From positions 3,224,001 through 3,288,000 of the forward strand of contig CP115858.1 in NCBI GenBank assembly GCA_027920525.1: a DNA stretch of 64,000 nt, written 5' to 3'. Made by a program: the position numbers and the translations under genes. This DNA is from Chryseobacterium daecheongense (GTDB lineage: Bacteria; Bacteroidota; Bacteroidia; Flavobacteriales; Weeksellaceae). Positions 1-64,000 of the stretch are shown here, in pieces. The notes below the pieces were generated by a model. That model was not told the origin of the DNA, searched no databases, and saw only the letters and a list, made by a program, of their open reading frames with translations. How positions within the stretch are numbered: position 1 is the stretch's first letter; every line of letters starts with the position of its first letter.

Positions 1-150
1 TATAAAACTCGAGGTTTTCTATTTTTAAATACCAATGCCATTGATGTTTTTCACTAACAGCAAGTACACTACTTGTGGATCAAAAAATTGGATTATCTCC
101 AAATCTGCAAGAACTGAGAACATGAAATTAATTAACTTTAAAAAAATAAA

Positions 151-630
151 ATGAAAAGCATGAGCTCAGCCATACAATTATCAAAAAGATTCAGAGAAGT
201 TATGCTTGACGGTCTCTGGATCGCCAATACCAATTTTAAAGATCAGCTTTCTGATGTAACCTGGGAACAGGCAATAACAAAAATAGGTTCTTTGAATACG
301 ATCGCAATGCTGGCATTCCATATCGATTATTATATTGCTGGTGTCTTACAGGTTTTTGAAGGAGGAGTGCTTGAAATAAAAGATAAATTTAGTTTTGATT
401 TACCGCCGGTAGAATCTCAGGAGCAATGGGAGAAAATCCTTAATAAACTCTGGGCAGATTCGGAAAGGTTTGCCGAGCTACTTGAACAAATGTCGGACAA
501 TAAGCTTAGTGAAGTTTTTGTAGACGAAAAATACGGAACTTATCAAAGAAATATAGATGGAATGATTGAGCATTGTTATTATCATTTAGGGCAAATTACT
601 TTGATCAAAAAAATGATTACCCATCCATAA
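151..630 (+). CDS. DinB-like putative metal-dependent protein
   Basis: A 159-residue, mainly helical cytosolic protein with the layout of the DinB/YfiT four-helix superfamily. His57 (in LAFHIDYY) and the C-terminal pair His141 and His145 (IEHCYYHLGQ) match the three-histidine metal site of that fold. The family includes thiol-dependent transferases and many uncharacterised proteins, so the substrate cannot be given. A second ATG two codons downstream of the Met-Lys-Ser start (MSSAIQ) is also possible. The gene stands alone; the 150 bases before it hold no gene I can support, apart from a possible 18-codon open tail at 1-57. Confidence 0.7.
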   Translation: MKSMSSAIQLSKRFREVMLDGLWIANTNFKDQLSDVTWEQAITKIGSLNTIAMLAFHIDYYIAGVLQVFEGGVLEIKDKFSFDLPPVESQEQWEKILNKLWADSERFAELLEQMSDNKLSEVFVDEKYGTYQRNIDGMIEHCYYHLGQITLIKKMITHP

Positions 631-746
631 ACTAAAGAACTCTTATTTTGTTATGAGATCCTTAGATAACATCTCGAATTCCAAATAACTCCACTTTTTT
701 GAGGGTTTTGGATAAAATACCTACCTTTAAAAAAAATAATTTTTAA

Positions 747-2591
747 ATGAAAAAGTCGATTGCAATCATTTTTGCGTTTGTCATTTCACAATTTCATGCC
801 CAGCAGAATCCTTATTATCAGCAGGCTGCGAAGTACAAGATGGATATTGATGTTAATGCAGAAAAATTTACTTACCAGGGAAATCAAACATTAGAATACA
901 CAAATAACTCGCCGGACGAGCTGAATGTAGTGTATTTCCACTTATACTGGAATGCTTTTAAACCCAATTCAATGATGGATCAAAGAGTAGCTAGTCAAGG
1001 TAAAAATGGTGATTCAAGATTGCAGAGAGGAGGAATTTCAAGACTAGCCTCGATTCCTAAGGATCAGGAAGGTGCGCAAAATATACACTGGATCAAGCAA
1101 AATGGCAAAGATCTTAAGTTTGAAATTCAGGAAACCATTATGAAGGTTTATCTGAATGAGCCTATTAAACCCAATTCCAAAACATCATTTACGATGGAGT
1201 GGGACGCTGTGATACCTCAACAGATCAGAAGAAGCGGAAGAAACAATGAAGAGGGAATTGATATGACCATGACCCAATGGTACCCGAAAATTTCTGAATA
1301 TGACTATGACGGATGGGCAACTTTCGACTATATAGGGAGAGAATTTCATGCCCCGTTCTCTGATTTTGACGTTACTATTAAAATTGATAAAGATTATGTA
1401 GTAGGAGCCGGAGGCATTCTTCAAAACCCAGGTGAAGTGAAGGGTTATGATGCGAATGCGAAGATCAAGACAGAGAAAAATAAAAAGGCAACCTGGAGGT
1501 GGACAGCTAAAAATATCCTGGACTTTGCCTGGAGTGCGGACAGAGACTATGTAGTTAATAGCTTTGATGTTCCTAATGGACCTAAAGTATATCTGGTTTA
1601 TCAAAAAAATGATAAAACCAAAGTCTGGGAACAGGCGCAACCTTATGTTACCAAATATTTTGAGATAATGAATTCTCATTTTGGAAAGTATGCTTATCCT
1701 ACCTATGCCTTTATCCAGGGTGGTGATGGTGGAATGGAGTATGGGATGTGTACCATGATCTTAGGCGAATCAAAAGATATTGAAGACCTGATGGGGCTTA
1801 TGACACATGAAGGTTCCCATTCTTGGTATCAACAAATGCTGGCTACCAACGAATCTATGAAACCATGGATGGATGAAGGATTTACCAGTTATGCTGAGGG
1901 ATACGTAATGTATCAGTTGTTTCCACCTAAAGATAAGCTGCCTAATCCTTTTGTTGATAGGTTGACAGCTTACCGGAATTTTGTAAAAAAAGGAATTGAA
2001 GAACCAGCAGTATGGTTAGGAGATCACCATGACAATGGTACTTCTTATACTTATGCTTCCTATGTAAAAGGAGAATTATATCTTGTTGAGTTAGGATATA
2101 TTGTTGGAGAGGAAAATCTTGCCAAAATTTTGAAGGAATATTTTGACAACTGGAGTTTAAAGCATCCTTCAGACCGGGACTTTCTTCATATTGCACAGAA
2201 AGTATCCGGAATGGATTTAAAGTGGTTCCATCATTACTGGATCAATACAACCAAGACCATTGATTATGGGATTAAAGATGTAAAATATGATGCGAAATCC
2301 ACAACGATCACATTGGTGAATAATGGACAGGTTCCAATGCCTGTTGATTTTAGTGTAATGACAAAAGATAAGAAAATTGTTACTTATCAGATTCCGACAA
2401 ATCTTACTCGTACATGGAAACAGAAAGATGCATACGGAGATTTTAAGACCATGAATTACTGGCCATGGACACAAAAGGAATATACTTTAACGATACCTTA
2501 TTCTCAATCTCAGTTGCAGGTTTTGGGGATCGATTTCAGTCAGAGATTAGCTGACGTAAATATGGCAGATAACTTTGTTGAAGTAAAATAG
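747..2591 (+). CDS. Secreted M1-family metallopeptidase (gluzincin aminopeptidase)
   Basis: A 614-residue protein with an N-terminal signal peptide (KKSIAIIFAFVISQFHAQ). The zinc site is explicit: HEGSH at residues 354-358 fits HExxH, and Glu377 in DEGFTSYAEGY lies 18 residues later, the M1 spacing HExxH-18-E. GGMEYG, about 25 residues before the zinc site, corresponds to the substrate-binding GxMEN motif, with Tyr in place of Asn. The N-terminal beta domain (about 30-240) and C-terminal region fit the family. It should trim N-terminal residues from peptides in the periplasm or outside the cell. It is monocistronic and ends at a bidirectional terminator shared with the convergent small peptide gene. 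Confidence 0.92.
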   Translation: MKKSIAIIFAFVISQFHAQQNPYYQQAAKYKMDIDVNAEKFTYQGNQTLEYTNNSPDELNVVYFHLYWNAFKPNSMMDQRVASQGKNGDSRLQRGGISRLASIPKDQEGAQNIHWIKQNGKDLKFEIQETIMKVYLNEPIKPNSKTSFTMEWDAVIPQQIRRSGRNNEEGIDMTMTQWYPKISEYDYDGWATFDYIGREFHAPFSDFDVTIKIDKDYVVGAGGILQNPGEVKGYDANAKIKTEKNKKATWRWTAKNILDFAWSADRDYVVNSFDVPNGPKVYLVYQKNDKTKVWEQAQPYVTKYFEIMNSHFGKYAYPTYAFIQGGDGGMEYGMCTMILGESKDIEDLMGLMTHEGSHSWYQQMLATNESMKPWMDEGFTSYAEGYVMYQLFPPKDKLPNPFVDRLTAYRNFVKKGIEEPAVWLGDHHDNGTSYTYASYVKGELYLVELGYIVGEENLAKILKEYFDNWSLKHPSDRDFLHIAQKVSGMDLKWFHHYWINTTKTIDYGIKDVKYDAKSTTITLVNNGQVPMPVDFSVMTKDKKIVTYQIPTNLTRTWKQKDAYGDFKTMNYWPWTQKEYTLTIPYSQSQLQVLGIDFSQRLADVNMADNFVEVK

Positions 2592-2594
2592 AAT

Positions 2595-2624
2595 AAAAAA
2601 GGAGTATGAAAATACTCCTTTTTT
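2595..2624. terminator. Bidirectional rho-independent terminator
   Basis: The stem GGAGTA (2601-2606) pairs with TACTCC (2613-2618). It is flanked by six A on the left and six T on the right, so it can end transcription from both the M1 peptidase gene (plus) and the convergent GG-leader peptide gene (minus). Confidence 0.85.
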
Positions 2625-2631
2625 GTTTGTC

Positions 2632-2805
2632 TTAATCAGGTGAGCATGCAGCGGGTATAATGCAGTTGGGAGTAGCACATGGGTTAGCAGGACATCTCGT
2701 TCCCGGACATATTGCCGGAACACTGCTTCCGGGAACTGGACAGTTTATATTTCCCCCGTGGATTGTTTTAAGTGCATGCCTTGAAATTCTTTTGAAGTTT
2801 TTCAT
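2632..2805 (-). CDS. Bacteriocin-like GG-leader cysteine-rich peptide, 57 aa
   Basis: I read this short ORF directly from the minus strand. It starts MKNFKRISRHALKTIHGG, which matches the double-glycine leader found across Chryseobacterium small peptides (MKNLKKLSR-x-LK-x-I-x-GG). The 39-residue remainder is rich in Cys, Pro, Ala and Gly, with six Cys at positions 22, 33, 38, 43, 48 and 54 at nearly regular five- to six-residue spacing. GG leaders are normally cleaved by C39 peptidase/ABC exporters, so the product is probably an exported disulfide-bonded peptide; its activity is unknown. No exporter or immunity gene lies beside it. A terminator sits directly downstream. The opposite-strand reading frame over the same bases (2660-2875) is only its shadow. 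Confidence 0.85.
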   Translation of the reverse strand: MKNFKRISRHALKTIHGGNINCPVPGSSVPAICPGTRCPANPCATPNCIIPAACSPD

Positions 2806-3029
2806 AGTATTGGTTTTAAATGAGTTGATATTTCAAATGTACCTTAAAACCTACATGCCCGATAGAATGAATTGATAAGTGTCTTATTTATTTTTATAAG
2901 TGTAGCGGCAGACTTAATAAATGAAATGATTTGCAAACAGTGATTTTAAATTAATAGGTAGTTTCATAGAACTTTTCACCATAAAGCCTTATTTTTACAC
3001 TCATTTTCAAACCCATTTAGTTAAAATAA

Positions 3030-3791
3030 ATGAACTCTATTGTTATAAATATTGGAAACAGCAATATAAGATTTGGTCTTTTTGATGATGACAACTGTGA
3101 TATTTCATGGGTGATTAATACAAAGCCTTACAGAACCGCTGATGAATTGTATGTCCAGATGCTGATGTTGTATCAGACCTATAAGATTGAACCGGGCGCA
3201 ATACAAAATGTGATTATTGGTTCAGTAGTTCCTCAGCTTACTAAAGTAATGAGCTCTGCCATTAAAAAAATACACGGAATTTCCCCTGTCATTGTTGATA
3301 GAAATACTCCTTCCGGGGTTCAGGCAAAATCCAAACAAATGGGAACAGATATCTATGCCAATTTGGTAGCAGCACATAATATGTACCCTGGCCGTAAGAA
3401 GATTATTATAGATTTCGGTACCGCACTTACAGCAAGTTGTGTTACTGAGACCGGTGAAACGCTGGGTGTGATTATTGCGCCGGGAATTGTTACCTCGCTA
3501 AACTCTCTCATCAGCCAGACTGCCCAATTACCGGAAATAGAACTTAAAAAACCAAAATCTGTTTTAGGGCTCGATACTGTAACCTGTATGCAGAGCGGAA
3601 TGGTTTATGGTTTCCTGGGAATGGTGGAAGGATTTATAGATCGTATTAATGAAGAGGTGAATGATGATTGTTTCGTCATTGCGACCGGTGGTGTTTCTCA
3701 TGTGTATAAGCCTTTAACCAATAAAATACATATTACGGACAGACTTCATACTTTAAAGGGACTTTATTTTTTAGGTAAAGATCAATCATGA
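3030..3791 (+). CDS. coaX: Type III pantothenate kinase family protein (CoaX-like, divergent motifs)
   Basis: The 253-residue length and the order of motifs match CoaX of the ASKHA superfamily, which phosphorylates pantothenate in the first step of CoA synthesis. Visible are an N-terminal phosphate loop (NIGNSNIRFG, 7-16), GTDIYANLVAA (105-115), IDFGTA (127-132), LGVIIAPG and TGGVSHV. The central Asp128 is kept. Three positions depart from the usual CoaX motifs: the first Asp of DxGN is Asn7, the Arg of GxDR is Ile108, and the TFD after GTA-x is replaced by TAS. This could be a functional variant or a CoaX-like paralogue. It overlaps the next gene by four bases (ATGA), so the two are translationally coupled. 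Confidence 0.75.
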   Translation: MNSIVINIGNSNIRFGLFDDDNCDISWVINTKPYRTADELYVQMLMLYQTYKIEPGAIQNVIIGSVVPQLTKVMSSAIKKIHGISPVIVDRNTPSGVQAKSKQMGTDIYANLVAAHNMYPGRKKIIIDFGTALTASCVTETGETLGVIIAPGIVTSLNSLISQTAQLPEIELKKPKSVLGLDTVTCMQSGMVYGFLGMVEGFIDRINEEVNDDCFVIATGGVSHVYKPLTNKIHITDRLHTLKGLYFLGKDQS

Positions 3792-4318
3792 AAAAATTTC
3801 CTGTAATAGAAACAAAAAGACTGATTCTTTCACAGCTGGAAGAAGGCGATATTCCTTTAATTGTCGAATATCTTCAGGATAAAGTTTTTTCAGAGCTCAC
3901 CTCTAATATTCCTTATCCTTACACTGAAAAGGATGCTGAATTCTGGTTGAAAATTTCAAAAGAAGCTTTTGAAAATAAATCAGGGTTCACTTTTGCGATC
4001 CGAAATAAAGAACATAGGATTATTGGAGCTATAGGACTTCATGACAGAGGAGATGATAAAGCTGAATTGGGCTATTGGCTGGCTGTCCCGTTCTGGAATA
4101 AAGGATACGTAACAGAAGCGGCTTCTGCAGTGGTTGAGTTTGGATTTAAAGAGCTTGGATTTAACAAGATTTTTGCCACTCATTTTTTCCACAATCCGTC
4201 ATCCGGAAGGATTATGCAAAAAATAGGAATGGAGCAGGAGGCCATACTAAAACAGCATCTTAAAAAAGACGGACAGTACTTTGACGTTCTCATGTATTCC
4301 ATTTTTAGGAGCAAATAG
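3788..4318 (+). CDS. GNAT-family N-acetyltransferase (RimJ/RimL type)
   Basis: A 176-residue GNAT protein. The start resembles RimJ/RimL-like enzymes (IETKRLILSQLEEGD), followed by IGAIGLHDRGDDKAELGYWLAVPFWNKG. That stretch is the beta4 strand leading into the acetyl-CoA loop. GFKELGFNKIFATHFFHNPSSGRIMQKIGM is the conserved C-terminal beta5-alpha4 part. Members acetylate ribosomal-protein N-termini or small amines, and the substrate cannot be read from sequence. It starts inside the stop of the CoaX-like gene (ATGA overlap), so it is the second gene of that operon. Confidence 0.88.
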   Translation: MKKFPVIETKRLILSQLEEGDIPLIVEYLQDKVFSELTSNIPYPYTEKDAEFWLKISKEAFENKSGFTFAIRNKEHRIIGAIGLHDRGDDKAELGYWLAVPFWNKGYVTEAASAVVEFGFKELGFNKIFATHFFHNPSSGRIMQKIGMEQEAILKQHLKKDGQYFDVLMYSIFRSK

Positions 4319-4364
4319 TTTTTCAGTACCTTAGGTGTAGGTTTTAACTTCACCAACCTATACC

Positions 4365-5321
4365 ATGAAAAATCTGATTATCTTATTTCTGCTCACCAAT
4401 ACTATCTTTTCTACTGCACAGACCAAAGTTTCCGGATCTTATCACGTGGATTCTGGAAATCCTGATGACGGAGGCTATAATTGGATACTTTTGGAAAACC
4501 ACCGCTTTGTGATGGCTACATTTGGGCAGGTTATTCTTGGAACATGGAGTATGGATAATGATAATCTCATTTCTTTTATCCCTTCTACACCTAAGTATCC
4601 TTTTGATGTGTACGGCAGATATGATGCCGGCCAAAAAGGAACTAAAGTTATGTTTGATAACTTTGAGAGGGATACCAAAATTTATATGGGAAATTCAGAA
4701 CAGGGCATTCAGCCTGTATTAAATGATGATGCTAACTGTTTCTCTTATCCAATGGTAAAAGAGTTTGGGAGTAATTTTAAAGATATTATCCTTTCTGTGG
4801 CTTTGTTTGATCAGGCTAAAGACTTACATTATGTAGCAGAAAATAAAAGGTATAATAATTTTATTGTTATGTATTATTCATCTGCTTTAAGGCAAAAACC
4901 ATTTACGGCAAAATTTAAAGAAGGAAGATTATATTTCAGAAATGAAAATCGCCCTTCTTCTCTCAGAAAAGATCTTCAGCCTGCAGAACTGAAAGAAATG
5001 GAAACGTTTATTAATGGAGGGGTATCCGGCTTTTCAAAAGAATCTATCATCAGTAATCTGGCTTATAATATTGAGGCATATGGGCCTGGAGAAAGATCAA
5101 TGCAGGAGGACTTTGATGAGGAGTCCTATCTTAATTACAACTATAACTACGATGCATCCAAAGAGGTCTATACGGCAAAACACCCCCAGGGAGCGTCAGA
5201 AGATGATGAATACCATAATCTTGATACAATGTATAAGTATCATAGAATGGAACTTAAACCACAACAAAAATCATATAAGAAAATTGAAAAGAGTATTTTT
5301 AATATTACCTGTAAGGATTAA
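4365..5321 (+). CDS. Secreted protein of unknown function
   Basis: I do not recognise a family for this 318-residue protein. It has a clear signal peptide (KNLIILFLLTNTIFSTAQ) and then a beta-rich stretch (about 20-110) with many aromatic and Gly residues (GSYHVDSG, GGYNWILLENHRF, ILGTWSMD). That stretch resembles small barrel or lipocalin-like domains seen in flavobacterial exported proteins. The C-terminal 60 residues are rich in Tyr, Asp and Glu. It lies 46 bases after the acetyltransferase and converges on tadA with only three bases between the stop codons, without an obvious hairpin. Confidence 0.65.
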   Translation: MKNLIILFLLTNTIFSTAQTKVSGSYHVDSGNPDDGGYNWILLENHRFVMATFGQVILGTWSMDNDNLISFIPSTPKYPFDVYGRYDAGQKGTKVMFDNFERDTKIYMGNSEQGIQPVLNDDANCFSYPMVKEFGSNFKDIILSVALFDQAKDLHYVAENKRYNNFIVMYYSSALRQKPFTAKFKEGRLYFRNENRPSSLRKDLQPAELKEMETFINGGVSGFSKESIISNLAYNIEAYGPGERSMQEDFDEESYLNYNYNYDASKEVYTAKHPQGASEDDEYHNLDTMYKYHRMELKPQQKSYKKIEKSIFNITCKD

Positions 5322-5324
5322 TCT

Positions 5325-5768
5325 TTATCTCTTTGATCTGAAAAACTCTTTAACGATTGCCGAACATTCGTGTTCCATAATTCCTGTAACCACTTCGGTT
5401 TTGGGGTGGAGGCTGAGGTGTTTATTGATAAAGCCTCTTTGCTCGTCTCTTGCGCCAATAACTACCTTGGATATTTGTGACCAGGCCAGTGCCCCTGAAC
5501 ACATGACACAAGGCTCTAAAGTAACATACAATGTGCAATTGATCAGGTATTTTCCTCCTAAAAAATTTGCTGCAGAAGTAATCGCCTGCATTTCTGCATG
5601 AGCCGTTACATCATTAAGGGTTTCGGTTAAATTATGTGCCCTTGCAATAACACGGTTATTGGAAACGACTACACAGCCGATCGGAACCTCATCTTTTTCG
5701 AAAGCCATCTCTGCTTCCTGGAAAGCCATCTTCATAAAGTATTCGTCAGTAAACATTTTATTATTCAA
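5325..5768 (-). CDS. tadA: tRNA-specific adenosine deaminase TadA
   Basis: At 147 residues it is the normal length for TadA, which deaminates A34 of tRNA-Arg(ACG) to inosine. The cytidine-deaminase-fold zinc site is complete: His57-Ala-Glu59 (HAEMQAI) with Glu as proton shuttle, and Cys87 and Cys90 in TLEPCVMCSGAL. ALAWSQISKVVIGARDEQRG is the conserved segment after the zinc site. Its start codon overlaps the last eight bases of the upstream TonB-C-like gene, so the two are co-transcribed. Confidence 0.95.
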   Translation of the reverse strand: MNNKMFTDEYFMKMAFQEAEMAFEKDEVPIGCVVVSNNRVIARAHNLTETLNDVTAHAEMQAITSAANFLGGKYLINCTLYVTLEPCVMCSGALAWSQISKVVIGARDEQRGFINKHLSLHPKTEVVTGIMEHECSAIVKEFFRSKR

Positions 5769-6390
5769 TAGTCATAGTTAGTGGAAGTTTAAAACGATAT
5801 CTAACGGGATCACCGTTGATGATTGCTGGAGAAAATTTTTCTGAAAGAGAATACAATGCAATCTGGGCCTGGCGATTAAAAGTGAAATTATCCCCCTGTG
5901 CTTCTACATTGCTGATAGTGCCATCCTTCTCCACGATAAAAGCAACATTGGCTTTTACTGTTTTCTCTTCTGAGAAAACTCCATCAATATAAAACAAATG
6001 GGCGACCTCTTGCCTCAGAGCATTAATACCGCCGGGATAATCTGCTGATTTGTCTGTAATGGGAAAGATTTCCGGAGCCTTTTCGGGGGGTGCCATTCTG
6101 TTTTCCAATCGGATTCTGCTGAGGTCTTCAGTATTTTTTACTCTTAATAGAGCTCCGATTAACGCAACATTTTCTATACTATCCATTTTTTTCATGAAAA
6201 AAATAAAATCCTGCTTAATGGCTGCTTTTTGAAAATTACCGGTTTCAGCATCAAACTTTTTTCTGAACTCAGTGTTCAGCATACTGCGATGCTGATTATA
6301 ATAGTTTTTTACCTGCTTAAACTCTTCCCGTTGCTGAGAGAAGAATATTGCAGAACAAAAACAGCATAATAACAGTAATAAAGATTTCAA
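5761..6390 (-). CDS. Periplasmic protein with TonB-C-like domain
   Basis: A 209-residue exported protein with the signal peptide KSLLLLLCCFCSAIFFSQ, a helical middle region (about 25-110), and a C-terminal 100-residue domain resembling the TonB C-terminal fold. The clues are YPGGINALRQEVAHLF, VKANVAFIVEKDGTISNVEAQGD and FSPAIINGDPVRYRFKLPLTMTIE, as in energy-transducer-like proteins of Bacteroidetes (YPGG near the start, vFvVekDGsIsnv in the middle). It lacks the N-terminal membrane anchor and Pro-rich linker of a true TonB, so it is more likely a soluble relative. It overlaps tadA by eight bases. Confidence 0.72.
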   Translation of the reverse strand: MKSLLLLLCCFCSAIFFSQQREEFKQVKNYYNQHRSMLNTEFRKKFDAETGNFQKAAIKQDFIFFMKKMDSIENVALIGALLRVKNTEDLSRIRLENRMAPPEKAPEIFPITDKSADYPGGINALRQEVAHLFYIDGVFSEEKTVKANVAFIVEKDGTISNVEAQGDNFTFNRQAQIALYSLSEKFSPAIINGDPVRYRFKLPLTMTIE

Positions 6391-6446
6391 ATTGTGGATA
6401 TTTATGTAAAAATAGTCAAAAAAACTTAATTCAAAATGAACCTTTA

Positions 6447-7367
6447 TTAGTCTTCCAGATAGCTGTTTAATGATTCTTTCAGATGATTGCGGATTTCATC
6501 AACTAAAGATTTAGGTTCAAGGACTTTTACCTCTTTTCCGTAAGAAAGGATTTCCTGCATAAAATCATAAGTAGGATGCAAAAAGAACTCAAAGTATATA
6601 TCTTCAGGAGTTTCTTTAATCTCATTTTGAGATTGGTGAAGCGGAAAACTTTTGATATATTCTCCCTGATGACGTGAGCATTTCAATGTAATTTTCTGAG
6701 GTTTTTGTTCTGTTAAATTCATAACCCCGAATGCATTTTTAAAATATTCTCGGAAGTTATAACGATATTTTTCCCGGAATTTGGTCTTACTTACATCCAG
6801 ATAATTGATCCGGTCCAGTCCAAACGATTTAAGTGCTTTATCATTGGTATCTATAGCAATGAGATACCATCTGCCTTTAGATTCTTTTAATGCTAAAGGG
6901 TGTACTTTTCTTGATGTCATAACTTTATTTTTGTAATTGTAATGTTCAAAAGAAACGACACGTTTATTACGAATGGCAAAGAAAAGATCATAGAAATGCT
7001 CTACACCCGTTGGTTTTCGGGATTCAAAAAAGATGTACCCTGAAAAATCCGGATGAACATTTAAAGCATTACTTACCTGAAAGGATTCCAGGAGTTTCTG
7101 GTTATACTCATCCACTTCCATCGTTGGACGGCTTTCTATATAATAACGGTTATCACCTTTCTTCTTATTATGGATAGAAAGGTTAAAAAGATCAGATATC
7201 TCACGGATATCCCTCTGAAGAGTACGGATGGAGTAACTCTTAATATCAGCGTCCTGAAATTCAAAAGAATTTAAAAGATAATCTTCCAGCTGAGAATAGG
7301 TCGCAGGAGCACTTTCTAATTTTTTAATAATCAGAGCATATCTTGTTAAGTAAAAATCTTTTTTCAT
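6447..7367 (-). CDS. WYL-domain transcriptional regulator
   Basis: A 306-residue protein with an N-terminal winged helix (about 1-80; SIRTLQRDIREISDLFNL is the recognition-helix region), a WYL domain (about 125-205; RKVHPLALKESKGRWYLIAID) and a C-terminal WCX-type extension (about 220-300). WYL domains sense ligands, including nucleic acids and nucleotides, and control phage-defence genes (CapW, BrxR) or DNA-damage genes (PafBC, DriD). Its own promoter carries the same inverted repeat and TAnnTTTG arrangement (7448-7481) as the four units that follow upstream on this strand. It is therefore the best candidate to bind those sites and to regulate itself. Whether it activates or represses is not shown. 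Confidence 0.9.
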   Translation of the reverse strand: MKKDFYLTRYALIIKKLESAPATYSQLEDYLLNSFEFQDADIKSYSIRTLQRDIREISDLFNLSIHNKKKGDNRYYIESRPTMEVDEYNQKLLESFQVSNALNVHPDFSGYIFFESRKPTGVEHFYDLFFAIRNKRVVSFEHYNYKNKVMTSRKVHPLALKESKGRWYLIAIDTNDKALKSFGLDRINYLDVSKTKFREKYRYNFREYFKNAFGVMNLTEQKPQKITLKCSRHQGEYIKSFPLHQSQNEIKETPEDIYFEFFLHPTYDFMQEILSYGKEVKVLEPKSLVDEIRNHLKESLNSYLED

Positions 7368-7447
7368 TCGGGTTAATTTTATTTAAAGCTTTCCAGTCAG
7401 TTATTTCAAATGGAACGCAAGCGTTTCACGGTTAAGTTTTTATAATA

Positions 7448-7481
7448 CAAATATATGCTCTTAATGCGACAAAAAATGTCG
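7448..7481 (-). promoter_or_regulatory. WYL-regulon promoter module A (regulator gene)
   Basis: The inverted repeat CGACA-5-TGTCG occupies 7467-7481. Eleven bases separate it from TATATTTG (minus strand, plus 7448-7455), a perfect TAnnTTTG -7 box. The start codon of the WYL gene is 80 bases downstream. This is the most symmetric of the five copies. Confidence 0.85.
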
Positions 7482-7540
7482 TATTTTTGTTTTTTTTAAT
7501 TGAGTTTCTGGAATCATTTCTTTCTGAACGCTAAAAAGGT

Positions 7541-7622
7541 AAAAAGTTCCGGCTATCCAATAATGATGATTGGTGTTTAAAAGGTATTATGGAGCTGTGA
7601 GATTATCAGATAGCAACGGAAC
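7541..7622 (-). terminator. Structured 3' end of the acidic-protein transcript (possible terminator)
   Basis: On the minus strand GTTCCG and CTATC (7609-7622) can pair with GATAG and CGGAAC (7546-7557), enclosing about 50 bases. A run of five T (7541-7545) follows. The long loop makes it an unusual terminator, but it sits just after the stop codon of the small acidic gene and before the regulator's promoter, where one is needed. Confidence 0.5.
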
Positions 7623-7639
7623 TTCATAACTAACAAGGT

Positions 7640-7813
7640 TTATAAATAAATATCGTCTTCGAGGATCTCATTCTCAAAATCTTCTTTGAAAAAGAGCTCA
7701 ATATCATTGAGATAGTTTTCATAATCTATCTCCACATTTTCGATGTCACTCCACTCTATAGTGTAGAGATCGGTATCAAAAGTTATATCTGGATTGTGAT
7801 TTGGTGTTTCCAT
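7640..7813 (-). CDS. Small highly acidic protein, 57 aa, unknown function
   Basis: Starting at the ATG at 7813 (METPNHNPDI), the product has 57 residues, of which 19 are Asp or Glu, with one Lys and no Arg. A longer frame opens at 7930, but that start lies inside the -7 box of promoter module B, so it could not be translated from this promoter; 7813 fits a leader of about 105 bases. The aromatic and aliphatic residues alternate with acids (YTIEWSDIENVEIDYENYL), giving an amphipathic, strongly negative protein. I know no family. Such charge is found in DNA mimics, antitoxins and immunity proteins, but that is only a comparison. It belongs to the WYL regulon by its promoter. Confidence 0.65.
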   Translation of the reverse strand: METPNHNPDITFDTDLYTIEWSDIENVEIDYENYLNDIELFFKEDFENEILEDDIYL

Positions 7814-7927
7814 GTCGTGTGTTTTAAAGATTGAACATATTTTAGGCTGTTCAGCATTAATTAATGTTGAATTCAATGGCTTTTGAAAGTTTTTAAAGAT
7901 TGTTTTTTTGTGCCTTGGTCTATGATT

Positions 7928-7961
7928 CAAAAGTAGAAAGAGGGGACGACAAAACTTGACG
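7928..7961 (-). promoter_or_regulatory. WYL-regulon promoter module B (small acidic gene)
   Basis: On the minus strand CGTCA-AGTTT-TGTCG (7947-7961) is followed after 11 bases by TACTTTTG (7928-7935). The spacing is identical to the other four modules. It excludes 7930 as the start of the gene it serves. Confidence 0.85.
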
Positions 7962-7967
7962 TATTAA

Positions 7968-8000
7968 AAAAAATAACTCAAAAAATTGAGCTATTTTTTA
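7968..8000 (-). terminator. Terminator of the DUF2589 operon
   Basis: An 11-bp stem with one mismatch (7971-7981 with 7986-7996) and a four-base loop, ending in a run of T on the minus strand. It separates the end of the three-gene operon (8003) from promoter module B (7961), so the small acidic gene is its own unit. Confidence 0.8.
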
Positions 8001-8002
8001 GA

Positions 8003-8560
8003 TTAGGAAAAATCTTCAAGATCTATTTCATCGGCAATCAGCATACTAATGTCCATCTCTGAAAGCATTGATTTAAGTTTGATTCCTCCGGGTTTTAGGT
8101 CCGCATCGGAAAGGATATACCACCACACTTTTTGAACAAAATCATTGAAGTCTATTTCCTTGGTATACTGCAGTCCTTTTTTTTGTGCTGTTATGGTAAG
8201 TATCTGTTTTGTGATGTCCCTGCACTCATTCATTTTCCCTTCGTGAGGTGCTAAAACCTGAATTACACAGTTTTGTACATCATACAGAAGGTTGGCTGCA
8301 ATTTTTATCTGGTTTTTCTTTGTGTTAAAACCTCTTTCATCACTGTATTTAGCTGCCAGAATTTTACTTCTGAATCCTGCAATTTCAGAAACCTCACTGA
8401 TATTATTATGGGAAAAAATCTCTTCTACAGACTTTAGCCATGATAATGTTTTTTCAATAAAGAAAGGTTCCTTTTTTTCTAATGCAGTAACGATCACAGG
8501 AAACTCCTGAAGATTATCCTTTAACTGGGATACCAGAATGAATTGTGATTTCTTTACCAT
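8003..8560 (-). CDS. Unknown protein, third gene of DUF2589 operon
   Basis: A 185-residue soluble protein without signal peptide or membrane segment, predicted mainly helical. I recognise no family. It carries a Trp-rich central motif (FVQKVWWYILSDADLKPGG) and an acidic C-terminus (ADEIDLEDFS). It starts one base after the stop of the upstream gene, so the two are tightly coupled. The unit continues from the DUF2589 gene at 9885 and ends at the hairpin at 7968-8000. Its place in the operon suggests it works with the two DUF2589-type proteins. Confidence 0.75.
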   Translation of the reverse strand: MVKKSQFILVSQLKDNLQEFPVIVTALEKKEPFFIEKTLSWLKSVEEIFSHNNISEVSEIAGFRSKILAAKYSDERGFNTKKNQIKIAANLLYDVQNCVIQVLAPHEGKMNECRDITKQILTITAQKKGLQYTKEIDFNDFVQKVWWYILSDADLKPGGIKLKSMLSEMDISMLIADEIDLEDFS

Positions 8561-8561
8561 A

Positions 8562-9245
8562 TTATTCAGGAATTAAGGTTTCTATAATATTTCCGTTAAT
8601 GTCTTCATATCTGGACCATTCCATTCCTGCTTCACTTACACTCATTTTAGCATAGATCAGGCATTTTGCATCCAGTTCCATCAGTCTACTTGCTTCCACA
8701 ATAATTTCGTAATCGTCGATCTTTTCTATGATTTTCCTTGCTTCCCGAACAACTCTGTTCAGGATACTCTGCTGGAAAAACTGAGGATCTGTTTGCCTCC
8801 AGCTGAAATTGGGCAACGACTGACAGAATTCCAGTGTATATTTGGGAATTGTATCAAAATATTGTATTTGTGAATCGGTAATGATAGAAGTATTATCGTC
8901 TTGTATTTTTTTGATAGCATCATTATAATAAACTTCAAGATCCACCAGAAAAGCCCTCAGGCTTTGATCGCTTTTAATATCGGAAGGATTGTAATTGGTC
9001 TTAGCTATTTTAATAATCTCGTCGTAAGCAAAATCTCTAAAGGCCATGATGGGTGAATTGCCTGCCGTAGCGAAAGGTATTGTAAGATCTACAGTTCCGA
9101 CTTTCATTCTTGGAATGGAAAAATGTTTCAGTAGGTCGTCTTGTGCGTATTCTTTTGCAATCTGTACTGTTTGGAGGTCTGCCATTTTTCTGGCAGAAGC
9201 AATTTCAGAAACAATTCCTCCCAAATATTCATTCAATTTTGGCAT
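8562..9245 (-). CDS. DUF2589-like protein (divergent)
   Basis: A 227-residue soluble protein with no signal peptide. Its first 80 residues follow the same plan as the DUF2589 protein encoded upstream: a short hydrophobic start with GG (NEYLGGIVSEIASARKMADLQ), a helix, then IPRMKVGTVDLTIPFATA. That last stretch resembles IPALRIDEMTIDFNA of the neighbour. The rest is helical with two Tyr/Trp-rich segments and is not recognised. I infer a diverged relative of DUF2589. It lies 67 bases downstream of that gene, behind a 24-base perfect palindrome that may reduce its expression relative to the first gene. Confidence 0.65.
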   Translation of the reverse strand: MPKLNEYLGGIVSEIASARKMADLQTVQIAKEYAQDDLLKHFSIPRMKVGTVDLTIPFATAGNSPIMAFRDFAYDEIIKIAKTNYNPSDIKSDQSLRAFLVDLEVYYNDAIKKIQDDNTSIITDSQIQYFDTIPKYTLEFCQSLPNFSWRQTDPQFFQQSILNRVVREARKIIEKIDDYEIIVEASRLMELDAKCLIYAKMSVSEAGMEWSRYEDINGNIIETLIPE

Positions 9246-9276
9246 GATAAGTTTTTTATATTTAAAAGTTTAAAAG

Positions 9277-9300
9277 AGATGGCTGCCCGGGCAGCCATCT
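9277..9300. repeat. 24-base perfect palindrome inside the DUF2589 operon
   Basis: AGATGGCTGCCC (9277-9288) is followed directly by its reverse complement. In RNA it makes a strong GC-rich hairpin between the first and second operon genes, followed on the minus strand by CTTTTAAACTTTT, a weak U tract. It could act as a leaky terminator or an RNA-stability element that lets the first gene be made in excess. Confidence 0.8.
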
Positions 9301-9312
9301 GAATAAATGAGA

Positions 9313-9885
9313 TTAAGCAGTTGGTGCAGCAGCATTAGCTACAATAGCATCTTCCAGCATGTCCATAATCTTTGCAAGACCGGCAGGTAGTTCATCATTT
9401 ACAGCTTTTACATGTACTCCCAACGTATATGTTTTTTCTGTGGTAGAAGTACTTGAAGTAGTCTTCTTATAAGCAGCTGAAGCGTTGAATTTTACTTTCC
9501 AGATTTTTGCACTTATGGATGCACTTCCGGAAAACTCACTTGAAGCAGACTGTGTTTCTACTGAATTTAATTTTGCGTTAAAATCAATGGTCATTTCATC
9601 GATTCTCAAAGCCGGAATCGTAAGCATGGAAAGAAAAGGCACCTGTAAGGTAACTTCAGACTGTGTCACCGTATCATTTGCACCAGGTACGGATTTCTTA
9701 TATTTGAAATCTACATATCTTAGCTCTTTTGCTTTAGGGTGTCCTTCCGGATAGAACCCGACTTCTTTGATGAAATCCACTTGTGAAATAGAGGCATCAT
9801 GTTGAGCTTTAATGGCTGCTTGCATCGGTCCTCCGATATAAACACTGAAATCCAAACTGTTTAATTCTTGTACTAAATTTGCCAT
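9313..9885 (-). CDS. DUF2589 domain-containing protein
   Basis: A 190-residue protein matching the DUF2589 family as I know it: an N-terminal IGGPMQAAIKAQHDAS helix, a strand-rich centre with VTLQVPFLSMLTIPALRIDEMTIDFNAKL, a Ser/Thr/Ala-rich segment (about 110-150, SASSEFSGSASISAK and TTSSTSTTEKTYTL), and a helical end (LPAGLAKIMDMLEDAIVANAA). No signal peptide or membrane segment is present. The family has no established function. It is the first gene of a three-gene operon under promoter module C with a leader of about 185 bases. Its compact beta-rich, low-complexity make-up would suit a self-associating structural protein, which is inference only. Confidence 0.82.
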   Translation of the reverse strand: MANLVQELNSLDFSVYIGGPMQAAIKAQHDASISQVDFIKEVGFYPEGHPKAKELRYVDFKYKKSVPGANDTVTQSEVTLQVPFLSMLTIPALRIDEMTIDFNAKLNSVETQSASSEFSGSASISAKIWKVKFNASAAYKKTTSSTSTTEKTYTLGVHVKAVNDELPAGLAKIMDMLEDAIVANAAAPTA

Positions 9886-10075
9886 AATTTAAAATTGTTA
9901 AGGTTATTAATTGGTTAATAATATATAGTAGTGCTAGCAGACTAATATTCTATAGGTAATACATATCCTGGCTCAGTTTTCATAAACTGAAACTAAAAAC
10001 GGATTAAAATTAATAGGGATATTTTAGGGTTGAAGCAGTTTGTTTGCTTTGGCTTCCCTGGTTATTTTGTTATTT

Positions 10076-10109
10076 CAAAGATAATTAGTTGTGGCGTCAA
10101 AACTCGTCG
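10076..10109 (-). promoter_or_regulatory. WYL-regulon promoter module C (DUF2589 operon)
   Basis: On the minus strand CGACG-AGTTT-TGACG (10095-10109), then 11 bases, then TATCTTTG (10076-10083). It lies in the 307-base gap 9886-10192, which otherwise holds the operon leader and the twin palindromes at 10150-10198. No other gene is visible in that gap. Confidence 0.85.
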
Positions 10110-10149
10110 TGTTATAAAATGTTTCTGTTGAGAACAAATATTTATCTAT

Positions 10150-10198
10150 ATAAGCTTTAAAGCTTATTATCATATCATATAAGCTTAAAAGCTTATAT
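10150..10198 (-). repeat. Tandem AT-rich palindromes at the end of the patatin gene
   Basis: Two near-identical palindromes lie nine bases apart: ATAAGCTTTAAAGCTTAT (10150-10167) and a 22-base one built on ATATAAGCTT with its complement (10177-10198). The second overlaps the last codons and stop of the patatin gene. They form weak hairpins without a U tract. They could be a transcription end, an RNA-processing site or a protein-binding site. Confidence 0.7.
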
Positions 10199-11230
10199 TT
10201 TGTTTTTAATGAGCTTCTGTACAATTTGATTTAATGTTTCTCTGTTATCATCAATATAGCTCAATCCAGCCTGGATCAGATTTTCAATATTCGAACGTCT
10301 TACGTTATCCATAGCCGGAGATGCATTCTTTAATGAAGGATTGATACGATAATAATTTTTTTGATTTCTTAACCCTAATGTCTGAAACATCTGACATAAC
10401 TGATAATCTACGGTTTCTGCATTCGCAGACATCAGAATGTCAATTATAGGAGTTACCCAGCCGATTTTTCCTGCTTTTTCCAGTTTTTTGAAAGAATAAC
10501 TTCGGGATTCAATCCCGGTCCCTATTGATACGATAATCATATCATTAACAGTGGGATGGTTGGCTTTCTGGTGATTTTTCAATACTTCGGCAAAAGGAAT
10601 TTTTCTTGCTTCGGCATACGCACAAAGTGCAGGATTGTTGGCGAACATCCCTCCGTCAATAAGGCTGAAAAGCTGTCCGTACATCGATTTTATCTGGACC
10701 GGACTAAAATAGGTGGGTGCCGCCGAAGTTGCCCTGCAAACATCTTTTACATAAAAATTATCAGTACTTAGGCTGGCTTCCCATGAATTAAAAAGTTTAG
10801 CTCTTCTGTTTTCTATATCATAGCTGGTAATTAAGCATGGTTTTATCAATTCCTTTAATTCAAGATGTCCAAAAAAATCATTCAGATTTTTCTCAAGTGC
10901 TTCCTGAGAAATCTTCTCATTAATCAATCCAAAAGGGTTTACAAGTTTCTCCCAAAAAGAAACCTGGAATATGTTACCCCCCTTTTCAGCATACAGCTCT
11001 AACCCCTTTTGAATAGAGTATTTGGCTTTTCGATGTTCATCGGGACATAAAATAATTGAAGCGATTAGTCCTCCCGTGCTGCTTCCTGCTACCAAATCAA
11101 AATAATCTCCAAGTTTTGCATTGGGCTTATCATAATATTGGAGCTGCTCTTCTATATAGCGTAAAATAATACAGGTGATAATGCCTCTTATTCCGCCGCC
11201 GTCTAAAGAAAGAATGGTTGTCTTTTTCAT
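10193..11230 (-). CDS. Patatin-like phospholipase
   Basis: A 345-residue patatin-family lipid acyl hydrolase with the full catalytic signature. The oxyanion loop is DGGGIRG (10-16), the nucleophile Ser51 lies in GSSTGG (49-54, GxSxG), and the catalytic Asp192 lies in DGGMFANNPA. There is no signal peptide, so it would act on the inner membrane from the cytosol. Related patatins are membrane-degrading effectors in anti-phage systems (CapV of CBASS), but no CD-NTase gene lies in this window. Expression is from promoter module D with a leader of about 125 bases. It is flanked by the DUF2589 operon and the M15 peptidase gene, all in one orientation. Confidence 0.93.
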   Translation of the reverse strand: MKKTTILSLDGGGIRGIITCIILRYIEEQLQYYDKPNAKLGDYFDLVAGSSTGGLIASIILCPDEHRKAKYSIQKGLELYAEKGGNIFQVSFWEKLVNPFGLINEKISQEALEKNLNDFFGHLELKELIKPCLITSYDIENRRAKLFNSWEASLSTDNFYVKDVCRATSAAPTYFSPVQIKSMYGQLFSLIDGGMFANNPALCAYAEARKIPFAEVLKNHQKANHPTVNDMIIVSIGTGIESRSYSFKKLEKAGKIGWVTPIIDILMSANAETVDYQLCQMFQTLGLRNQKNYYRINPSLKNASPAMDNVRRSNIENLIQAGLSYIDDNRETLNQIVQKLIKNKI

Positions 11231-11357
11231 TTGTTGATATTAATTGTTAATAGAACACTTACAATCTTTAATATTCAAAACCATGGGTCATTCTTCGGGA
11301 TAAAACAATTTTTTTTATCATGCAGACTTTGTTTGCTTTTGTTGTTTTCTTGTAAAG

Positions 11358-11391
11358 TAAAGATAGGCGGAAAAAGCGACAGAACTTGTCG
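11358..11391 (-). promoter_or_regulatory. WYL-regulon promoter module D (patatin gene)
   Basis: On the minus strand CGACA-AGTTC-TGTCG (11377-11391; perfect five-base arms), 11 bases, then TATCTTTA (11358-11365), which has one mismatch to TAnnTTTG. The upstream flank TTATAATA is shared with module B in part. Confidence 0.83.
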
Positions 11392-11418
11392 TATTATAAT
11401 TATTTTCAATAAAAAAGA

Positions 11419-11919
11419 TTAAAAAATAATATATCCGGCTTTGTCCCTTGCCATTTTAGAAAGGGTTTTCCAGGTGGTTTTTACAAGCCCTTTTTGGGTT
11501 GGAAAATTCTTTTTTTCGAAGTGAGGAAGGTCTTTAAACGTTTTCCAGTTTCCTCCCCAATCCCAGCCGTGCTTCGCGAAAATTTTGACACATTCATACC
11601 AGTCTGCTATTCCGTCATTATCCCAGTCTTTTGCAGTGTCCCAGCTTGCTGTTTTCCCATCTATCATCAAACAAATATCCACCGCCAAACCATAATTGTG
11701 GATACTTTGTCCGGCTTTGGCATTGGTCACTTTTTTTCCGGAGGTAATTCGTCCTATTGCATAGAGCTTTTCCTGTTCTTCAAAGGACCGTAAACCTTGC
11801 GTAATTCTTACTTTTGCTCTTCCGGTGAGGGCTTCGTCACATTCTTTAATGATTTGCTTTACTTCCGCTCTTACCAGAGGGTGAAGTTTTTCTATTCTTT
11901 CTAAGGTCACTTTATCCAT
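11419..11919 (-). CDS. M15-family peptidoglycan peptidase (endolysin-like)
   Basis: A 166-residue single-domain M15 zinc peptidase. Ser72-Ile-His74-Asn-Tyr-Gly-Leu-Ala-Val-Asp81 is the SxHxxGxAxD zinc motif and His133 (LPHFE) supplies the third ligand. RITQGLRSFEEQEKLYA is the conserved early strand and loop. It most resembles L-alanyl-D-glutamate endopeptidases of phage lysis type rather than the larger VanY proteins. There is no signal peptide or membrane anchor, so like a phage endolysin it would need help to reach the cell wall. It has its own promoter module E with a short leader of about 25 bases. Confidence 0.92.
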   Translation of the reverse strand: MDKVTLERIEKLHPLVRAEVKQIIKECDEALTGRAKVRITQGLRSFEEQEKLYAIGRITSGKKVTNAKAGQSIHNYGLAVDICLMIDGKTASWDTAKDWDNDGIADWYECVKIFAKHGWDWGGNWKTFKDLPHFEKKNFPTQKGLVKTTWKTLSKMARDKAGYIIF

Positions 11920-11947
11920 AATTACAAAATTTAGTCTTTTTAGAAAA

Positions 11948-11981
11948 CAAAAGTAGATATGGATAGCGCCAAAACTTGACG
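11948..11981 (-). promoter_or_regulatory. WYL-regulon promoter module E (M15 peptidase gene)
   Basis: On the minus strand CGTCA-AGTTT-TGGCG (11967-11981), 11 bases, then TACTTTTG (11948-11955). It is the last copy I find; the region beyond, up to 12110, holds no further copy and no gene. Confidence 0.84.
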
Positions 11982-12110
11982 TATATTAGAATGAATTCAA
12001 CGGGTGTGGAATTAAGTTTTGCAATATAGGGAGTTTATAGCCTGTTTCCATCTCTGCCAGTGACTGAGAGATGATTTTTTAGATGCGTAAATAAGATAAA
12101 AGATAATGAT

Positions 12111-12725
12111 TTAGGATTTTTTCTCATATTTCCAATTTCTTCCTTTACCTTCTTCTATCCATTCAAGAGCTTGTTCTATCCTTTTATTTCTTGTAGCTTC
12201 AGTTTTTGCTTCGGTAATCCAATTGATATACTCTTTTCTAAAAGATGGAGATTTTGATTCAAATACTTTTAAAGCATTTTTATTTTGCTGTAAAGCTTTA
12301 TTGAAATAATCGGGAATTTCAGTTTCTGTTTTTATTGGAGGTGTTTTTTTCATGGTTACTCCCATATCTGTTAGTTCCATAGCCTCAAGAATGGCTTTTT
12401 TCAAGAGAGCTTTTGAAGGGAGTTCTTCTATTTTAGTAATCTTACCTAAGCTAAACATCGAAGTTTTCTCAGCTGTCGTTTCCAATTCTGCAATGGTTTT
12501 CATTTCCCCGTGAAGCCAAAATCCAAGGCTGCAATATTGTTTGAATGAAGTAATGGAACAAAGTATTTTGCCTTTGTACATAAAAGTAGGAAATTTCCAT
12601 TTGATCGCCTCTTCTGCATCAGGGCAAAACTCATGAACCGTTTCCCGAAGGTAGCGTAAGATGGGTTTTGCAAAATCGGGGGATTTTTCGATATATTCAT
12701 CAACCTGTGCGCTATATTTTTTCAT
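12111..12725 (-). CDS. DUF1801 / YdeI-OmpD-associated family protein
   Basis: A 204-residue cytosolic protein with two parts. Residues about 15-115 match DUF1801 (LRYLRETVHEFCPDAEEAIKWKFPTFMYKGKILCSITSFKQYCSLGFW). Residues about 135-200 match the YdeI/OmpD-associated C-terminal helices (IPDYFNKALQQNKNALKVFESKSPSFRKEYINWITEAKTEATRNKRIEQALEWI). The biochemical role is not established. It begins seven bases after the serine hydrolase stop and is the second gene of that unit. Confidence 0.85.
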   Translation of the reverse strand: MKKYSAQVDEYIEKSPDFAKPILRYLRETVHEFCPDAEEAIKWKFPTFMYKGKILCSITSFKQYCSLGFWLHGEMKTIAELETTAEKTSMFSLGKITKIEELPSKALLKKAILEAMELTDMGVTMKKTPPIKTETEIPDYFNKALQQNKNALKVFESKSPSFRKEYINWITEAKTEATRNKRIEQALEWIEEGKGRNWKYEKKS

Positions 12726-12732
12726 GATCCTT

Positions 12733-13860
12733 TTAATTAAATAATTTTACTGTTTCATTCACAAGAAATCTTACCTGGTCTGGTCTTCCTCTGTCATTTT
12801 TAGGGGAATTCTCATAGCTTCCTGTTCTTACAATAACCATGTTGTGATCTGGTACCATAATGATATACTGACCTTGAAGTCCAAGAAAATAATAGTGTTT
12901 AATAGGATTGTCATGATTAATCCAGAGCCCCATCCCATAGATGTATTCAGATTTTTTTGTAGGGGTTCTCATCAGCTCAATAAAATCAGAATTAAGAACC
13001 TGGATACCATCTACCTTGCCATCATCCAGGAATAGCTGTCCGAGCTTTGCGAAATCCCTGGAATTGGAATGAATACAGCAATATGTCTTTTCCATTCGGC
13101 TATTATCTACACTCCATTCGGCATTTTGCTCCATGCCTAAAGGAGTCCAGAATTTTTCAGATAAGTAGCTTGCGAGTGTTTGGTTTATTGATTTCTTTAT
13201 GGCAAATCCCAATAGCTGAGTAGAACCACTTTGATACTCAAACCGCGTCCCGGGTTCTGCTTTAAATCTTTTTGAAAAAGTAGCTTTTAAGAGACTCCTT
13301 CCGTAATAGGCTTTTGCATTAGGGCGAAAAGGATTTTTATAATCTTCGTCCCAATCCAGGCCAGATTCCATTTGGGCCAGGTTTTTAAGAGTTAGCTGAT
13401 TACCTAATTCTTTGTTTTTAAAATCTTCGAAAAAGTTGGAGAATTTTTCGTCAATACTTTTTATTTTACCTTCTTCAAGAGCCTTTCCCAGGAGCATTAC
13501 AGTCACTGCTTTTGCCATAGAAAAAGAATTCGTTTTAGAAAGCTGGTTATAGCCATTCCAGTACTGCTCATGAAGCAATTTTCCATTTTTAATCACTAAA
13601 AAAGAGGCTGTATTGGATTGGATGAGGTTTTCAACGATTGTTTTAGGTAAAGTACTTTTGTTATAAGCAGGATCTTCTTCCCAAAGCTTTGGAGACTCTG
13701 TCGAAATAATATTGCTGGGAAACAGTTTTCCGTCGTCAATGTTGGCACTTGATTTACCTTTCAGATAAGTTTTGGAAATTCCACTGAATAAATAATCATA
13801 TCCGAAAAGGTAAGCAAAAGCTACACCTGCAGCAGCTCCGCCGATAATATATTTTAGCAT
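12733..13860 (-). CDS. Membrane-anchored serine hydrolase (class C beta-lactamase fold)
   Basis: I start at the ATG at 13860 (MLKYIIGGAAAG), which gives 375 residues; the in-frame TTG at 13884 lies in a perfect palindrome and is less likely. Residues 3-20 form a membrane anchor. The catalytic SxxK is in NSFSMAKAV and the tyrosine motif is YQSG. ESGLDWDEDY and TYCCIHSNSRDFAKLGQLFLDDG are typical of the esterase/D-aminopeptidase-like S12 group. Substrates in this group vary (D-amino acid peptides, esters), so the role is open. The DUF1801 gene follows after seven bases. Confidence 0.87.
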   Translation of the reverse strand: MLKYIIGGAAAGVAFAYLFGYDYLFSGISKTYLKGKSSANIDDGKLFPSNIISTESPKLWEEDPAYNKSTLPKTIVENLIQSNTASFLVIKNGKLLHEQYWNGYNQLSKTNSFSMAKAVTVMLLGKALEEGKIKSIDEKFSNFFEDFKNKELGNQLTLKNLAQMESGLDWDEDYKNPFRPNAKAYYGRSLLKATFSKRFKAEPGTRFEYQSGSTQLLGFAIKKSINQTLASYLSEKFWTPLGMEQNAEWSVDNSRMEKTYCCIHSNSRDFAKLGQLFLDDGKVDGIQVLNSDFIELMRTPTKKSEYIYGMGLWINHDNPIKHYYFLGLQGQYIIMVPDHNMVIVRTGSYENSPKNDRGRPDQVRFLVNETVKLFN

Positions 13861-13884
13861 TTGTTTAAGATCTGTCTTAAACAA
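13861..13884. promoter_or_regulatory. 24-base inverted repeat abutting the serine hydrolase start
   Basis: TTGTTTAAGA (13861-13870), four bases, then its exact reverse complement (13875-13884), ending directly before the ATG. It may be a repressor site or a hairpin in the leader that covers the ribosome-binding region. Confidence 0.6.
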
Positions 13885-13910
13885 ATTTAAAATAAATTAG
13901 GGGATAGCAA

Positions 13911-13940
13911 TAAAAAAAGCCCTGAAAAATCAGGGCTCTG
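13911..13940 (-). terminator. Terminator of glyS
   Basis: AGCCCTGA (13918-13925) and TCAGGGCT (13930-13937) form an eight-base stem, followed on the minus strand by seven T. It lies four bases after the glyS stop. Confidence 0.92.
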
Positions 13941-13943
13941 TAT

Positions 13944-15485
13944 TTATATTTTAGAAAGTAAATTTCTGAAGTTGGTTTTTTCATCAATGATCCTTCTCAG
14001 GTCTGCTACAGGAACTCTTTCCTGTTTCATTGTATCCCTGTCTCTGATGGTTACCGTATGATCCGTAAGAGAATCGTGATCTATTGTTATACAATAAGGA
14101 GTACCAATAGCGTCCTGTCTTCTGTATCGTTTTCCGATCGCATCTTTCTCTTCGTAGAATAGATTGAAATCGTATTTCAGATCATTGAATATATTTTCTG
14201 CATATTCAGCCAATCCATCTTTCTTCATTAATGGCAAGATAGCAGCTTTGATAGGCGCCAACGCAGGAGGTAAAGATAATACCGTTCTTTCCGAACCGTC
14301 TTCCAGTACTTCGTCTCTCAGGCAGTGAGAGAAGATTGAAAGGAACAATCTGTCTAAACCAACTGAAGTTTCCACAACATAAGGAACATAGTTTTCATTT
14401 CTTTCAGGATCGAAGAACTGAAGCTTTCTTCCTGAATACTCTTCGTGGGCTTTGAGGTCGAAATCGGTTCTTGAGTGAATACCTTCCAGTTCTTTGAAAC
14501 CAAAAGGGAAATTAAATTCGATATCTGCTGCAGCGTTCGCGTAATGCGCTAATTTTTCATGATCATGGAATCTGTAATTTTCATCACCTAAACCTAGGGC
14601 ACGGTGCCAATTCAGACGTTTTTGCTTCCATTGTTCATAGAATTCGAGTTCAGTTCCGGGTGCCACAAAAAATTGCATCTCCATTTGTTCGAATTCACGC
14701 ATTCTGAAAATAAACTGTCTTGCCACAATTTCATTTCTGAAGGCTTTTCCGATCTGGGCAATACCAAAAGGAAGTTTATGACGTGATGTTTTTTGTACGT
14801 TTAAGAAGTTAACGAAAATACCCTGAGCTGTTTCTGGTCTAAGATAAAGATCCATTGCAGAATCTGCAGAAGCTCCCAGTTTTGTTCCGAACATCAGGTT
14901 GAATTGTCTTACTTCCGTCCAGTTTTTGGAACCTGTATCAGGATCTGCAATTTCAAGCTCTTCAATTAAAGCTTTTACATCAGCAAGATCTTCATTTTCA
15001 AGGGACTTTGCCAACCTGGAAAGAATCGCCTCTCTTTTTGCCTTGTACTCCAGAATTTTTGGATTTGTAGCAACAAATTGATCTTTATCAAAAGCATCAC
15101 CGAATCTTTTCGCTGCCTTTTCTATTTCTTTGTTCTCTTTATCTTCAATTTTAGCACAATAATCTTCAACCAAAACGTCTGCTCTGAAACGTTTCTTAGA
15201 ATCCTTGTTGTCAATCAACGGATCATTAAATGCATCCACGTGGCCCGAAGCTTTCCAAGTAGTAGGGTGCATCAGGATGGCTGAATCAATACCTACAATA
15301 TTCTCGTTAAGCTGTACCATCGCTTTCCACCAATATTGTTTGATATTATTTTTCAGTTCAGCTCCGTTCTGCCCATAATCATAAACAGCGGATAAACCGT
15401 CATAGATCTCACTGGAAGGGAAAATAAAACCATATTCTTTAGCGTGAGAAATCACTTTCTTGAAAACATCTTCTTGCTTTGCCAT
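13944..15485 (-). CDS. glyS: Glycine-tRNA ligase (single-chain class II)
   Basis: A 513-residue homodimer-type glycyl-tRNA synthetase. I start at 15485 (MAKQEDVFKKVISHAKEYGFIFPS), which aligns with the family; the frame runs 21 codons further without support. Class II motifs are visible: IFPSSEIYDGLSAVYDYGQNG at the start, the motif 2 region (GKAFRNEIVARQFIFRMREFEQMEMQFF) and motif 3 (VETSVGLDRLFLSIF). The C-terminal anticodon-binding domain runs from about 400 (LPPALAPIKAAILPL). It charges tRNA-Gly. A strong terminator follows. The divergent esterase gene lies about 210 bases away. Confidence 0.97.
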   Translation of the reverse strand: MAKQEDVFKKVISHAKEYGFIFPSSEIYDGLSAVYDYGQNGAELKNNIKQYWWKAMVQLNENIVGIDSAILMHPTTWKASGHVDAFNDPLIDNKDSKKRFRADVLVEDYCAKIEDKENKEIEKAAKRFGDAFDKDQFVATNPKILEYKAKREAILSRLAKSLENEDLADVKALIEELEIADPDTGSKNWTEVRQFNLMFGTKLGASADSAMDLYLRPETAQGIFVNFLNVQKTSRHKLPFGIAQIGKAFRNEIVARQFIFRMREFEQMEMQFFVAPGTELEFYEQWKQKRLNWHRALGLGDENYRFHDHEKLAHYANAAADIEFNFPFGFKELEGIHSRTDFDLKAHEEYSGRKLQFFDPERNENYVPYVVETSVGLDRLFLSIFSHCLRDEVLEDGSERTVLSLPPALAPIKAAILPLMKKDGLAEYAENIFNDLKYDFNLFYEEKDAIGKRYRRQDAIGTPYCITIDHDSLTDHTVTIRDRDTMKQERVPVADLRRIIDEKTNFRNLLSKI

Positions 15486-15698
15486 AATTTTTTTACGTCT
15501 GATTTGCAAAAATATGAATTTGGATTCCAAAATCATGAAATTCAACAAAAAAAGCGGCTAAAAAAGAAATTTTCTTTCTCTTTTGATTTTTAGCGAACTA
15601 AGAATCTATTTTTTTGGAAAGAAATAATGAATATGATTGTTTTTATTGTCTTATTTTGAGACAATTTGTCGAAATTTGTTTTGATTAAAGATTTTACA

Positions 15699-16754
15699 AT
15701 GAGAAAAATCAGTTTTATATTTTTGGTTTTTATTTTGTCTGTTCATCTGTTTTCTGCCCAGAAAATACCTGAAGGAAAAGTGGTAACAACTTTCATTACT
15801 GCAAAAACACTTCATAACAAAGCCGGTGAAAACCCTATGCGGAGAATTTCAGTTTATCTTCCTCCGGATTATGAAAAATCTTTAAAAAGGTATCCTGTTA
15901 TATATTATTTACACGGTTTTTTTTGGAATGACAGTCTTTTGGTAGGCAGTGATAGAATCAATCATATTATCGACCGCGCAATCGAAGCAAAAAAGATAAA
16001 ACCTGTAATTATTGTTATGCCTGATGAAAGTACAGTTTTTAAGGGAAGCTTCTATGCCAATTCGAAATCTTCCGGAAACTGGTCCGATTTCACTTCTCTT
16101 GAACTGGTGGAGTTTATTGATAAAAATTATAGAACGATTTCCAGTAAAGACAGTCGCGGAATTTCAGGACATTCTATGGGCGGAAACGGAGCGCTTCGAA
16201 ATGCATTTCTTCATCCGGATGTTTTTTCATCTGTATACGCTTTATCTCCGGGAATTCTGGATGCCAGGTATTTTGCTTTGACAGAAATTGAATCTTATAA
16301 AAACGTACAGAATATTAAAGAAGTCAAGGATCTTTCAAAACCTGAAAACTCAAGAACCAATATTATTTTTGCCATTGCCAGAGCTTATAACGGAAATGTG
16401 AATAAGCCTCCTTTTTTTGCTGATCTCCCATTTTATTTTCAGGGAGATGATCTGAAAATAGACGCTCCTGTCCTAGAAGAACTCAAGAAAAATTCTACTT
16501 CAGAGCTGGTTTTCACGCAATATGAAAACATCAAAAAACTGAAGGCGATAAAATTTGATTGGGGCCGAAATGATGAGCTGAAGCATATTCCACCAAGCTG
16601 TATGAGTTTAAGCAAAAATCTTGAAATATTAAAAATAAAGCATGAAGCCGAAGAATATATCGGAACACATGGAAGTGAGGTTAGCAAAGAAAACGGACGA
16701 ATTGAAAATCAAATGTTACCTTTTTTCAATACGCATTTGAAATTTGAGGAATAA
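15699..16754 (+). CDS. Secreted esterase-D-like alpha/beta hydrolase
   Basis: I use the ATG at 15699, which gives the signal peptide RKISFIFLVFILSVHLFSAQ; the frame also opens at a TTG at 15666. The mature protein is an esterase/putative antigen-85-type hydrolase: RRISVYLPPDYEKSLKRYPVIYYLHGFFWND (strand and oxyanion region) and Ser in GISGHSMGGNGA (nucleophile elbow GHSMGG). A C-terminal HGSE may supply the catalytic His (YIGTHGSEV). Substrates for such proteins include acetylated sugars and siderophore esters; none can be picked here. Confidence 0.86.
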   Translation: MRKISFIFLVFILSVHLFSAQKIPEGKVVTTFITAKTLHNKAGENPMRRISVYLPPDYEKSLKRYPVIYYLHGFFWNDSLLVGSDRINHIIDRAIEAKKIKPVIIVMPDESTVFKGSFYANSKSSGNWSDFTSLELVEFIDKNYRTISSKDSRGISGHSMGGNGALRNAFLHPDVFSSVYALSPGILDARYFALTEIESYKNVQNIKEVKDLSKPENSRTNIIFAIARAYNGNVNKPPFFADLPFYFQGDDLKIDAPVLEELKKNSTSELVFTQYENIKKLKAIKFDWGRNDELKHIPPSCMSLSKNLEILKIKHEAEEYIGTHGSEVSKENGRIENQMLPFFNTHLKFEE

Positions 16755-16829
16755 TGTATACTATAAAATTTTCATAGTATTTCCGTAGCAGTTAAGAGTA
16801 AATAGATAAGAATCCTCTATTTTTGCTCC

Positions 16830-17525
16830 ATGTTAGAAATTCTTTATCGCGACGAACATCTTATTGCCATCAACAAACCGAGCGGTTTACTGGTGCATAA
16901 GTCCTTTTACTCCGGGGAAGCGGATACTTATGCAATTCAGGAACTGAGAAAGCAGATTGGTCAAAAAGTTTATCCGGTGCATCGTCTCGATAGAAAAACT
17001 TCAGGAGTTTTGCTGTTTACACTAGATAAAGAAACTTTGAGAACAATGAGTGACCGGTTTGCATCACGGGAGGTGGAAAAGAAATACATCGCAATTCTTC
17101 GTGGTTGGGCAAAAGAAGAAGAAACCATTGATTATGATTTAGTTAATGAAGACGAGGTAAAGCAAAAAGCAGTTACGTATTATCATCGTTTACAGACTTC
17201 AGAAATAGAATTGCCTTTTTTAAAACATCAGACGTCAAGATATTGTTTAGTTGAAGCCATTCCAGAAACGGGGCGGTTTCATCAGCTGAGAAAGCATTTT
17301 AAGCATATTCTGCATCCTATTTTAGGCTGTCGTAAGCATGGATGCAATAAACAAAACAAGTTGTGGCTTCAGACATTTGGCATCAACAAAATGACGCTTC
17401 ATGCCCATCAATTGGTTTTTAATCACCCAGTTTCTAATGAAAGGATTACGGTAAATGCAACGATAGACGATGAGTTTAAAAGAGTAGGAGGCATTCTTAA
17501 TTTCGACTTGAGCTCGTATTCTTAA
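16830..17525 (+). CDS. truC: RNA pseudouridine synthase, TruC-like (RluA family)
   Basis: At 231 residues it matches the compact TruC type that modifies U65 in tRNA. The catalytic Asp54 lies in HRLDRKTSG. DEHLIAINKPSGLLVHKS is the usual start of the catalytic domain, and ETGRFHQLRKHFKHILHPILG with HGCNKQNKLW is the TruC-like C-terminal signature. No S4 domain is present. The target site is inferred from family resemblance; another RluA-type specificity is possible. It lies 75 bases after the esterase. Confidence 0.85.
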   Translation: MLEILYRDEHLIAINKPSGLLVHKSFYSGEADTYAIQELRKQIGQKVYPVHRLDRKTSGVLLFTLDKETLRTMSDRFASREVEKKYIAILRGWAKEEETIDYDLVNEDEVKQKAVTYYHRLQTSEIELPFLKHQTSRYCLVEAIPETGRFHQLRKHFKHILHPILGCRKHGCNKQNKLWLQTFGINKMTLHAHQLVFNHPVSNERITVNATIDDEFKRVGGILNFDLSSYS

Positions 17526-17625
17526 CCTCTCATATTTTGCCGTTTCAATTTCATTTTTGATAAAATATCAAAAGTTAATACGACCATTAATTTTAATTTA
17601 AGTATTTTTGTCAAACTTTTTTTCA

Positions 17626-18648
17626 ATGTACAAAAGTATCATCAGACCCATTCTGTTCAAATTTGATCCCGAGGAAGTTCATCATTTAACATTTTCAATG
17701 CTTAAGAATTTTGGATTTCTCACCAAACTATTTTTTCCTAAACCAATCGAAGATAAACGTCTTGAAAGAGAAGTTTTTGGCTTGAAATTTAAAAATCCGG
17801 TAGGCTTGGCAGCCGGTTTTGATAAGAATGCAGTGCTTTTTGACGAACTCGCTGATCTTGGTTTTGGTTTTGTGGAAATCGGAACACTTACACCCAAAGG
17901 CCAACCGGGAAATGACAAGAAAAGACTTTTTCGATTAAAAGAAGATTCAGCCATTATCAATAGGATGGGCTTCAACAATGAAGGAGTAGATGCTGCTGTT
18001 GAAAGGCTTAAGAAAAATAAAAATGTACTGATCGGTGGAAACATCGGGAAAAATAAAGTAACTCCTAATGAAGAAGCGGTAAATGATTACAAAATTTGTT
18101 TTGAGAAACTTTTCCCGTATGTAGACTATTTTGTTGTTAATGTAAGCTCGCCTAATACACCCAACCTCCGCGAACTTCAGGATAAAGAACCTTTAACTCA
18201 GCTTTTGGGAACTTTGCAACAAATGAATAACGGAAAAGCCAATCCAAAACCTATCCTTCTAAAAATAGCACCTGATCTATCCGATGATCAGTTGTTGGAC
18301 ATTATCGATATTGTAAAAGATACTAAAATAGCGGGAGTTATAGCAACCAATACTACACTTTCCCGCGAGAATCTTAGTTCCGAGAATAAATCTGAAACAG
18401 GAGGATTATCAGGAAAGCCACTAACTAAAAGATCTACAGAAGTGATCCGTTTTCTTTCTGAAAAGAGTGGTAGAGCATTTCCTATTATCGGAGTGGGAGG
18501 AATCCATTCTGCAAAAGATGCAATTGAGAAGCTTGATGCAGGAGCAAGCCTTATCCAGCTTTATACAGGATTTATTTATGAGGGTCCGGAATTGATCAAT
18601 GAGATCAACAAAGAACTTTTAAAAAGGGCTTCAAGATTACCTAGATAA
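17626..18648 (+). CDS. pyrD: Dihydroorotate dehydrogenase (quinone), class 2
   Basis: Starting at the ATG at 17626 ([20 protein letters not shown]) the protein has 340 residues. The N-terminal helices that bind the membrane quinone are the class 2 hallmark. [33 protein letters not shown] and NRMGFNNEG form the FMN and orotate site. The catalytic Ser lies in [49 protein letters not shown] closes the barrel. It catalyses the fourth step of pyrimidine synthesis at the inner membrane. The TTG at 17608 is a weaker alternative start. Confidence 0.96.
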
Positions 18649-18691
18649 GGAAGCATATTCCAAATCTGATCAGTAATGGCAGGCCTTGCAT

Positions 18692-19576
18692 CTATTTTGA
18701 TTTTGTAACTGAAGCATTGTTACGATCTACAACCAAGGTATAAGCAGGGCTTGTTGTTGTCTTTTTAATAGCGAACTTTAAAACTTTAGAATCTTTAGTT
18801 TTGGTTACTACAGTATCGTAAATATTATTGATACAGCTTTCTGTAAGAAAATCTTCGTGTTTTTTATAGTTCCAGTCGCTGGTAAAGTATAATACCCTAT
18901 AGCCCTTTTCTCCTTCACTGGCACCACACATTCCGCAGGCATTGAAATTGGACGTATGCTCAAAATATAACAGAATCCTGTTTCCCGATTGATCTGAAAC
19001 GTATGATACCAGTTCATTACCTCCGTAAGAATCTATAAAATCATAGGTGTTTATTTTTTTATTATTGGGCAGGATCAGATAATTATTAAATCTGTAGATC
19101 ATGTTGTTTTTGGTAAACAAACTTGCAGATTGTGCCTTATTTCCTAAAATGAATTTACCTTGGACTTCTTTATTGGACCGATCATTTTTAAAAATGAAGC
19201 TTTCTTTGGGGTTCAGCGTCTTAGCAATACGGTCAGCTTTTTCAATCCATTGAGGTGATGTGATTTTTTCTCCCAATATTTTTGAATTCTGTTTTTGCTT
19301 ATTTCCAAAATTATAGAGGTATAGGTTTCCATAATCGTAGATGCCGGTTAGCGGAATTTTTTTCTGATATTTATCGTAGAAATACCAGCCGTCTACAAAG
19401 TGCTGATATTGGCTGCAATCCACGATACCCCTATAATGCAATTGCATGGTAACAGGAATTCCTGCAACTTCCCCTTTAAAGATCTGGGAAGAATCAGTAA
19501 CTACTTTGAGTTCTATTTTTTGAGCGAGGGAGTAGAAGCCTATGGAACACAGGAGTAATAAAAATAGTTTTTTCAT
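18692..19576 (-). CDS. Secreted protein of unknown function
   Basis: A 294-residue exported protein (signal peptide KKLFLLLLCSIGFYSLAQ). I recognise no family. Features are HYRGIVDCSQYQHFVDGWYFYDKYQKKIPLTGIYDYGNLYLYNF near the N-terminus, a pattern seen in small beta-rich flavobacterial proteins, and a Cys pair in NACGMCGASEGEKGY that could bind a metal or form a disulfide. It converges on pyrD and lies 29 bases downstream of the DUF445 gene on the same strand, so the two may be co-transcribed. Confidence 0.62.
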   Translation of the reverse strand: MKKLFLLLLCSIGFYSLAQKIELKVVTDSSQIFKGEVAGIPVTMQLHYRGIVDCSQYQHFVDGWYFYDKYQKKIPLTGIYDYGNLYLYNFGNKQKQNSKILGEKITSPQWIEKADRIAKTLNPKESFIFKNDRSNKEVQGKFILGNKAQSASLFTKNNMIYRFNNYLILPNNKKINTYDFIDSYGGNELVSYVSDQSGNRILLYFEHTSNFNACGMCGASEGEKGYRVLYFTSDWNYKKHEDFLTESCINNIYDTVVTKTKDSKVLKFAIKKTTTSPAYTLVVDRNNASVTKSK

Positions 19577-19605
19577 GCGGGTTTTATGGTTAGTTTTTAG
19601 TTGTA

Positions 19606-20850
19606 TTAAATAAAGAAATGAGCAATTGTATAAATGATCAATCCAACCAATCCACCGACTAATGTACCATTTACACGGATAAACTGTAGGTCTTTACCCA
19701 CCTCAAGCTCCATTTTCTCACTTAGTTCTTTGCCTTTCCAGTTTCCGACAGTGGAGCTGATGAGGTTTCCAAATTGGTGAGTGTTTCTCAGAATATATTT
19801 ATAGGCAGTAACGCGTACCCAATGATCTATTTTGTTTTGAAGTTTTTCGTCAGTTTTTAAGTTCTCTGAAAACTCATTTAAATTTTTGGAGATATAATTT
19901 TTTAAAGAGGAGTGATCTTCCTGAAGTTCTTTTGTTAAAGTGTTTTTAATGGAAGACCAGATGTCATTCGAATACTGGCTGAGTTTATCGTTTTTAAGGA
20001 TCTCATTTTTAATGTTCTTAAACTCACCTTCCCATTTCGGGTCTTCTTTCAGATCCGATGAAAATTCATAGATCTTCTTTGAGATTAATGATCTGATTTC
20101 ATGTTGAGGATCTTCCTCCACTTCTTTAAAGAAATCGGATAATCCATTGGCAATTTTTTCTGCAATTTTATTGTCAACAAATGAAGGGATAAAAGAATAG
20201 CTTCCTTTTTTTACACGCTCCTCGATCATCTCATCATTTTCAATGATGTATTCTTTGATTTGTTTTGATAGATTGGTTATAATCCGCTGATGGTCATTTT
20301 TATCCAGCAAATAATTAATTCCGTTTCCAATAATCACATTAAGTTTTATCCCATTGGACATTTCGGAGACTTTTTTGGTAATAAAATCACTGACCACTGA
20401 ATCGTCAAGCTTATTGAGGATATCCAGAACAATATCGGATAGATTTTTAATTAAAATTTCCTGGTTTTTTTCTTTGGTAAGCCATTCGCCTACGAAATTG
20501 GATATTTTAAGTTTCTGAATGTAAGGGCGTATGTTCTGTGGTGAAAGGAAATTGGTCACTACAAAACTTCCGAGATTATCTCCGAGTCTTTCTTTGCTGT
20601 TTTCAATCAGGTTGGTATGTGGAATAGGAAGCCCCAGTGGATGTCGGAATAAAGCGGTTACGGCAAACCAATCGGCTAGGGCTCCCACCATTGCAGCCTC
20701 GGAGAATGCGCGGACGTATCCTATCCAATGTGAAGGATTTGTCTTTTGAAGGACTGTTGTAATGACAAAAATAATTGCCATCAGTACAAATAATCCTGTC
20801 GCAAATGCTTTGTATTTTCTTAGTTGTTTTCTTTTGGCTTCATCATTCAT
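19606..20850 (-). CDS. DUF445 family inner-membrane protein
   Basis: A 414-residue protein with two N-terminal membrane segments (FATGLFVLMAIIFVITTVL and AAMVGALADWFAVTALF), one at the C-terminus (GTLVGGLVGLIIYTIAHFFI) and a long helical, charged domain between them (about 90-385). EAAMVGALADWFAVTALFRHPLGLPIPHTNLI is the DUF445/YjiN signature. The function of the family is not known. It is transcribed away from msrB. Confidence 0.88.
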   Translation of the reverse strand: MNDEAKRKQLRKYKAFATGLFVLMAIIFVITTVLQKTNPSHWIGYVRAFSEAAMVGALADWFAVTALFRHPLGLPIPHTNLIENSKERLGDNLGSFVVTNFLSPQNIRPYIQKLKISNFVGEWLTKEKNQEILIKNLSDIVLDILNKLDDSVVSDFITKKVSEMSNGIKLNVIIGNGINYLLDKNDHQRIITNLSKQIKEYIIENDEMIEERVKKGSYSFIPSFVDNKIAEKIANGLSDFFKEVEEDPQHEIRSLISKKIYEFSSDLKEDPKWEGEFKNIKNEILKNDKLSQYSNDIWSSIKNTLTKELQEDHSSLKNYISKNLNEFSENLKTDEKLQNKIDHWVRVTAYKYILRNTHQFGNLISSTVGNWKGKELSEKMELEVGKDLQFIRVNGTLVGGLVGLIIYTIAHFFI

Positions 20851-20875
20851 ATGATCAAATTTAGTAAATTTGGTT

Positions 20876-20955
20876 ATGAAATTTTTAATTTCATTAATAC
20901 TAATTGTTTTTCTGCAATCATATTCGCAGAATCATAACCCATCAAAATTACATCT
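20876..20955 (+). pseudogene. Signal peptide coding stretch out of frame with msrB
   Basis: From the ATG at 20876 the frame reads MKFLISLILIVFLQSYSQNH, a clear exported-protein leader. It is one base out of register with the methionine sulfoxide reductase that begins at 20956. An extra A in the run at 20944-20947 would join them in a single secreted protein with the linker NPSKITS. It is therefore either a real frameshift, a sequencing slip in a homopolymer, or a remnant. Confidence 0.65.
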
Positions 20956-21399
20956 ATGGAAAACGAAGCAAAAAACAATCCATACTATTCAAGAACAGAT
21001 ACCACAAAACTGGAAGTTCCCAATGAAGAATGGAAGAAAATCCTGGCTCCCGATTTGTACGCCGTATCAAGAGAAGCTGCTACTGAAAGAGCTTTCACGG
21101 GAAAATATAATGAGTTCGATGAAACAGGTGAATATTATTGTGCCGTTTGCGGAAACCATTTATTTCGCTCTACCTCAAAGTTTGCAAGCAGTTGCGGATG
21201 GCCCAGCTTTTTTGAAGCGGATAAAGAAGGAGTTTATTATAAAAGAGATACAACTTATGGAATGGAAAGAGTAGAGGTGCTTTGTAAACGTTGTGATTCG
21301 CATTTGGGGCATGTTTTTGATGATGGTCCCAAACCAACAGGACTACGTTATTGTATGAATTCTGTAAGTCTGGAATTTGTCCCGGATTCTAAAAACTAG
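20956..21399 (+). CDS. msrB: Peptide-methionine (R)-S-oxide reductase MsrB
   Basis: A 147-residue MsrB, which reduces R-methionine sulfoxide in proteins. The structural zinc site is present as CAVC and CKRC. GWPSFFEAD and HLGHVFDDGPKPTGLRYCMNSVSL contain the substrate pocket and the catalytic Cys (RYCMNS). The N-terminal NNPYYSRTDTTKLEVPNEEWKKIL is the form found in flavobacterial secreted MsrB proteins. The signal peptide expected before it is encoded in another frame (20876-20955), so as written the enzyme would be cytosolic. Confidence 0.93.
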   Translation: MENEAKNNPYYSRTDTTKLEVPNEEWKKILAPDLYAVSREAATERAFTGKYNEFDETGEYYCAVCGNHLFRSTSKFASSCGWPSFFEADKEGVYYKRDTTYGMERVEVLCKRCDSHLGHVFDDGPKPTGLRYCMNSVSLEFVPDSKN

Positions 21400-21753
21400 A
21401 TTTTCGATGAATAGTTCTATCTGATCTTTACTATTTTCAATGAATCTACAATAAGTAAGAATTTTCTTAATATAAAGATGCCTATTGCAGAATATTAAAT
21501 TATTGAAGATTTATATGCAGGAATTCCTTGCGAAGTATTTTATCATGTGATAGCAAAACCCGTAAAATCGCAGTATCGCATAAAATCAATGCGACAGGAA
21601 TTGACCCGAAATGCATTAAAATAACGGCTTTAATTCACAGAATCAGGAAGTTAAAGTTTCTTAAATAGCGTTAAACTTCGGTTTGTTTTTCCTGTCGCGT
21701 AATTATGTTTTTATAATTTTGCCCCACTAATTTATATTTTACATAGTTATTGA
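21400..21753 (+). other. 354-base gap with distant inverted repeat and promoter
   Basis: No gene is supported. GCGACAGGAA (21591-21600) recurs as its exact complement at 21689-21698. TAATTTTG at 21714-21721 is a TAnnTTTG box, placed suitably for the L,D-transpeptidase gene at 21754. Around 21469-21620 one frame reads MPIAEY, a stop, then about 43 open codons (IIEDLYAGIPCEVFYHVI), which might be a decayed gene or chance. Confidence 0.45.
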
Positions 21754-22512
21754 ATGAAAGGATTATATAGCCTCTTGGGCTTTGCGTACATGGTTACAAC
21801 TTCATTTTACATTTCTCCGGAGAAAACGAATTTAAGAAGTGAAACCATTGGCACAGAAAAAATTGAAAGAGTAGCTGACACGAAATCTGAGAAGACAACC
21901 AATGCGGTATCTTCGTCAGAAGAATTATATAAATCAATTGCATTCGCACCAGGACATGAACTTAATGAAGAGGTGTTCTTTAAAGCCTTAACAGGATTTG
22001 AAAATTTAAAAAAAGCAGGATTACTGAGTCAGGATTCACATTTACTGACAGTCTGCGATTTTTCGATGTCCTCCAATACCAACAGGCTATGGGTAATTGA
22101 TACACAGGAAAAGAAAGTTTTGTTTAATTCTTTGGTTGCCCATGGTAAAAATACAGGAGAGGAGTTTGCAACCAATTTTTCAAATAATGAAAGCTCGCTT
22201 CAAAGCAGTATGGGATTCTATATTACCGATGCTACCTATAACGGAGATAACGGATATTCTTTAAGGTTGCTTGGTATGGATAAAGGATTTAATGATGCGG
22301 CTTACAGAAGAGCGATTGTAATGCACGGAGCAAATTATGTAAGTGAAGAATTTGCAGCAATGCATAAAAGAATCGGGAGAAGCTGGGGATGTCCTGCCAT
22401 TCCGAAAGACCTTACGGCTCCAATTATTAATACCATAAAAGGAAGAAATTGTCTGTTTATTTATTATCCGGATCAAAATTATCTTTCTTCTTCAGAATGG
22501 TTAAAGTCCTAA
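21754..22512 (+). CDS. Exported L,D-transpeptidase-like protein (YkuD_2 type)
   Basis: A 252-residue protein with an N-terminal signal or anchor (GLYSLLGFAYMVTTSFYI) and a C-terminal catalytic domain of the murein L,D-transpeptidase YkuD_2 type. FSMSSNTNRLWVIDTQEKKVLFNSLVAHGKNTG forms the first strands, IVMHGANYV carries the conserved His, and the nucleophile Cys is in IGRSWGCPAIP. Members cross-link peptidoglycan stem peptides or attach proteins in the periplasm. Promoter box TAATTTTG lies 33 bases upstream of the start. Confidence 0.88.
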   Translation: MKGLYSLLGFAYMVTTSFYISPEKTNLRSETIGTEKIERVADTKSEKTTNAVSSSEELYKSIAFAPGHELNEEVFFKALTGFENLKKAGLLSQDSHLLTVCDFSMSSNTNRLWVIDTQEKKVLFNSLVAHGKNTGEEFATNFSNNESSLQSSMGFYITDATYNGDNGYSLRLLGMDKGFNDAAYRRAIVMHGANYVSEEFAAMHKRIGRSWGCPAIPKDLTAPIINTIKGRNCLFIYYPDQNYLSSSEWLKS

Positions 22513-22567
22513 TAAGAATTTTTATCAATAAGCATAAAGACGATTTGAACATAAACTAAAAGGTCGT

Positions 22568-22948
22568 ATGAAATCTACAGGTGAGTATATTCCTGCTTTC
22601 AGGTTATCGAATAATCCGGATCAGACAAGCAGGTTTGAGAAAGGTAAAATACCCACTTTGAAGCCCATGAATACCAGGACTTTTTGGATTAGTACGATAA
22701 CAGAAGAATGGGAAAAACATACGCATCCGGCTCCACGGAGACAGTATGTGATCACATTAAAAGGAAATATTTTATTTAAAGTTAGTGATGGTTCTACATT
22801 TCTAATTGAACCGGGAATAATTCTTATAGCAGAGGATACTGATGGAGTTGGACATAGTTGGGAAATAGTGGAAGGAGAAAAATGGGAAAGACTTTATATT
22901 CCAATTGAAGAGGGTGGAGATGATTTTTTTATTCCTGAATCAGAATAA
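22568..22948 (+). CDS. Small cupin-fold protein
   Basis: A 126-residue single-domain cupin. EEWEKHTHPAPRRQYVITLKGNILFKVSDGSTFLIEPGIILIAEDTDGVGHSWEIVEGEKWERLYIPI follows the two cupin motifs, with His residues in HTHPAPRRQ and GHSW that could bind a metal. No signal peptide. The substrate is unknown; similar proteins are described only as cupin-domain proteins. It may be co-transcribed with the L,D-transpeptidase gene, 55 bases upstream, and ends at a bidirectional terminator. Confidence 0.75.
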   Translation: MKSTGEYIPAFRLSNNPDQTSRFEKGKIPTLKPMNTRTFWISTITEEWEKHTHPAPRRQYVITLKGNILFKVSDGSTFLIEPGIILIAEDTDGVGHSWEIVEGEKWERLYIPIEEGGDDFFIPESE

Positions 22949-22953
22949 AATAG

Positions 22954-22984
22954 AAAGCAGTCAATTTTGACTGCTTTTTTATTT
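22954..22984. terminator. Bidirectional terminator between cupin gene and fabF
   Basis: AAAGCAGTCAA (22954-22964) pairs perfectly with TTGACTGCTTT (22967-22977) and a T run follows. It serves the plus-strand cupin gene and possibly the convergent fabF operon. Confidence 0.9.
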
Positions 22985-22999
22985 TATTAAACTAATTCC

Positions 23000-24241
23000 T
23001 TAGCTAAACTTCTTGAAAATCAAGGTCGCATTATGTCCACCGAATCCGAAAGCATTACTTAAAGCATAGGTAATGTCTTTTTCTTTAGCCTCATTAAACA
23101 CGATATTGACATCTTTAGGGATGGCAGGATCTATCTCGTGAAGATTAATGGTTGGAGGAATGATTCCGTTCTCAATTGCTTTAATTGAAAGTATGGCTTC
23201 CGCAGCACCCGCTGCCCCTAATAAGTGCCCTGTCATTGATTTTGTACCACTTATATCAAGTTTTTTACTTCCTTTGAAAAGGCTGTTGATCGCTTTTAAT
23301 TCAATAAGATCTCCTAAAGGCGTTGAGGTTGCGTGGGGATTGATATAATCGATATCTTCTGCATTAATTCCGGCTTCGTTAAGAGACAGCTGCATAGCTT
23401 TTATAGCACCTGCTCCTTCAGGATGCGGAGCGGTCATGTGATAAGCATCTGCTGTCATGGCAGCACCTACCAGTTCGGCATAGATTTTTGCTCCTCTGCT
23501 TTTGGCATGTTCATATTCTTCAAGGACCAATGATCCTGCTCCTTCACCGATTACAAAACCATCTCTGTCTACATCATAAGGACGGCTTGCTGTAGCAAAA
23601 TCGTCGTTTCGCGTAGACATTGCTTTCATGCCGGAGAATCCGCCCACGGAAGCTGGAGTAATACCAGCCTCTGAACCTCCGCTGATGATTACTTTTGCTT
23701 TACCCAAACGGATATAATTAAAAGCATCCATTAAAGCTGTATTTCCGGTGGCACACGCGGAAACTGTCGTATAGTTGATTCCCTGCAGTCCGTATTTCAT
23801 AGAAATCATTCCTGAAGCCATGTTGGCAATGAATTTTGGAACGAAGAACGGATTGAAACGCGGTATGCCCTCACCACCATAATATTCTGCGACTTCATTT
23901 TCGAAGGTTAGCATACCTCCCTGTCCTGTTCCCCAGATAACACCTGTATCAAAAGGATCCATCGTCTCAAAATCCAATCCTGAATCTTCAATTGCTTCAG
24001 CAGAGGCATACATTGCATACTGAGTGAAGAGGTCACTTCTTTTTATTTCATTATGGTTCAAATATTTTTTAGGGTCGAAATCTTTTACCTCACAAGCAAA
24101 ATGAACTTTAAATTTTTCAGCATTAAAATGCTTGATTAAAGCCGTTCCGCTTACTCCATTAATACTGTTTTGCCAGAAATCTGCGACATTGTTTCCCAAG
24201 GGTGTAACTGCACCCAGTCCTGTAATGACAACTCTTTTCAT
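23000..24241 (-). CDS. fabF: Beta-ketoacyl-ACP synthase II-type condensing enzyme
   Basis: A 413-residue KAS II. The catalytic triad is visible as Cys in TVSACATGN, His in NPHATSTPLGD and His in GTKSMTGHLLGAAG. VVITGLGAVTPLGN at the start and GFGGHNATLIFKKF at the end are standard. It elongates acyl-ACP by two carbons. It is the last gene of a TetR-thiolase-thioesterase-KAS operon, so it may be a second KAS II dedicated to that pathway rather than the housekeeping one. Two bases separate it from the thioesterase gene. Confidence 0.93.
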   Translation of the reverse strand: MKRVVITGLGAVTPLGNNVADFWQNSINGVSGTALIKHFNAEKFKVHFACEVKDFDPKKYLNHNEIKRSDLFTQYAMYASAEAIEDSGLDFETMDPFDTGVIWGTGQGGMLTFENEVAEYYGGEGIPRFNPFFVPKFIANMASGMISMKYGLQGINYTTVSACATGNTALMDAFNYIRLGKAKVIISGGSEAGITPASVGGFSGMKAMSTRNDDFATASRPYDVDRDGFVIGEGAGSLVLEEYEHAKSRGAKIYAELVGAAMTADAYHMTAPHPEGAGAIKAMQLSLNEAGINAEDIDYINPHATSTPLGDLIELKAINSLFKGSKKLDISGTKSMTGHLLGAAGAAEAILSIKAIENGIIPPTINLHEIDPAIPKDVNIVFNEAKEKDITYALSNAFGFGGHNATLIFKKFS

Positions 24242-24243
24242 AC

Positions 24244-24669
24244 TTAGTTACTGATTTTAAATAAATTGGAGGTTCCTCTAGCAATGAGTCTTGTTTTATC
24301 TGCGTTCCATATCTCGCATTGGGCATTTACAAATTGCTTCCCCCTTTTAATGATTTTAGTTTCGGCTACAATATTATCATTTTCTTTCGCAGTTGAAAAA
24401 TAATCGATGACATTATTTATGGTTGTAATGAAAGAATTTTCATTTAAGGAAAACATCGTAGCACCGATGATGTCATCCACAATAGCCGCGGTTACTCCGC
24501 CATGAAGATTACCGATTGGATTCAGCCATTCCGGGCGAATGGTATATTGAAACTCCAGATTTCCTTCCTCTACAGAAATTACAATAGGATTCAGCCATTT
24601 CATAAATGGGGAAGGGGACTGATCAAATTCTTTTCCAATAAATTGTCTTAATTGTTCTAATCGATCCAT
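24244..24669 (-). CDS. PaaI-type hotdog thioesterase
   Basis: A 141-residue single-hotdog protein. NPIGNLHGGVTAAIVDDIIGATMFSL is the PaaI/YdiI signature with the catalytic Asp in the AIVDD helix. VIDYFSTAKENDNIVAETKIIKRGKQFVNAQCEIWN is the second half of the fold. It should hydrolyse acyl-CoA or acyl-ACP. It sits between the thiolase gene (nine bases) and fabF (two bases) in the TetR-led operon. Confidence 0.88.
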   Translation of the reverse strand: MDRLEQLRQFIGKEFDQSPSPFMKWLNPIVISVEEGNLEFQYTIRPEWLNPIGNLHGGVTAAIVDDIIGATMFSLNENSFITTINNVIDYFSTAKENDNIVAETKIIKRGKQFVNAQCEIWNADKTRLIARGTSNLFKISN

Positions 24670-24678
24670 ATAATACTT

Positions 24679-25947
24679 TTACTTTTCTATAATCATGATG
24701 ATACCTTGCCCTCTTGCTGCACAAATAGAAATAAAACCTTTCCCGCTTCCTTTTTGGTTTAAAAGCTTAGCCAGTGTAGCGATAATTCTGCCTCCGGTTG
24801 CGGCAAACGGGTGGGCAGCTGCAAGGCTTCCGCCTTTTACATTCAGCTTATTTCTGTCTATTTTTCCCAAAGCTTTTTCTAATCCAAATTTTTTGGCGAG
24901 GTCATCATTCTCCCAGATCTTAATTGTTGCCAAAACTTGTGCTGCAAAAGCTTCGTGGATTTCGTAATAATCAAAATCTTCAAGGTTCATTCCTGCTTTT
25001 TTCAACATTCTGTCTGCGGCAAAAACCGGTGCAAGAAGTAAATTTTGTCTGTTTTCCACATATTCTATTCCTGCTATTTCGGAAAAGGTAATATAGGCCA
25101 GGATGGGAAGATTGTTGGCCTTCGCCCATTCCTCACTGGCCAATAAGACAGCAGAGGCCCCATCTGTAAATGGAGTAGAATTTCCTGCAGTGAGTGTTCC
25201 GTTTTGTTTATCAAATGCGGGTTTTAACTGAGCCAGTTTTTCAAGGCTGGTATCAAGGCGTAAATTATTATCCTTCTCTAAACCAAATGCGGGTGTGATC
25301 ATATCACTGAAGAATCCTTCCTCGTAAGCCTTAGCCATATTTTGGTGACTTTTGAAAGCCAGCTGATCCTGGTCTTCACGTGATATCTGATAATATTTTG
25401 CGGTAATTTCAGTATGTTCACCCATTACCAATCCTGTTTTAGGTTCCTGTCCCTTGTATGGAATAGGCATCCAGTCTTTCAATGACGGGCTTAAGAGATG
25501 TTTCAGCTTTCCAAAAGCTGATTTTTCTTTATTTGCTTTTAAAAGAGCCTTTCTCAATTTGGGGGACGATTCGAATGGGATATTGCTCATAGCTTCTACT
25601 CCGCAGGCGATACCGCTTTCTATTTGTCCAAGGGCGATTTTATTCCCAATATATATAGCTGCTTCGATTCCCGTATCACATGCTTGCTGAAGATCACATG
25701 CCGGAGTTGCCGGATCCAGAGATGTATTCATTACTGTTTCTCTGATGAGGTTGCTTTCCGATATGTGTTTAATAACTGCTCCGCCTGCAACTTCACCAAG
25801 TAGTTTTCCTGTGAGCTGATAACGGTCAATCAGTCCGTTTAAAGCAGAAAGCAGCAAATCCTGATTCCCTTTATCTGCATAAGCAGTGTTCATTCTGGCA
25901 AAAGGAATTCTGTTGTATCCTACGATGGCCACTTTTTTTGTTTCCAT
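24679..25947 (-). CDS. Acetyl-CoA acetyltransferase (thiolase, FadI-like)
   Basis: A 422-residue thiolase. The nucleophilic Cys is in DLQQACDTGIEA, the NEAF-type motif appears as YEIHEAFAAQV, the active His in GGSLAAAHPFAATGGR and the second Cys in ISICAARGQGI. The Asn of NEAF is His here (HEAF), as in FadI/trifunctional beta-type thiolases, so fatty acid beta-oxidation is more likely than biosynthesis. It follows the TetR gene by 11 bases and precedes the thioesterase. Confidence 0.92.
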   Translation of the reverse strand: METKKVAIVGYNRIPFARMNTAYADKGNQDLLLSALNGLIDRYQLTGKLLGEVAGGAVIKHISESNLIRETVMNTSLDPATPACDLQQACDTGIEAAIYIGNKIALGQIESGIACGVEAMSNIPFESSPKLRKALLKANKEKSAFGKLKHLLSPSLKDWMPIPYKGQEPKTGLVMGEHTEITAKYYQISREDQDQLAFKSHQNMAKAYEEGFFSDMITPAFGLEKDNNLRLDTSLEKLAQLKPAFDKQNGTLTAGNSTPFTDGASAVLLASEEWAKANNLPILAYITFSEIAGIEYVENRQNLLLAPVFAADRMLKKAGMNLEDFDYYEIHEAFAAQVLATIKIWENDDLAKKFGLEKALGKIDRNKLNVKGGSLAAAHPFAATGGRIIATLAKLLNQKGSGKGFISICAARGQGIIMIIEK

Positions 25948-25958
25948 ATGATAAAAAT

Positions 25959-26564
25959 TTATGATGGAATAATATTGAGTTCCTGGTCTATGATTAAAAG
26001 GATCCTGTCTAAAGCAAGGTTCAGATAGGTCTCATGACCTGTTGTTTTGGAAAGAAGTATACCACCTTCAATAAGCATAATGAATAATGAGGCCATTTCA
26101 TCTGCATTTACTTTTTCATTTAATTCTCCGCTTTGCTGACCTTCCTGAATAGCTGCTGAAATTTTTTTGATCCAGGCCTGAAAAGATAGAGTAACCTGAT
26201 TTTTCAGGATAGGAAAAGTGTCATCAGACTCTGTAGCGGCATTCATCAGCGGGCATCCTCCATTAACGAAAACATCCTTCCAGCTTTTACGGTAAAAATT
26301 GACAATAGCTTTTAATTTATCCACAGCCAGAGGAAAGTCTTCTCCTAGTGATCTGGACATGCTTCTACTCAGAAAAGTTGAGTTATACTTGTAAGCTTCA
26401 AGAGCTACTTCATCTTTGTTTTCAAAATTTCCGTAAATACTGCCCTTTGTTAGTCCTGTTGCTTCCGTAATGTCCGAAAGCGTCGTTGAGAGATAGCCTT
26501 TCTTATTAAATAAGGGAGCAGTAGTCTCAATAATGAACTGTTTGGTCTTTTCTGCTTTTGACAT
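25959..26564 (-). CDS. TetR-family regulator of the thiolase-KAS operon
   Basis: I start at 26564 (MSKAEKTKQFIIETTAPLFNKKG), giving 201 residues. The N-terminal helix-turn-helix is LSDITEATGLTKGSIYGNFENKDEVALEAYKYN. The C-terminal ligand domain contains FVNGGCPLMNAATESDD, as in the TetR group with a C-terminal YxiL/NemR-like pocket. It heads its own operon. A perfect 22-base palindrome just upstream (26593-26614) is the likely operator, so it probably represses itself and the downstream fatty-acid genes until an acyl-CoA-type ligand binds; the ligand is inferred from the gene content only. Confidence 0.92.
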   Translation of the reverse strand: MSKAEKTKQFIIETTAPLFNKKGYLSTTLSDITEATGLTKGSIYGNFENKDEVALEAYKYNSTFLSRSMSRSLGEDFPLAVDKLKAIVNFYRKSWKDVFVNGGCPLMNAATESDDTFPILKNQVTLSFQAWIKKISAAIQEGQQSGELNEKVNADEMASLFIMLIEGGILLSKTTGHETYLNLALDRILLIIDQELNIIPS

Positions 26565-26581
26565 AATCATGAAATTATATG

Positions 26582-26614
26582 CAAATATATGAAAATATAC
26601 CAAATGGTATATTT
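26582..26614 (-). promoter_or_regulatory. TetR operator and promoter
   Basis: AAATATACCA (26593-26602), two bases, then its exact complement (26605-26614). On the minus strand a TATATTTG -7 box (26582-26589) begins four bases away, so a bound dimer would cover the core promoter. The core TACCA-TGGTA is typical for TetR-family sites. Confidence 0.88.
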
Positions 26615-26664
26615 AGAATAAAAACTAAGTCTGAACTTGAATATTAGTCCAGACTTAAGATATT

Positions 26665-27645
26665 TTATTTAAAGAGAGCTTCTTTTATTGTGGAAGCTGC
26701 CTGGGCAAGAGATTCCTGAATTGCCGGAATATGAGCTATAGGATTTAATAATCCATAATCATGGATAAAACCTTTATACACTGCAAGTGTAGTAGGAACA
26801 CCGGCTTCATCAAGCTTTCTTCCATACGCTACCCCTTCGTCATGAAGAATATCATTCTCAGCTATCTGGATCAATGCAGGAGGTAATCCTTTTAACTCTT
26901 CAAGAGATGCCTTATTTGGAGAAGCATATTTTTCTTTTCTTTTTTCAAGATCTGCAGTATAATTGTCCCACATCCATTTCATTAACGGAGTTGTTAAGAA
27001 TCTTTCCTGCGCATACTTTTCATAAGATTCTCTTGTAAAATCTGAGTCAGTAACCGGCCACAATAAAACCTGGTATTGAAGTTCCGGACCATTTTTATCC
27101 TTTGCCATCAGAGCAACTACAGCAGCCATATTTCCACCTACGCTGTTTCCTGCAACAGCCAGCTTAGAGCCATCCACTCCGATTTCTTTGCCATTTTCGG
27201 AAACCCATTTTGTAGCTGCATAGGCCTGATTAACAGCAGTTGGATACTGAGCTTCCGGAGATGGAGTGTAATCAGGGAATACAGCGACGGCCCCACTTTT
27301 TACAACCAAATCTCTTACTAATCTTTTATGAGTAGGGAAATCTCCTAATACCCATCCCCCTCCATGGAAAAACATAAATACAGGAAGGTTATCGTTTGCT
27401 CCTTTGGGTTTTACAATATGAATATTTAATGAAATTCCGTCCTGGGTAATCTTTTTTTCAAATTCTTCAATATCTGAATAATCAAAGTTTACAGAGGCTT
27501 GTGCTCCTACAAGAACCTGTCTTGCATCTTCAGGAGACATTTCTTCAATTGGTTTTCCGCCTCCACTGTTGAGATCCTTAAGAAAAACGCGGATATCTTT
27601 TAAAATATGGGGATCATTTTCTGCGGGTTGAACATTGTGTGACAT
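26665..27645 (-). CDS. Alpha/beta hydrolase of the HSL (acetyl esterase) family
   Basis: A 326-residue hydrolase without signal peptide. VFMFFHGGGWVLGDFPTHKRLVRDL is the oxyanion HGGG motif of the hormone-sensitive lipase family, and Ser in VAGNSVGGNMAA (GxSxG) is the nucleophile. The Asp and His of the triad fit ENDILHDEG and GFIHDYG. It hydrolyses short-chain esters; the natural substrate is unknown. It lies 46 bases after the OsmC gene and is probably co-transcribed with it. The TetR operon begins about 100 bases further on. Confidence 0.9.
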   Translation of the reverse strand: MSHNVQPAENDPHILKDIRVFLKDLNSGGGKPIEEMSPEDARQVLVGAQASVNFDYSDIEEFEKKITQDGISLNIHIVKPKGANDNLPVFMFFHGGGWVLGDFPTHKRLVRDLVVKSGAVAVFPDYTPSPEAQYPTAVNQAYAATKWVSENGKEIGVDGSKLAVAGNSVGGNMAAVVALMAKDKNGPELQYQVLLWPVTDSDFTRESYEKYAQERFLTTPLMKWMWDNYTADLEKRKEKYASPNKASLEELKGLPPALIQIAENDILHDEGVAYGRKLDEAGVPTTLAVYKGFIHDYGLLNPIAHIPAIQESLAQAASTIKEALFK

Positions 27646-27691
27646 AATTTTTGGTTTTTAAGGTTGGTAATTGGTTATAATAGTAGATTGA

Positions 27692-28108
27692 TTATGCTAA
27701 AGTCGCGTTGAGTGTAATTTCAAAATTGAAAGCGGCACTTACCGGGCATCCTTGTTCAGCGATTTTAGCATATTTTTGAAAGTCTTCTTCTGAAAGTCCT
27801 GGAACTTTTGCGGTTAAAGTCAATTCAGATTTAGTAATTTTTCCAATACTTGGATCAAGAGTAATAACAGAGGTTGTTTTAAGTTCCTCAGGGGTAAATC
27901 CGGCCTGTGATAATTCTGCGCTTAATTTCATGGTAAAGCATCCTGCATGGGCAGCCGCCAATAATTCCTCAGGATTTGTTCCTACACCATCGGCAAATCT
28001 GCTGTTGAAAGAATACTGAGTTTCATTTAATGTGGTGCTTTGAGTTGTTAGGTGTCCGTTTCCTTCTTTGATGTTGCCATTCCAAACGGCTGTTGCGTTA
28101 CGTTTCAT
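27692..28108 (-). CDS. OsmC-family peroxiredoxin
   Basis: A 138-residue OsmC protein. The two active Cys appear in AAHAGCFTMKLS and EQGCPVSAAF, and the Arg before the first (NSRFADGVGTNPEELL) is also kept, as in the OsmC subgroup rather than Ohr. It reduces organic hydroperoxides in the cytosol. The promoter 28154-28184 overlaps an inverted repeat, so expression is probably regulated, possibly by the AraC protein encoded just upstream. Confidence 0.93.
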   Translation of the reverse strand: MKRNATAVWNGNIKEGNGHLTTQSTTLNETQYSFNSRFADGVGTNPEELLAAAHAGCFTMKLSAELSQAGFTPEELKTTSVITLDPSIGKITKSELTLTAKVPGLSEEDFQKYAKIAEQGCPVSAAFNFEITLNATLA

Positions 28109-28146
28109 AATGTTTTGTTTTTTAGTTAATATTTAATTTGTTTTTT

Positions 28147-28184
28147 GATATGACAAAGGTATGTCACATCAAGGTTGGTTTCAA
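28147..28184 (-). promoter_or_regulatory. OsmC promoter with overlapping inverted repeat
   Basis: On the minus strand TTG (28182-28184), 20 bases, then TACCTTTG (28154-28161), a good Bacteroidetes promoter. GATATGACA (28147-28155) and TGTCACATC (28162-28170) form an inverted repeat with one mismatch across the -7 box, which is a natural repressor position. Confidence 0.75.
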
Positions 28185-28197
28185 TAGATAAAAAGGC

Positions 28198-29070
28198 TTA
28201 AGTATTGTACTTTTTTCCCGAAGAGTAATTTTTCTTAAAATGAGCCGGTGTGCTGCCTACCTTATTGGTGAATAATCTGTTAAAGTACGCGGGGTCCTCA
28301 TAGCCAAGATCATAAGCTATTTCTTTTACCGGTTTATCCGTATAGAACAATAGTCTTTTTGCCTCCAGCAAAATTCTGTTGATAATGAGTTGATTGGGAG
28401 ATTCCAGGTTTAGGTTTTTAAACTTGTGGGTCAATGTTTTCGGCGCAATATGCAATAACTCGGCATAGTCGGCCACATTGTGTTTTTGTCTGAAATGAAT
28501 TTCAAGGTTTCTGCTGAAATCCCTGAATACATCGAGATCATTATTCGGGATGCTTACCCTTTCCGTTTCCAGGTTTTGTTTTTTCCACTTTCTGGTAGAA
28601 TGAATGATGATCTGTTTCAAATAGGTCCTTATCATTTCTTCGTTAGAGGATTGCTTCCATTCAAGTTCATCCTTTATATTTTTTAGCAAATTTCTGATAA
28701 TTACAGCCTCCTCTGGATTCAGCTCTACCTTTGGAATTTCAAATATATTATGGAAAAGGATCCCGTCACAGGCCACTTCCTTATCATGAATCTGAATACA
28801 GTAGAAATCTCTGTTGTAATGTAATAATATGGATTCATCAGCATTTCCCTTCTTTATATCCAAATATTGATTGGTTAAAAAAAACAGGGTAGGAACTGTA
28901 GTTTTGTAATGGTTAAAATCCACACTCAATTCATATCCCGGAGGAATAAAGAAGATTTTGATCTCGGAAGTCAATTTACTTTCCTTTAAAATGCCAAGAT
29001 TTTCTTCAGAAAAAACATCGAATCCAAATTTTTTATAAGAGTCTTCAAAAATAAAACTTTGTCGCAGCAT
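28198..29070 (-). CDS. AraC-family transcriptional regulator
   Basis: A 290-residue regulator with an N-terminal sensing domain (about 1-170, cupin-like: IFFIPPGYELSVDFNHYKTTVPTLFFLTNQYLDI) and two C-terminal helix-turn-helices (about 190-285: VADYAELLHIAPKTLTHKFK and PVKEIAYDLGYEDPAYFNRLFTNKVGSTPAHFKK). It lies immediately before the OsmC gene and could control it. It diverges from the GH18 lipoprotein gene over a 346-base gap; the AraC sites in that gap match those at SusC and are better assigned to the other AraC protein (30656-31534). Confidence 0.9.
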   Translation of the reverse strand: MLRQSFIFEDSYKKFGFDVFSEENLGILKESKLTSEIKIFFIPPGYELSVDFNHYKTTVPTLFFLTNQYLDIKKGNADESILLHYNRDFYCIQIHDKEVACDGILFHNIFEIPKVELNPEEAVIIRNLLKNIKDELEWKQSSNEEMIRTYLKQIIIHSTRKWKKQNLETERVSIPNNDLDVFRDFSRNLEIHFRQKHNVADYAELLHIAPKTLTHKFKNLNLESPNQLIINRILLEAKRLLFYTDKPVKEIAYDLGYEDPAYFNRLFTNKVGSTPAHFKKNYSSGKKYNT

Positions 29071-29240
29071 TGGTATACTTTAAGAATAAAGATACAAAAA
29101 AGCTGGGTGCAGATGTATTAAATCCCTGAAACAGATCTTTGATTACAATAAAAATCACTTTTGCCTCTCTTTGTCAGTAAAAAAACTGTGATATGATCGG
29201 GATTTGTAACCTGTTGTTTTATAGAGGTTTTTATGGTTGT

Positions 29241-29302
29241 AAAATAGTATTGCTTAATGATAAAATAGTATTATCCCGGTCACTCTTCAAAATTTAGATT
29301 TG
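29241..29302 (+). promoter_or_regulatory. Tandem AraC-type sites and promoter of the GH18 lipoprotein gene
   Basis: AAAATAGTATT occurs at 29241-29251 and again at 29262-29272, 21 bases apart (two DNA turns). After 22 bases comes TAGATTTG (29295-29302), a TAnnTTTG box with no good -33 element, as expected for activator-dependent promoters. The same layout with identical spacings precedes the SusC gene. The gap 29071-29416 holds no gene. Confidence 0.85.
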
Positions 29303-29416
29303 TTAATATGAATTAAATCTTAAATAAAATTTAATTATCTGTTGTTTATAATGAATGATATTTAAGAAAAAGAGATCTGACATGTTTATATAGAAAAAAC
29401 CGCAAAAAATATTAAG

Positions 29417-30412
29417 ATGAGAAAACAAAAGGGGCTTGCTTACGTACATATGATTTTAATTTTTATGTGCTTCGGTTTCATATCCTGCCAGGATGATAAT
29501 GAAGGAACAATTCCAAAGGAAAAAACTCCGATTGAAATTATCAACAGTAAAAAATTTAAGGTAACAGGATATTTTAATGGATTGACGAGAGGAGGAGTGA
29601 TACCTGATTACTACAACTTGAGGGATATTCCGGATGGTGTGGATATTGTCAACCTTTTTCATCGTTTTTTGGGCTTAAGTAATTTAAAGAGAGGAGATAG
29701 GATTCCCGGAGCCACAGGAGAGGATGCAAAAACATTAACAGAGATCATCAGTGATGTACAATTCCTTAAGAAAAGAGGAACTGTTGTTATTCAGACCCAG
29801 TTCGCAAATGAAATCTTCGAAAATTATAAGGATGAACGGAAAACCGTAAAATTTAAAAACACGCCTGAAGATTATGATGCTTACGCAAAAAAGGTCTCAG
29901 ATTCTTTGACGAAATGGGGGATTGATGGGGTTGATCTGGATCTGGAGCCAGGCTATACGGATGCCGGTTTTAATGCCGGAGATTGGGAACTTTATATTAA
30001 GGCCTTTGCTAAATATTTTGGACCGGGATCAAACTCAGGAAAGCTACTCATCATTGATACGAATGTAGGGTTATCAGAATTAGGGGTGTCTAGTGCGACC
30101 CTTTCAAAGATCGATCTTATTTATATCCAGGATTATTGGGGAAGTGAAGCATCCACTGATAATAAAATTGATGGTTACATACAAGCCGGTTTTCCAAAGA
30201 AAAATATCCTGTTGATTTCTGCTGACTTTGAATCTTCTTATTCTTATAGTAATGATAGCCAGGGACCTTTGAGGTTAAAAAAGTATTACAATTCTACGAA
30301 ATATCAAGCTAAGGCAGGAGGATATGGTGCTTATGGATTCAATTTTGATAAAAAACAGGACTATAAAATTTATAGTGAAATGATTACCAGCATCAATCAA
30401 TTAAACCAGTAA
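29417..30412 (+). CDS. GH18 endo-beta-N-acetylglucosaminidase-like lipoprotein
   Basis: A 331-residue surface-type lipoprotein: a hydrophobic leader ends at Cys24 (GFISCQDDNEG). Residues 45-330 form a GH18 barrel; the catalytic DxxDxDxE is Asp170-Gly-Val-Asp173-Leu-Asp175-Leu-Glu177. GH18 members of this type cut the chitobiose core of N-glycans or short chitin. Context (GH92, GH125, GH130, NagB-like) favours N-glycans. A promoter with two AraC-type sites matching those of the SusC gene shows co-regulation with the uptake genes, although the AraC gene lies between them. Confidence 0.85.
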   Translation: MRKQKGLAYVHMILIFMCFGFISCQDDNEGTIPKEKTPIEIINSKKFKVTGYFNGLTRGGVIPDYYNLRDIPDGVDIVNLFHRFLGLSNLKRGDRIPGATGEDAKTLTEIISDVQFLKKRGTVVIQTQFANEIFENYKDERKTVKFKNTPEDYDAYAKKVSDSLTKWGIDGVDLDLEPGYTDAGFNAGDWELYIKAFAKYFGPGSNSGKLLIIDTNVGLSELGVSSATLSKIDLIYIQDYWGSEASTDNKIDGYIQAGFPKKNILLISADFESSYSYSNDSQGPLRLKKYYNSTKYQAKAGGYGAYGFNFDKKQDYKIYSEMITSINQLNQ

Positions 30413-30655
30413 ATGTGAAAAGATGAGGTAATAATTAGTTTACTTAGTGATATGGCCGCTTCTAATTGTTGGATCCGGCTTTATTTTTCTTATTAGAGAT
30501 GGATCAAAACAAGTTAAGAAGTGTCAGTCATTATCTTTTACTAAAATAAGTGTACTTTAGTCAATCAAATTATAAAAACAACCGGATGTAAGGTTCCTTA
30601 TCTTACATTTATATTATAAATGCCCATAATTCAGTAATTTAACTATTGTAAACAC

Positions 30656-31534
30656 ATGAGCGGATTAGAAAATATTTTGAGAGAAATAACTCCGTTATCT
30701 CCCGAGGACAGTTTTCTTGTATTTGACCGGATAAAAACCTCATTTGATTTCCCGTATCATTACCACCCGGAAATTGAAATTAACTTTATCTACAAAGGGA
30801 AGGGATACCGTCGGATGGTAGGGGACCATACCGGAGAGATCGGAGATATTGAATTGGTGCTGGTTGGCCCTAATCTTCCTCACTGTTGGGCAAATTACCG
30901 ATGTAAGAACAAAAAAACATATGAAATTGTAGTACAATTTAATCAGGATTTTTTCAACCAATCCCTGATGCAGAAGAATATTCTCAAACCGATCAGCAAT
31001 CTTATCAAAGAGTCTATAAGAGGCATCCTGTTTTCGAAGGAGACGGCTGAAAAGCTGAAAGAGTCTTTTCTTAATCTTTCGAAGATGAATAGTTTTGAAT
31101 CTTTTATTGAGATCATGAAAATCCTGAATGAACTGGCAACAGCTGAAAACAAAACATTATTATCCTCTTACAGTATTGAGCTGGAAACATTTGTGGATAG
31201 TGATAAAATGAAGATCATCCATGATTTTGTGCATAAGAATTTTGAAAATAAACTTACTCTTGAAGGCGCTGCTTCTCTGGTCAATATGAGCAATGTTACG
31301 TTCAACAGGTTCATTAAAAAAAGGACGGGCAAAACTTTTGTGAATTACCTTAATGAGATCAGGATCAGTTATGCCGCACGGTGGCTGATGGAAAAGAATC
31401 TTACCATATCTGAAATTGCATTTGAAGCAGGTTTCAATAATATTGCCAATTTTAATAAGGTCTTTAAATCGCTCAAAAAAACAACACCTACAGAATTCAG
31501 AGAACAGTTCAAGGGAGTAAAGAAAATAGAATGA
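30656..31534 (+). CDS. AraC-family regulator, probable activator of the N-glycan locus
   Basis: A 292-residue AraC protein with an N-terminal cupin sensor (about 15-100: FDFPYHYHPEIEINFIYKGKGYRRMVGDHTGEIGDIELVLVGPNLPHCW). Two C-terminal helix-turn-helices follow (about 195-285: LTLEGAASLVNMSNVTFNRFIKKRTG and LTISEIAFEAGFNNIANFNKVFKSLKKTTPTEFREQF). The sensor His-rich strand suggests sugar sensing in the cytosol. It sits between the two promoters that share tandem AAAATAGTATT sites, so I assign those sites to it. The target assignment is inference. Confidence 0.9.
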   Translation: MSGLENILREITPLSPEDSFLVFDRIKTSFDFPYHYHPEIEINFIYKGKGYRRMVGDHTGEIGDIELVLVGPNLPHCWANYRCKNKKTYEIVVQFNQDFFNQSLMQKNILKPISNLIKESIRGILFSKETAEKLKESFLNLSKMNSFESFIEIMKILNELATAENKTLLSSYSIELETFVDSDKMKIIHDFVHKNFENKLTLEGAASLVNMSNVTFNRFIKKRTGKTFVNYLNEIRISYAARWLMEKNLTISEIAFEAGFNNIANFNKVFKSLKKTTPTEFREQFKGVKKIE

Positions 31535-31753
31535 TATTTTTATTTTAAGAGCATTTTATATTCCCGGGCCCGGATTTTGGGGTTTGGATTTTCTTTTTAT
31601 GGTCATAAAATGACAGAAATCACGAAAAAAATTATGCATATATCACATTTTGGCTATAAAAAATAGGAAAAAAACATGATTTTATAAATTCTCTAAAATG
31701 TTGTAATGTATTGTATTTCAGGTCAAAAAAAGGCTAAGAAGAAAAGTGTAGAA

Positions 31754-31815
31754 AAAATAATATCGTTTTATGACAAAATAGTATTATATCTGATTGTGCA
31801 CAAAAATTAGATTTG
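31754..31815 (+). promoter_or_regulatory. Tandem AraC-type sites and promoter of the SusC operon
   Basis: AAAATAATATC (31754-31764; two mismatches) and AAAATAGTATT (31775-31785) lie 21 bases apart. TAGATTTG (31808-31815) follows after 22 bases. These spacings equal those at 29241-29302, and the bases after the box (T-AATATGAATTAAAT in both) are also conserved. The remainder of the 425-base gap 31535-31959 shows no gene. Confidence 0.84.
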
Positions 31816-31959
31816 TCAATATGAATTAAATTTTAACGAAACTTTAATTGTTTACTATTTATGATACATAAATGTTAAGCAAAATAAAGTGGGCTTGCTT
31901 TATAAATAAAAACAAGCTGTAAAGTATTGATTCTAAATTAAACACTATTTAATCTACCT

Positions 31960-34920
31960 ATGAGAAAAACTGCCGTACCGGTTTTATTAGCTTTTTCTGT
32001 GTTTGGATATGCACAAGTAAAAAAGCCTGCCGATTCAACTAAAACAGCCGACATCGAAGAGGTTGTTGTGACGTCTTTGGGGATCAAAAAACAAGCCCGT
32101 TCTTTAACTTACTCCAGCCAACAGATTGGAGGAGATGAACTGACGGCGGTAAAGACTCCCAACCTTTTAAACTCAATCAATGGGAAAGTTTCCAATGTGC
32201 AGATCAATAGAACCAATGGTGTAGGGAGTTCCGTAAGAGTAGTAATGAGGGGAAACAAATCTGTTTCTAATAGTCAGCCATTGTATGTAATTGATGGAAT
32301 TCCTATTATCAATGATGCAGGGAAAGCTCCTGAAATCAGCCAGTACTCGAGCATGCCGGATGCAGGAGATGTATTAAGCTCCATCAATCCGGATGATATT
32401 GAAAGCATCAACTTCCTTAAAGGAGCTTCAGCTTCAGCTCTATATGGTTCTGCGGGAGGTAATGGAGCAATACTTATTACGACAAAAAAAGGGAAAGTAG
32501 GTAGAAGCTCGATCAGTTATAGCTCTAGTTTCAGTGTAGAAAGAGCATATAGTCTTCCTAAGTTACAGCACAGTTATTTGTCTTATGATCCGTCTGTATC
32601 AGGTGATGCTCCGGGGGCTTCTGTGCAGAGTTGGGGAGCAAAAGGGTCTTCAAAGGATTATTTAAAAGATTTTCTACAAAATGGAACAACATGGGTGAAT
32701 AGCCTTTCTTTTCAATCTGGAAATGAGAAATCAACCAATTATTTTTCGATAGGAAATACAACTAATAAAGGAGTCGTTCCCCTTTCCTATTTTGATCAAT
32801 ATAATGTTTCTTTCAGAAACTCGAGTAAATTTCTCGATGATAAACTAACATTAGATGCTAACTTTATAGGCTCTTTACAGAATAGTATAAACAGACAATC
32901 TCCAGGGGTATCTTTCTCTCCTTTAACGAGTTTGTATTGGCTACCAAGAGGAGTAGATTTTGATCAATATGGCCCAGATAACTATTCTTATATTGATAAA
33001 AACAGATTACTGCCGGCACAAAACTGGTGGGAGGTAAAACCTGACGGATCCTTTAAAGGAAATCCGGCTACACAGAATCCATATTGGATATTGAACAGGG
33101 ATAAGGTTACAGTAAATAACAAAAATACCTACAGTGCCGTTGCTTTATCTTACCAGATCAACCCATGGTTAACAGCAAGAGTTCGAGGGAACTATAGTTG
33201 GAGTATTTCAGATAGCCAAAGAGGAATTTCAGCGTATTCAGATCCTGCTTTGTTAGCCAATGGTACTAATGGAAGGCTTCTTAGAAATACATATGAAAAT
33301 TCTTCTACTTATGGAGATGTTTTGTTGGTGGGTAGTCCTAAGTTGAGTGAGGATTTTTCTTTAGACTTTACAGTAGGAGGAAGTATTAATACCTCGAGAA
33401 ATAAAGTTACTCAAATCGATAATTCCTATTTGGTAACCCCCAACTTATTTTCATTAAATAACCTTTTGTGGCCAGGAAACAGAGCACCTGGTGATGGATA
33501 TCATTATATTTATTACAATCTCAAAAAACAAGTGCAATCTGTTTTTGCCAGCGCTTCCGTTGGGTACAAAAATATGTTATATGTTGATATGACATTTAGA
33601 AATGACTGGGATTCTACTCTGGCCTTAACGGGCAGAAAAGGATTTGATTACGAGTCCATAGGAGCCAATGCCATATTATCCTCAGTCTTTAAGCTTCCTG
33701 AGGTTATTAATTTCTGGAAAATAAGAGCTTCTTATGCGACAGTTGGGCTTGGGTTACCGCCAAATATATCGAATGCAATGTTAGAATATAACAAAGGTTA
33801 TTCTTTTGGGGTAGATGCGGGAACAATTGTATATCCTAAGAGTTCTTTTGTTACAGATCCACGTTATAAGGATTTGTTTCCAAAACCTGAATTGAATAAA
33901 ACATTTGAGGCGGGTACTGAATTAAGATTACTAAGAAACAGACTTAATTTTGATTTCACGTATTACGACTCTAATGCGACGAATCAATTACTAGAAACAC
34001 TGATTTCTTCCAATTTAGGGGGTATTCCTACCGGTTCATATTACATTAATGCTGGAAAAATACAAAATACAGGTTTTGAATCTTCATTGTCTTATAAGGT
34101 TTTCAATACAGGAAAATTTGACTGGACCACAACATTGAATGGGTCCGTGAACAGAAACAAGATCGTTGAATTGTTTCCTTCAAGCCTGAATATTCCGCAA
34201 GATCAACTGTTTTCATTAACAGGTGGTGGAAATTATACAAAAATGAAATTAGGTGGATCGTTTGGTGATATTTATGGAATTAAATACCAAAGAGATGCGC
34301 AGGGACGTATTTTGGTGGATAAAGATGGTATTCCATTGGCGACTACAGGGAGCCTTGGATACTTAGGGAATCCGAATCCTAAATTTATTTTAGGTTTCAA
34401 TAATAGTTTTAATATTGGTAAGTTAGGTATTTCCTTCCTTGTTGATGGAAAATTCGGAGGACAGGTACTATCACTTACTGAAAAAGCAAATGATGTATAT
34501 GGTGTAAGCAAAGCTTCTGCGGATGCTCGTGATGCTGGTGGGGTATCTATCCCAAATTCTGTGTATGCACCGGGAACGCCTAATGCAGGACAGGCTTATA
34601 ATGGCAAAACTGATGCAAAAGCTTATTATAAAGCTGTGGGAGGAATTGAAAATAATACAGGGATTGACGAAGCCTATATGTATAGTGCTACCACGGTGCG
34701 TTTACGTCAGGCATCGATCTCATATACCTTTGACGTGAATTCAAAATATATGAAAAGTGCAACATTAAGTCTGGTAGGGACTAACCTGTTTTTCTTCTAT
34801 AAAAAAGCGCCGTTTGATCCTGAGCAGGTATCAGGAAATACACCGGGTGGAGTAGGAGTAGATTCATTTGGTTTGCCAATCACAAGATCTATAGGATTAT
34901 CATTAAAAGCTAACTTCTAA
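31960..34920 (+). CDS. SusC-like TonB-dependent outer-membrane glycan transporter
   Basis: A 986-residue SusC/RagA family protein. After the signal peptide (RKTAVPVLLAFSVFGYAQ) it goes almost directly to IEEVVVTSLG, a TonB-box-like segment, and the plug (about 60-180: LLNSINGKVSNVQINRTNG, PLYVIDGIPI, INFLKGASASALYGSAGGNGAILITTKKGK). It lacks the usual carboxypeptidase-regulatory N-terminal domain. The barrel runs to the final aromatic SLKANF. With the SusD lipoprotein 15 bases downstream it should import released N-glycan oligosaccharides. The promoter has two AraC-type sites. Confidence 0.95.
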   Translation: MRKTAVPVLLAFSVFGYAQVKKPADSTKTADIEEVVVTSLGIKKQARSLTYSSQQIGGDELTAVKTPNLLNSINGKVSNVQINRTNGVGSSVRVVMRGNKSVSNSQPLYVIDGIPIINDAGKAPEISQYSSMPDAGDVLSSINPDDIESINFLKGASASALYGSAGGNGAILITTKKGKVGRSSISYSSSFSVERAYSLPKLQHSYLSYDPSVSGDAPGASVQSWGAKGSSKDYLKDFLQNGTTWVNSLSFQSGNEKSTNYFSIGNTTNKGVVPLSYFDQYNVSFRNSSKFLDDKLTLDANFIGSLQNSINRQSPGVSFSPLTSLYWLPRGVDFDQYGPDNYSYIDKNRLLPAQNWWEVKPDGSFKGNPATQNPYWILNRDKVTVNNKNTYSAVALSYQINPWLTARVRGNYSWSISDSQRGISAYSDPALLANGTNGRLLRNTYENSSTYGDVLLVGSPKLSEDFSLDFTVGGSINTSRNKVTQIDNSYLVTPNLFSLNNLLWPGNRAPGDGYHYIYYNLKKQVQSVFASASVGYKNMLYVDMTFRNDWDSTLALTGRKGFDYESIGANAILSSVFKLPEVINFWKIRASYATVGLGLPPNISNAMLEYNKGYSFGVDAGTIVYPKSSFVTDPRYKDLFPKPELNKTFEAGTELRLLRNRLNFDFTYYDSNATNQLLETLISSNLGGIPTGSYYINAGKIQNTGFESSLSYKVFNTGKFDWTTTLNGSVNRNKIVELFPSSLNIPQDQLFSLTGGGNYTKMKLGGSFGDIYGIKYQRDAQGRILVDKDGIPLATTGSLGYLGNPNPKFILGFNNSFNIGKLGISFLVDGKFGGQVLSLTEKANDVYGVSKASADARDAGGVSIPNSVYAPGTPNAGQAYNGKTDAKAYYKAVGGIENNTGIDEAYMYSATTVRLRQASISYTFDVNSKYMKSATLSLVGTNLFFFYKKAPFDPEQVSGNTPGGVGVDSFGLPITRSIGLSLKANF

Positions 34921-34935
34921 TTTTACAATACTAAA

Positions 34936-36570
34936 ATGAAAATCATTAATATAAAAACATGGGTACTAGGTGCAATAGTATTAGCTTCTGCTTCCGGATG
35001 TACCAGTGAACTTGATCAATATAATCAGGAAAAGTTAGGAGGCCCTGAAAATTTTTATGCCGATTTTAAACTAGTGGTAGACCCGTTGGTATCTATGCAG
35101 AGAGGACTGCAGTCAGATTATCAGCTCTATCCCAATCTAAGTGCAGATATGTTTAGCGGTATGTTCAGTACAGCATCACAGTTTAATGGAGGTAAGAATA
35201 ATATGACCTATTATATGATGGATGGATGGAACAATAGGATTATTGCCAGACAGCAGGACATTTTTAACTATGCTATCAACATGGATAATGCTGCTAAAAA
35301 TATATATGCAGGAATAGATTTTACGGGAACACTCGCTGTGAAAAAAATACTAAGAGTTGTTACAGCTGCAAGGGTTTCCGATAACCATGGCCCGGTTGTG
35401 TATAGTAAATACGACACACCAAATGCTAATGGAACTACAGATTTTGATTCTCAGCAAAGCGCGTATAATCAATTTATTATTGATCTTACTTCTGCAATAA
35501 ATGACCTTCAAGCCATACAGAATAGCCCGGCAACAAAAAATGTAGAAGATAAATCAGCATTAAAAAAGGCAGACTTAGTATACCAGGGAAATATGGGTAA
35601 ATGGGCTAAGCTGGCCAACTCATTGAAGTTGAGGTTAGCAATGCGTATGAGTTATGCAGATCCTGCAAAATCAAAACAATATGCTGAAGAAGCACTTGCG
35701 TCACCAGCAGGATTGATCACTGACAATGAAGATAATGCTTTGATCAGTGTGGGTCAATCGGAATTGAGTTTTATCATTTATTCGTGGGGAGACTGTCTTA
35801 TAGGGGCGCCATTAATGGCTTATATGAACGGATATAACGATCCAAGGCTTCCTGCCTATGCTATTCCGGCAACAGACAGCAATCCACAGATCAATGGTAA
35901 ATACATAGGAATACGACAAGGTATCGATTTATTGAACGGAAAATCTACGTATGGTGGTTTTTCTCAGCCACAGGCAAAATCAGCAGCCGGAGATTATTTT
36001 TCTGCAACAGATGGTAAAATGAAACTGTTTACCGCAGCTGAAACATGGTTCCTTAAAGCGGAGGCTGCATTGAGAGGGTATGCTGGAGCAGGAGCAATCC
36101 AGGCAGATTACGAGACAGGTATTCAACAATCATTTGGAGAGTGGGGAAAAAGTGCAAGTGTTGCTACCTATCTCGCCAATACAACAGCTACAGAAGCTCC
36201 CTATGTTGATCCGAAAAATGCGGCGAATAATATTGGGGTAGGACATCCTGAGCTGAGTACCATTACCATTGCATGGAACAATGCAGATTCTAATGAAAGG
36301 AAATTGGAAAGAATCATTACTCAAAAATGGCTTGCCCTTTATCCGAACGGACCTGAAGCCTGGGCAGAACAAAGAAGAACCGATTATCCGATCCTTTTCA
36401 AAGTAAGACAAAATGATAGTGGAGGGTTAATCAGTACAGATGCGATGATTCGCAGAATTCCTTTCACGGTAGATACCAAGAATTCTTTATTCAACTATCC
36501 TCAGGCATTACAATATTTAGGAGGAGCAGACACTGGAGGAACAAAACTTTGGTGGGATAAGAAGCCATAA
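34936..36570 (+). CDS. SusD/RagB-like glycan-binding lipoprotein (SusD_2 type)
   Basis: A 544-residue surface lipoprotein: leader ends in SASGCTSE with lipidated Cys22. The helical TPR core of the SusD fold is visible (LVYQGNMGKWAKLANSLKLRLAMRMSYADP; ETWFLKAEAALRGYAGAG; ERIITQKWLALYPNGPEAWAEQRRTDYP), which is the SusD_2/RagB-like variant. It covers the SusC barrel and captures the glycan. The gene follows SusC by 15 bases and ends before a long structured element. Confidence 0.94.
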   Translation: MKIINIKTWVLGAIVLASASGCTSELDQYNQEKLGGPENFYADFKLVVDPLVSMQRGLQSDYQLYPNLSADMFSGMFSTASQFNGGKNNMTYYMMDGWNNRIIARQQDIFNYAINMDNAAKNIYAGIDFTGTLAVKKILRVVTAARVSDNHGPVVYSKYDTPNANGTTDFDSQQSAYNQFIIDLTSAINDLQAIQNSPATKNVEDKSALKKADLVYQGNMGKWAKLANSLKLRLAMRMSYADPAKSKQYAEEALASPAGLITDNEDNALISVGQSELSFIIYSWGDCLIGAPLMAYMNGYNDPRLPAYAIPATDSNPQINGKYIGIRQGIDLLNGKSTYGGFSQPQAKSAAGDYFSATDGKMKLFTAAETWFLKAEAALRGYAGAGAIQADYETGIQQSFGEWGKSASVATYLANTTATEAPYVDPKNAANNIGVGHPELSTITIAWNNADSNERKLERIITQKWLALYPNGPEAWAEQRRTDYPILFKVRQNDSGGLISTDAMIRRIPFTVDTKNSLFNYPQALQYLGGADTGGTKLWWDKKP

Positions 36571-36596
36571 TTGTAACTCAATAATTAAAATAGCAC

Positions 36597-36722
36597 AGAG
36601 GCCGTCTCAAATGAAAAGCATGGATTCATGCTTTTCATTCCGGTGTAAAAATGTACAGTATTTTTATTTCTCACAATGTTTCGTTTATGCCGGCGTGAAA
36701 CTTTTGAGATGTCCTCTTTTTT
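36597..36722 (+). terminator. Long structured element after SusD (branched terminator or repeat)
   Basis: AGAGGCCGTCTCAAA (36597-36611) pairs with TTTGAGATGTCCTCT (36703-36717), 13 of 15 positions. Inside it ATGAAAAGCATG (36611-36622) pairs perfectly with 36627-36638, and CCGG occurs on both sides. A T run follows the outer stem. The ends also look like short terminal inverted repeats of a mobile element, but no transposase is present. Confidence 0.6.
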
Positions 36723-36738
36723 ACATCTATAATTTAAT

Positions 36739-38031
36739 ATGGTAAAAAACACTTCCGGAACCCGTTCTATACAACCGATATTCTGGATCTCGTCATTATA
36801 TTTTGCAATGGGAGTACCTTTTGTAACCATTAATGCTGTTTCCGGAATTATGTATAAGGATATGGGTGTTTCGGACTCAAAGATTGCTTTCTGGACAGCT
36901 CTCATTTTATTTTCATGGACATTAAAACCATTGTGGAGCCCTTTCCTTGAAATTTATAAGACAAAAAAGTTCTTTGTAGTTTTTACCCAGTTTGCCATAG
37001 GAATTCTTTTTGCGCTAATTGCGTTAAGTCTGCCTATGCCAGATTTTTTTAAGTACAGCATTGCCCTCTTTGCTGTAGTCGCCTTTTGCGGAGCAACACA
37101 TGATATCGCAGCGGACGGAACTTATATTAATTTTCTTACCAATAAAGAACAGGCAAAATATATAGGATGGCAAGGTGCATTTTATAATCTGGCCAAAATT
37201 ATCAGCAGTGGAGTCCTCGTTTATTTTGCAGGCGTTTTGGAAAAAACCAAAGGCGTTACGCATGCCTGGATGATCATTATGGGAGTATACGCCCTGCTAT
37301 TTTTTATTCTTGCCGTCTATCATTATTCTGTTTTACCCAACGAAAACAAGCTTGAAAAGCAAAAGAACGGAAAAACGGCCGGCAATGTCCGACAGGAACT
37401 TCTGGAAGTCATCACTTCTTTTTTCAAAAAACGAAATATACTCTGGTCGGTATTATTTATTATTTTATATCGTTTTGCAGAGGGATTTGCTATCAAAATT
37501 GCGCCCTTATTTTTCAAAGCACCAAGAACCTCCGGAGGCTTGGGGTTATCTACTTCTGATATAGGGCTTATTTACGGAACCTATGGTTCTGCAGCATTTA
37601 TTTTAGGGTCGGTGCTGGCTGGATACTTTATTTCAGCCCGGGGCCTTAAAAGATCATTGATCTGGTTATGCTGCGCATTTAATATTCCATTTGTTGTGTA
37701 TGCTTTATTGGCTCACTATCAGCCGGATACATTGCTTCCTGTAAGTGTTGCTGTGGTTGTGGAATACTTTGGTTACGGGTTCGGTTTCGTTGGACTTATG
37801 TTGTATATGATGCAGCAGATTGCACCTGGTAAACATAAAACGGCCCATTATGCATTTGCAACAGGGATCATGAATCTTGGAGTTATGATTCCCGGCATGT
37901 TCAGTGGAATGATCAGTGACTGGATAGGATACAAAATGTTTTTCGTATGGGTTTTGATCGCTACGATTCCGGCATTTTTGGTCACTTTAGTTGCACCGTT
38001 TCCTTATCCGGAAAAACAAAAAGAACAATAA
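36739..38031 (+). CDS. MFS transporter (AmpG-like)
   Basis: A 430-residue inner-membrane protein with 12 hydrophobic segments. The start WISSLYFAMGVPFVTINAVSGIMYKDMGVSDSKIAFWTALILFSWTLKPLWSPFLEIY has the pattern of AmpG-type MFS permeases. GTYGSAAFILGSVLAGYFISARGLKRSLIW is the central conserved part. Given the GH130, GH92 and NagB-like neighbours it probably carries a short mannose-GlcNAc sugar, such as Man-beta-1,4-GlcNAc, into the cytosol. The GH130 gene follows after 42 bases. Confidence 0.88.
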   Translation: MVKNTSGTRSIQPIFWISSLYFAMGVPFVTINAVSGIMYKDMGVSDSKIAFWTALILFSWTLKPLWSPFLEIYKTKKFFVVFTQFAIGILFALIALSLPMPDFFKYSIALFAVVAFCGATHDIAADGTYINFLTNKEQAKYIGWQGAFYNLAKIISSGVLVYFAGVLEKTKGVTHAWMIIMGVYALLFFILAVYHYSVLPNENKLEKQKNGKTAGNVRQELLEVITSFFKKRNILWSVLFIILYRFAEGFAIKIAPLFFKAPRTSGGLGLSTSDIGLIYGTYGSAAFILGSVLAGYFISARGLKRSLIWLCCAFNIPFVVYALLAHYQPDTLLPVSVAVVVEYFGYGFGFVGLMLYMMQQIAPGKHKTAHYAFATGIMNLGVMIPGMFSGMISDWIGYKMFFVWVLIATIPAFLVTLVAPFPYPEKQKEQ

Positions 38032-38073
38032 TTCTATTATTAAATAATTTTAAATAAAAGTAAAAAATACTTT

Positions 38074-39045
38074 ATGACATCTCAATCAGCAATGATCCCT
38101 TGGCAGGATCGTCCGGCAGATCGTCACGATATAATGTGGCGTTTCTCTGAAAATCCAATTATCAACAGATATGCAATACCAACATCGAACAGTATATTCA
38201 ATAGCGCGGTAGTCCCTTTTGAAGATGGATTTGCCGGTGTTTTCAGATGTGATAACAAATCTGTACAAATGAATATTTTTGCTGGTTTCAGTAAGGATGG
38301 CATCAATTGGGATATCAACCACGATCCAATTGAAATGAAAGCAGGAAATACAGAAATGATCGAATCTGATTATAAATATGATCCGCGTGTCACTTTTATA
38401 GAAGATCGTTACTGGATCACATGGTGTAACGGATATAACGGACCTACGATCGGAATTGGGTATACCTTTGATTTTAAAGAATTTTTCCAGTGTGAAAATG
38501 CCTTTTTGCCTTTTAACAGAAATGGAGTTCTTTTCCCTGAAAAGATTGATGGAAAATATGCGATGTTGAGCCGTCCCAGTGATAACGGACATACGCCTTT
38601 CGGGGATATCTATATCAGCTATAGTCCTGATATGAAATATTGGGGAGAGCATCGTTGCGTAATGAAAGTAGCTCCATTTGAAGAGAGTGCTTGGCAATGT
38701 ACCAAGATCGGAGGCGGCCCGGTTCCGATAAGAACAGAAGAAGGATGGTTGCTATTTTATCACGGGGTGATCAATACATGTAATGGTTTTCGCTATTCCA
38801 TGGGATCAGCATTGCTTGACCTTGAAAATCCTTCAAAAGTATTGTACAGAACAAAACCTTATCTATTGGCTCCCGCAGAGCTATATGAGCTTACGGGAGA
38901 TGTTCCGAATGTGATTTTTCCTTGTGCGGCATTATCAGAAGGAGACAAAGTTACGGTATATTATGGAGCTGCTGATACGGTGGTTTCCATTGCATTCGGA
39001 TATATTTCAGAAATCATTGATTTCATGAAAAAAAATTCTCTTTAA
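38074..39045 (+). CDS. GH130 beta-1,4-mannosyl-N-acetylglucosamine phosphorylase-like
   Basis: A 323-residue cytosolic protein with the five-blade GH130 features: [37 protein letters not shown] near the start, [35 protein letters not shown], and [21 protein letters not shown]. It has no signal peptide. It resembles the N-glycan branch (BT1033 type) that phosphorolyses Man-beta-1,4-GlcNAc to mannose-1-phosphate and GlcNAc. This suits a locus with GH18 enzymes and a NagB-like gene. The acceptor is inferred from context. Confidence 0.9.
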
Positions 39046-39149
39046 ATTAGATAAGATTAAAACCATAAGGAAAAGCGTCATTTTCTCGCTTTTAAAATAA
39101 AATTTTCATTTTTTTGTGTAGTCTTAAAAATGTTCAAGATCTCTCCGTT

Positions 39150-41381
39150 ATGAAAAAGGAACTGTTTATTTATTTTTTTGTTGTCCTGTTTGTTCAATCT
39201 GTTAACGCCCAACGTAGAGACGATGTGCTTTCATGGGTAGATCCGTTTATCGGAACCGGAGGGCACGGGCATACGTTTCCGGGAGCTACAACACCTTTCG
39301 GGATGATACAGCTGAGTCCGGATCAGAATACCAAAAGTGGTGACTGGGACTGGTGTTCAGGGTATCATTACAGCAGTAAAACGATTATGGGGTTCAGTCA
39401 TAATCACCTTAGTGGAACAGGCTGGGCCGATCTCGGAGATATCTTAGTGATGCCAACTACCGGAAAAGTAAAAATGGTTCCGGGATCAGAAGAAAATCCT
39501 GATAGCGGATACCGTTCCAAATTCAGTCATGAAAGAGAAACTGCTGCTCCAGGGTATTATTCTGTAATGCTTGACAGCTATGGAATAAAAGCTGAACTGA
39601 CGGCTTCTCCACGGGTAGGGTTTCATAAATATACATTTCCAAAAAGCGAAGAGGCTAATGTAATCATAGATCCTACCAACAAAATCTTCGGAAATATTTA
39701 TCATACACTGGTAAGAATCCAGGGAAACAATAAGATTTCCGGTTATTGCTATAGTAATGGCTGGGGTGGTAAAAGATTTGCTTATTTTGTAATGGAGTTT
39801 TCAAAACCATTTAAATCATACGGAACCTATTCTGAAGGTAAAATAACAGAAAATGAAAGGTTTGCGCTGGCTAAAGATGCAAAGGCTTTTGTAAGATTTT
39901 CTACACAGGAAAATGAAAGCATTGAAGTAAAAGTCTCTTTATCCCCGGTAAGTACGGAAGGAGCACAGGAAAATTTTGATGCAGAAGCAAAGAATGTTGA
40001 TTTTGCTCAAGCTAAAGAAACTGCCCAAAAAACATGGAGAGACCTGATCAACAGATTCCAGATCACAGGCGGAACCGATGACCAGAGAAAAATATTTTAT
40101 ACTGGTGTTTACCATACTTTCATTGCTCCGAATCTTTATATGGATACCAATGGAGATTATGTGGCTGCCCAGGAAAATATGAATACCAAATGGTTCACCA
40201 ATTATAGCACATATTCTTATTGGGATGGCTTCAGAGCAACACATCCGTTGCTTACCATTATGGATCAGAAACACACCAAAGAATTTGCAAACTCATTGAT
40301 CAGCAGGTATACAGATCGCAAGGATCACATGCCAATCTGGGAACTTTGTGGATATGACAATTTCTGTATGTTGGGCTACCATAGTGTTTCGGTTATTTGG
40401 GATGCTATTTCTAAAGGTGTACCGGGAATTGATCATGAGAAGGCGTTCGCCGCGATGAAAGATGCTTCCTTAACGGATAAAATGAGCAGCAGCGATGGCG
40501 GTGGAGGTCTTAACGATTACATTAAATTAGGTTATACTCCTTCAGAAAACGGAGCTTCTGTATCCGCCACCCTGGAATATGCCTATGATGATTGGTGCAT
40601 CCAGCAATTGGCTGAAAAATTAGGCAAAAAAGAAGATGCAGAAGTTTATAAAAAACGCTCAATGAATTTTCTTAATACTTTCAATAAAGAAAATAATCAC
40701 TTCTGGCCTAAGCAAAAAAACGGACAATTTCTGGCTGATTTCCCTTTAAACGACTGGAAAAAGCTTCAGCCGCACTGGGTATCAGGAAACATCTGGGCAT
40801 ATGATTTCTTTGCTCCTCACCAGATCGATGAAATGATGAATCTTTATGGTGGAAAAAAAGGATTTGAAGAAAAATTAGATAGAACATTTACAGAAACCCT
40901 TAAAATGGAAGGGGAACAACATGTTGATATTTCAGGATTTATCGGATCTCTTGGATTTGGAGATGAACCGGGACACCATGTTCCTTATCTTTACAATTAT
41001 GCAGGAGCTCCCTACAAAACCCAGAAAATGATCAAATTTATCCGTGACAATATGTACGCAGCAAAGCCAGACGGGATTGTAAATAATGAAGATTGCGGCC
41101 AGATGTCTGCATGGTATATTTTCTCTTCTTTAGGTTTTTATCCCGTTACTCCGGGAAAACCTGTGTATGCGATCGGAGCACCACAATTCCCAAAAGCTTC
41201 CTTAAAGCTGGAGAACGGAAAAACATTTACTGTGATCGCAGAGAAAATATCGGATAAAAATATTTACGTTCAGAAAATGTTTTTGAATGGTAAAGAATTT
41301 AAAAGCTGGGAATTGAATCACAGTGATATTATGAATGGGGGCGAACTGAAATTTGTGATGGGAAGTAAGCCCGTAAAATAG
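39150..41381 (+). CDS. GH92 alpha-mannosidase (canonical acid Glu)
   Basis: I start at 39150, which gives the signal peptide KKELFIYFFVVLFVQSVNAQ and 743 residues. The N-terminal beta-sandwich begins DVLSWVDPFIGTGGHGHTFPGATTPFGMIQLSPD. The (alpha/alpha)6 barrel carries DGFRATHPLLTIMDQ and DGGGGLNDYIKLGYTP. The catalytic acid Glu606 is in GDEPGHHVPYLYNYAG, and NNEDCGQMSAWYIFSSLGFYP holds the base region. GH92 enzymes are calcium-dependent inverting exo-alpha-mannosidases. It should trim the outer alpha-1,2 or alpha-1,3 mannoses. Confidence 0.94.
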   Translation: MKKELFIYFFVVLFVQSVNAQRRDDVLSWVDPFIGTGGHGHTFPGATTPFGMIQLSPDQNTKSGDWDWCSGYHYSSKTIMGFSHNHLSGTGWADLGDILVMPTTGKVKMVPGSEENPDSGYRSKFSHERETAAPGYYSVMLDSYGIKAELTASPRVGFHKYTFPKSEEANVIIDPTNKIFGNIYHTLVRIQGNNKISGYCYSNGWGGKRFAYFVMEFSKPFKSYGTYSEGKITENERFALAKDAKAFVRFSTQENESIEVKVSLSPVSTEGAQENFDAEAKNVDFAQAKETAQKTWRDLINRFQITGGTDDQRKIFYTGVYHTFIAPNLYMDTNGDYVAAQENMNTKWFTNYSTYSYWDGFRATHPLLTIMDQKHTKEFANSLISRYTDRKDHMPIWELCGYDNFCMLGYHSVSVIWDAISKGVPGIDHEKAFAAMKDASLTDKMSSSDGGGGLNDYIKLGYTPSENGASVSATLEYAYDDWCIQQLAEKLGKKEDAEVYKKRSMNFLNTFNKENNHFWPKQKNGQFLADFPLNDWKKLQPHWVSGNIWAYDFFAPHQIDEMMNLYGGKKGFEEKLDRTFTETLKMEGEQHVDISGFIGSLGFGDEPGHHVPYLYNYAGAPYKTQKMIKFIRDNMYAAKPDGIVNNEDCGQMSAWYIFSSLGFYPVTPGKPVYAIGAPQFPKASLKLENGKTFTVIAEKISDKNIYVQKMFLNGKEFKSWELNHSDIMNGGELKFVMGSKPVK

Positions 41382-41413
41382 AATTAATAAACAATAACGA
41401 AATATAAGTATCA

Positions 41414-42841
41414 ATGGAAAGGAGAAAATTTATTAAAACAAGTGCACTGGCAGGAGCCGGATTATTATTTGCGCAGAATGCTTTTGCAAAAGGGTTAAGC
41501 GTAGAAGAATTCCCTGTTGTCCGTGTTCCTAAAGATAAAAGGCATTTTACCAGTGAAGCGGTAGAAAATGCTATCTCAGCCTTTAAAAAGAAAGTGAAAA
41601 ATAAAGAATTGACCTGGCTTTTTGAAAACTGCTTTCCCAATACATTAGATACAACGGTTTTCTATACAGAAAACAACGGAACACCGGATACTTATGTTAT
41701 CACTGGAGATATAGATGCCATGTGGCTTCGTGACAGTTCTGCACAGGTTTTTCCTTACTTGCAGTTTTCAAAAAAAGATGAAAAGCTGCACAAATTGATA
41801 TCAGGAGTAATCCATAAACAGACCCAGTTTATTCTGAAGGATCCTTATGCGAATGCATTTTATAATGATGATCAAAAGATAAGTAAGTGGAAAGAGTACG
41901 ATCATACGGATATGAAACCCGGTATACACGAAAGAAAATGGGAAATAGATTCACTCTGCTATCCAATCCGCCTTGCGTATCATTTCTGGAAAACGACCGG
42001 AGATACAAAACCTTTTGATAATAACTGGCTGCAAGGAATTAAGCTGACTCTGAAAACTTTTATTGAACAGCAGAGAAAAACAGGTTTAGGACCTTATCAG
42101 TTTGAAAGGACAACAGCCTGGGCTACCGATGGAATCCCAATGGGAGGGTATGGATATCCTACAAAACCTGTTGGTCTTATAAGCTCCATGTTCCGACCAA
42201 GTGATGATGCTACCATTTATGCATTCCTTATACCTTCCAATTTATTTGCTGTGGTAAGTTTACGCCAGGCAGCAGAAATGGTTTCCCAGATCAAAAATGA
42301 AAAGGAACTGGCTAAACAATTAACGAGTCTTGCTGATGAGGTAGATGCTGCCATAAAGAAATATGGAATCTATGACCATCCGCAGTATGGAAAAATATAT
42401 GCTTTTGAAACGAATGGTTTTGGTAGCTATAACCTAATGGATGATGCCAATTGTCCAAGCTTGTTGGGATTGCCTTATCTGGATGCTGTAAAAGCTGATG
42501 ATCCTGTTTATCTTAATACCCGGAAATATGTATGGTCACAAGATAATCCTTTCTTTTTCAAAGGTAAGCTGGCAGAAGGAATCGGGGGGCCTCACATTGG
42601 TTTAGATATGATCTGGCCGATGAGTATCATTATGAAAGCGCTTACGACCCAAGATAAAAGCGAGATCCGCTGGTGTATAGAAACTTTACAGAAAACCCAT
42701 GGAGGAACAGGTTTTATGCATGAGTCCTTCCATAAAGATAATGATAAGAAATTTACCAGAGAATGGTTTGCCTGGTCCAATACATTATTCGGAGAATTGT
42801 TATGGAAAACCTATAATGAAAATCCGGAACTGCTGGGATAA
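41414..42841 (+). CDS. GH125 exo-alpha-1,6-mannosidase
   Basis: A 475-residue exported enzyme; the leader MERRKFIKTSALAGAGLLFAQ has a Tat-like RR start. GDIDAMWLRDSSAQVFPYLQF near residue 97 and KWEIDSLCYPIRLAYHFWKTTGD are family signatures, as are DGIPMGGYGYPTKPVGLISSMFRPSDDA and GPHIGLDMIWPMSIIMKALTT. GH125 removes alpha-1,6-linked mannose, the branch linkage at the N-glycan core. It follows GH92 by 32 bases and precedes the NagB-like gene by 48. Confidence 0.94.
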   Translation: MERRKFIKTSALAGAGLLFAQNAFAKGLSVEEFPVVRVPKDKRHFTSEAVENAISAFKKKVKNKELTWLFENCFPNTLDTTVFYTENNGTPDTYVITGDIDAMWLRDSSAQVFPYLQFSKKDEKLHKLISGVIHKQTQFILKDPYANAFYNDDQKISKWKEYDHTDMKPGIHERKWEIDSLCYPIRLAYHFWKTTGDTKPFDNNWLQGIKLTLKTFIEQQRKTGLGPYQFERTTAWATDGIPMGGYGYPTKPVGLISSMFRPSDDATIYAFLIPSNLFAVVSLRQAAEMVSQIKNEKELAKQLTSLADEVDAAIKKYGIYDHPQYGKIYAFETNGFGSYNLMDDANCPSLLGLPYLDAVKADDPVYLNTRKYVWSQDNPFFFKGKLAEGIGGPHIGLDMIWPMSIIMKALTTQDKSEIRWCIETLQKTHGGTGFMHESFHKDNDKKFTREWFAWSNTLFGELLWKTYNENPELLG

Positions 42842-42889
42842 ATTCAAAATTTAATAATCAAATTCAACACAAATAAAAAAAATTAAAAG

Positions 42890-45214
42890 ATGGAAAATAC
42901 TAAAATTTTTACCCCCGTAGAACTTACCTTTTTGAATGATGTTCCAAGAAGCAATAAGGTAAACGTTCCCTACATCGTCGTAGATAACTTTCCGAAGCTT
43001 GGGATGCTTTCGGCATTTCGGTTTCTGGAGTGGGTTCACAAGAATCCAAAAGGAGTTATCAGTCTGCCAACAGGAAAGACTCCGGAATATTTTATTTACT
43101 GGACAAAGTATATTCTCGATCATTGGGAGGAAGAAAATGTAGTAAGGCTAAGGGAAAAGCATCAGTTGTTATTTGCTGATAAACCATCGCTGGCTGATCT
43201 TCATTTTGTCCAAATTGATGAGTTTTATCCCATAAAATCTTCACAAGCTAATAGTTTTTATCATTATGTAAACAAATATTACATTGAAGGGTTTGGGCTT
43301 AAAAAAGAAAATGCTTTACTTATTAATTGTGATGAAATCCCTTTGGCGGAAGGTAAAAGTTTTGAAGAAGTTTTCCCGGACAGCAAAGTAAATCTTGAAC
43401 TAAGATATCGTGAAGCCCTGAACCCTCTTGAAAAATTACAAAAAGAATCTATTTTCCTCATTGATAACTGGTGTTCAGGATATGAACAAAAAATCCGCCA
43501 ATTGGGAGGGATTGGTTTTTTCCTAGGGGGTATTGGTCCAGACGGACACATTGCTTTTAATATCAAAGGTTCGGATCCTTATTCTACGACAAGGCTGACT
43601 TCGACTAATTTTGAGACGCAGGCAGTTGCTGCGGGAGATCTGGGAGGAATTGAAATTTCAAAAGAGCGCCTGGTGATCACTATAGGTCTTGAAACCATTA
43701 TTTATAACAAAGATGCGGTTGCTATTATTTTTGCAGCAGGTGAAGCGAAGGCTCCTATGATCAAAGATGCAATGGAACTTCCTCCTTCCAATTTATATCC
43801 GGCTTCTGTCCTTTCCCAACTTTCTAACGGACGGTTTTATCTTACACAAGGTGCGGCAAGTATGCTGAAAGACTATATTGATAACTATTATCATTCTGGA
43901 AGCTGGTCCCAGGAAAAGACCGATAGAGCTGTAATGTCTCTGACCCAAAAGCTGAACAAATATGCAGAACATCTTTCGTTGGATGATCTGAAAGGGGATG
44001 ATTATACAAAACTAATTCCGGATGTAAGCAATACTACGGTACAGCAAGTTATTGCGTCCATTGAAAATAAAATAAAAACAGGAACAAAACCGCTCAGCAA
44101 TGAAGTCTTTTATCATACCGGACCCCATCATGATGATATTTCTTTAGGATTATTACCATATATTCATTATCAGTCCCGTAATGAGACCAATTCTTCTCAC
44201 TATTCAGTTCTTACCTCAGGATTTACTGCTGTTACCAATAAATTTTTAATAAAAATCCTTCGCGATACGCTTTCTTTTATCGGAAGAGAAGAAGTTGAAA
44301 TGCTCAATTATCCCGATTTTTTTGAAAACGGATATAAAAATAAAAAAGATAAAGATGTATATCATTATCTGATCAATATTGCCTCCGGAAATGAAGAAGA
44401 GCGGGCGAGAGCTGTTTCTCATAGAATGGTAAGGAATATTGTCGAGCTCTGGAATCTGAAAAGCAAGTCTGGATTACGCGAAAAGATCAGGGAGATCATA
44501 GACACGGTTAACTCCAGCTATGACGGACAAAACCCTGAACCGAAAATTCAGATTTTAAAAGGGATGATCCGTGAATATGAGGAAGAGCTTGTATGGGCAC
44601 ATTTTGGGGTGAGAACAAAAAACGTAAGCCATCTGAGGCTCGGCTTTTATACGGGAGCCATTTTTACGGAAAAACCAAAAAGAGAACGGGATGTTCTTCC
44701 TATTTTACAACAGTTAAAGGAAATTAACCCTACAGTTATAAGTTTAGCTTTTGACCCTGAAGGAAGCGGCCCTGATACTCATTACAAAGTTTTGCAGGCT
44801 ATCGCTGAAGCGGTAAGAGAATGGGGCAAAGAAAAAGATCTTTCCGGTCTTAAAATCTGGGGTTACAGAAATGTATGGTATCAGTTTAATGCTGCAGACG
44901 TCAGCCATATATTCCCCGTATCACTTAATGCCATGAGCACAATGGATGAGAGCTTTACCAACAGCTATCTGAGCCAGGTAGATGCGTCCTTTCCAAGTTA
45001 CCGTTACAATGGGAAGTTCAGTCATCTGTCAATACAAACCTGGGTAGAACAGCTCAAAGCGGTTCAGCTGGTATTAGGGAAACCATATTTTTATGATAAC
45101 GAGAGTCCGAGGCTGAGGGCAACCCACGGATTATTATTCTTTAAAGAAATGAATGTAGAAGAATTCCTTCAATCTGCGAGGGAGCTGGAGAAGTCAACGG
45201 AAGGAGCCTTCTGA
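42890..45214 (+). CDS. Glucosamine-6-phosphate deaminase-like / PIG-L (LmbE) fusion
   Basis: A 774-residue cytosolic protein with two catalytic-type domains. Residues about 20-330 form the NagB fold: SLPTGKTPEYFIYW, FVQIDEFYPI and GGIGPDGHIAFNIKGSDP, the usual GlcN6P deaminase motifs. Residues about 400-640 match the PIG-L/LmbE deacetylase fold, beginning HTGPHHDDISLG, equivalent to HPDDE. One chain could therefore deacetylate a GlcNAc derivative and deaminate the product to fructose-6-phosphate. Similar fusions occur in Bacteroides; the deacetylase activity is inferred. Confidence 0.9.
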   Translation: MENTKIFTPVELTFLNDVPRSNKVNVPYIVVDNFPKLGMLSAFRFLEWVHKNPKGVISLPTGKTPEYFIYWTKYILDHWEEENVVRLREKHQLLFADKPSLADLHFVQIDEFYPIKSSQANSFYHYVNKYYIEGFGLKKENALLINCDEIPLAEGKSFEEVFPDSKVNLELRYREALNPLEKLQKESIFLIDNWCSGYEQKIRQLGGIGFFLGGIGPDGHIAFNIKGSDPYSTTRLTSTNFETQAVAAGDLGGIEISKERLVITIGLETIIYNKDAVAIIFAAGEAKAPMIKDAMELPPSNLYPASVLSQLSNGRFYLTQGAASMLKDYIDNYYHSGSWSQEKTDRAVMSLTQKLNKYAEHLSLDDLKGDDYTKLIPDVSNTTVQQVIASIENKIKTGTKPLSNEVFYHTGPHHDDISLGLLPYIHYQSRNETNSSHYSVLTSGFTAVTNKFLIKILRDTLSFIGREEVEMLNYPDFFENGYKNKKDKDVYHYLINIASGNEEERARAVSHRMVRNIVELWNLKSKSGLREKIREIIDTVNSSYDGQNPEPKIQILKGMIREYEEELVWAHFGVRTKNVSHLRLGFYTGAIFTEKPKRERDVLPILQQLKEINPTVISLAFDPEGSGPDTHYKVLQAIAEAVREWGKEKDLSGLKIWGYRNVWYQFNAADVSHIFPVSLNAMSTMDESFTNSYLSQVDASFPSYRYNGKFSHLSIQTWVEQLKAVQLVLGKPYFYDNESPRLRATHGLLFFKEMNVEEFLQSARELEKSTEGAF

Positions 45215-45270
45215 CCCATTGTTATATCTCCGGATTTTATAAACCAGGTCAAAAACGAAATAATTATACT

Positions 45271-47658
45271 ATGAAAGGAAAATCTATTCTTATTGCATTG
45301 GTCTTATTAATAGGGCAGGCAACATCTTTATTACGGGCACAGCTTAATCCTTTAGGAATATGCTATGTGGAGGTTAATAACAGCAATATTCTGAACGCAG
45401 GGTCATATACTTTGCAAAACAGTAACAAACAACTTTTTGACGTTGCTATTATCTTCGCGGCCAACATCAATTATGATGTTTCCAAAAGCCGGGCTTATAT
45501 TTCCAACAATAATAATGTGACAAAAGTATTAAACGATGTCGACACTTATGTAAGGCCTCTACAGCAAAAAGGAATCAAAGTATTATTAGATATCCTGGGG
45601 AATCATCAGGGGGCGGGTATCTGTAACTTTCCGACCCGGGAAGCGGCACGTGATTTTGCTTTGCAGATAGCCCACACCGTATATACCTATGGCCTGGATG
45701 GAGTTGATCTTGACGACGAATATGCAGATTATGGAAATAACGCTACCGGACAGCCGAATAACAGTTCTTTTGTTATGTTATTACAGGAGTTGAAAGCTGC
45801 CATGCCGGATAAATTAATTACATGGTATTACATTGGCCCGGCAACAACAAGGCAAGCTTATAATGGAGATAATGCCGGAAACTATATCAATTACGGATGG
45901 AACGCTTATTATGGCACTTATAATGCTCCTTCAATACCTCCTCTTGCCAATTCTAAAATTTCTGCGGCAGCAACCTGGATCCAGAATACTTCTGCTTCTA
46001 CACTTTCTACTTTAGCAACGAGCACAAAGAATGACGGCTATGGAGTTTTTATGTGGTATGATCTTAAAGGAACCAATGCTGCCAGCTATCTGAGTACGGG
46101 ATCTAACATTCTCTATAACGAGAACACACAACTTAGTGGCCAGCTGTATACCTGGACACAGGGAGCATCATGTGATCCACCATTAGGACTTGAGGTGACC
46201 AATGTTGCAGGAACTTCAGCTAAATTAAACTGGACTTCAAACGGTTCTCAAACCTACAATATAGATTATAAGGCAGCCAATTCAACAACGTGGATTAATT
46301 TGGCAACCAATTACTCCGGAAATAATATCAATGTAAACAACCTGGCTTTAAGTACAGATTACGATTGGAGAATTCAGTCCAATTGTTCTTCTACGCTGAA
46401 GAGTACATATCTTTTTGCTCCGAGATTTAATTCCGGAAGCGGATGTGAAATTCCGGCAGGCCTTAAGTCGGAAAACTTCCTGGGAACGACAACAAAGCTG
46501 TCATGGAATGCCGGAAGTGCAACTTCTTATACCTTACAGTATAAAACAGCTGCCGCTACAACATGGACAACGATTCAGAATATTACAACCAATACATATA
46601 ATCTGCAAAATTTAACTGAAAATACAAATTACGTTTGGAAAGTACAGGGAGTATGCAGTGCATCTACTGTAAGTGCATATTCTGCAGAGGCTTCATTTAA
46701 CAGTGGTTTTGCGCCGGTTCAAAGTCCTGGACCAAGATCTCTTTCTTTTAACGGCAGTAGTCATTATCTCAATGCCGGCCAGTTTAATCTAAGTGGGAAT
46801 GCACTCACTTTTGAAGGATGGGTGAAAGTAAATGCGTTTAAAACTGCTTTCCCTAATATTTCTTCAGTAATTGGGATTGAAGTAGGAGATAATAATTCTG
46901 CCATTCTGAGATTTGGGGATGCCGGTCTTACAAACAATAAATTACAATTTATATTAAGTTTCGGCTCATCTCAGATTAAGCTGAACAGCAATACTGGATT
47001 GAATACCAACACGTGGTATCATATCGCTGCCACTTATGACGGAACGGCGATGAAAATTTATATTAACGGAACTCTTGATGCAAGTGCTGCAGCCAGCGGA
47101 AACTTTACAGCCAATGGAATTCTTTATCTGGCAAGAAATTATGATAATTCAAGAACATTGAACGGTTTCCTTGATGAATTCCGGGTGTGGAAAAAAGCAT
47201 TGACAGCTCAGGAAATTATGAATGACAAATGTAATATAGCTTCTAATAGTGCAGGGCTTGAGGCTAATTGGAAAATGGATGAGGGAAGTGGTAACGGAGC
47301 TTTAGACGCGACTTCGAATACACATTTTGCGACTCTTATTAATATGTCAAATGCCAACTGGACAACAGATGTACCTTGCAATATTTCATTATCAACAAAA
47401 GACAATGTTCTTGAAAAAGGAAATAATGTCTATCCAAACCCTGTTAAAAAGGGAAATGATATTCATTTTGTAATTAATGATCGTTCTGCTAGTGAAGTAT
47501 CCCTATATGATCTTTCAGGGAAGTTGATCAAAAAACAGAGTGTAGATAAAGATAAAATAACGATCAATACTCAAGCTTTATCGTCCGGAACATATATTTA
47601 TAAAGTGGAATCAAAAAATGACCGCATTATATTTTCAGGAAAAATAATAGTGGAGTAA
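45271..47658 (+). CDS. Secreted GH18 endo-beta-N-acetylglucosaminidase with FN3, LamG and T9SS domain
   Basis: A 795-residue T9SS cargo. After the signal peptide (GKSILIALVLLIGQATSLLRAQ) comes a GH18 barrel (about 25-295) with DxxDxDxE as Asp143, Asp146, Asp148, Glu150. The sequence DGVDLDDEYADYG is characteristic of Endo H/F-type enzymes. Two FN3 repeats follow (about 305-475), each with a WxxGS/TxYTLQY-type core, then a LamG-type lectin fold (about 485-665). The C-terminal sorting domain starts VYPNPVKKG and ends GKIIVE. It should be exported across the outer membrane to cut the chitobiose core of high-mannose N-glycans. Confidence 0.93.
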   Translation: MKGKSILIALVLLIGQATSLLRAQLNPLGICYVEVNNSNILNAGSYTLQNSNKQLFDVAIIFAANINYDVSKSRAYISNNNNVTKVLNDVDTYVRPLQQKGIKVLLDILGNHQGAGICNFPTREAARDFALQIAHTVYTYGLDGVDLDDEYADYGNNATGQPNNSSFVMLLQELKAAMPDKLITWYYIGPATTRQAYNGDNAGNYINYGWNAYYGTYNAPSIPPLANSKISAAATWIQNTSASTLSTLATSTKNDGYGVFMWYDLKGTNAASYLSTGSNILYNENTQLSGQLYTWTQGASCDPPLGLEVTNVAGTSAKLNWTSNGSQTYNIDYKAANSTTWINLATNYSGNNINVNNLALSTDYDWRIQSNCSSTLKSTYLFAPRFNSGSGCEIPAGLKSENFLGTTTKLSWNAGSATSYTLQYKTAAATTWTTIQNITTNTYNLQNLTENTNYVWKVQGVCSASTVSAYSAEASFNSGFAPVQSPGPRSLSFNGSSHYLNAGQFNLSGNALTFEGWVKVNAFKTAFPNISSVIGIEVGDNNSAILRFGDAGLTNNKLQFILSFGSSQIKLNSNTGLNTNTWYHIAATYDGTAMKIYINGTLDASAAASGNFTANGILYLARNYDNSRTLNGFLDEFRVWKKALTAQEIMNDKCNIASNSAGLEANWKMDEGSGNGALDATSNTHFATLINMSNANWTTDVPCNISLSTKDNVLEKGNNVYPNPVKKGNDIHFVINDRSASEVSLYDLSGKLIKKQSVDKDKITINTQALSSGTYIYKVESKNDRIIFSGKIIVE

Positions 47659-47843
47659 GTCTTTAAAAAATTAATAAAATTATACAGTTAGAATTTAAAT
47701 TTGGAATCTAAGATAGGCAGACAAGTGGCAGGAACATTTAAAAAATGAATTTAGGAATTATTGAATAATAATGATTTTGCTTTCTTGTTTGTCTGTTTTT
47801 AGATGATCAGATATATCTACTGGAATTAAAAAATAAGAGAATT

Positions 47844-48710
47844 ATGCAAAATGCATTAGGTATAGACATTGGCGGATCGCATATTACAATGGCTCAGGTA
47901 GATCCTGAAAAGCATGAAATTATAGGTTCCACTTATATCAGGGAGCATGTTGACTCATTTGGCGGACGGGAAGATATTTTTTCCGCCTGGGTTTCTGCAA
48001 TCGGGAAAGCTGTAGTAAATCTGAACAGGGAAGAACTCCTTATAGGCATTGCAATGCCGGGACCTTTTGATTATAAAAACGGAATTTCTCTGATGCAACA
48101 GGGAAAATTTATCGATATCTACCAAATAAATATCAAAGAAGAACTGGCCAGCAGGCTTTCTATATTAAATGAACAGATCCACTTTGTAAATGACGCTGCC
48201 GCATTTCTGGAAGGCGAAGTTTTCGGAGGTTGCGTCACTGAATATAACCGTGTATTTGGGATAACGCTGGGAACAGGATTAGGAACAACATTCTACAATG
48301 GTGAGACTTCAACAGATGAGGATTTGTGGAATTCTCCTTTTAAAGATTCCTTAGCTGAAGATTATCTTGCCACTCGATGGTTTGTTAAACGATATGCGGA
48401 ATTAACAGGAAGCGAAATCTCAGGAACCAAAGAATTACTTGATAAGCCTAAAGACATCCAATTCAGGATATTTCAGGAGTATGCAGATTCTTTCTCGGAA
48501 TTTATTGTCAAATATGTATGGGATTACAGGCCGGAGGTCCTTGTAATAGGAGGAAACATTGCGAAAGCATATCCTTATTTTGAAGAAAGATTTAGTGAGA
48601 ATTTAGTAAAAAATAATATTAACTTGCCTGTTAAAATTTCGGCTATTTTTGAAGACGCTGCCATCTTAGGTGCTGCAAGCTATGCTTTGAAGAAGACCTT
48701 AATCAACTAA
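47844..48710 (+). CDS. ROK-family sugar kinase, without zinc motif
   Basis: A 288-residue ROK protein: LGIDIGGSHITMAQVDPE is the ATP loop, FVNDAAAFLEGEVFGG supplies the catalytic Asp, and GITLGTGLGTTFYNG and VLVIGGNIAKAY complete the ATPase fold. It lacks the usual CxCGxxGC zinc motif of bacterial glucokinases (compare the second ROK gene). It probably phosphorylates mannose or GlcNAc entering from the locus; which sugar cannot be read here. It precedes the second GH92 gene by 12 bases. Confidence 0.88.
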   Translation: MQNALGIDIGGSHITMAQVDPEKHEIIGSTYIREHVDSFGGREDIFSAWVSAIGKAVVNLNREELLIGIAMPGPFDYKNGISLMQQGKFIDIYQINIKEELASRLSILNEQIHFVNDAAAFLEGEVFGGCVTEYNRVFGITLGTGLGTTFYNGETSTDEDLWNSPFKDSLAEDYLATRWFVKRYAELTGSEISGTKELLDKPKDIQFRIFQEYADSFSEFIVKYVWDYRPEVLVIGGNIAKAYPYFEERFSENLVKNNINLPVKISAIFEDAAILGAASYALKKTLIN

Positions 48711-48722
48711 TAAAATGATATA

Positions 48723-50993
48723 ATGAAGTTTTTATTTTCAACTCTTTTTCTTCTGTTTAATGCGCTGGTTTTTGGTCAGAATCCATCTCCTGCAGATTAT
48801 GTAAATCCATTAATGGGAACCCAATCTAAGCCATCATTGTCTAACGGTAATACTTATCCTGCGATAGGGCTTCCATGGGGAATGAATATCTGGACTCCCC
48901 AAACAGGTAAAATGGGTGATGGATGGGCTTACACATATGATGCGGATAAGATCAGAGGATTTAAACAAACACATCAGCCCTCTCCATGGATGAATGATTA
49001 TGGGGCATTTGCAATTATGCCGGGTGTCGGAAAACTCAGGTTTAAAGAAGAAGATCGTGCCAGCTGGTTCAGCCATAAAGCAGAAATTGCAAAACCATAT
49101 TTTTATAGTGTTTATCTTGCTGATATTAATGTTACTACGGAGTTTACACCCACAGAAAGAGCAGCATTTTTCAAATTTGATTTCCCTAAAACGGATAGTG
49201 CTTATGTTGTAATTGACGCGCTGAATAAAGGTTCTTATATCAAAATTCTTCCGAAACAAAGGAAAATCATAGGATACACGACTAAGTATGCCAGAGGAAA
49301 ATATGAGAATTTTAAAAACTATTTTATTGTTCAGTTTGATAAAGACTTTGATGTAACGACAACATGGAAAGATGATCGGTTGGTAAATGATCAATTGGAA
49401 ATTACCAGCGATCACACAGGAGCCATAGTTGGATTTAAGTTAAAAAATAAAGAATCGGTTTATGCAAAGGTAGCTTCATCATTTATCAGTTTCGAACAGG
49501 CAGAAATTAACCTTAAAAGGGAAATTGCCGGCCGCAGTTTTGAGCAGGTAAAAGATAATGCGAAAGAGATATGGAACAAGACACTTGGAAAGATTGAAGT
49601 AAAGGGAGGAACAGATCAGCAAATGAGAACCTTTTATTCCTCTTTATACAGAACCTTATTTTTCCCACAAAAATTATATGAGATCGATGCTCAGAATAAA
49701 GTGAAGCACTGGAGTCCGTACAACAGTAAAATATTGGATGGGAAAATGTTTGCAGGAACCGGTTTTTGGGATACATTTCGTGCATTATACCCATTTCTGA
49801 ATCTCGTATATCCAAGCATCAACGTAGAGATGCAGGAAGGCCTTGCCAATGCTTACAAAGAAGGAGGTTTTCTGCCAGAGTGGAGCAGTCCCGGCTATTC
49901 TGATATTATGATCGGGAACAATTCTGCTTCCGTTGTTGCTGATGCTTACATTAAAGGATTGCGTGGATATGATATTGAAACCTTATGGCAGGCCGTAAAA
50001 CACGGGGCGAATAATGAAGGTCCTATTGAGGCTGTCGGCCGTAAAGGTGTGGAATATTATAATACCCTGGGATATGTTCCATATGATGTGAAAATTAATG
50101 AGAATGCAGCCCGTACTTTAGAATATGCTTACGATGACTTTTCGATTTATCAGTTAGGAAAAGCTTTAGGGAAACCAGCGTCAGAAATTGATATCTACAA
50201 AAAAAGAGCCTACAACTATAAGAATATGTTCGATCCTGAAACAGGTCTTATGCGAGGTAAAAATAAAGACGGAAAATTTCAGTCACCTTTTAATCCTTTT
50301 AAATGGGGAGATGCCTTTACCGAAGGAAACAGCTGGCATTACACATGGTCGGTCTTCCAGGATATAGATGGCCTTGCAAAGCTGATGGGTGGTAAAAAGA
50401 AATTCGAAGCCAAACTGGATGAGGTGTTTTCTCTTCCTCCAGTTTTTGATGATAGCTACTATGGAAGTGTGATCCATGAAATAAGGGAAATGCAGATCAT
50501 GAATATGGGGCAGTATGCCCACGGTAACCAGCCTATACAGCATATGATCTACCTGTATAATTATGCCGGAGCACCATATAAAACCCAATATTGGGCAAGG
50601 CAGGTAATGGATAAACTTTATCAGGCGACACCGGACGGATATTGTGGGGATGAGGATAACGGGCAAACTTCTGCATGGTATGTTTTTTCTGCATTAGGAT
50701 TTTATCCGGTAACACCCGCTACGGATCAATATGTTTTAGGGGCGCCGTTGTTTAAAGAAGTTACCGTACATCTGGAGAACGGTAAAAATATCGAAATAAA
50801 GGCTCCGGAGAATAGCAGTGAGAATCTTTACGTAAAATCCCTGAATGTAAACAATCAGCCTTACTCCAGAAACTGGTTGAGTCACAAAGACCTTCTTCAA
50901 GGTGCAGTTCTGGATTTCAAGATGAGCAATCAGCCGAATAAAGATAGAGGATCACAGGAAAAGGACTTTCCTTATTCGATGTCAAAAGAATAA
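48723..50993 (+). CDS. GH92 family mannosidase with Gln in place of the catalytic acid
   Basis: A 756-residue exported GH92 (signal peptide KFLFSTLFLLFNALVFGQ). The fold motifs are present: ADYVNPLMGTQ, GFKQTHQPSPWMNDYGAFAIMP, FWDTFRALYPFLNLVYP, DEDNGQTSAWYVFSALGFYP. At the catalytic acid position, where the other GH92 of this locus has GDEP (Glu606), this one reads GNQP with Gln603. GH92 members with this change are known to release mannose from Man-alpha-1-phosphate, whose leaving group needs no acid. I predict action on phosphomannosyl glycans as in yeast mannan. Confidence 0.93.
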   Translation: MKFLFSTLFLLFNALVFGQNPSPADYVNPLMGTQSKPSLSNGNTYPAIGLPWGMNIWTPQTGKMGDGWAYTYDADKIRGFKQTHQPSPWMNDYGAFAIMPGVGKLRFKEEDRASWFSHKAEIAKPYFYSVYLADINVTTEFTPTERAAFFKFDFPKTDSAYVVIDALNKGSYIKILPKQRKIIGYTTKYARGKYENFKNYFIVQFDKDFDVTTTWKDDRLVNDQLEITSDHTGAIVGFKLKNKESVYAKVASSFISFEQAEINLKREIAGRSFEQVKDNAKEIWNKTLGKIEVKGGTDQQMRTFYSSLYRTLFFPQKLYEIDAQNKVKHWSPYNSKILDGKMFAGTGFWDTFRALYPFLNLVYPSINVEMQEGLANAYKEGGFLPEWSSPGYSDIMIGNNSASVVADAYIKGLRGYDIETLWQAVKHGANNEGPIEAVGRKGVEYYNTLGYVPYDVKINENAARTLEYAYDDFSIYQLGKALGKPASEIDIYKKRAYNYKNMFDPETGLMRGKNKDGKFQSPFNPFKWGDAFTEGNSWHYTWSVFQDIDGLAKLMGGKKKFEAKLDEVFSLPPVFDDSYYGSVIHEIREMQIMNMGQYAHGNQPIQHMIYLYNYAGAPYKTQYWARQVMDKLYQATPDGYCGDEDNGQTSAWYVFSALGFYPVTPATDQYVLGAPLFKEVTVHLENGKNIEIKAPENSSENLYVKSLNVNNQPYSRNWLSHKDLLQGAVLDFKMSNQPNKDRGSQEKDFPYSMSKE

Positions 50994-51027
50994 ATCATTT
51001 TAACAATAAACTTTAATAGCGATAATT

Positions 51028-51525
51028 ATGAGTGCGGAAAAGAAAGAAATATTTGATAAAGTAGAAAAGATGCTAGGAGCTCAGGGCTTTAATCTTGTTG
51101 CAAAAGATGATACAAGACCGTGGGGTGGATTTTTTGTGATTGATGAAGCGCAGGCACAGGATTTTGCGAATCAATATTTTGACGGAATAGATGTGGAAAG
51201 CCTGAAGATCGGAGGAAAATTAAGTCCGAAAATTCTTCTGGTGGCGCCACAGGCAAGATTGAGCTGGCAGTATCACCACAGGAGAGCAGAAATCTGGCAG
51301 GTTGTTGAAGGAACAGTAGGTATAAAAAGAAGTAATACCGATGAAGAAGGTGAACTGCAGGAATACAAGCCAAAGGATCAGGTAAAACTTCAACAGGGAG
51401 AAAGACACCGATTGATCGGACTGGATGGCTGGGGTGTTGTAGCCGAGATCTGGCAGCATACGGATGCATCAAATCCATCGGATGAAGATGATATTGTAAG
51501 AGTACAGGATGATTTCGGAAGATAA
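51028..51525 (+). CDS. Mannose-6-phosphate isomerase-type cupin
   Basis: A 165-residue single cupin. PRPWGGF-type start (DTRPWGGFFVIDEAQAQDF), then RLSWQYHHRRAEIWQVVEGTVGIKR and LQQGERHRLIGLDGWGVVAEIW are the metal-binding cupin motifs found in type II mannose-6-phosphate isomerases and the C-terminal part of GDP-mannose pyrophosphorylases. It is probably an isomerase that feeds mannose-6-phosphate to fructose-6-phosphate. It lies 34 bases after GH92 and before GH97. Confidence 0.85.
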   Translation: MSAEKKEIFDKVEKMLGAQGFNLVAKDDTRPWGGFFVIDEAQAQDFANQYFDGIDVESLKIGGKLSPKILLVAPQARLSWQYHHRRAEIWQVVEGTVGIKRSNTDEEGELQEYKPKDQVKLQQGERHRLIGLDGWGVVAEIWQHTDASNPSDEDDIVRVQDDFGR

Positions 51526-51600
51526 TTCCGGTAAGTATAATTGATCTCTGTCCGCCATTTTCCCAGAGAATGGCGGACAGTGTTTTTTAAGATTATTATA

Positions 51601-53712
51601 ATGAAAATAAAGACTATATACTTTTGTATGAGTATGTTGTTCACGATTGTTACGAACGGACAAATACTCTCGTCACCCAATAATCAGTTTAAACTGAATT
51701 TTAAAATAGAAGGGGAGGGAACTCCATATTATTCATTAAATTATAAAGATAAAACGGTTTTAAAAGAAAGCCAGTTAGGATTTGTTTTAAAACCCTCTTA
51801 TTCCTATTTCTCCGATTTTAAAGTAGAGGGGATTGATTACTCATCGTCCAATAAAACCTGGAAGCCGGTTTGGGGACCCAATAAGGAAGTAGCTGATCAT
51901 TACAATGAAATGCTTGTCCATTTAGTTCAAGATAAAACCGGGTGGAAGCTGGATATCAGATTCAGGCTATTTGACGATGGTTTAGGTTTCCGGTATGAGT
52001 TTCCTGTCCAAAAGGATTTAAGGCATTTTACCATAAGCAGTGAGAAAACAAGCTTTAATTTAGGAAAAGATTATAAGGCATTTTGGATCCCTGCCGATTA
52101 TGATACGAATGAGTTTCCGGTTACTACATCAAATCTGTCCGAAATTTCAAATCTGATCGCTGAGGTACGGAAAGAACCTCTGGCAGCAAAAGCACCCAGT
52201 GCCAGTCTTGCTGTACAAACACCTTTGATGCTGAAATCAAAAGACGGAATTTATATTAATATTCATGAAGCAGCTCTTACCAATTTTGCTGCAATGACAC
52301 TCAATCTTGATGAGAAGAATTTTATTCTTTCTTCCAATCTGACACCTGATAAAAACGGAGACAGGGGTTTTGTTCAAACAGGTTCTGTAAGCCCATGGCG
52401 AACTTTGATTATCAGCAGTGACGCAAGAGATATTTTGGCTTCCAACCTGATTGTTAATCTTAATGAGCCAAGCAAAATTGAGGATACTTCATGGATCAAG
52501 CCGACCAAATACATTGGAGTATGGTGGGAATATTTTACAGGAGGTGGATCTACCTGGGCTTATTCAGACGATCAGGATATCCGGATCGGGCAAACGGATT
52601 ATAAAACCCTCAAGCCGAATGGCAGGCATGGCGCGAATACCAAGCATGTTAAAGAATACATTGATTTTGCTTCAGAAAACGGCTTTGATGCTGTTTTAGT
52701 GGAAGGATGGAATGAAGGATGGGAAGATAATCAGGCTTATAGAAAAGAACATATTTATAGCTTTACCAAAGCTTATCCCGATTTTGATGTAAAAGAACTG
52801 CAGGCTTATGCCAAAAGCAAAAATGTAAAGATTATCATGCATCACGAAACAACATCATCTGCGGTAGATTATGAAAGACAATTGATGGACGCATTTCAGT
52901 TTATGAAAGACAATGGATACAATGCCGTAAAAACGGGATATGTAGGGCCAATTATCCCGCGGAGTGAATATCATGACAGCCAATGGATGGTTAACCATTA
53001 CAACTACGTTGCTGAAATGGCTGCAAAATATCATATTATGGTAGATTCACATGAAGCAGTGCGGCCAACAGGTCTTTACAGGACTTACCCCAATTGGATT
53101 GCTCAGGAATCGGCACGCGGAACAGAATTTGAATCTTTCAATGGCAACCGTCCGGATCATACCACCATATTGCCATTCACAAGGCTAATAGGAGGCCCGA
53201 TGGACTATACACCAGGGATATTCGAAGGAGATTTTTCGGTTTATGGAACTAATAAAGCGAAGTTGAGTACAACGCTTACCAAGCAATTAGCACTTTATGT
53301 TACAATGTACAGCCCGCTTCAGATGGCTGCAGATCTGATTGATAATTACAAAAAATACCCTGATGCTTTTCAGTTTATCAAAGACGTGGCAGTAGATTGG
53401 GATTCTTCATATATTCTTGAAGCTGAGCCGGGTGATTATATTACCATTGCAAGGAAAGCTAAAAATAAAGATGAATGGTTTGTAGGAAGTATTACTGATG
53501 AAAATCCAAGAGAAGCAACGGTAGATTTGTCATTTCTACCTAAAAACCAAAAATTTGAAGCGGTAATTTATAAAGACGGTAAAAATGCCAGCTGGAAAAA
53601 CAATCCTAAAAGTTATGAGATCTCCAGACAAATAGTGAGAACCAATACTAAGCTGAAAATCAAAACGGCTCCCGGTGGGGGATTTGCGATGAGTATAAAG
53701 CCGGTAAAATAA
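51601..53712 (+). CDS. GH97 alpha-glucosidase-like enzyme, SusB-type subgroup
   Basis: I start at the ATG at 51601 with signal peptide KIKTIYFCMSMLFTIVTNGQ, giving 703 residues. The N-terminal beta-sandwich (about 20-270) begins SSPNNQFKLNFKIEGEGTPYYSLNYKDKTVLKES. The barrel holds FDAVLVEGWNEGWED, Glu485 in VDSHEAVRPTGLYRTYPN and Glu503 in AQESARGTEFE. Glu at the first position is the inverting (SusB) arrangement; retaining GH97 proteins lack it. It releases alpha-glucose, or possibly alpha-galactose. In a mannose locus it may act on glucose-capped N-glycan precursors. Confidence 0.9.
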   Translation: MKIKTIYFCMSMLFTIVTNGQILSSPNNQFKLNFKIEGEGTPYYSLNYKDKTVLKESQLGFVLKPSYSYFSDFKVEGIDYSSSNKTWKPVWGPNKEVADHYNEMLVHLVQDKTGWKLDIRFRLFDDGLGFRYEFPVQKDLRHFTISSEKTSFNLGKDYKAFWIPADYDTNEFPVTTSNLSEISNLIAEVRKEPLAAKAPSASLAVQTPLMLKSKDGIYINIHEAALTNFAAMTLNLDEKNFILSSNLTPDKNGDRGFVQTGSVSPWRTLIISSDARDILASNLIVNLNEPSKIEDTSWIKPTKYIGVWWEYFTGGGSTWAYSDDQDIRIGQTDYKTLKPNGRHGANTKHVKEYIDFASENGFDAVLVEGWNEGWEDNQAYRKEHIYSFTKAYPDFDVKELQAYAKSKNVKIIMHHETTSSAVDYERQLMDAFQFMKDNGYNAVKTGYVGPIIPRSEYHDSQWMVNHYNYVAEMAAKYHIMVDSHEAVRPTGLYRTYPNWIAQESARGTEFESFNGNRPDHTTILPFTRLIGGPMDYTPGIFEGDFSVYGTNKAKLSTTLTKQLALYVTMYSPLQMAADLIDNYKKYPDAFQFIKDVAVDWDSSYILEAEPGDYITIARKAKNKDEWFVGSITDENPREATVDLSFLPKNQKFEAVIYKDGKNASWKNNPKSYEISRQIVRTNTKLKIKTAPGGGFAMSIKPVK

Positions 53713-53713
53713 T

Positions 53714-53763
53714 AAAGAGTGATTGAAATCCCAAAATTAAGAATTTCAATCACTCTTTTTCTT
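53714..53763. terminator. Bidirectional terminator between GH97 and sugar porter genes
   Basis: A perfect 16-base stem, AAAGAGTGATTGAAAT (53714-53729) with 53743-53758, and T runs on both strands. It separates the plus-strand part of the locus from the minus-strand group. Confidence 0.93.
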
Positions 53764-55107
53764 TTATAGAGAATTATGTATTTCTTCTAAAGTTTTTCCT
53801 TTGGTCTCAGGTACTTTTTTCCATACAAACAAGAGTGCTGTGATAGCGATGGCCATGTATAACCAAAATGTAAAAGCATTACCAATAATTCCGACAAGAA
53901 CCGGAAAAGTTTGGGAAACTAAAAAAACGGCTGACCACAGAAAGAAAGTAGCCACGGACATAGCGGTAGCTCGAGCCTTTGTTGGAAAGATTTCTGCAAT
54001 AACAACGAATGCAAGAGGACCAAGGGACATGGCAAAACAAGCAATATATCCAAGAATAGCGATAAGTATCAGATACCCCTTTTGTTCATTAAAAAAGGCA
54101 AAGCCAATAATAAATAAGCAAATAGCCATGCCGGAAATACCAAGAAGCAGTAATTTTTTTCGTCCCCATGTGTCTACGTATCTTATGGCTACAAAAGTAA
54201 AAAGAACATTGATGATCCCCACAAGAACGGTTTGCATGAATGCAGAGTCTGAGCCGACTCCCGTTGCCTTGAAAATCTCCGGAGCATAATACATAATTGC
54301 ATTGATGCCGGTAATTTGTGAGAATATAGCAAGGAAGATACCTATAGCCAATGCCCGTTTTAATTTGGGCTCCTTAAGCGCGCTGAAAGAAAGAGATTTT
54401 TCCTCTTTTAAAGCCCCCTTGATGGAATCCAGCTCCTGCCGGGCAGTCGTAGGATCATTGATGGTTTTCAGGATTGCTAATGCCTCAGTTTCTCTTTTTT
54501 GTCCGGCCAGCCAACGCGGGCTCTCAGGAACAGTGAAGAGCAACAGAATAAAGATAATGGCAGGAATAATTCCCGAACCAAACATCCATCTCCATCCTGT
54601 AGAAATATTCCAGCTTTCGTTATGAATGCCGGCAATATAGGCATTCACAAAATAGATAACCAGAATACCACTCACGATTCCCAGTTGGAATATGGATATC
54701 AGACGTCCTCTTATGGCTGCAGGAGCCATTTCTGAAATATACATCGGCGAGAGCATGGAAGCAATTCCGATACCCATTCCTCCTATCATCCGGAATACTA
54801 CAAATATCCACAGATTAGGAGCCAGTGATGTTCCTATGGATGAAATAGTAAACAATAAACCCGAAAGCATTAATACTTTTTTACGACCGATACGATCACT
54901 TAATGTTCCTGAATACACAGCACCTATGATGCAGCCCAGCAGAGCACATGAAGCTACCCAGCCTGTCATCAGATCGGATAAATGATAATAAGTTCGCATA
55001 AAGCCAATGGCTCCGGAGATTACAGCGGTATCATAACCGAATAACAATCCGCCTACTGATGCTACAAGAGTTGCCTTAAGGATTGTAGAATGAAACGTTT
55101 GCTGCAT
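53764..55107 (-). CDS. Sugar porter (MFS, XylE/GLUT type)
   Basis: A 447-residue, 12-helix sugar transporter. Signatures are GGLLFGYDTAVISGAIGFM, DRIGRKKVL, RMIGGMGIGIASMLSPMYISEMAPAAIRGRL, PESPRWL and ITGINAIMYYAPEIFK, and FFLWSAVFLVSQTFPVL near the end. It imports monosaccharides such as mannose or glucose by proton symport. It is the last gene of the GH38-ROK-isomerase-porter group; six bases separate it from the isomerase stop. Confidence 0.95.
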   Translation of the reverse strand: MQQTFHSTILKATLVASVGGLLFGYDTAVISGAIGFMRTYYHLSDLMTGWVASCALLGCIIGAVYSGTLSDRIGRKKVLMLSGLLFTISSIGTSLAPNLWIFVVFRMIGGMGIGIASMLSPMYISEMAPAAIRGRLISIFQLGIVSGILVIYFVNAYIAGIHNESWNISTGWRWMFGSGIIPAIIFILLLFTVPESPRWLAGQKRETEALAILKTINDPTTARQELDSIKGALKEEKSLSFSALKEPKLKRALAIGIFLAIFSQITGINAIMYYAPEIFKATGVGSDSAFMQTVLVGIINVLFTFVAIRYVDTWGRKKLLLLGISGMAICLFIIGFAFFNEQKGYLILIAILGYIACFAMSLGPLAFVVIAEIFPTKARATAMSVATFFLWSAVFLVSQTFPVLVGIIGNAFTFWLYMAIAITALLFVWKKVPETKGKTLEEIHNSL

Positions 55108-55113
55108 AGAGGT

Positions 55114-56868
55114 TTATTTTATAACTTTTTGAGAAATCATCTGAGTACGTATGCTCGCTTTAATAGTCACACATTCTTTTCCTTCACTCTCTCCATATGG
55201 ACTTATGGTATACAGTCCTACATGAGCCGGTACGATAAATGTTTCAGCATAATGAATAATATAAGGCTTAAAAAGATGTTCTGGGCTTTCCACAATAATT
55301 TCCCTTCCATCAACAAGGTTGAGTACATTTACCACACCTCCGGTATGATGAACTACTTTTTTAGTGAACCAATGTCTTCTTGTTTCAATAAATGATAATG
55401 CATCTAAACCTGTACGTTCTTCCCGCCAGCCATCTCCTTCAGCAATAGGTTCTGTAAGGTTTAGTATATTTTCTTTGGTCCATGAAGTGGTTCGATCCCA
55501 TTGTATAACATTTTTACCATGTGCCAATGATATGGGACGCGGTTTGCCATCCAGTCCCATACGCCCCCAATCCCATAATTTAAAAGTAAAAATATAAGGA
55601 GTTGCACTGATTTCCAATACCACAGAATTCGCTCCCGAACAATGTACAGTGCCCGAAGGAATAGATACATGGTCATGTTTGCGGACCGGCCATTTTTGTA
55701 CATACTTCTCTGCGTCAAAAGGAACCTGATCATGTTGCGCAGCTTCCAGCTCCTTCATCATAAGCTTAGGGCCAATATTTTCTTTTAACCCCAAATAGAC
55801 AAAAGCATCTTCTTTAGCATCCAGCATATAGTAACTTTCATCCTGTGTATAGGACATCCCGAACTTTTCTTTGATGTATTCCTTAAGCGGATGTACCTGT
55901 AGACTCAGATTACCACCTTCCATAGTGTCCAGAAAGTCAAAACGGATAGGAAACTCGTCCCCGAATCCCTCATATACTTCTTTTCCCAGCAAAGCTTCTG
56001 GCTGGAAAAAAACAAGATTGGAAGAAGGTATTTCTACAACCTGGTTTCCGAAACCCAATAAGAGACTATTCTCTTCAGGGACACAATCAAATCCCCAGGC
56101 GTAATTCGGAAGACTTCTATCCAGATCACATACCTCTTTTAGCCATTGGCCTCCCCATGGGCCGGGATCAAAAAACGGGACAACCCTGAAAGGAGCGCTT
56201 ACCGTTTGCTGAAATGCATCAAATAAAGCAACATTACTTATCATTTTAGGTTGATGGGGTATGGTCGTATCCAGAAGAAACTGACACTTATTCAATATTT
56301 GTTTCTTATAATGGTCACTAACGCGCCAGTCTACAAAATAAGCATGTTTGTATTGATATGCAAAAGAATCAGTATAGTTGGTTCTGCCCAGATTGCAGGC
56401 TGTATCTTTTCGGAAACGCATTTGTATTTCCCATCGAGGCATATCTGCATACATGAAAAGGTCTGCCTCGTCTGCAATTATAGTGGCACCAGGGCCTATG
56501 ATCACAGCACAATCACCGATTTCTGATAGAAGGCTTTTGAGATCTTTAATCTTTTTAAAATCAAAATAATCTTCCAGTTTTAGGGAGGATATATAACCAA
56601 ATACAGGATCATCCGTTACATAAGGCTGTACCAGTGCTGCAATTTCTTTTTCCGGTTTCATGGCCTGAATGGTATTGATCACCAATTCAGGATTTAGTAT
56701 CTCTTTCAATGAGCTGATGACCTCTTCCAGATAAACCCCTGGATAGCACTCAATCGCGATAACTCTAGGATTGCTTTCTTTTATTTGTTCAGTAATATTC
56801 TGCCAACCTGAAAAACAAGAGTGGCCTTTGATTTCAATGATGGGAAATTTATTAAAGTTTGATTTCAT
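55114..56868 (-). CDS. Mannose-6-phosphate isomerase-type protein with N-terminal extra domain
   Basis: I start at 56868 (MKSNFNKFPIIEIKGHSC), giving 584 residues. Residues about 225-584 match class I mannose-6-phosphate isomerase: PFFDPGPWGGQW, GGNLSLQVHPLKEYIKEKF (Gln324 and His326 of the zinc site), then HVSIPSGTVHCSG and TPYIFTFKLWDWGR. The first 210 residues form a separate domain that resembles uridine-kinase-like P-loop folds in outline (RVIAIECYPGVYLEEVI, VAVIIGPGATIIADEADLFMYADMPRWEIQ) but lack a recognisable P-loop. The normal isomerase is about 390 residues, so this is a fusion. It should interconvert mannose-6-phosphate and fructose-6-phosphate. Confidence 0.87.
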   Translation of the reverse strand: MKSNFNKFPIIEIKGHSCFSGWQNITEQIKESNPRVIAIECYPGVYLEEVISSLKEILNPELVINTIQAMKPEKEIAALVQPYVTDDPVFGYISSLKLEDYFDFKKIKDLKSLLSEIGDCAVIIGPGATIIADEADLFMYADMPRWEIQMRFRKDTACNLGRTNYTDSFAYQYKHAYFVDWRVSDHYKKQILNKCQFLLDTTIPHQPKMISNVALFDAFQQTVSAPFRVVPFFDPGPWGGQWLKEVCDLDRSLPNYAWGFDCVPEENSLLLGFGNQVVEIPSSNLVFFQPEALLGKEVYEGFGDEFPIRFDFLDTMEGGNLSLQVHPLKEYIKEKFGMSYTQDESYYMLDAKEDAFVYLGLKENIGPKLMMKELEAAQHDQVPFDAEKYVQKWPVRKHDHVSIPSGTVHCSGANSVVLEISATPYIFTFKLWDWGRMGLDGKPRPISLAHGKNVIQWDRTTSWTKENILNLTEPIAEGDGWREERTGLDALSFIETRRHWFTKKVVHHTGGVVNVLNLVDGREIIVESPEHLFKPYIIHYAETFIVPAHVGLYTISPYGESEGKECVTIKASIRTQMISQKVIK

Positions 56869-56897
56869 CTTGTGCAATGTTTATCTGTCATATTATT

Positions 56898-57821
56898 TTA
56901 TTGGTTGTTGATGAGATGGGCTATGCCCAATAGCGCAGCTGTGCCGGAGAATTTTCCTTCAGTAAGATGAACTTTTCCCCAGGGTGTCCATGAGTAAGTT
57001 TCAATATAATTCCGTAAATAGGGTATGATAGAAGAACTGCTGGCCATAATTCCACCGGTAAGCACCAGTATTTCCGGGTCATAAGCATGAATCAGATTAA
57101 CAGCACATGCAGACCATGCCTGAAGGCTCTGATTCCTGATTTCTAATGCTTTTGTATTTCCTTCTTCAGCCAGAGTAAAGATCATTTCATAATCAACTAC
57201 CGAAGAAGCTGGCAGATCTTCTGATTTAGGCATGTTTGCGAGATTCCATGTTGAAGCTTCCGTTTCTACACAACCTTTGTTGCCACAACTACATACATTC
57301 CCTTTATAATTGATCACCGAATGTCCTCCAAGAATACCCGCCGTAAAATGTTTACCCTTCAATAATTTTCCTTCTATGATAGCCGCACTGCCTATTCCCG
57401 TTCCCAGTGTCATGAGAACTGCATTGTCATGATTTTGTGCATTACCATATATCCATTCTCCTACCAACGCACTCCTGGCATCATTCTCTATGAAAAAAGG
57501 AAGATTAAACATCTTCTGGCACCATTCCTCTAAATCGATTTCAGGAGCATCTCCAAATTTCTTATCGATAGAAAGTACTTTTTTCCGGTGGCTGTCTACG
57601 ATCCCGGGAGAAGCAATACCTAATCCACCCAGATCCGATAAAGAAAGTTGTTGGGGTTTTAATAAATTTTCTACAGCTTCCCGGATATAAGGAAGCCTGG
57701 ATCTGAGACCATTTGTGGAATAGGCATCAATAGAGGTGGAATCCAGTAAAATGCCATCTTGCACAATGCCGATTTTAATCCTTGTACCTCCCATATCTAT
57801 GGCAATAACCGGTTTCGACAT
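56898..57821 (-). CDS. ROK-family sugar kinase with zinc motif
   Basis: A 307-residue ROK kinase with AIDMGGTRIKIGIV (ATP loop), FIENDARSALVGEWIYGNAQNHDNAVLMTLGTGIGSAAIIEG (catalytic Asp), GHSVINYKGNVCSCGNKGCVETEAS (zinc motif CxCGxxGCxE) and VLTGGIMASSS. It is closer to glucokinases than the other ROK protein of this locus. Mannose or glucose released by GH38 and GH97 are plausible substrates. The gene sits eight bases after GH38 and 29 before the isomerase. Confidence 0.92.
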   Translation of the reverse strand: MSKPVIAIDMGGTRIKIGIVQDGILLDSTSIDAYSTNGLRSRLPYIREAVENLLKPQQLSLSDLGGLGIASPGIVDSHRKKVLSIDKKFGDAPEIDLEEWCQKMFNLPFFIENDARSALVGEWIYGNAQNHDNAVLMTLGTGIGSAAIIEGKLLKGKHFTAGILGGHSVINYKGNVCSCGNKGCVETEASTWNLANMPKSEDLPASSVVDYEMIFTLAEEGNTKALEIRNQSLQAWSACAVNLIHAYDPEILVLTGGIMASSSSIIPYLRNYIETYSWTPWGKVHLTEGKFSGTAALLGIAHLINNQ

Positions 57822-57829
57822 GACTTTAA

Positions 57830-60800
57830 TTAAGGAATAAGTTTAATTTCAATAACATCCATTCCTGATAAACTAAGTTTTTCGTCAGGTGTTATTGTTT
57901 TACCTGTTTTTACATCAATAAGCTGAGATGGTTTTAGCTTTTCCCAGGCAAATGTTGTTGTCTGTTCCCGCTCGTCTGGATTGTATAGTCTTATAATAAA
58001 GCTGTGATCTTCTTGTGGTGTTACACTTGTCACAACAATTTTGTCATTGCCAACTTTGAAAAGACTTCCGCCAGCTTTGAATTTTTCATCGACAGAAACG
58101 GCAATAAGAGGTTGCGTAAAAGCAGACGCATACTTTTCATTTTCTACCGAATCAAATGATCCATGTGGACGTAGAGCATAGCGGTAATGCACAGGACCTT
58201 CCTGATCTGCTTTATAGTTGGTGTGCCAATAGTTGTTCATCGCATAGCTGAACCAATTGGTAGTGCCGGGAGTTCCTTTGTCTTTCCATTTTTTGTGGCT
58301 GTTATCAATAACCATTTTTTCGTCGATCATCTCAGTAGCTTCAATAAGGGGTGCTTCTAAAACCATCCATTGCATTCCCTTTTGTCCAAAAGAAGCATCT
58401 ACCCATCGGCGGCTATACCAATAATCCATGTTGGAACCGGGAAGCTGATCAGTAAGATATCTCATGATACCATAACCTGCATCTACTGTTATATTCTTGA
58501 ACTCAGCATTGAAGGGAAAACCAAAGTGAACCGATTCTTTGGTACGTATAGGTTTTTTATCCACAATATTTTCCAATCCTACTTCATCACTATCCGCAAA
58601 CAAAGTAAGAATTCTTTCCAGTTTATTAGCACCTGGTGCTTCTGATATCAGAGAGATTTTGCTCATAACAGGTCCATTCTCTAATACTTTTATCTGCACA
58701 TTCATGTTGGATTGAGCTTCCTTTGGATCAGAACCAGGAACATACCAATAACTGTTTAACCCTTGGTTGTTAAAAATTCCTGCGTAATTAATATTGTTGT
58801 TATCGGTAAACTGGGTAATGCTTCCAGTCTTATGATCCCAGGTCACAGCTACCTTTCCATTAGAAATACTATTGTTAGTAACAGAAAAAGGCTTTGCGGA
58901 AGATACTTTTGCTTTAATGATAATGTAGTTTGCTGACCCTAGTGGTGGAACATCTTTTGCGATGAATACCATAGTTCCGTCCTGCAGCTTTTGTAAAGGA
59001 GCTGTATGACCTGATGCATCCTGGACGGCATTCCCCAATGATGTTCCAGGAATAATTACCGCACCACTTCGTAACCATGATGAGGTGTTGAAAACTGCAA
59101 TGGTTTTGGATACAGGATTGGTTATAGGCTTTAGTAAATCAGCTTCCAGTTTGTTAGCCAAAGAACTTCCGTCAGTAGAAAACTGCTTTTTTACCTGCCA
59201 TTGATCTTTAACGAACGGAAGGTCAGGAGCAGTAATACTGTTAAAGGCTCCCCAGGTATGCTCATGAAATAAAATGACATTTCTCCATGCTTCATAAAAA
59301 CTTTGGCTGTTATATTGAGTAGGATTGAGCATTGAGTACAGGGTGGTTAGCTGTTGTAACTTAAGGCTGCTGTTTCGGTTAATCCCTTCTTCCCGGGCGG
59401 TAGACATTGCTCCGTCTTCCCAATGTGGACTGATATCTCCTTTTACTATTGGAAGCTGATCTCCATATTTCTTTTCAAAAACTTCAAACATCTTTTCATT
59501 CGTACTGAGAACGATTTTAGGCGAGATATATTTTTTATTCCACTCATCTACAAACTTTGATATTGAAGGATCTATAGGACCATTATCAGAAACAATATTA
59601 TAACGCCACTGTACCATATCATAAGGATAATTGGTTTTGGTAAGGTCATCAAGATATTCGGCAATCTTTCTTTGCCCGTTTTCAAATACACCACCTGGAT
59701 GGATGCCGTGCCATGAAGAATAACCTCTTCCGGCTGTCCAGAATAATATTTTTTCTTTACCCGAAGGCGATTGCCACCATACTGGTTTATCTCCCCAGTT
59801 TTTTACAAAATTTCCAACCCGGTCTCCAAGATATGGGTTGGTTTTTCCAAGATAATTGGGGCCACTGGAAAAATATTTTACTCCCGATGCAGTAAGTGCA
59901 GGAACCAATGACCAGGCAAAGCCGGGAACATCAGACATCATGGCACTGTTGATCTTTAATCCATATTCTTTTTCCAGCTTTTTCCCATATTCCGTGTAAT
60001 GGTATAATTCTTCGGGCTGGCTAAGTCCCGTTAAAATATTACCATACATTGCTGAAAGACCTATATCTCCTTCTTTTACTGCTTTTACAAATAATTGTTT
60101 ATCCTGAGGAGTAGCTTTTCGCATAAAGTTTTCTACATCCCATAGTGCTTCGACATTATATTTAAAACGAGCTTCTTCAGGTAAGTTCCGTGTTTTCTCA
60201 ATCATTTTCAAGGCATCATATATATTTTGAGTATGAATCCTTTCCACTTCAGATTGTAAATGGGAATATCCTACATCCGTATGAGAATGATGTATGAAAT
60301 ATAAGGTGCGGGGAACGATAGCTCCAGCCTCAATAGTTTTACGGAGAAGTTCCTTATTACCTGAGGTAACTGATAACTGAACACTGCCTCCTTCAGGTGC
60401 AAGATCTACAGGTAGGTCAAATGTTTTAATACCATCCGGCATAGTAAAGGAGAAGGAATTCTTATTGTTTATTTTAACCGTAATTTTTTGTTCAGGACCA
60501 AAGTGTAATGTAGTAAGGGTAATAAGACGTTTTCCATCTTTTAAAATGAACGGAGTGGAGGAAGCATCCATTTTCTCCTGGAAGGTAAATTTGTATGTCA
60601 TGAACCAGTCCCTGCTATCCTGAGCTTGTCCTACAAGTTTCAGACGTAAAGGTTTTCCCGGAGTTACTTTATTGGCAGGAACTCTGAGATACGCAATACC
60701 ATAAGAATCTTTTAAGCCGTCCATTTTAGTCTGGTTGAATACAAATGCAGTACTGTCTGCTGCTTTGGAAATCCAGTCCGGATGCTTATTTCCGGGATAA

Positions 60801-61165
60801 GTAGTGAGAGTAAGTGCTTTTTGATCGTTGATGTACAAGTCAAAATGGCGAATACCCCCACTGCTTCCCGAAGAATGGGAGACCAGCCAGTTAAAATATA
60901 CATATTGCTTATTGCCTTTTTGTGGCACAGGAGCAGTTTCCCACTCAATTGCTTTTGCGCCATCCGTTGTGCGCGTAAGTAAAGCTCTCGTTGCATGATC
61001 CGGAAATGCAGAGAAATAATCAATATTCTCACCACTTATTTCCTTTTCATAACCGTTGGTAGACTGTATGTTACCAAAATAAGGAACTTTTTTTTGACTA
61101 TAAACAAAATTGCCTGTCATCAGGAAGGACATCAGCAAAAGAAAATACTTGTACATGGACTTCAT
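57830..61165 (-). CDS. GH38 alpha-mannosidase, exported
   Basis: An 1111-residue enzyme with a signal peptide (MYKYFLLLMSFLMTGNFVYSQ). An extra N-terminal beta domain (about 25-280) precedes the GH38 catalytic domain. That domain starts PRTLYFIHHSHTDVGY, where His295 and Asp297 (HxHTDxGY) bind zinc, and contains MMSDVPGFAWSLVPAL, with the nucleophile Asp. A helical bundle and C-terminal beta-sandwiches (about 650-1110) complete it. Family members hydrolyse alpha-1,2-, 1,3- or 1,6-mannose linkages. It heads the minus-strand group of catabolic genes, 57 bases after the GntR gene. Confidence 0.92.
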   Translation of the reverse strand: MKSMYKYFLLLMSFLMTGNFVYSQKKVPYFGNIQSTNGYEKEISGENIDYFSAFPDHATRALLTRTTDGAKAIEWETAPVPQKGNKQYVYFNWLVSHSSGSSGGIRHFDLYINDQKALTLTTYPGNKHPDWISKAADSTAFVFNQTKMDGLKDSYGIAYLRVPANKVTPGKPLRLKLVGQAQDSRDWFMTYKFTFQEKMDASSTPFILKDGKRLITLTTLHFGPEQKITVKINNKNSFSFTMPDGIKTFDLPVDLAPEGGSVQLSVTSGNKELLRKTIEAGAIVPRTLYFIHHSHTDVGYSHLQSEVERIHTQNIYDALKMIEKTRNLPEEARFKYNVEALWDVENFMRKATPQDKQLFVKAVKEGDIGLSAMYGNILTGLSQPEELYHYTEYGKKLEKEYGLKINSAMMSDVPGFAWSLVPALTASGVKYFSSGPNYLGKTNPYLGDRVGNFVKNWGDKPVWWQSPSGKEKILFWTAGRGYSSWHGIHPGGVFENGQRKIAEYLDDLTKTNYPYDMVQWRYNIVSDNGPIDPSISKFVDEWNKKYISPKIVLSTNEKMFEVFEKKYGDQLPIVKGDISPHWEDGAMSTAREEGINRNSSLKLQQLTTLYSMLNPTQYNSQSFYEAWRNVILFHEHTWGAFNSITAPDLPFVKDQWQVKKQFSTDGSSLANKLEADLLKPITNPVSKTIAVFNTSSWLRSGAVIIPGTSLGNAVQDASGHTAPLQKLQDGTMVFIAKDVPPLGSANYIIIKAKVSSAKPFSVTNNSISNGKVAVTWDHKTGSITQFTDNNNINYAGIFNNQGLNSYWYVPGSDPKEAQSNMNVQIKVLENGPVMSKISLISEAPGANKLERILTLFADSDEVGLENIVDKKPIRTKESVHFGFPFNAEFKNITVDAGYGIMRYLTDQLPGSNMDYWYSRRWVDASFGQKGMQWMVLEAPLIEATEMIDEKMVIDNSHKKWKDKGTPGTTNWFSYAMNNYWHTNYKADQEGPVHYRYALRPHGSFDSVENEKYASAFTQPLIAVSVDEKFKAGGSLFKVGNDKIVVTSVTPQEDHSFIIRLYNPDEREQTTTFAWEKLKPSQLIDVKTGKTITPDEKLSLSGMDVIEIKLIP

Positions 61166-61173
61166 TTTTGGTT

Positions 61174-61197
61174 ATATGTTAGAATGTTTGAACATAT
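61174..61197. promoter_or_regulatory. Inverted repeat between the GntR and GH38 genes
   Basis: ATATGTT (61174-61180), ten bases, then AACATAT (61191-61197). It is a candidate GntR operator. A related TATGT..ACATA pair overlaps the GntR start at 61969-61982. No clear TAnnTTTG box is seen in this 56-base gap, so it may lie in the leader of a longer transcript. Confidence 0.45.
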
Positions 61198-61221
61198 TAA
61201 TGTCTAAAAAAATAAAACCTG

Positions 61222-61977
61222 CTAAGAAGATTTATTAATATCTATCGTATAGGTAAACTTATCAGAACGGTAGTATCCCACATTATATTCTACCGGCTTT
61301 CCATTGATATCATACACGAAACGCTCTCGTTTCAGAACCGGAAAAGCAGCCGGTACTTTTAGTTTCTTTCCTATCACGGCACCAGCCTGGCAGGCGCTTA
61401 TATTTTCACGGGACCGGTGTACTATGACTCCATGATTCTCCTGCAACATGCTATACAATGGCATATCAAAATCATCATTTTTATCAAGGCCTATTCTTGG
61501 ATGAAAATAGCTTTCAAAATAGACAATCGGATCACCGGAATTTTCTCCTTTTAATTTAGAAAGCTTAAATATTTTTTTATCTGGTGAACTGTTAAAAAAA
61601 TGGCAGATTTCTTCATTAGGCTGTACTGTTTCTGTTTTTAACAATTGGTTAATTACATGAATACCTTTCTCCTGCATTTCTCTTGTAAAACTATACCAAT
61701 GATCCAATCCTGTTGTAAGGCTTTTATTTTCAGCCACACGTGTTCCGACCCCTTTTTTCCGTACAATAAGACCTTCATGTTCCAGTTTATTGGTTGCCTG
61801 TCGGATGGTGTTCCGGGAAACTCCCCAAAGATTAGCCAGATCAACTTCCTTAGGTAACAGAGCTCCTTTTTTATAAACTTCCATCTTGATAAGTTTACGG
61901 AAAAGTTCTTCTACCTGTACATGCAGAGGGAGTTTACTATGATGATCTATCGTGAAATCTTTGGTTGGTATGTTCAT
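61222..61977 (-). CDS. GntR-family regulator with UTRA domain
   Basis: I start at 61977 (MNIPTKDFTIDHHSKLPLHVQ), giving 251 residues; the longer frame is untypical. The winged helix (about 15-80) includes LLPKEVDLANLWGVSRNTIRQATNKLEHEGLIVRKKGVGTRVA. The UTRA domain (about 95-240) contains ERFVYDINGKPVEYNVGYYRSDKFTYTID and binds a phosphosugar in relatives such as NagR/YvoA. It probably controls the GH38-ROK-isomerase-porter genes downstream, with mannose- or GlcNAc-phosphate as the likely ligand class. Confidence 0.92.
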   Translation of the reverse strand: MNIPTKDFTIDHHSKLPLHVQVEELFRKLIKMEVYKKGALLPKEVDLANLWGVSRNTIRQATNKLEHEGLIVRKKGVGTRVAENKSLTTGLDHWYSFTREMQEKGIHVINQLLKTETVQPNEEICHFFNSSPDKKIFKLSKLKGENSGDPIVYFESYFHPRIGLDKNDDFDMPLYSMLQENHGVIVHRSRENISACQAGAVIGKKLKVPAAFPVLKRERFVYDINGKPVEYNVGYYRSDKFTYTIDINKSS

Positions 61978-62175
61978 ACATATTAGAAAGTGTAAATATA
62001 TAAAATTTTTAATGTAAATAGATTTTTTAAGTATTTTTTTGTTCTTTGTTTGTAAAATGGCAAAATCGGAGATTTGCAAAATTGTCATTTAATGCCTTAG
62101 CTCACCTTTGTCAACGGAGAAGGAACCACATTTTAATCTTGAAAAAATGTCCGTACCGATAAAATTTTATTCCAA

Positions 62176-62206
62176 AATAAAGGCAGCATTTGGATTAATG
62201 CTGCCT
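62176..62206 (-). terminator. Terminator of the TonB-dependent receptor gene
   Basis: AGGCAGCATT (62181-62190) and AATGCTGCCT (62197-62206) form a perfect ten-base stem, followed on the minus strand by a T-rich stretch (TTTATTTT). It lies 28 bases past the receptor stop codon. Confidence 0.85.
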
Positions 62207-62233
62207 ATTATATTTAAAAACTTATCGGTATTT

Positions 62234-64000
62234 TTAGAATGTCACATCCAGACCTATATAAAAATTAGCTTTCATAATAGGAGCGTAGAGCATTCCACCA
62301 TCAAAATAATTCCCGAAAGGATTTTTAAAATCGATGATCGCATTCTTCTGATAGTAAGAGGTTAAGTTTTCGCCTCCAACATAGGCTCTCAGTTTTTTAT
62401 TAAAATTTCTAGAAATCTGTGCATTCAAAATAGCATAAGATTTGGAATAACCGGGTAATTGAAACTCGGTTGGATTGCCCGATGTGTCCGGTAGTCTTTG
62501 CTTTCCAACCCAATTCAGAGTCGTATCAAAACTCCAGAAGCCACCCTTATCACTTTTGTTCGTAGAATAAGCAAGATTTACAAATCCGCGATTTTTAGCC
62601 ATAAAAGGAATTTCCCTTCTTCCGTCAAGATAATCTGCCTGAACGTCATAATATTTGTAGGCAGCTTTTACTTCAAAGTTTTTAATCGGAATAAAATCCC
62701 ACTGTATCTGTAAACTATTGGCAAAAGATTTTCCTTCCAAATTATAAAATACAAGCTGCTGTGGAGATCGGTCAAGGTCAACCATCACCTGATTCTGAAA
62801 ATCTGTTCTGAAAAAGTCGGCAACGATGGAAGATTTTCTTCCGAAAATTTTAAACTCCTGCTGTAAACTTGCTCCGTAATTCCATGCAATTTCAGGTTTT
62901 AATCCGTAAATATCTCCGCCATTTTGTATAATTTGAATCGTTCTGTTCGATGCAAAGTACTGTTGATTTTCCGCAAAAACCGAAGCCGTTCTAAAACCTC
63001 TTCCTGCTGACAACCTTAAAATGGTTTGGGGAGTGAAATCATATTTAAAGTTCATCCTTGGTGTAAACTGTGTTCCAGCCAGGTTGTGGAAGTCTACTCT
63101 TGCTCCGGCTACCAAAGTATATTTTAATCCTGTTAAGGTATATTCGGCAAAAGCTCCAGGTACGATTTCATTTCTTTTGTATGGAGTTGTAAGATAGGTT
63201 TCATCATAACCGTCATACATAAAACTGGCTCCGGCTTTATATTTGTGATTCGTATTCCCGATAATACTCTCAAAAATTAAATTGGAATAAAAAGTATTCT
63301 GTTTACCTGAATAATTTCTCAACCCGAAAAAGCTATCCTGCTGATGGTATACATACTGATTCATCCAGCCTATACTTTGATAAGGTTTACCTTTAAAAAC
63401 ATATCCGGTCTTGTTCCATACCTGAAATCTCGAAATATCAATTCCAACCCCGTACGGGTTTTGCTTATCCTGAGACAGCCTTTTATCAAAATCGGTCTGT
63501 CCTGCTGTTCTGTTATCCTTCACGAAATTAATTCCGAAGTGAGATCCGAAACCGGATTTTTCCAGGTCATTATAATTAAGCAAATATGCTGCATTGATTT
63601 GTGTCCCTTTCGGACGGTCAAGAAATCCGTCATTATTCATATCCGTATTTCCGAAAGTTCCGTTTCCATGCAACAAGAAAGTCTGAGACCATTTCTCATT
63701 AATAGGAGATACACTCGTTATATTTGCCTCTGCTCTCCCGTTGAAATCAGAAAAAAGATTGAGTGATGTTTCGGGAGTTTTGGCATTTTTCAGAAGTTCG
63801 GTATTGATTTGCCCGGTAATACTTTCATACCCATTGGTTACCGTACTTCCTCCTTTTGTAAGTTGGATGCTTTCGATCCATCTGCCGGGAATAAAATTCA
63901 GCCCATAAGCGGAAGCCAAACCTCTGATCTCCGGTAAAAGTTCCTTGGTTAGGCTGGTGTATTTCTGATCAAGACCCAGCATTTTAAGCTGTTTCGTGCC
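62234..64000 (-). CDS. TonB-dependent outer-membrane receptor, 5' part missing
   Basis: The gene runs off the window's right edge, so at least 588 codons of the C-terminal part are visible. The frame stays open to 64000. Visible are the end of the plug (RWIESIQLTKGGSTVTNGYESITGQINTELLKNA) and a barrel of about 22 strands. Strand-end patterns include GFGSHFGINFVKD and RLSAGRGFRTASVFAENQQYF, and the chain ends IMKANFYIGLDVTF. The plug resembles receptors of metal-ion or small-solute type (STVTNGYESITGQIN) rather than SusC. The substrate cannot be stated. Confidence 0.9.
   Translation of the reverse strand, partial: GTKQLKMLGLDQKYTSLTKELLPEIRGLASAYGLNFIPGRWIESIQLTKGGSTVTNGYESITGQINTELLKNAKTPETSLNLFSDFNGRAEANITSVSPINEKWSQTFLLHGNGTFGNTDMNNDGFLDRPKGTQINAAYLLNYNDLEKSGFGSHFGINFVKDNRTAGQTDFDKRLSQDKQNPYGVGIDISRFQVWNKTGYVFKGKPYQSIGWMNQYVYHQQDSFFGLRNYSGKQNTFYSNLIFESIIGNTNHKYKAGASFMYDGYDETYLTTPYKRNEIVPGAFAEYTLTGLKYTLVAGARVDFHNLAGTQFTPRMNFKYDFTPQTILRLSAGRGFRTASVFAENQQYFASNRTIQIIQNGGDIYGLKPEIAWNYGASLQQEFKIFGRKSSIVADFFRTDFQNQVMVDLDRSPQQLVFYNLEGKSFANSLQIQWDFIPIKNFEVKAAYKYYDVQADYLDGRREIPFMAKNRGFVNLAYSTNKSDKGGFWSFDTTLNWVGKQRLPDTSGNPTEFQLPGYSKSYAILNAQISRNFNKKLRAYVGGENLTSYYQKNAIIDFKNPFGNYFDGGMLYAPIMKANFYIGLDVTF

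Follow-up and report, generated by a model that had tools for sequence, protein, structure and literature searches.

A fixed-spacing promoter module and its probable WYL-family regulator in Chryseobacterium

Five predicted transcription units in the window (the whole 64-kb stretch of DNA analysed) are preceded by the same 34-bp module, a palindrome followed at a fixed distance by a promoter box. This module is probably an activator-needing promoter read by a homodimer of a WYL-WCX protein from the same window, with a patatin-like phospholipase and an M15 peptidase at the core of the regulon.

The module in the window

The pattern CGNCR-N5-TGNCG-N11-TAnnTTTR occurs in exactly five copies in the 64-kb window, on the minus strand, and CGNCRNNNNNTGNCG-N11-TANNTTTR matches at the same five places only. 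No match to the full module appeared in 100 dinucleotide shuffles of the window. When the box was left out, the palindrome gave nine strand-wise matches against 0.47 expected, all within the five module places.

7448..7481, minus strand: Module 1, CGACATTTTTTGTCG-N11-TATATTTG; predicted promoter of the WYL gene
7928..7961, minus strand: Module 2, CGTCAAGTTTTGTCG-N11-TACTTTTG; upstream of the small ORF
10076..10109, minus strand: Module 3, CGACGAGTTTTGACG-N11-TATCTTTG; upstream of the DUF2589 operon
11358..11391, minus strand: Module 4, CGACAAGTTCTGTCG-N11-TATCTTTA; upstream of the patatin gene
11948..11981, minus strand: Module 5, CGTCAAGTTTTGGCG-N11-TACTTTTG; upstream of the M15 peptidase gene

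The pattern rescan reproduced the coordinates and strand of the original prediction, and its 11-bp spacer was borne out in all five copies. Two details needed correction: arms of CGNCA and TGNCG hold in general, but the first arm of the copy at 10076 is CGACG rather than CGACA; and the box, described as TAnnTTTG/A, is TATCTTTA in the copy at 11358. That each module heads a transcription unit agrees with the predicted reading frames, which comprise the WYL gene, a small ORF, a three-gene DUF2589 row, and the patatin and M15 peptidase genes:

6447..7367, minus strand: WYL+WCX transcription regulator, 306 aa (Pfam WYL 1.4e-14, WCX 8.3e-10); proposed reader of the module
7640..7930, minus strand: small acidic ORF, up to 96 aa; 57 aa from an internal ATG at 7813
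8003..8560, minus strand: third gene of the DUF2589 row, 185 aa, without family match
8562..9245, minus strand: second gene of the DUF2589 row, 227 aa, without family match
9313..9885, minus strand: DUF2589 protein (PF11655 1.4e-32), first of the three-gene row
10193..11230, minus strand: patatin-like phospholipase, 345 aa (PF01734 4.1e-26), CBASS-effector-like
11419..11919, minus strand: M15 peptidase, 166 aa (PF13539 8.2e-19; PHROG endolysin 2.8e-30), phage-endolysin-like

The module in the genome and at other loci

Seven further sites of the module form were located elsewhere in the same genome, for about 12 sites in 4.86 Mb. Exact oriented palindromes numbered eight, against none for the reversed pattern, and all eight carried TAnnTTT at N11. 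A search allowing one mismatch was noisy by itself (13 real versus 10 control matches), and therefore only box-bearing one-mismatch matches were counted (three of five in this genome). Behind the roughly 12 sites lie five lysis-like, secreted or RHS genes, the regulator itself, one RibD_C reductase, and five genes of unknown function; none is a repair gene. The proposed regulon had been open to the objection that its motif might be common at unrelated genes, which at this frequency is not clearly the case. At the fetched loci, 280 oriented palindromes were collected by means of the palindrome itself; TAnnTTTG lies exactly 11 bp away in 230 of these, and at no other offset from 0 to 23 beside any of the 280.

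The WYL protein as reader

Autoregulatory sites, co-occurrence with the motif and the reach of the association to Hymenobacter make it very probable that the WYL protein is what acts at the modules. A CGACA-N5-TGTCG site stands upstream of the WYL gene in 80/80 named loci (78 titled Chryseobacterium). Outside the genus, at least two palindromes were present in 17 of the 22 genomes with a WYL orthologue versus 3 of the 125 without, and two Hymenobacter plasmids whose WYL proteins are only 33-35% identical carry the site too. Comparative genomics thus supports the part of the original prediction that has the WYL protein acting at these sites; the response to DNA damage or phage found no such support.

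The protein combines a wHTH, a WYL and a WCX domain in one chain, with N-terminal helices at residues 3-61 of its AF2 model. A profile search ranked PafBC and DriD above CapW and BrxR. When the model was compared by Foldseek, DriD crystal structures were the best among the matches listed, with BrxR and PafBC tying; the full-length DriD alignment spans residues 5-304. Each island holds one WYL gene (except for a fragment in G012), and two different co-encoded subunits, a trait of PafBC, were not found at the islands. The genus also encodes, at an unlinked place, another WYL protein that is about 24-32% identical and might serve as partner in a heterodimer.

Comparison with known WYL regulators

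DriD of Caulobacter crescentus is a WYL activator of an SOS-independent DNA damage response, with the consensus ATACGAC(X)7GTCGTAT (PMC4211646 yielded nothing useful on this site). Its operator core, CGAC-N7-GTCG, and the ATA before the first half are the same as in the modules described here; its site likewise lies over the -35, and the distance to the -10 is constant among DriD promoters, as it is here. The two proteins share the WYL-WCX architecture. They differ in identity (17-18% in the aligned fold), phylum and -10 box, in a ligand-loop arginine that is replaced in our protein, and in regulon: didA, bapE, recJ and dnaG in Caulobacter as opposed to lysis-like, secreted and unknown genes here.

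PafBC of mycobacteria and other actinobacteria (printed consensus tTGTCRgtg-8nt-TannnT) likewise shares WYL-WCX domains and the TTGTC-N12-TAnnnT spacing with our system. The analogy drawn originally turned out closer than could have been foreseen, the spacing being shared exactly; DriD, a closer relative, had been missed. Both recognition helices carry two arginines four residues apart, R46/R50 in PafBC and R48/R52 here, yet PafBC is a heterodimer that controls DNA repair from a non-palindromic site, as opposed to the palindrome here. From half-sites and spacing equal to those of DriD, together with promoter geometry equal to that of PafBC, we infer a homodimeric activator of the DriD kind. 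SiwR of Mycobacterium smegmatis, a homodimeric WYL activator responding to genotoxic stress, also binds a palindrome, though an imperfect one, that lies between its -10 and -35; it differs in its adjoining dinB-like targets, in the 19-bp length of the palindrome, and in a WYL domain that carries the arginine pair R204/R207.

Union of the DriD operator with the PafBC spacing in Bacteroidota suggests an old, fixed manner by which WYL proteins hand over polymerase. WYL activators have so far been worked out in few bacteria only, and Chryseobacterium would gain a defined regulon with exact promoters, in a genome where our search found neither a canonical LexA (also rejected as a reader) nor a clear S24 SOS repressor. 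In the parts of the literature available to us on DUF2589, WYL proteins in Bacteroidetes or Chryseobacterium, WYL-patatin pairs and Elizabethkingia mitomycin transcriptomes, no report of the regulon was found.

Proposed mechanism and alternatives

In the proposed mechanism, a WYL-WCX homodimer (6447-7367) would bind CGNC-N7-GNCG, a site that spans roughly -38 to -24 when the conserved A five bases past the box is taken as +1. Sitting where a -33 element would be, it would present RNA polymerase to the TAnnTTTG box, which begins exactly 11 bp further downstream, much as DriD acts and as PafBC does in sigma adaptation. The protein would activate its own gene, forming a positive loop, as well as the regulon: the patatin core, the M15 peptidase in most genomes, and a variable remainder.

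It is from the fixed N11 spacing that activation, and with it the activator dependence originally predicted, is favoured over repression. A WYL protein that reads these sites but represses, and is released by a ligand during phage infection, seems unlikely. CapW and BrxR are WYL repressors that bind palindromes in phage defence; CapW binds a palindrome in its CBASS promoter, represses there and is released on infection; and the CBASS-like phospholipase and the autoregulatory site of our system are both compatible with such a repressor loop. CapW sites overlap the -10, however, whereas the modules end 11 bp before the box; a site over the -10, known from CapW only, was not found here. A repressor would moreover need no single exact spacing, but all 230 exact boxes sit at N11. 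The profile ranking places PafBC and DriD ahead of CapW and BrxR, and DriD crystal structures lead the listed fold matches, despite the ties of BrxR and PafBC there.

Still less probable is another reader, such as a CI-like S24 'non-canonical LexA', with the WYL gene as one target among others. S24 repressors with palindromic operators, dyads of N5 spacing, run the SOS response of Bacteroidetes, several paralogues exist in Weeksellaceae, and mitomycin induction has been shown in Elizabethkingia. The published S24 motifs (GGA-N5-TCC, CTAA-N5-TTAG, TTAC-N5-GTAA) nevertheless differ from the module, and in the 14 genomes searched S24 matches do not track it: our genome has a single weak match, inside a 726-aa frame; G223 and G126 carry motif and WYL gene but no S24 match; and G083 and G297 have S24 matches (four and three, respectively) but no motif. 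The palindrome with TAnnTTT at N11 was found in none of 27 S24 loci, a few of which have a boxless palindrome (e.g. L328).

That the module is a strong housekeeping promoter variant, with TTTTG serving as a -33 at short spacing and no activator, is very improbable: such a promoter needs no first arm, but the arm is kept in the 280 palindrome-selected sites and in 80/80 WYL promoters, and most close relatives without the WYL gene have no sites, even though TAnnTTTG is the ordinary box, the spacer start is conserved in WYL promoters too, and TTG-N14 recurs in a palindrome-free family of Y-family polymerase promoters. Our own measurement of the usual -33 spacing gave a weak signal (TTG-N20, 14 versus 6.6 expected; TTG-N14, 21 counted, about 12 of them from one orthologous Y-family polymerase promoter). 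Because the canonical signal was weak in both measurements, the claim of a spacing shorter than usual leans on the general literature.

Members of the regulon

The regulon appears to have a constant core, consisting of the WYL gene itself, the CBASS-like patatin and nearly always the endolysin-like M15 peptidase. In the genomes searched, patatin and WYL genes were either both there or both missing (46/46). Among copies with enough upstream DNA, the site precedes the patatin gene in 19/19 islands, 24/24 named loci and 5/7 copies from other genera, and the M15 gene in 19/19, 21/21 and 5/5, respectively. The patatin scored 164 bits against NCBIfam CBASS_lipase, under the cut-off of 200, and 1.1e-61 against the PADLOC phospholipase effector. 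No CD-NTase gene, the partner that would define CBASS, was found beside it among the seven island proteins scanned with PADLOC. A phage origin for the patatin was rejected, its relatives in the phage collection being less than 40% identical and mostly from Wolbachia phages.

Homologues of the small acidic gene have the site in 16/16 island copies and 16 of the 17 scorable named-locus copies; its 72 C-terminal residues matched nothing in Pfam, NCBIfam or PADLOC. The DUF2589 gene has the site in 3/3 islands and 10/11 named loci, while neither the second nor the third gene of its row had a site of its own (0/14 scored copies each), and PHROGs gave no match for any of the three. Variable targets include the DUF2589 rows, BspA-like and tailspike-like proteins, RHS/DUF6443 clusters that carry type IX secretion tails, and many genes whose function is unknown. 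Distant relatives have GmrSD/DUF262 operons among their targets. Most of the cargo proteins scanned had no Pfam match. Common control of DUF2589 proteins, RHS clusters and tailspike-like proteins would predict which of them act together, and that control would turn on secreted proteins along with enzymes apparently able to break cells open.

Trigger and links to DNA damage

The sites, their fixed geometry, and the tracking of the WYL orthologue by the sites and by patatin are direct observations, whereas binding, activation and a part in conflict and lysis are inferred. The leading candidate for a trigger is ssDNA arising after DNA damage or phage attack, a guess that may well prove wrong. The ligand loop of the WYL protein reads FGLDR in place of an RxxR pair, one arginine being replaced by glycine, so that half of the two-arginine signature of PafBC and SiwR is kept; activation by ssDNA through the WYL domain must therefore be viewed with caution. 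More tentatively still, a LexA-independent, ssDNA-sensing activator of the DriD kind might run altruistic lysis, with operator and promoter geometry the same in Bacteroidota as in Caulobacter: upon DNA damage or phage replication, a single switch with positive feedback would induce a phospholipase and an endolysin to open the cell, and a changing set of secreted RHS and tailspike-like proteins would be co-released. If so, this lysis programme would parallel the colicins and pyocins under SOS control, but with an activator in charge.

The recA promoter has no site. In 10/20 islands UmuC is encoded close by or divergently. An N11 box belonging to UmuC itself was seen only in L112, where it reads AATATTTG; the nearest palindrome lies 108-138 bp upstream of UmuC. 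It was not counted as a target because no TAnnTTTG stands at N11 in its direction. A scan of 30 polymerase loci yielded no site: 18 were of the first Y-family type (0/18 genus loci), one of the second type, and 11 of other families, where no site was expected. Among 20 loci of the second type, L301 included, L306 alone has the site. At L310, L312 and L320 a site is present, seemingly pointing away from the polymerase gene. Y-family polymerase genes with a site were found at two loci only, L073 and L306.

Modules in the window and across the genome

The pattern CGNCRNNNNNTGNCG-N11-TANNTTTR, in which N11 is the 11-bp spacing between a 15-bp palindrome (CGNCR-N5-TGNCG) and the TAnnTTTG/A box, matched exactly at the five promoters of the original prediction, all on the minus strand:

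7448, minus strand: module ahead of the WYL gene
7928, minus strand: module ahead of a small ORF
10076, minus strand: module ahead of a row of three genes beginning with DUF2589
11358, minus strand: module ahead of patatin, a CBASS-effector-like phospholipase
11948, minus strand: module ahead of M15, an endolysin-like peptidase
6447..7367, minus strand: WYL+WCX regulator gene (WYL), proposed reader of the modules

No match was found in 100 shuffles of the window, and the palindrome alone occurred at no other place within the 64 kb. The letters first reported were otherwise right, except that the first arm of the third copy (10076) is CGACG and the fourth (11358) ends in TTTA.

Across the genome (4.86 Mb) the motif was not clearly frequent at unrelated genes: the oriented 15-mer CGWCRMGTTYTGDCG had 8 exact matches, compared with 0 for the reversed control, and TAnnTTT followed at N11 in all eight. 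A search allowing one mismatch added 5 matches, yet 10 for the reversed control; the box stood at N11 in three of the five (L010, L012, L013) and was absent from the other two. The genome thus holds 12 sites, including that of WYL itself, a count that would miss sites diverging further than the pattern allows. Those outside the WYL-patatin-M15 neighbourhood (the island) are as follows.

Sites outside the island, by fetched locus
L075: ahead of a protein that has DUF285 and ends in a type IX sorting tail
L076: two sites, 132 bp apart, ahead of a 1144-aa protein without family; the nearer lies about 450 bp before the start
L077: ahead of a 232-aa protein without family
L078, L079: ahead of two closely similar 541-aa proteins that bear sorting tails; large genes with weak RHS repeats come next, and one of these includes DUF6443
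L080: ahead of a RibD_C protein

A protein of 231-233 aa without family match (two members scanned) recurs as a target (L077:4901-5599, L067, L071, L236, L243, L255, L262, L267), its box about 20 bp ahead of the start codon; it is a good candidate for a core regulon member.

Promoter geometry

Spacing was measured in 280 non-redundant oriented palindromes, drawn from all loci fetched by then minus five out-of-family matches and one 10-base locus. Of these, 230 had TAnnTTTG at offset 11, and the exact box was absent from every other offset between 0 and 23. If one-off boxes (e.g. GATATTTG) are included, 272 of the 280 had one at offset 11; such boxes also occur at other offsets, with 41 at offset 16. 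A wider pattern on both strands (n = 627) gave exact boxes at offsets 11 (266), 5 (25), 0 (2) and 17 (2), those at offset 5 being mostly WYL promoters viewed from the opposite strand. Where loci were picked by palindrome alone (one-mismatch loci, L060, L061 and L074 excluded, although L060 and L061 do have the box), the box stood at N11 in 23/31 within the genus and 0/5 outside the family. The first arm is mostly preceded by AATA or AACA, and an A five bases past the box is 86% conserved; with this A as +1, the palindrome would span -38 to -24 and TTGTC -29 to -25. The usual -33 spacing was weakly measurable (N20, 14 observed and 6.6 expected).

A different layout, ACAAAT repeats and TTG-N14-TAATTTTG, is common to the promoters of the second type of Y-family polymerase (L302-L319, L344) and is perhaps the site of another damage regulator.

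The probable regulator and its sites

A site lay upstream of WYL in all 30 genus loci first fetched, our own included, and in 80/80 loci from titled records (the best 80 of 270 relatives, some from the same genomes). Across these 80 promoters both arms were invariant and the centre variable, and the first spacer bases were also nearly constant.

Orthologues (E below 1e-100) and palindromes were searched in the same 256 family genomes; the counts are of raw genomes, kinship ignored. Within the genus, 107 of 109 genomes had the orthologue and at least two palindromes, and the remaining two (G083, G297) had neither. Outside it, at least two palindromes occurred in 17/22 genomes with the orthologue versus 3/125 without, and at least one in 18/22 versus 12/125. 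Palindrome counts in mixed genera were 1-10 with WYL and 0-2 without (g39), 2-7 versus 0 (g41) and 9-13 versus 0 (g53). The four WYL-positive genomes without a strict match (G163, G213, G274, G233) bear variant sites, either at WYL itself or at genes next to it.

In G163 the WYL frame (L139:9669-10580) has one TGA, either a true loss or a sequencing error, and an intact promoter site. Next to its intact WYL gene, G012 (L106:3275-6027) carries another promoter site of the WYL type, together with 44 aa that are 89% like the start of the WYL protein; regulator and site have thus been partly duplicated, and recently. TTATCCACA, which we take to be a DnaA-box 9-mer, stands exactly 11 bp ahead of the palindrome in 14/80 WYL promoters (L146-L225, outside the window; relatives, non-independent; 0.06 expected) and at 0/121 target sites.

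Proposed target genes

Twenty genus islands contained patatin (19), M15 (19), small-ORF homologues (11, by ORF clustering), DUF2589 (3), a 1.2-kaa family without Pfam match (14) and another family (11) whose one scanned member has BspA-type repeats. Sites were scored by tblastn, only for copies with enough upstream DNA, in overlapping island and named-locus sets: respectively, patatin had the site in 19/19 and 24/24, M15 in 19/19 and 21/21, the small ORF in 16/16 and 16/17, and DUF2589 in 3/3 and 10/11. Within the DUF2589 row, genes two and three had a site of their own in 0/28 copies so scored.

Outside the genus, patatin orthologues occurred in 22/22 WYL-positive and 0/24 WYL-negative genomes, the latter drawn from genera with WYL plus two more, and patatin tracked WYL even on a separate contig. 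M15 was present in 19/22 (absent from G255, G119 and G274) versus 0/24. Because neither protein has an obvious signal peptide by eye, we infer that patatin and M15 may act as a membrane-then-wall lysis pair. Further site-headed genes elsewhere encode tailspike-like proteins of the right-handed beta-helix kind, 500-560-aa proteins resembling those preceding RHS genes, and many others with no family assignment.

An N-terminal stretch resembling FTVGESLIGEGIINY, which may serve both as a delivery tag, occurs in the 1.2-kaa family (L105:7549-11283 and family) and in a neighbour (L123:10874-13267) whose end weakly matches a toxin deaminase. Similar N-termini are also seen among targets dispersed through the genomes of relatives (L236:2179-4353, L255:1209-3386, L253, L247, L232); two scanned members weakly matched beta-helix, phage depolymerase or head-fibre families.

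Trigger

DNA damage, proposed originally as a trigger, is possible but somewhat doubtful. In its favour are the class of the WYL protein, UmuC adjoining in 10/20 islands, Y-polymerase sites in L073 and L306, and the finding of no canonical LexA and no clear S24 repressor in the genome searched (S24 background from PMC8565304). Against it, recA and most Y-family genes lack the site, and the WYL ligand loop contains a glycine.

The UmuC-type gene (PF00817, DUF4113) is divergent to M15 or near it in L107, L109-L112, L114, L115, L119, L121 and L122; a palindrome lies 108-138 bp upstream, with no box in the UmuC direction.

Distant relatives

A site lay within 330 bp of WYL in 15 of the 20 neighbourhoods examined. 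Among the other five, the WYL proteins of G172 and G041 (35-36% identical) come last in longer gene rows that also include two GmrSD_N genes (L142) or one AAA gene (L143); CGACACGTTTTGGCG-N11-TACTTTTG and CGACATGTTTTGTCG-N11-TATGTTTG stand at or near the row head. Of five plasmid-borne WYL loci, those of C. balustinum, C. oryzae and Adhaeribacter had no site; the two from Hymenobacter had CGACATGTTTTGTCG-N11-CACTTTCG and CGACAGATTTTGTCG-N11-CACCTTCG ahead of a WYL operon with DUF262 genes next, about 0.02 perfect palindromes being expected per plasmid locus. Between the site and WYL, Hymenobacter monticola has a gene (L351:7445-7768) with a sigma-factor annotation.
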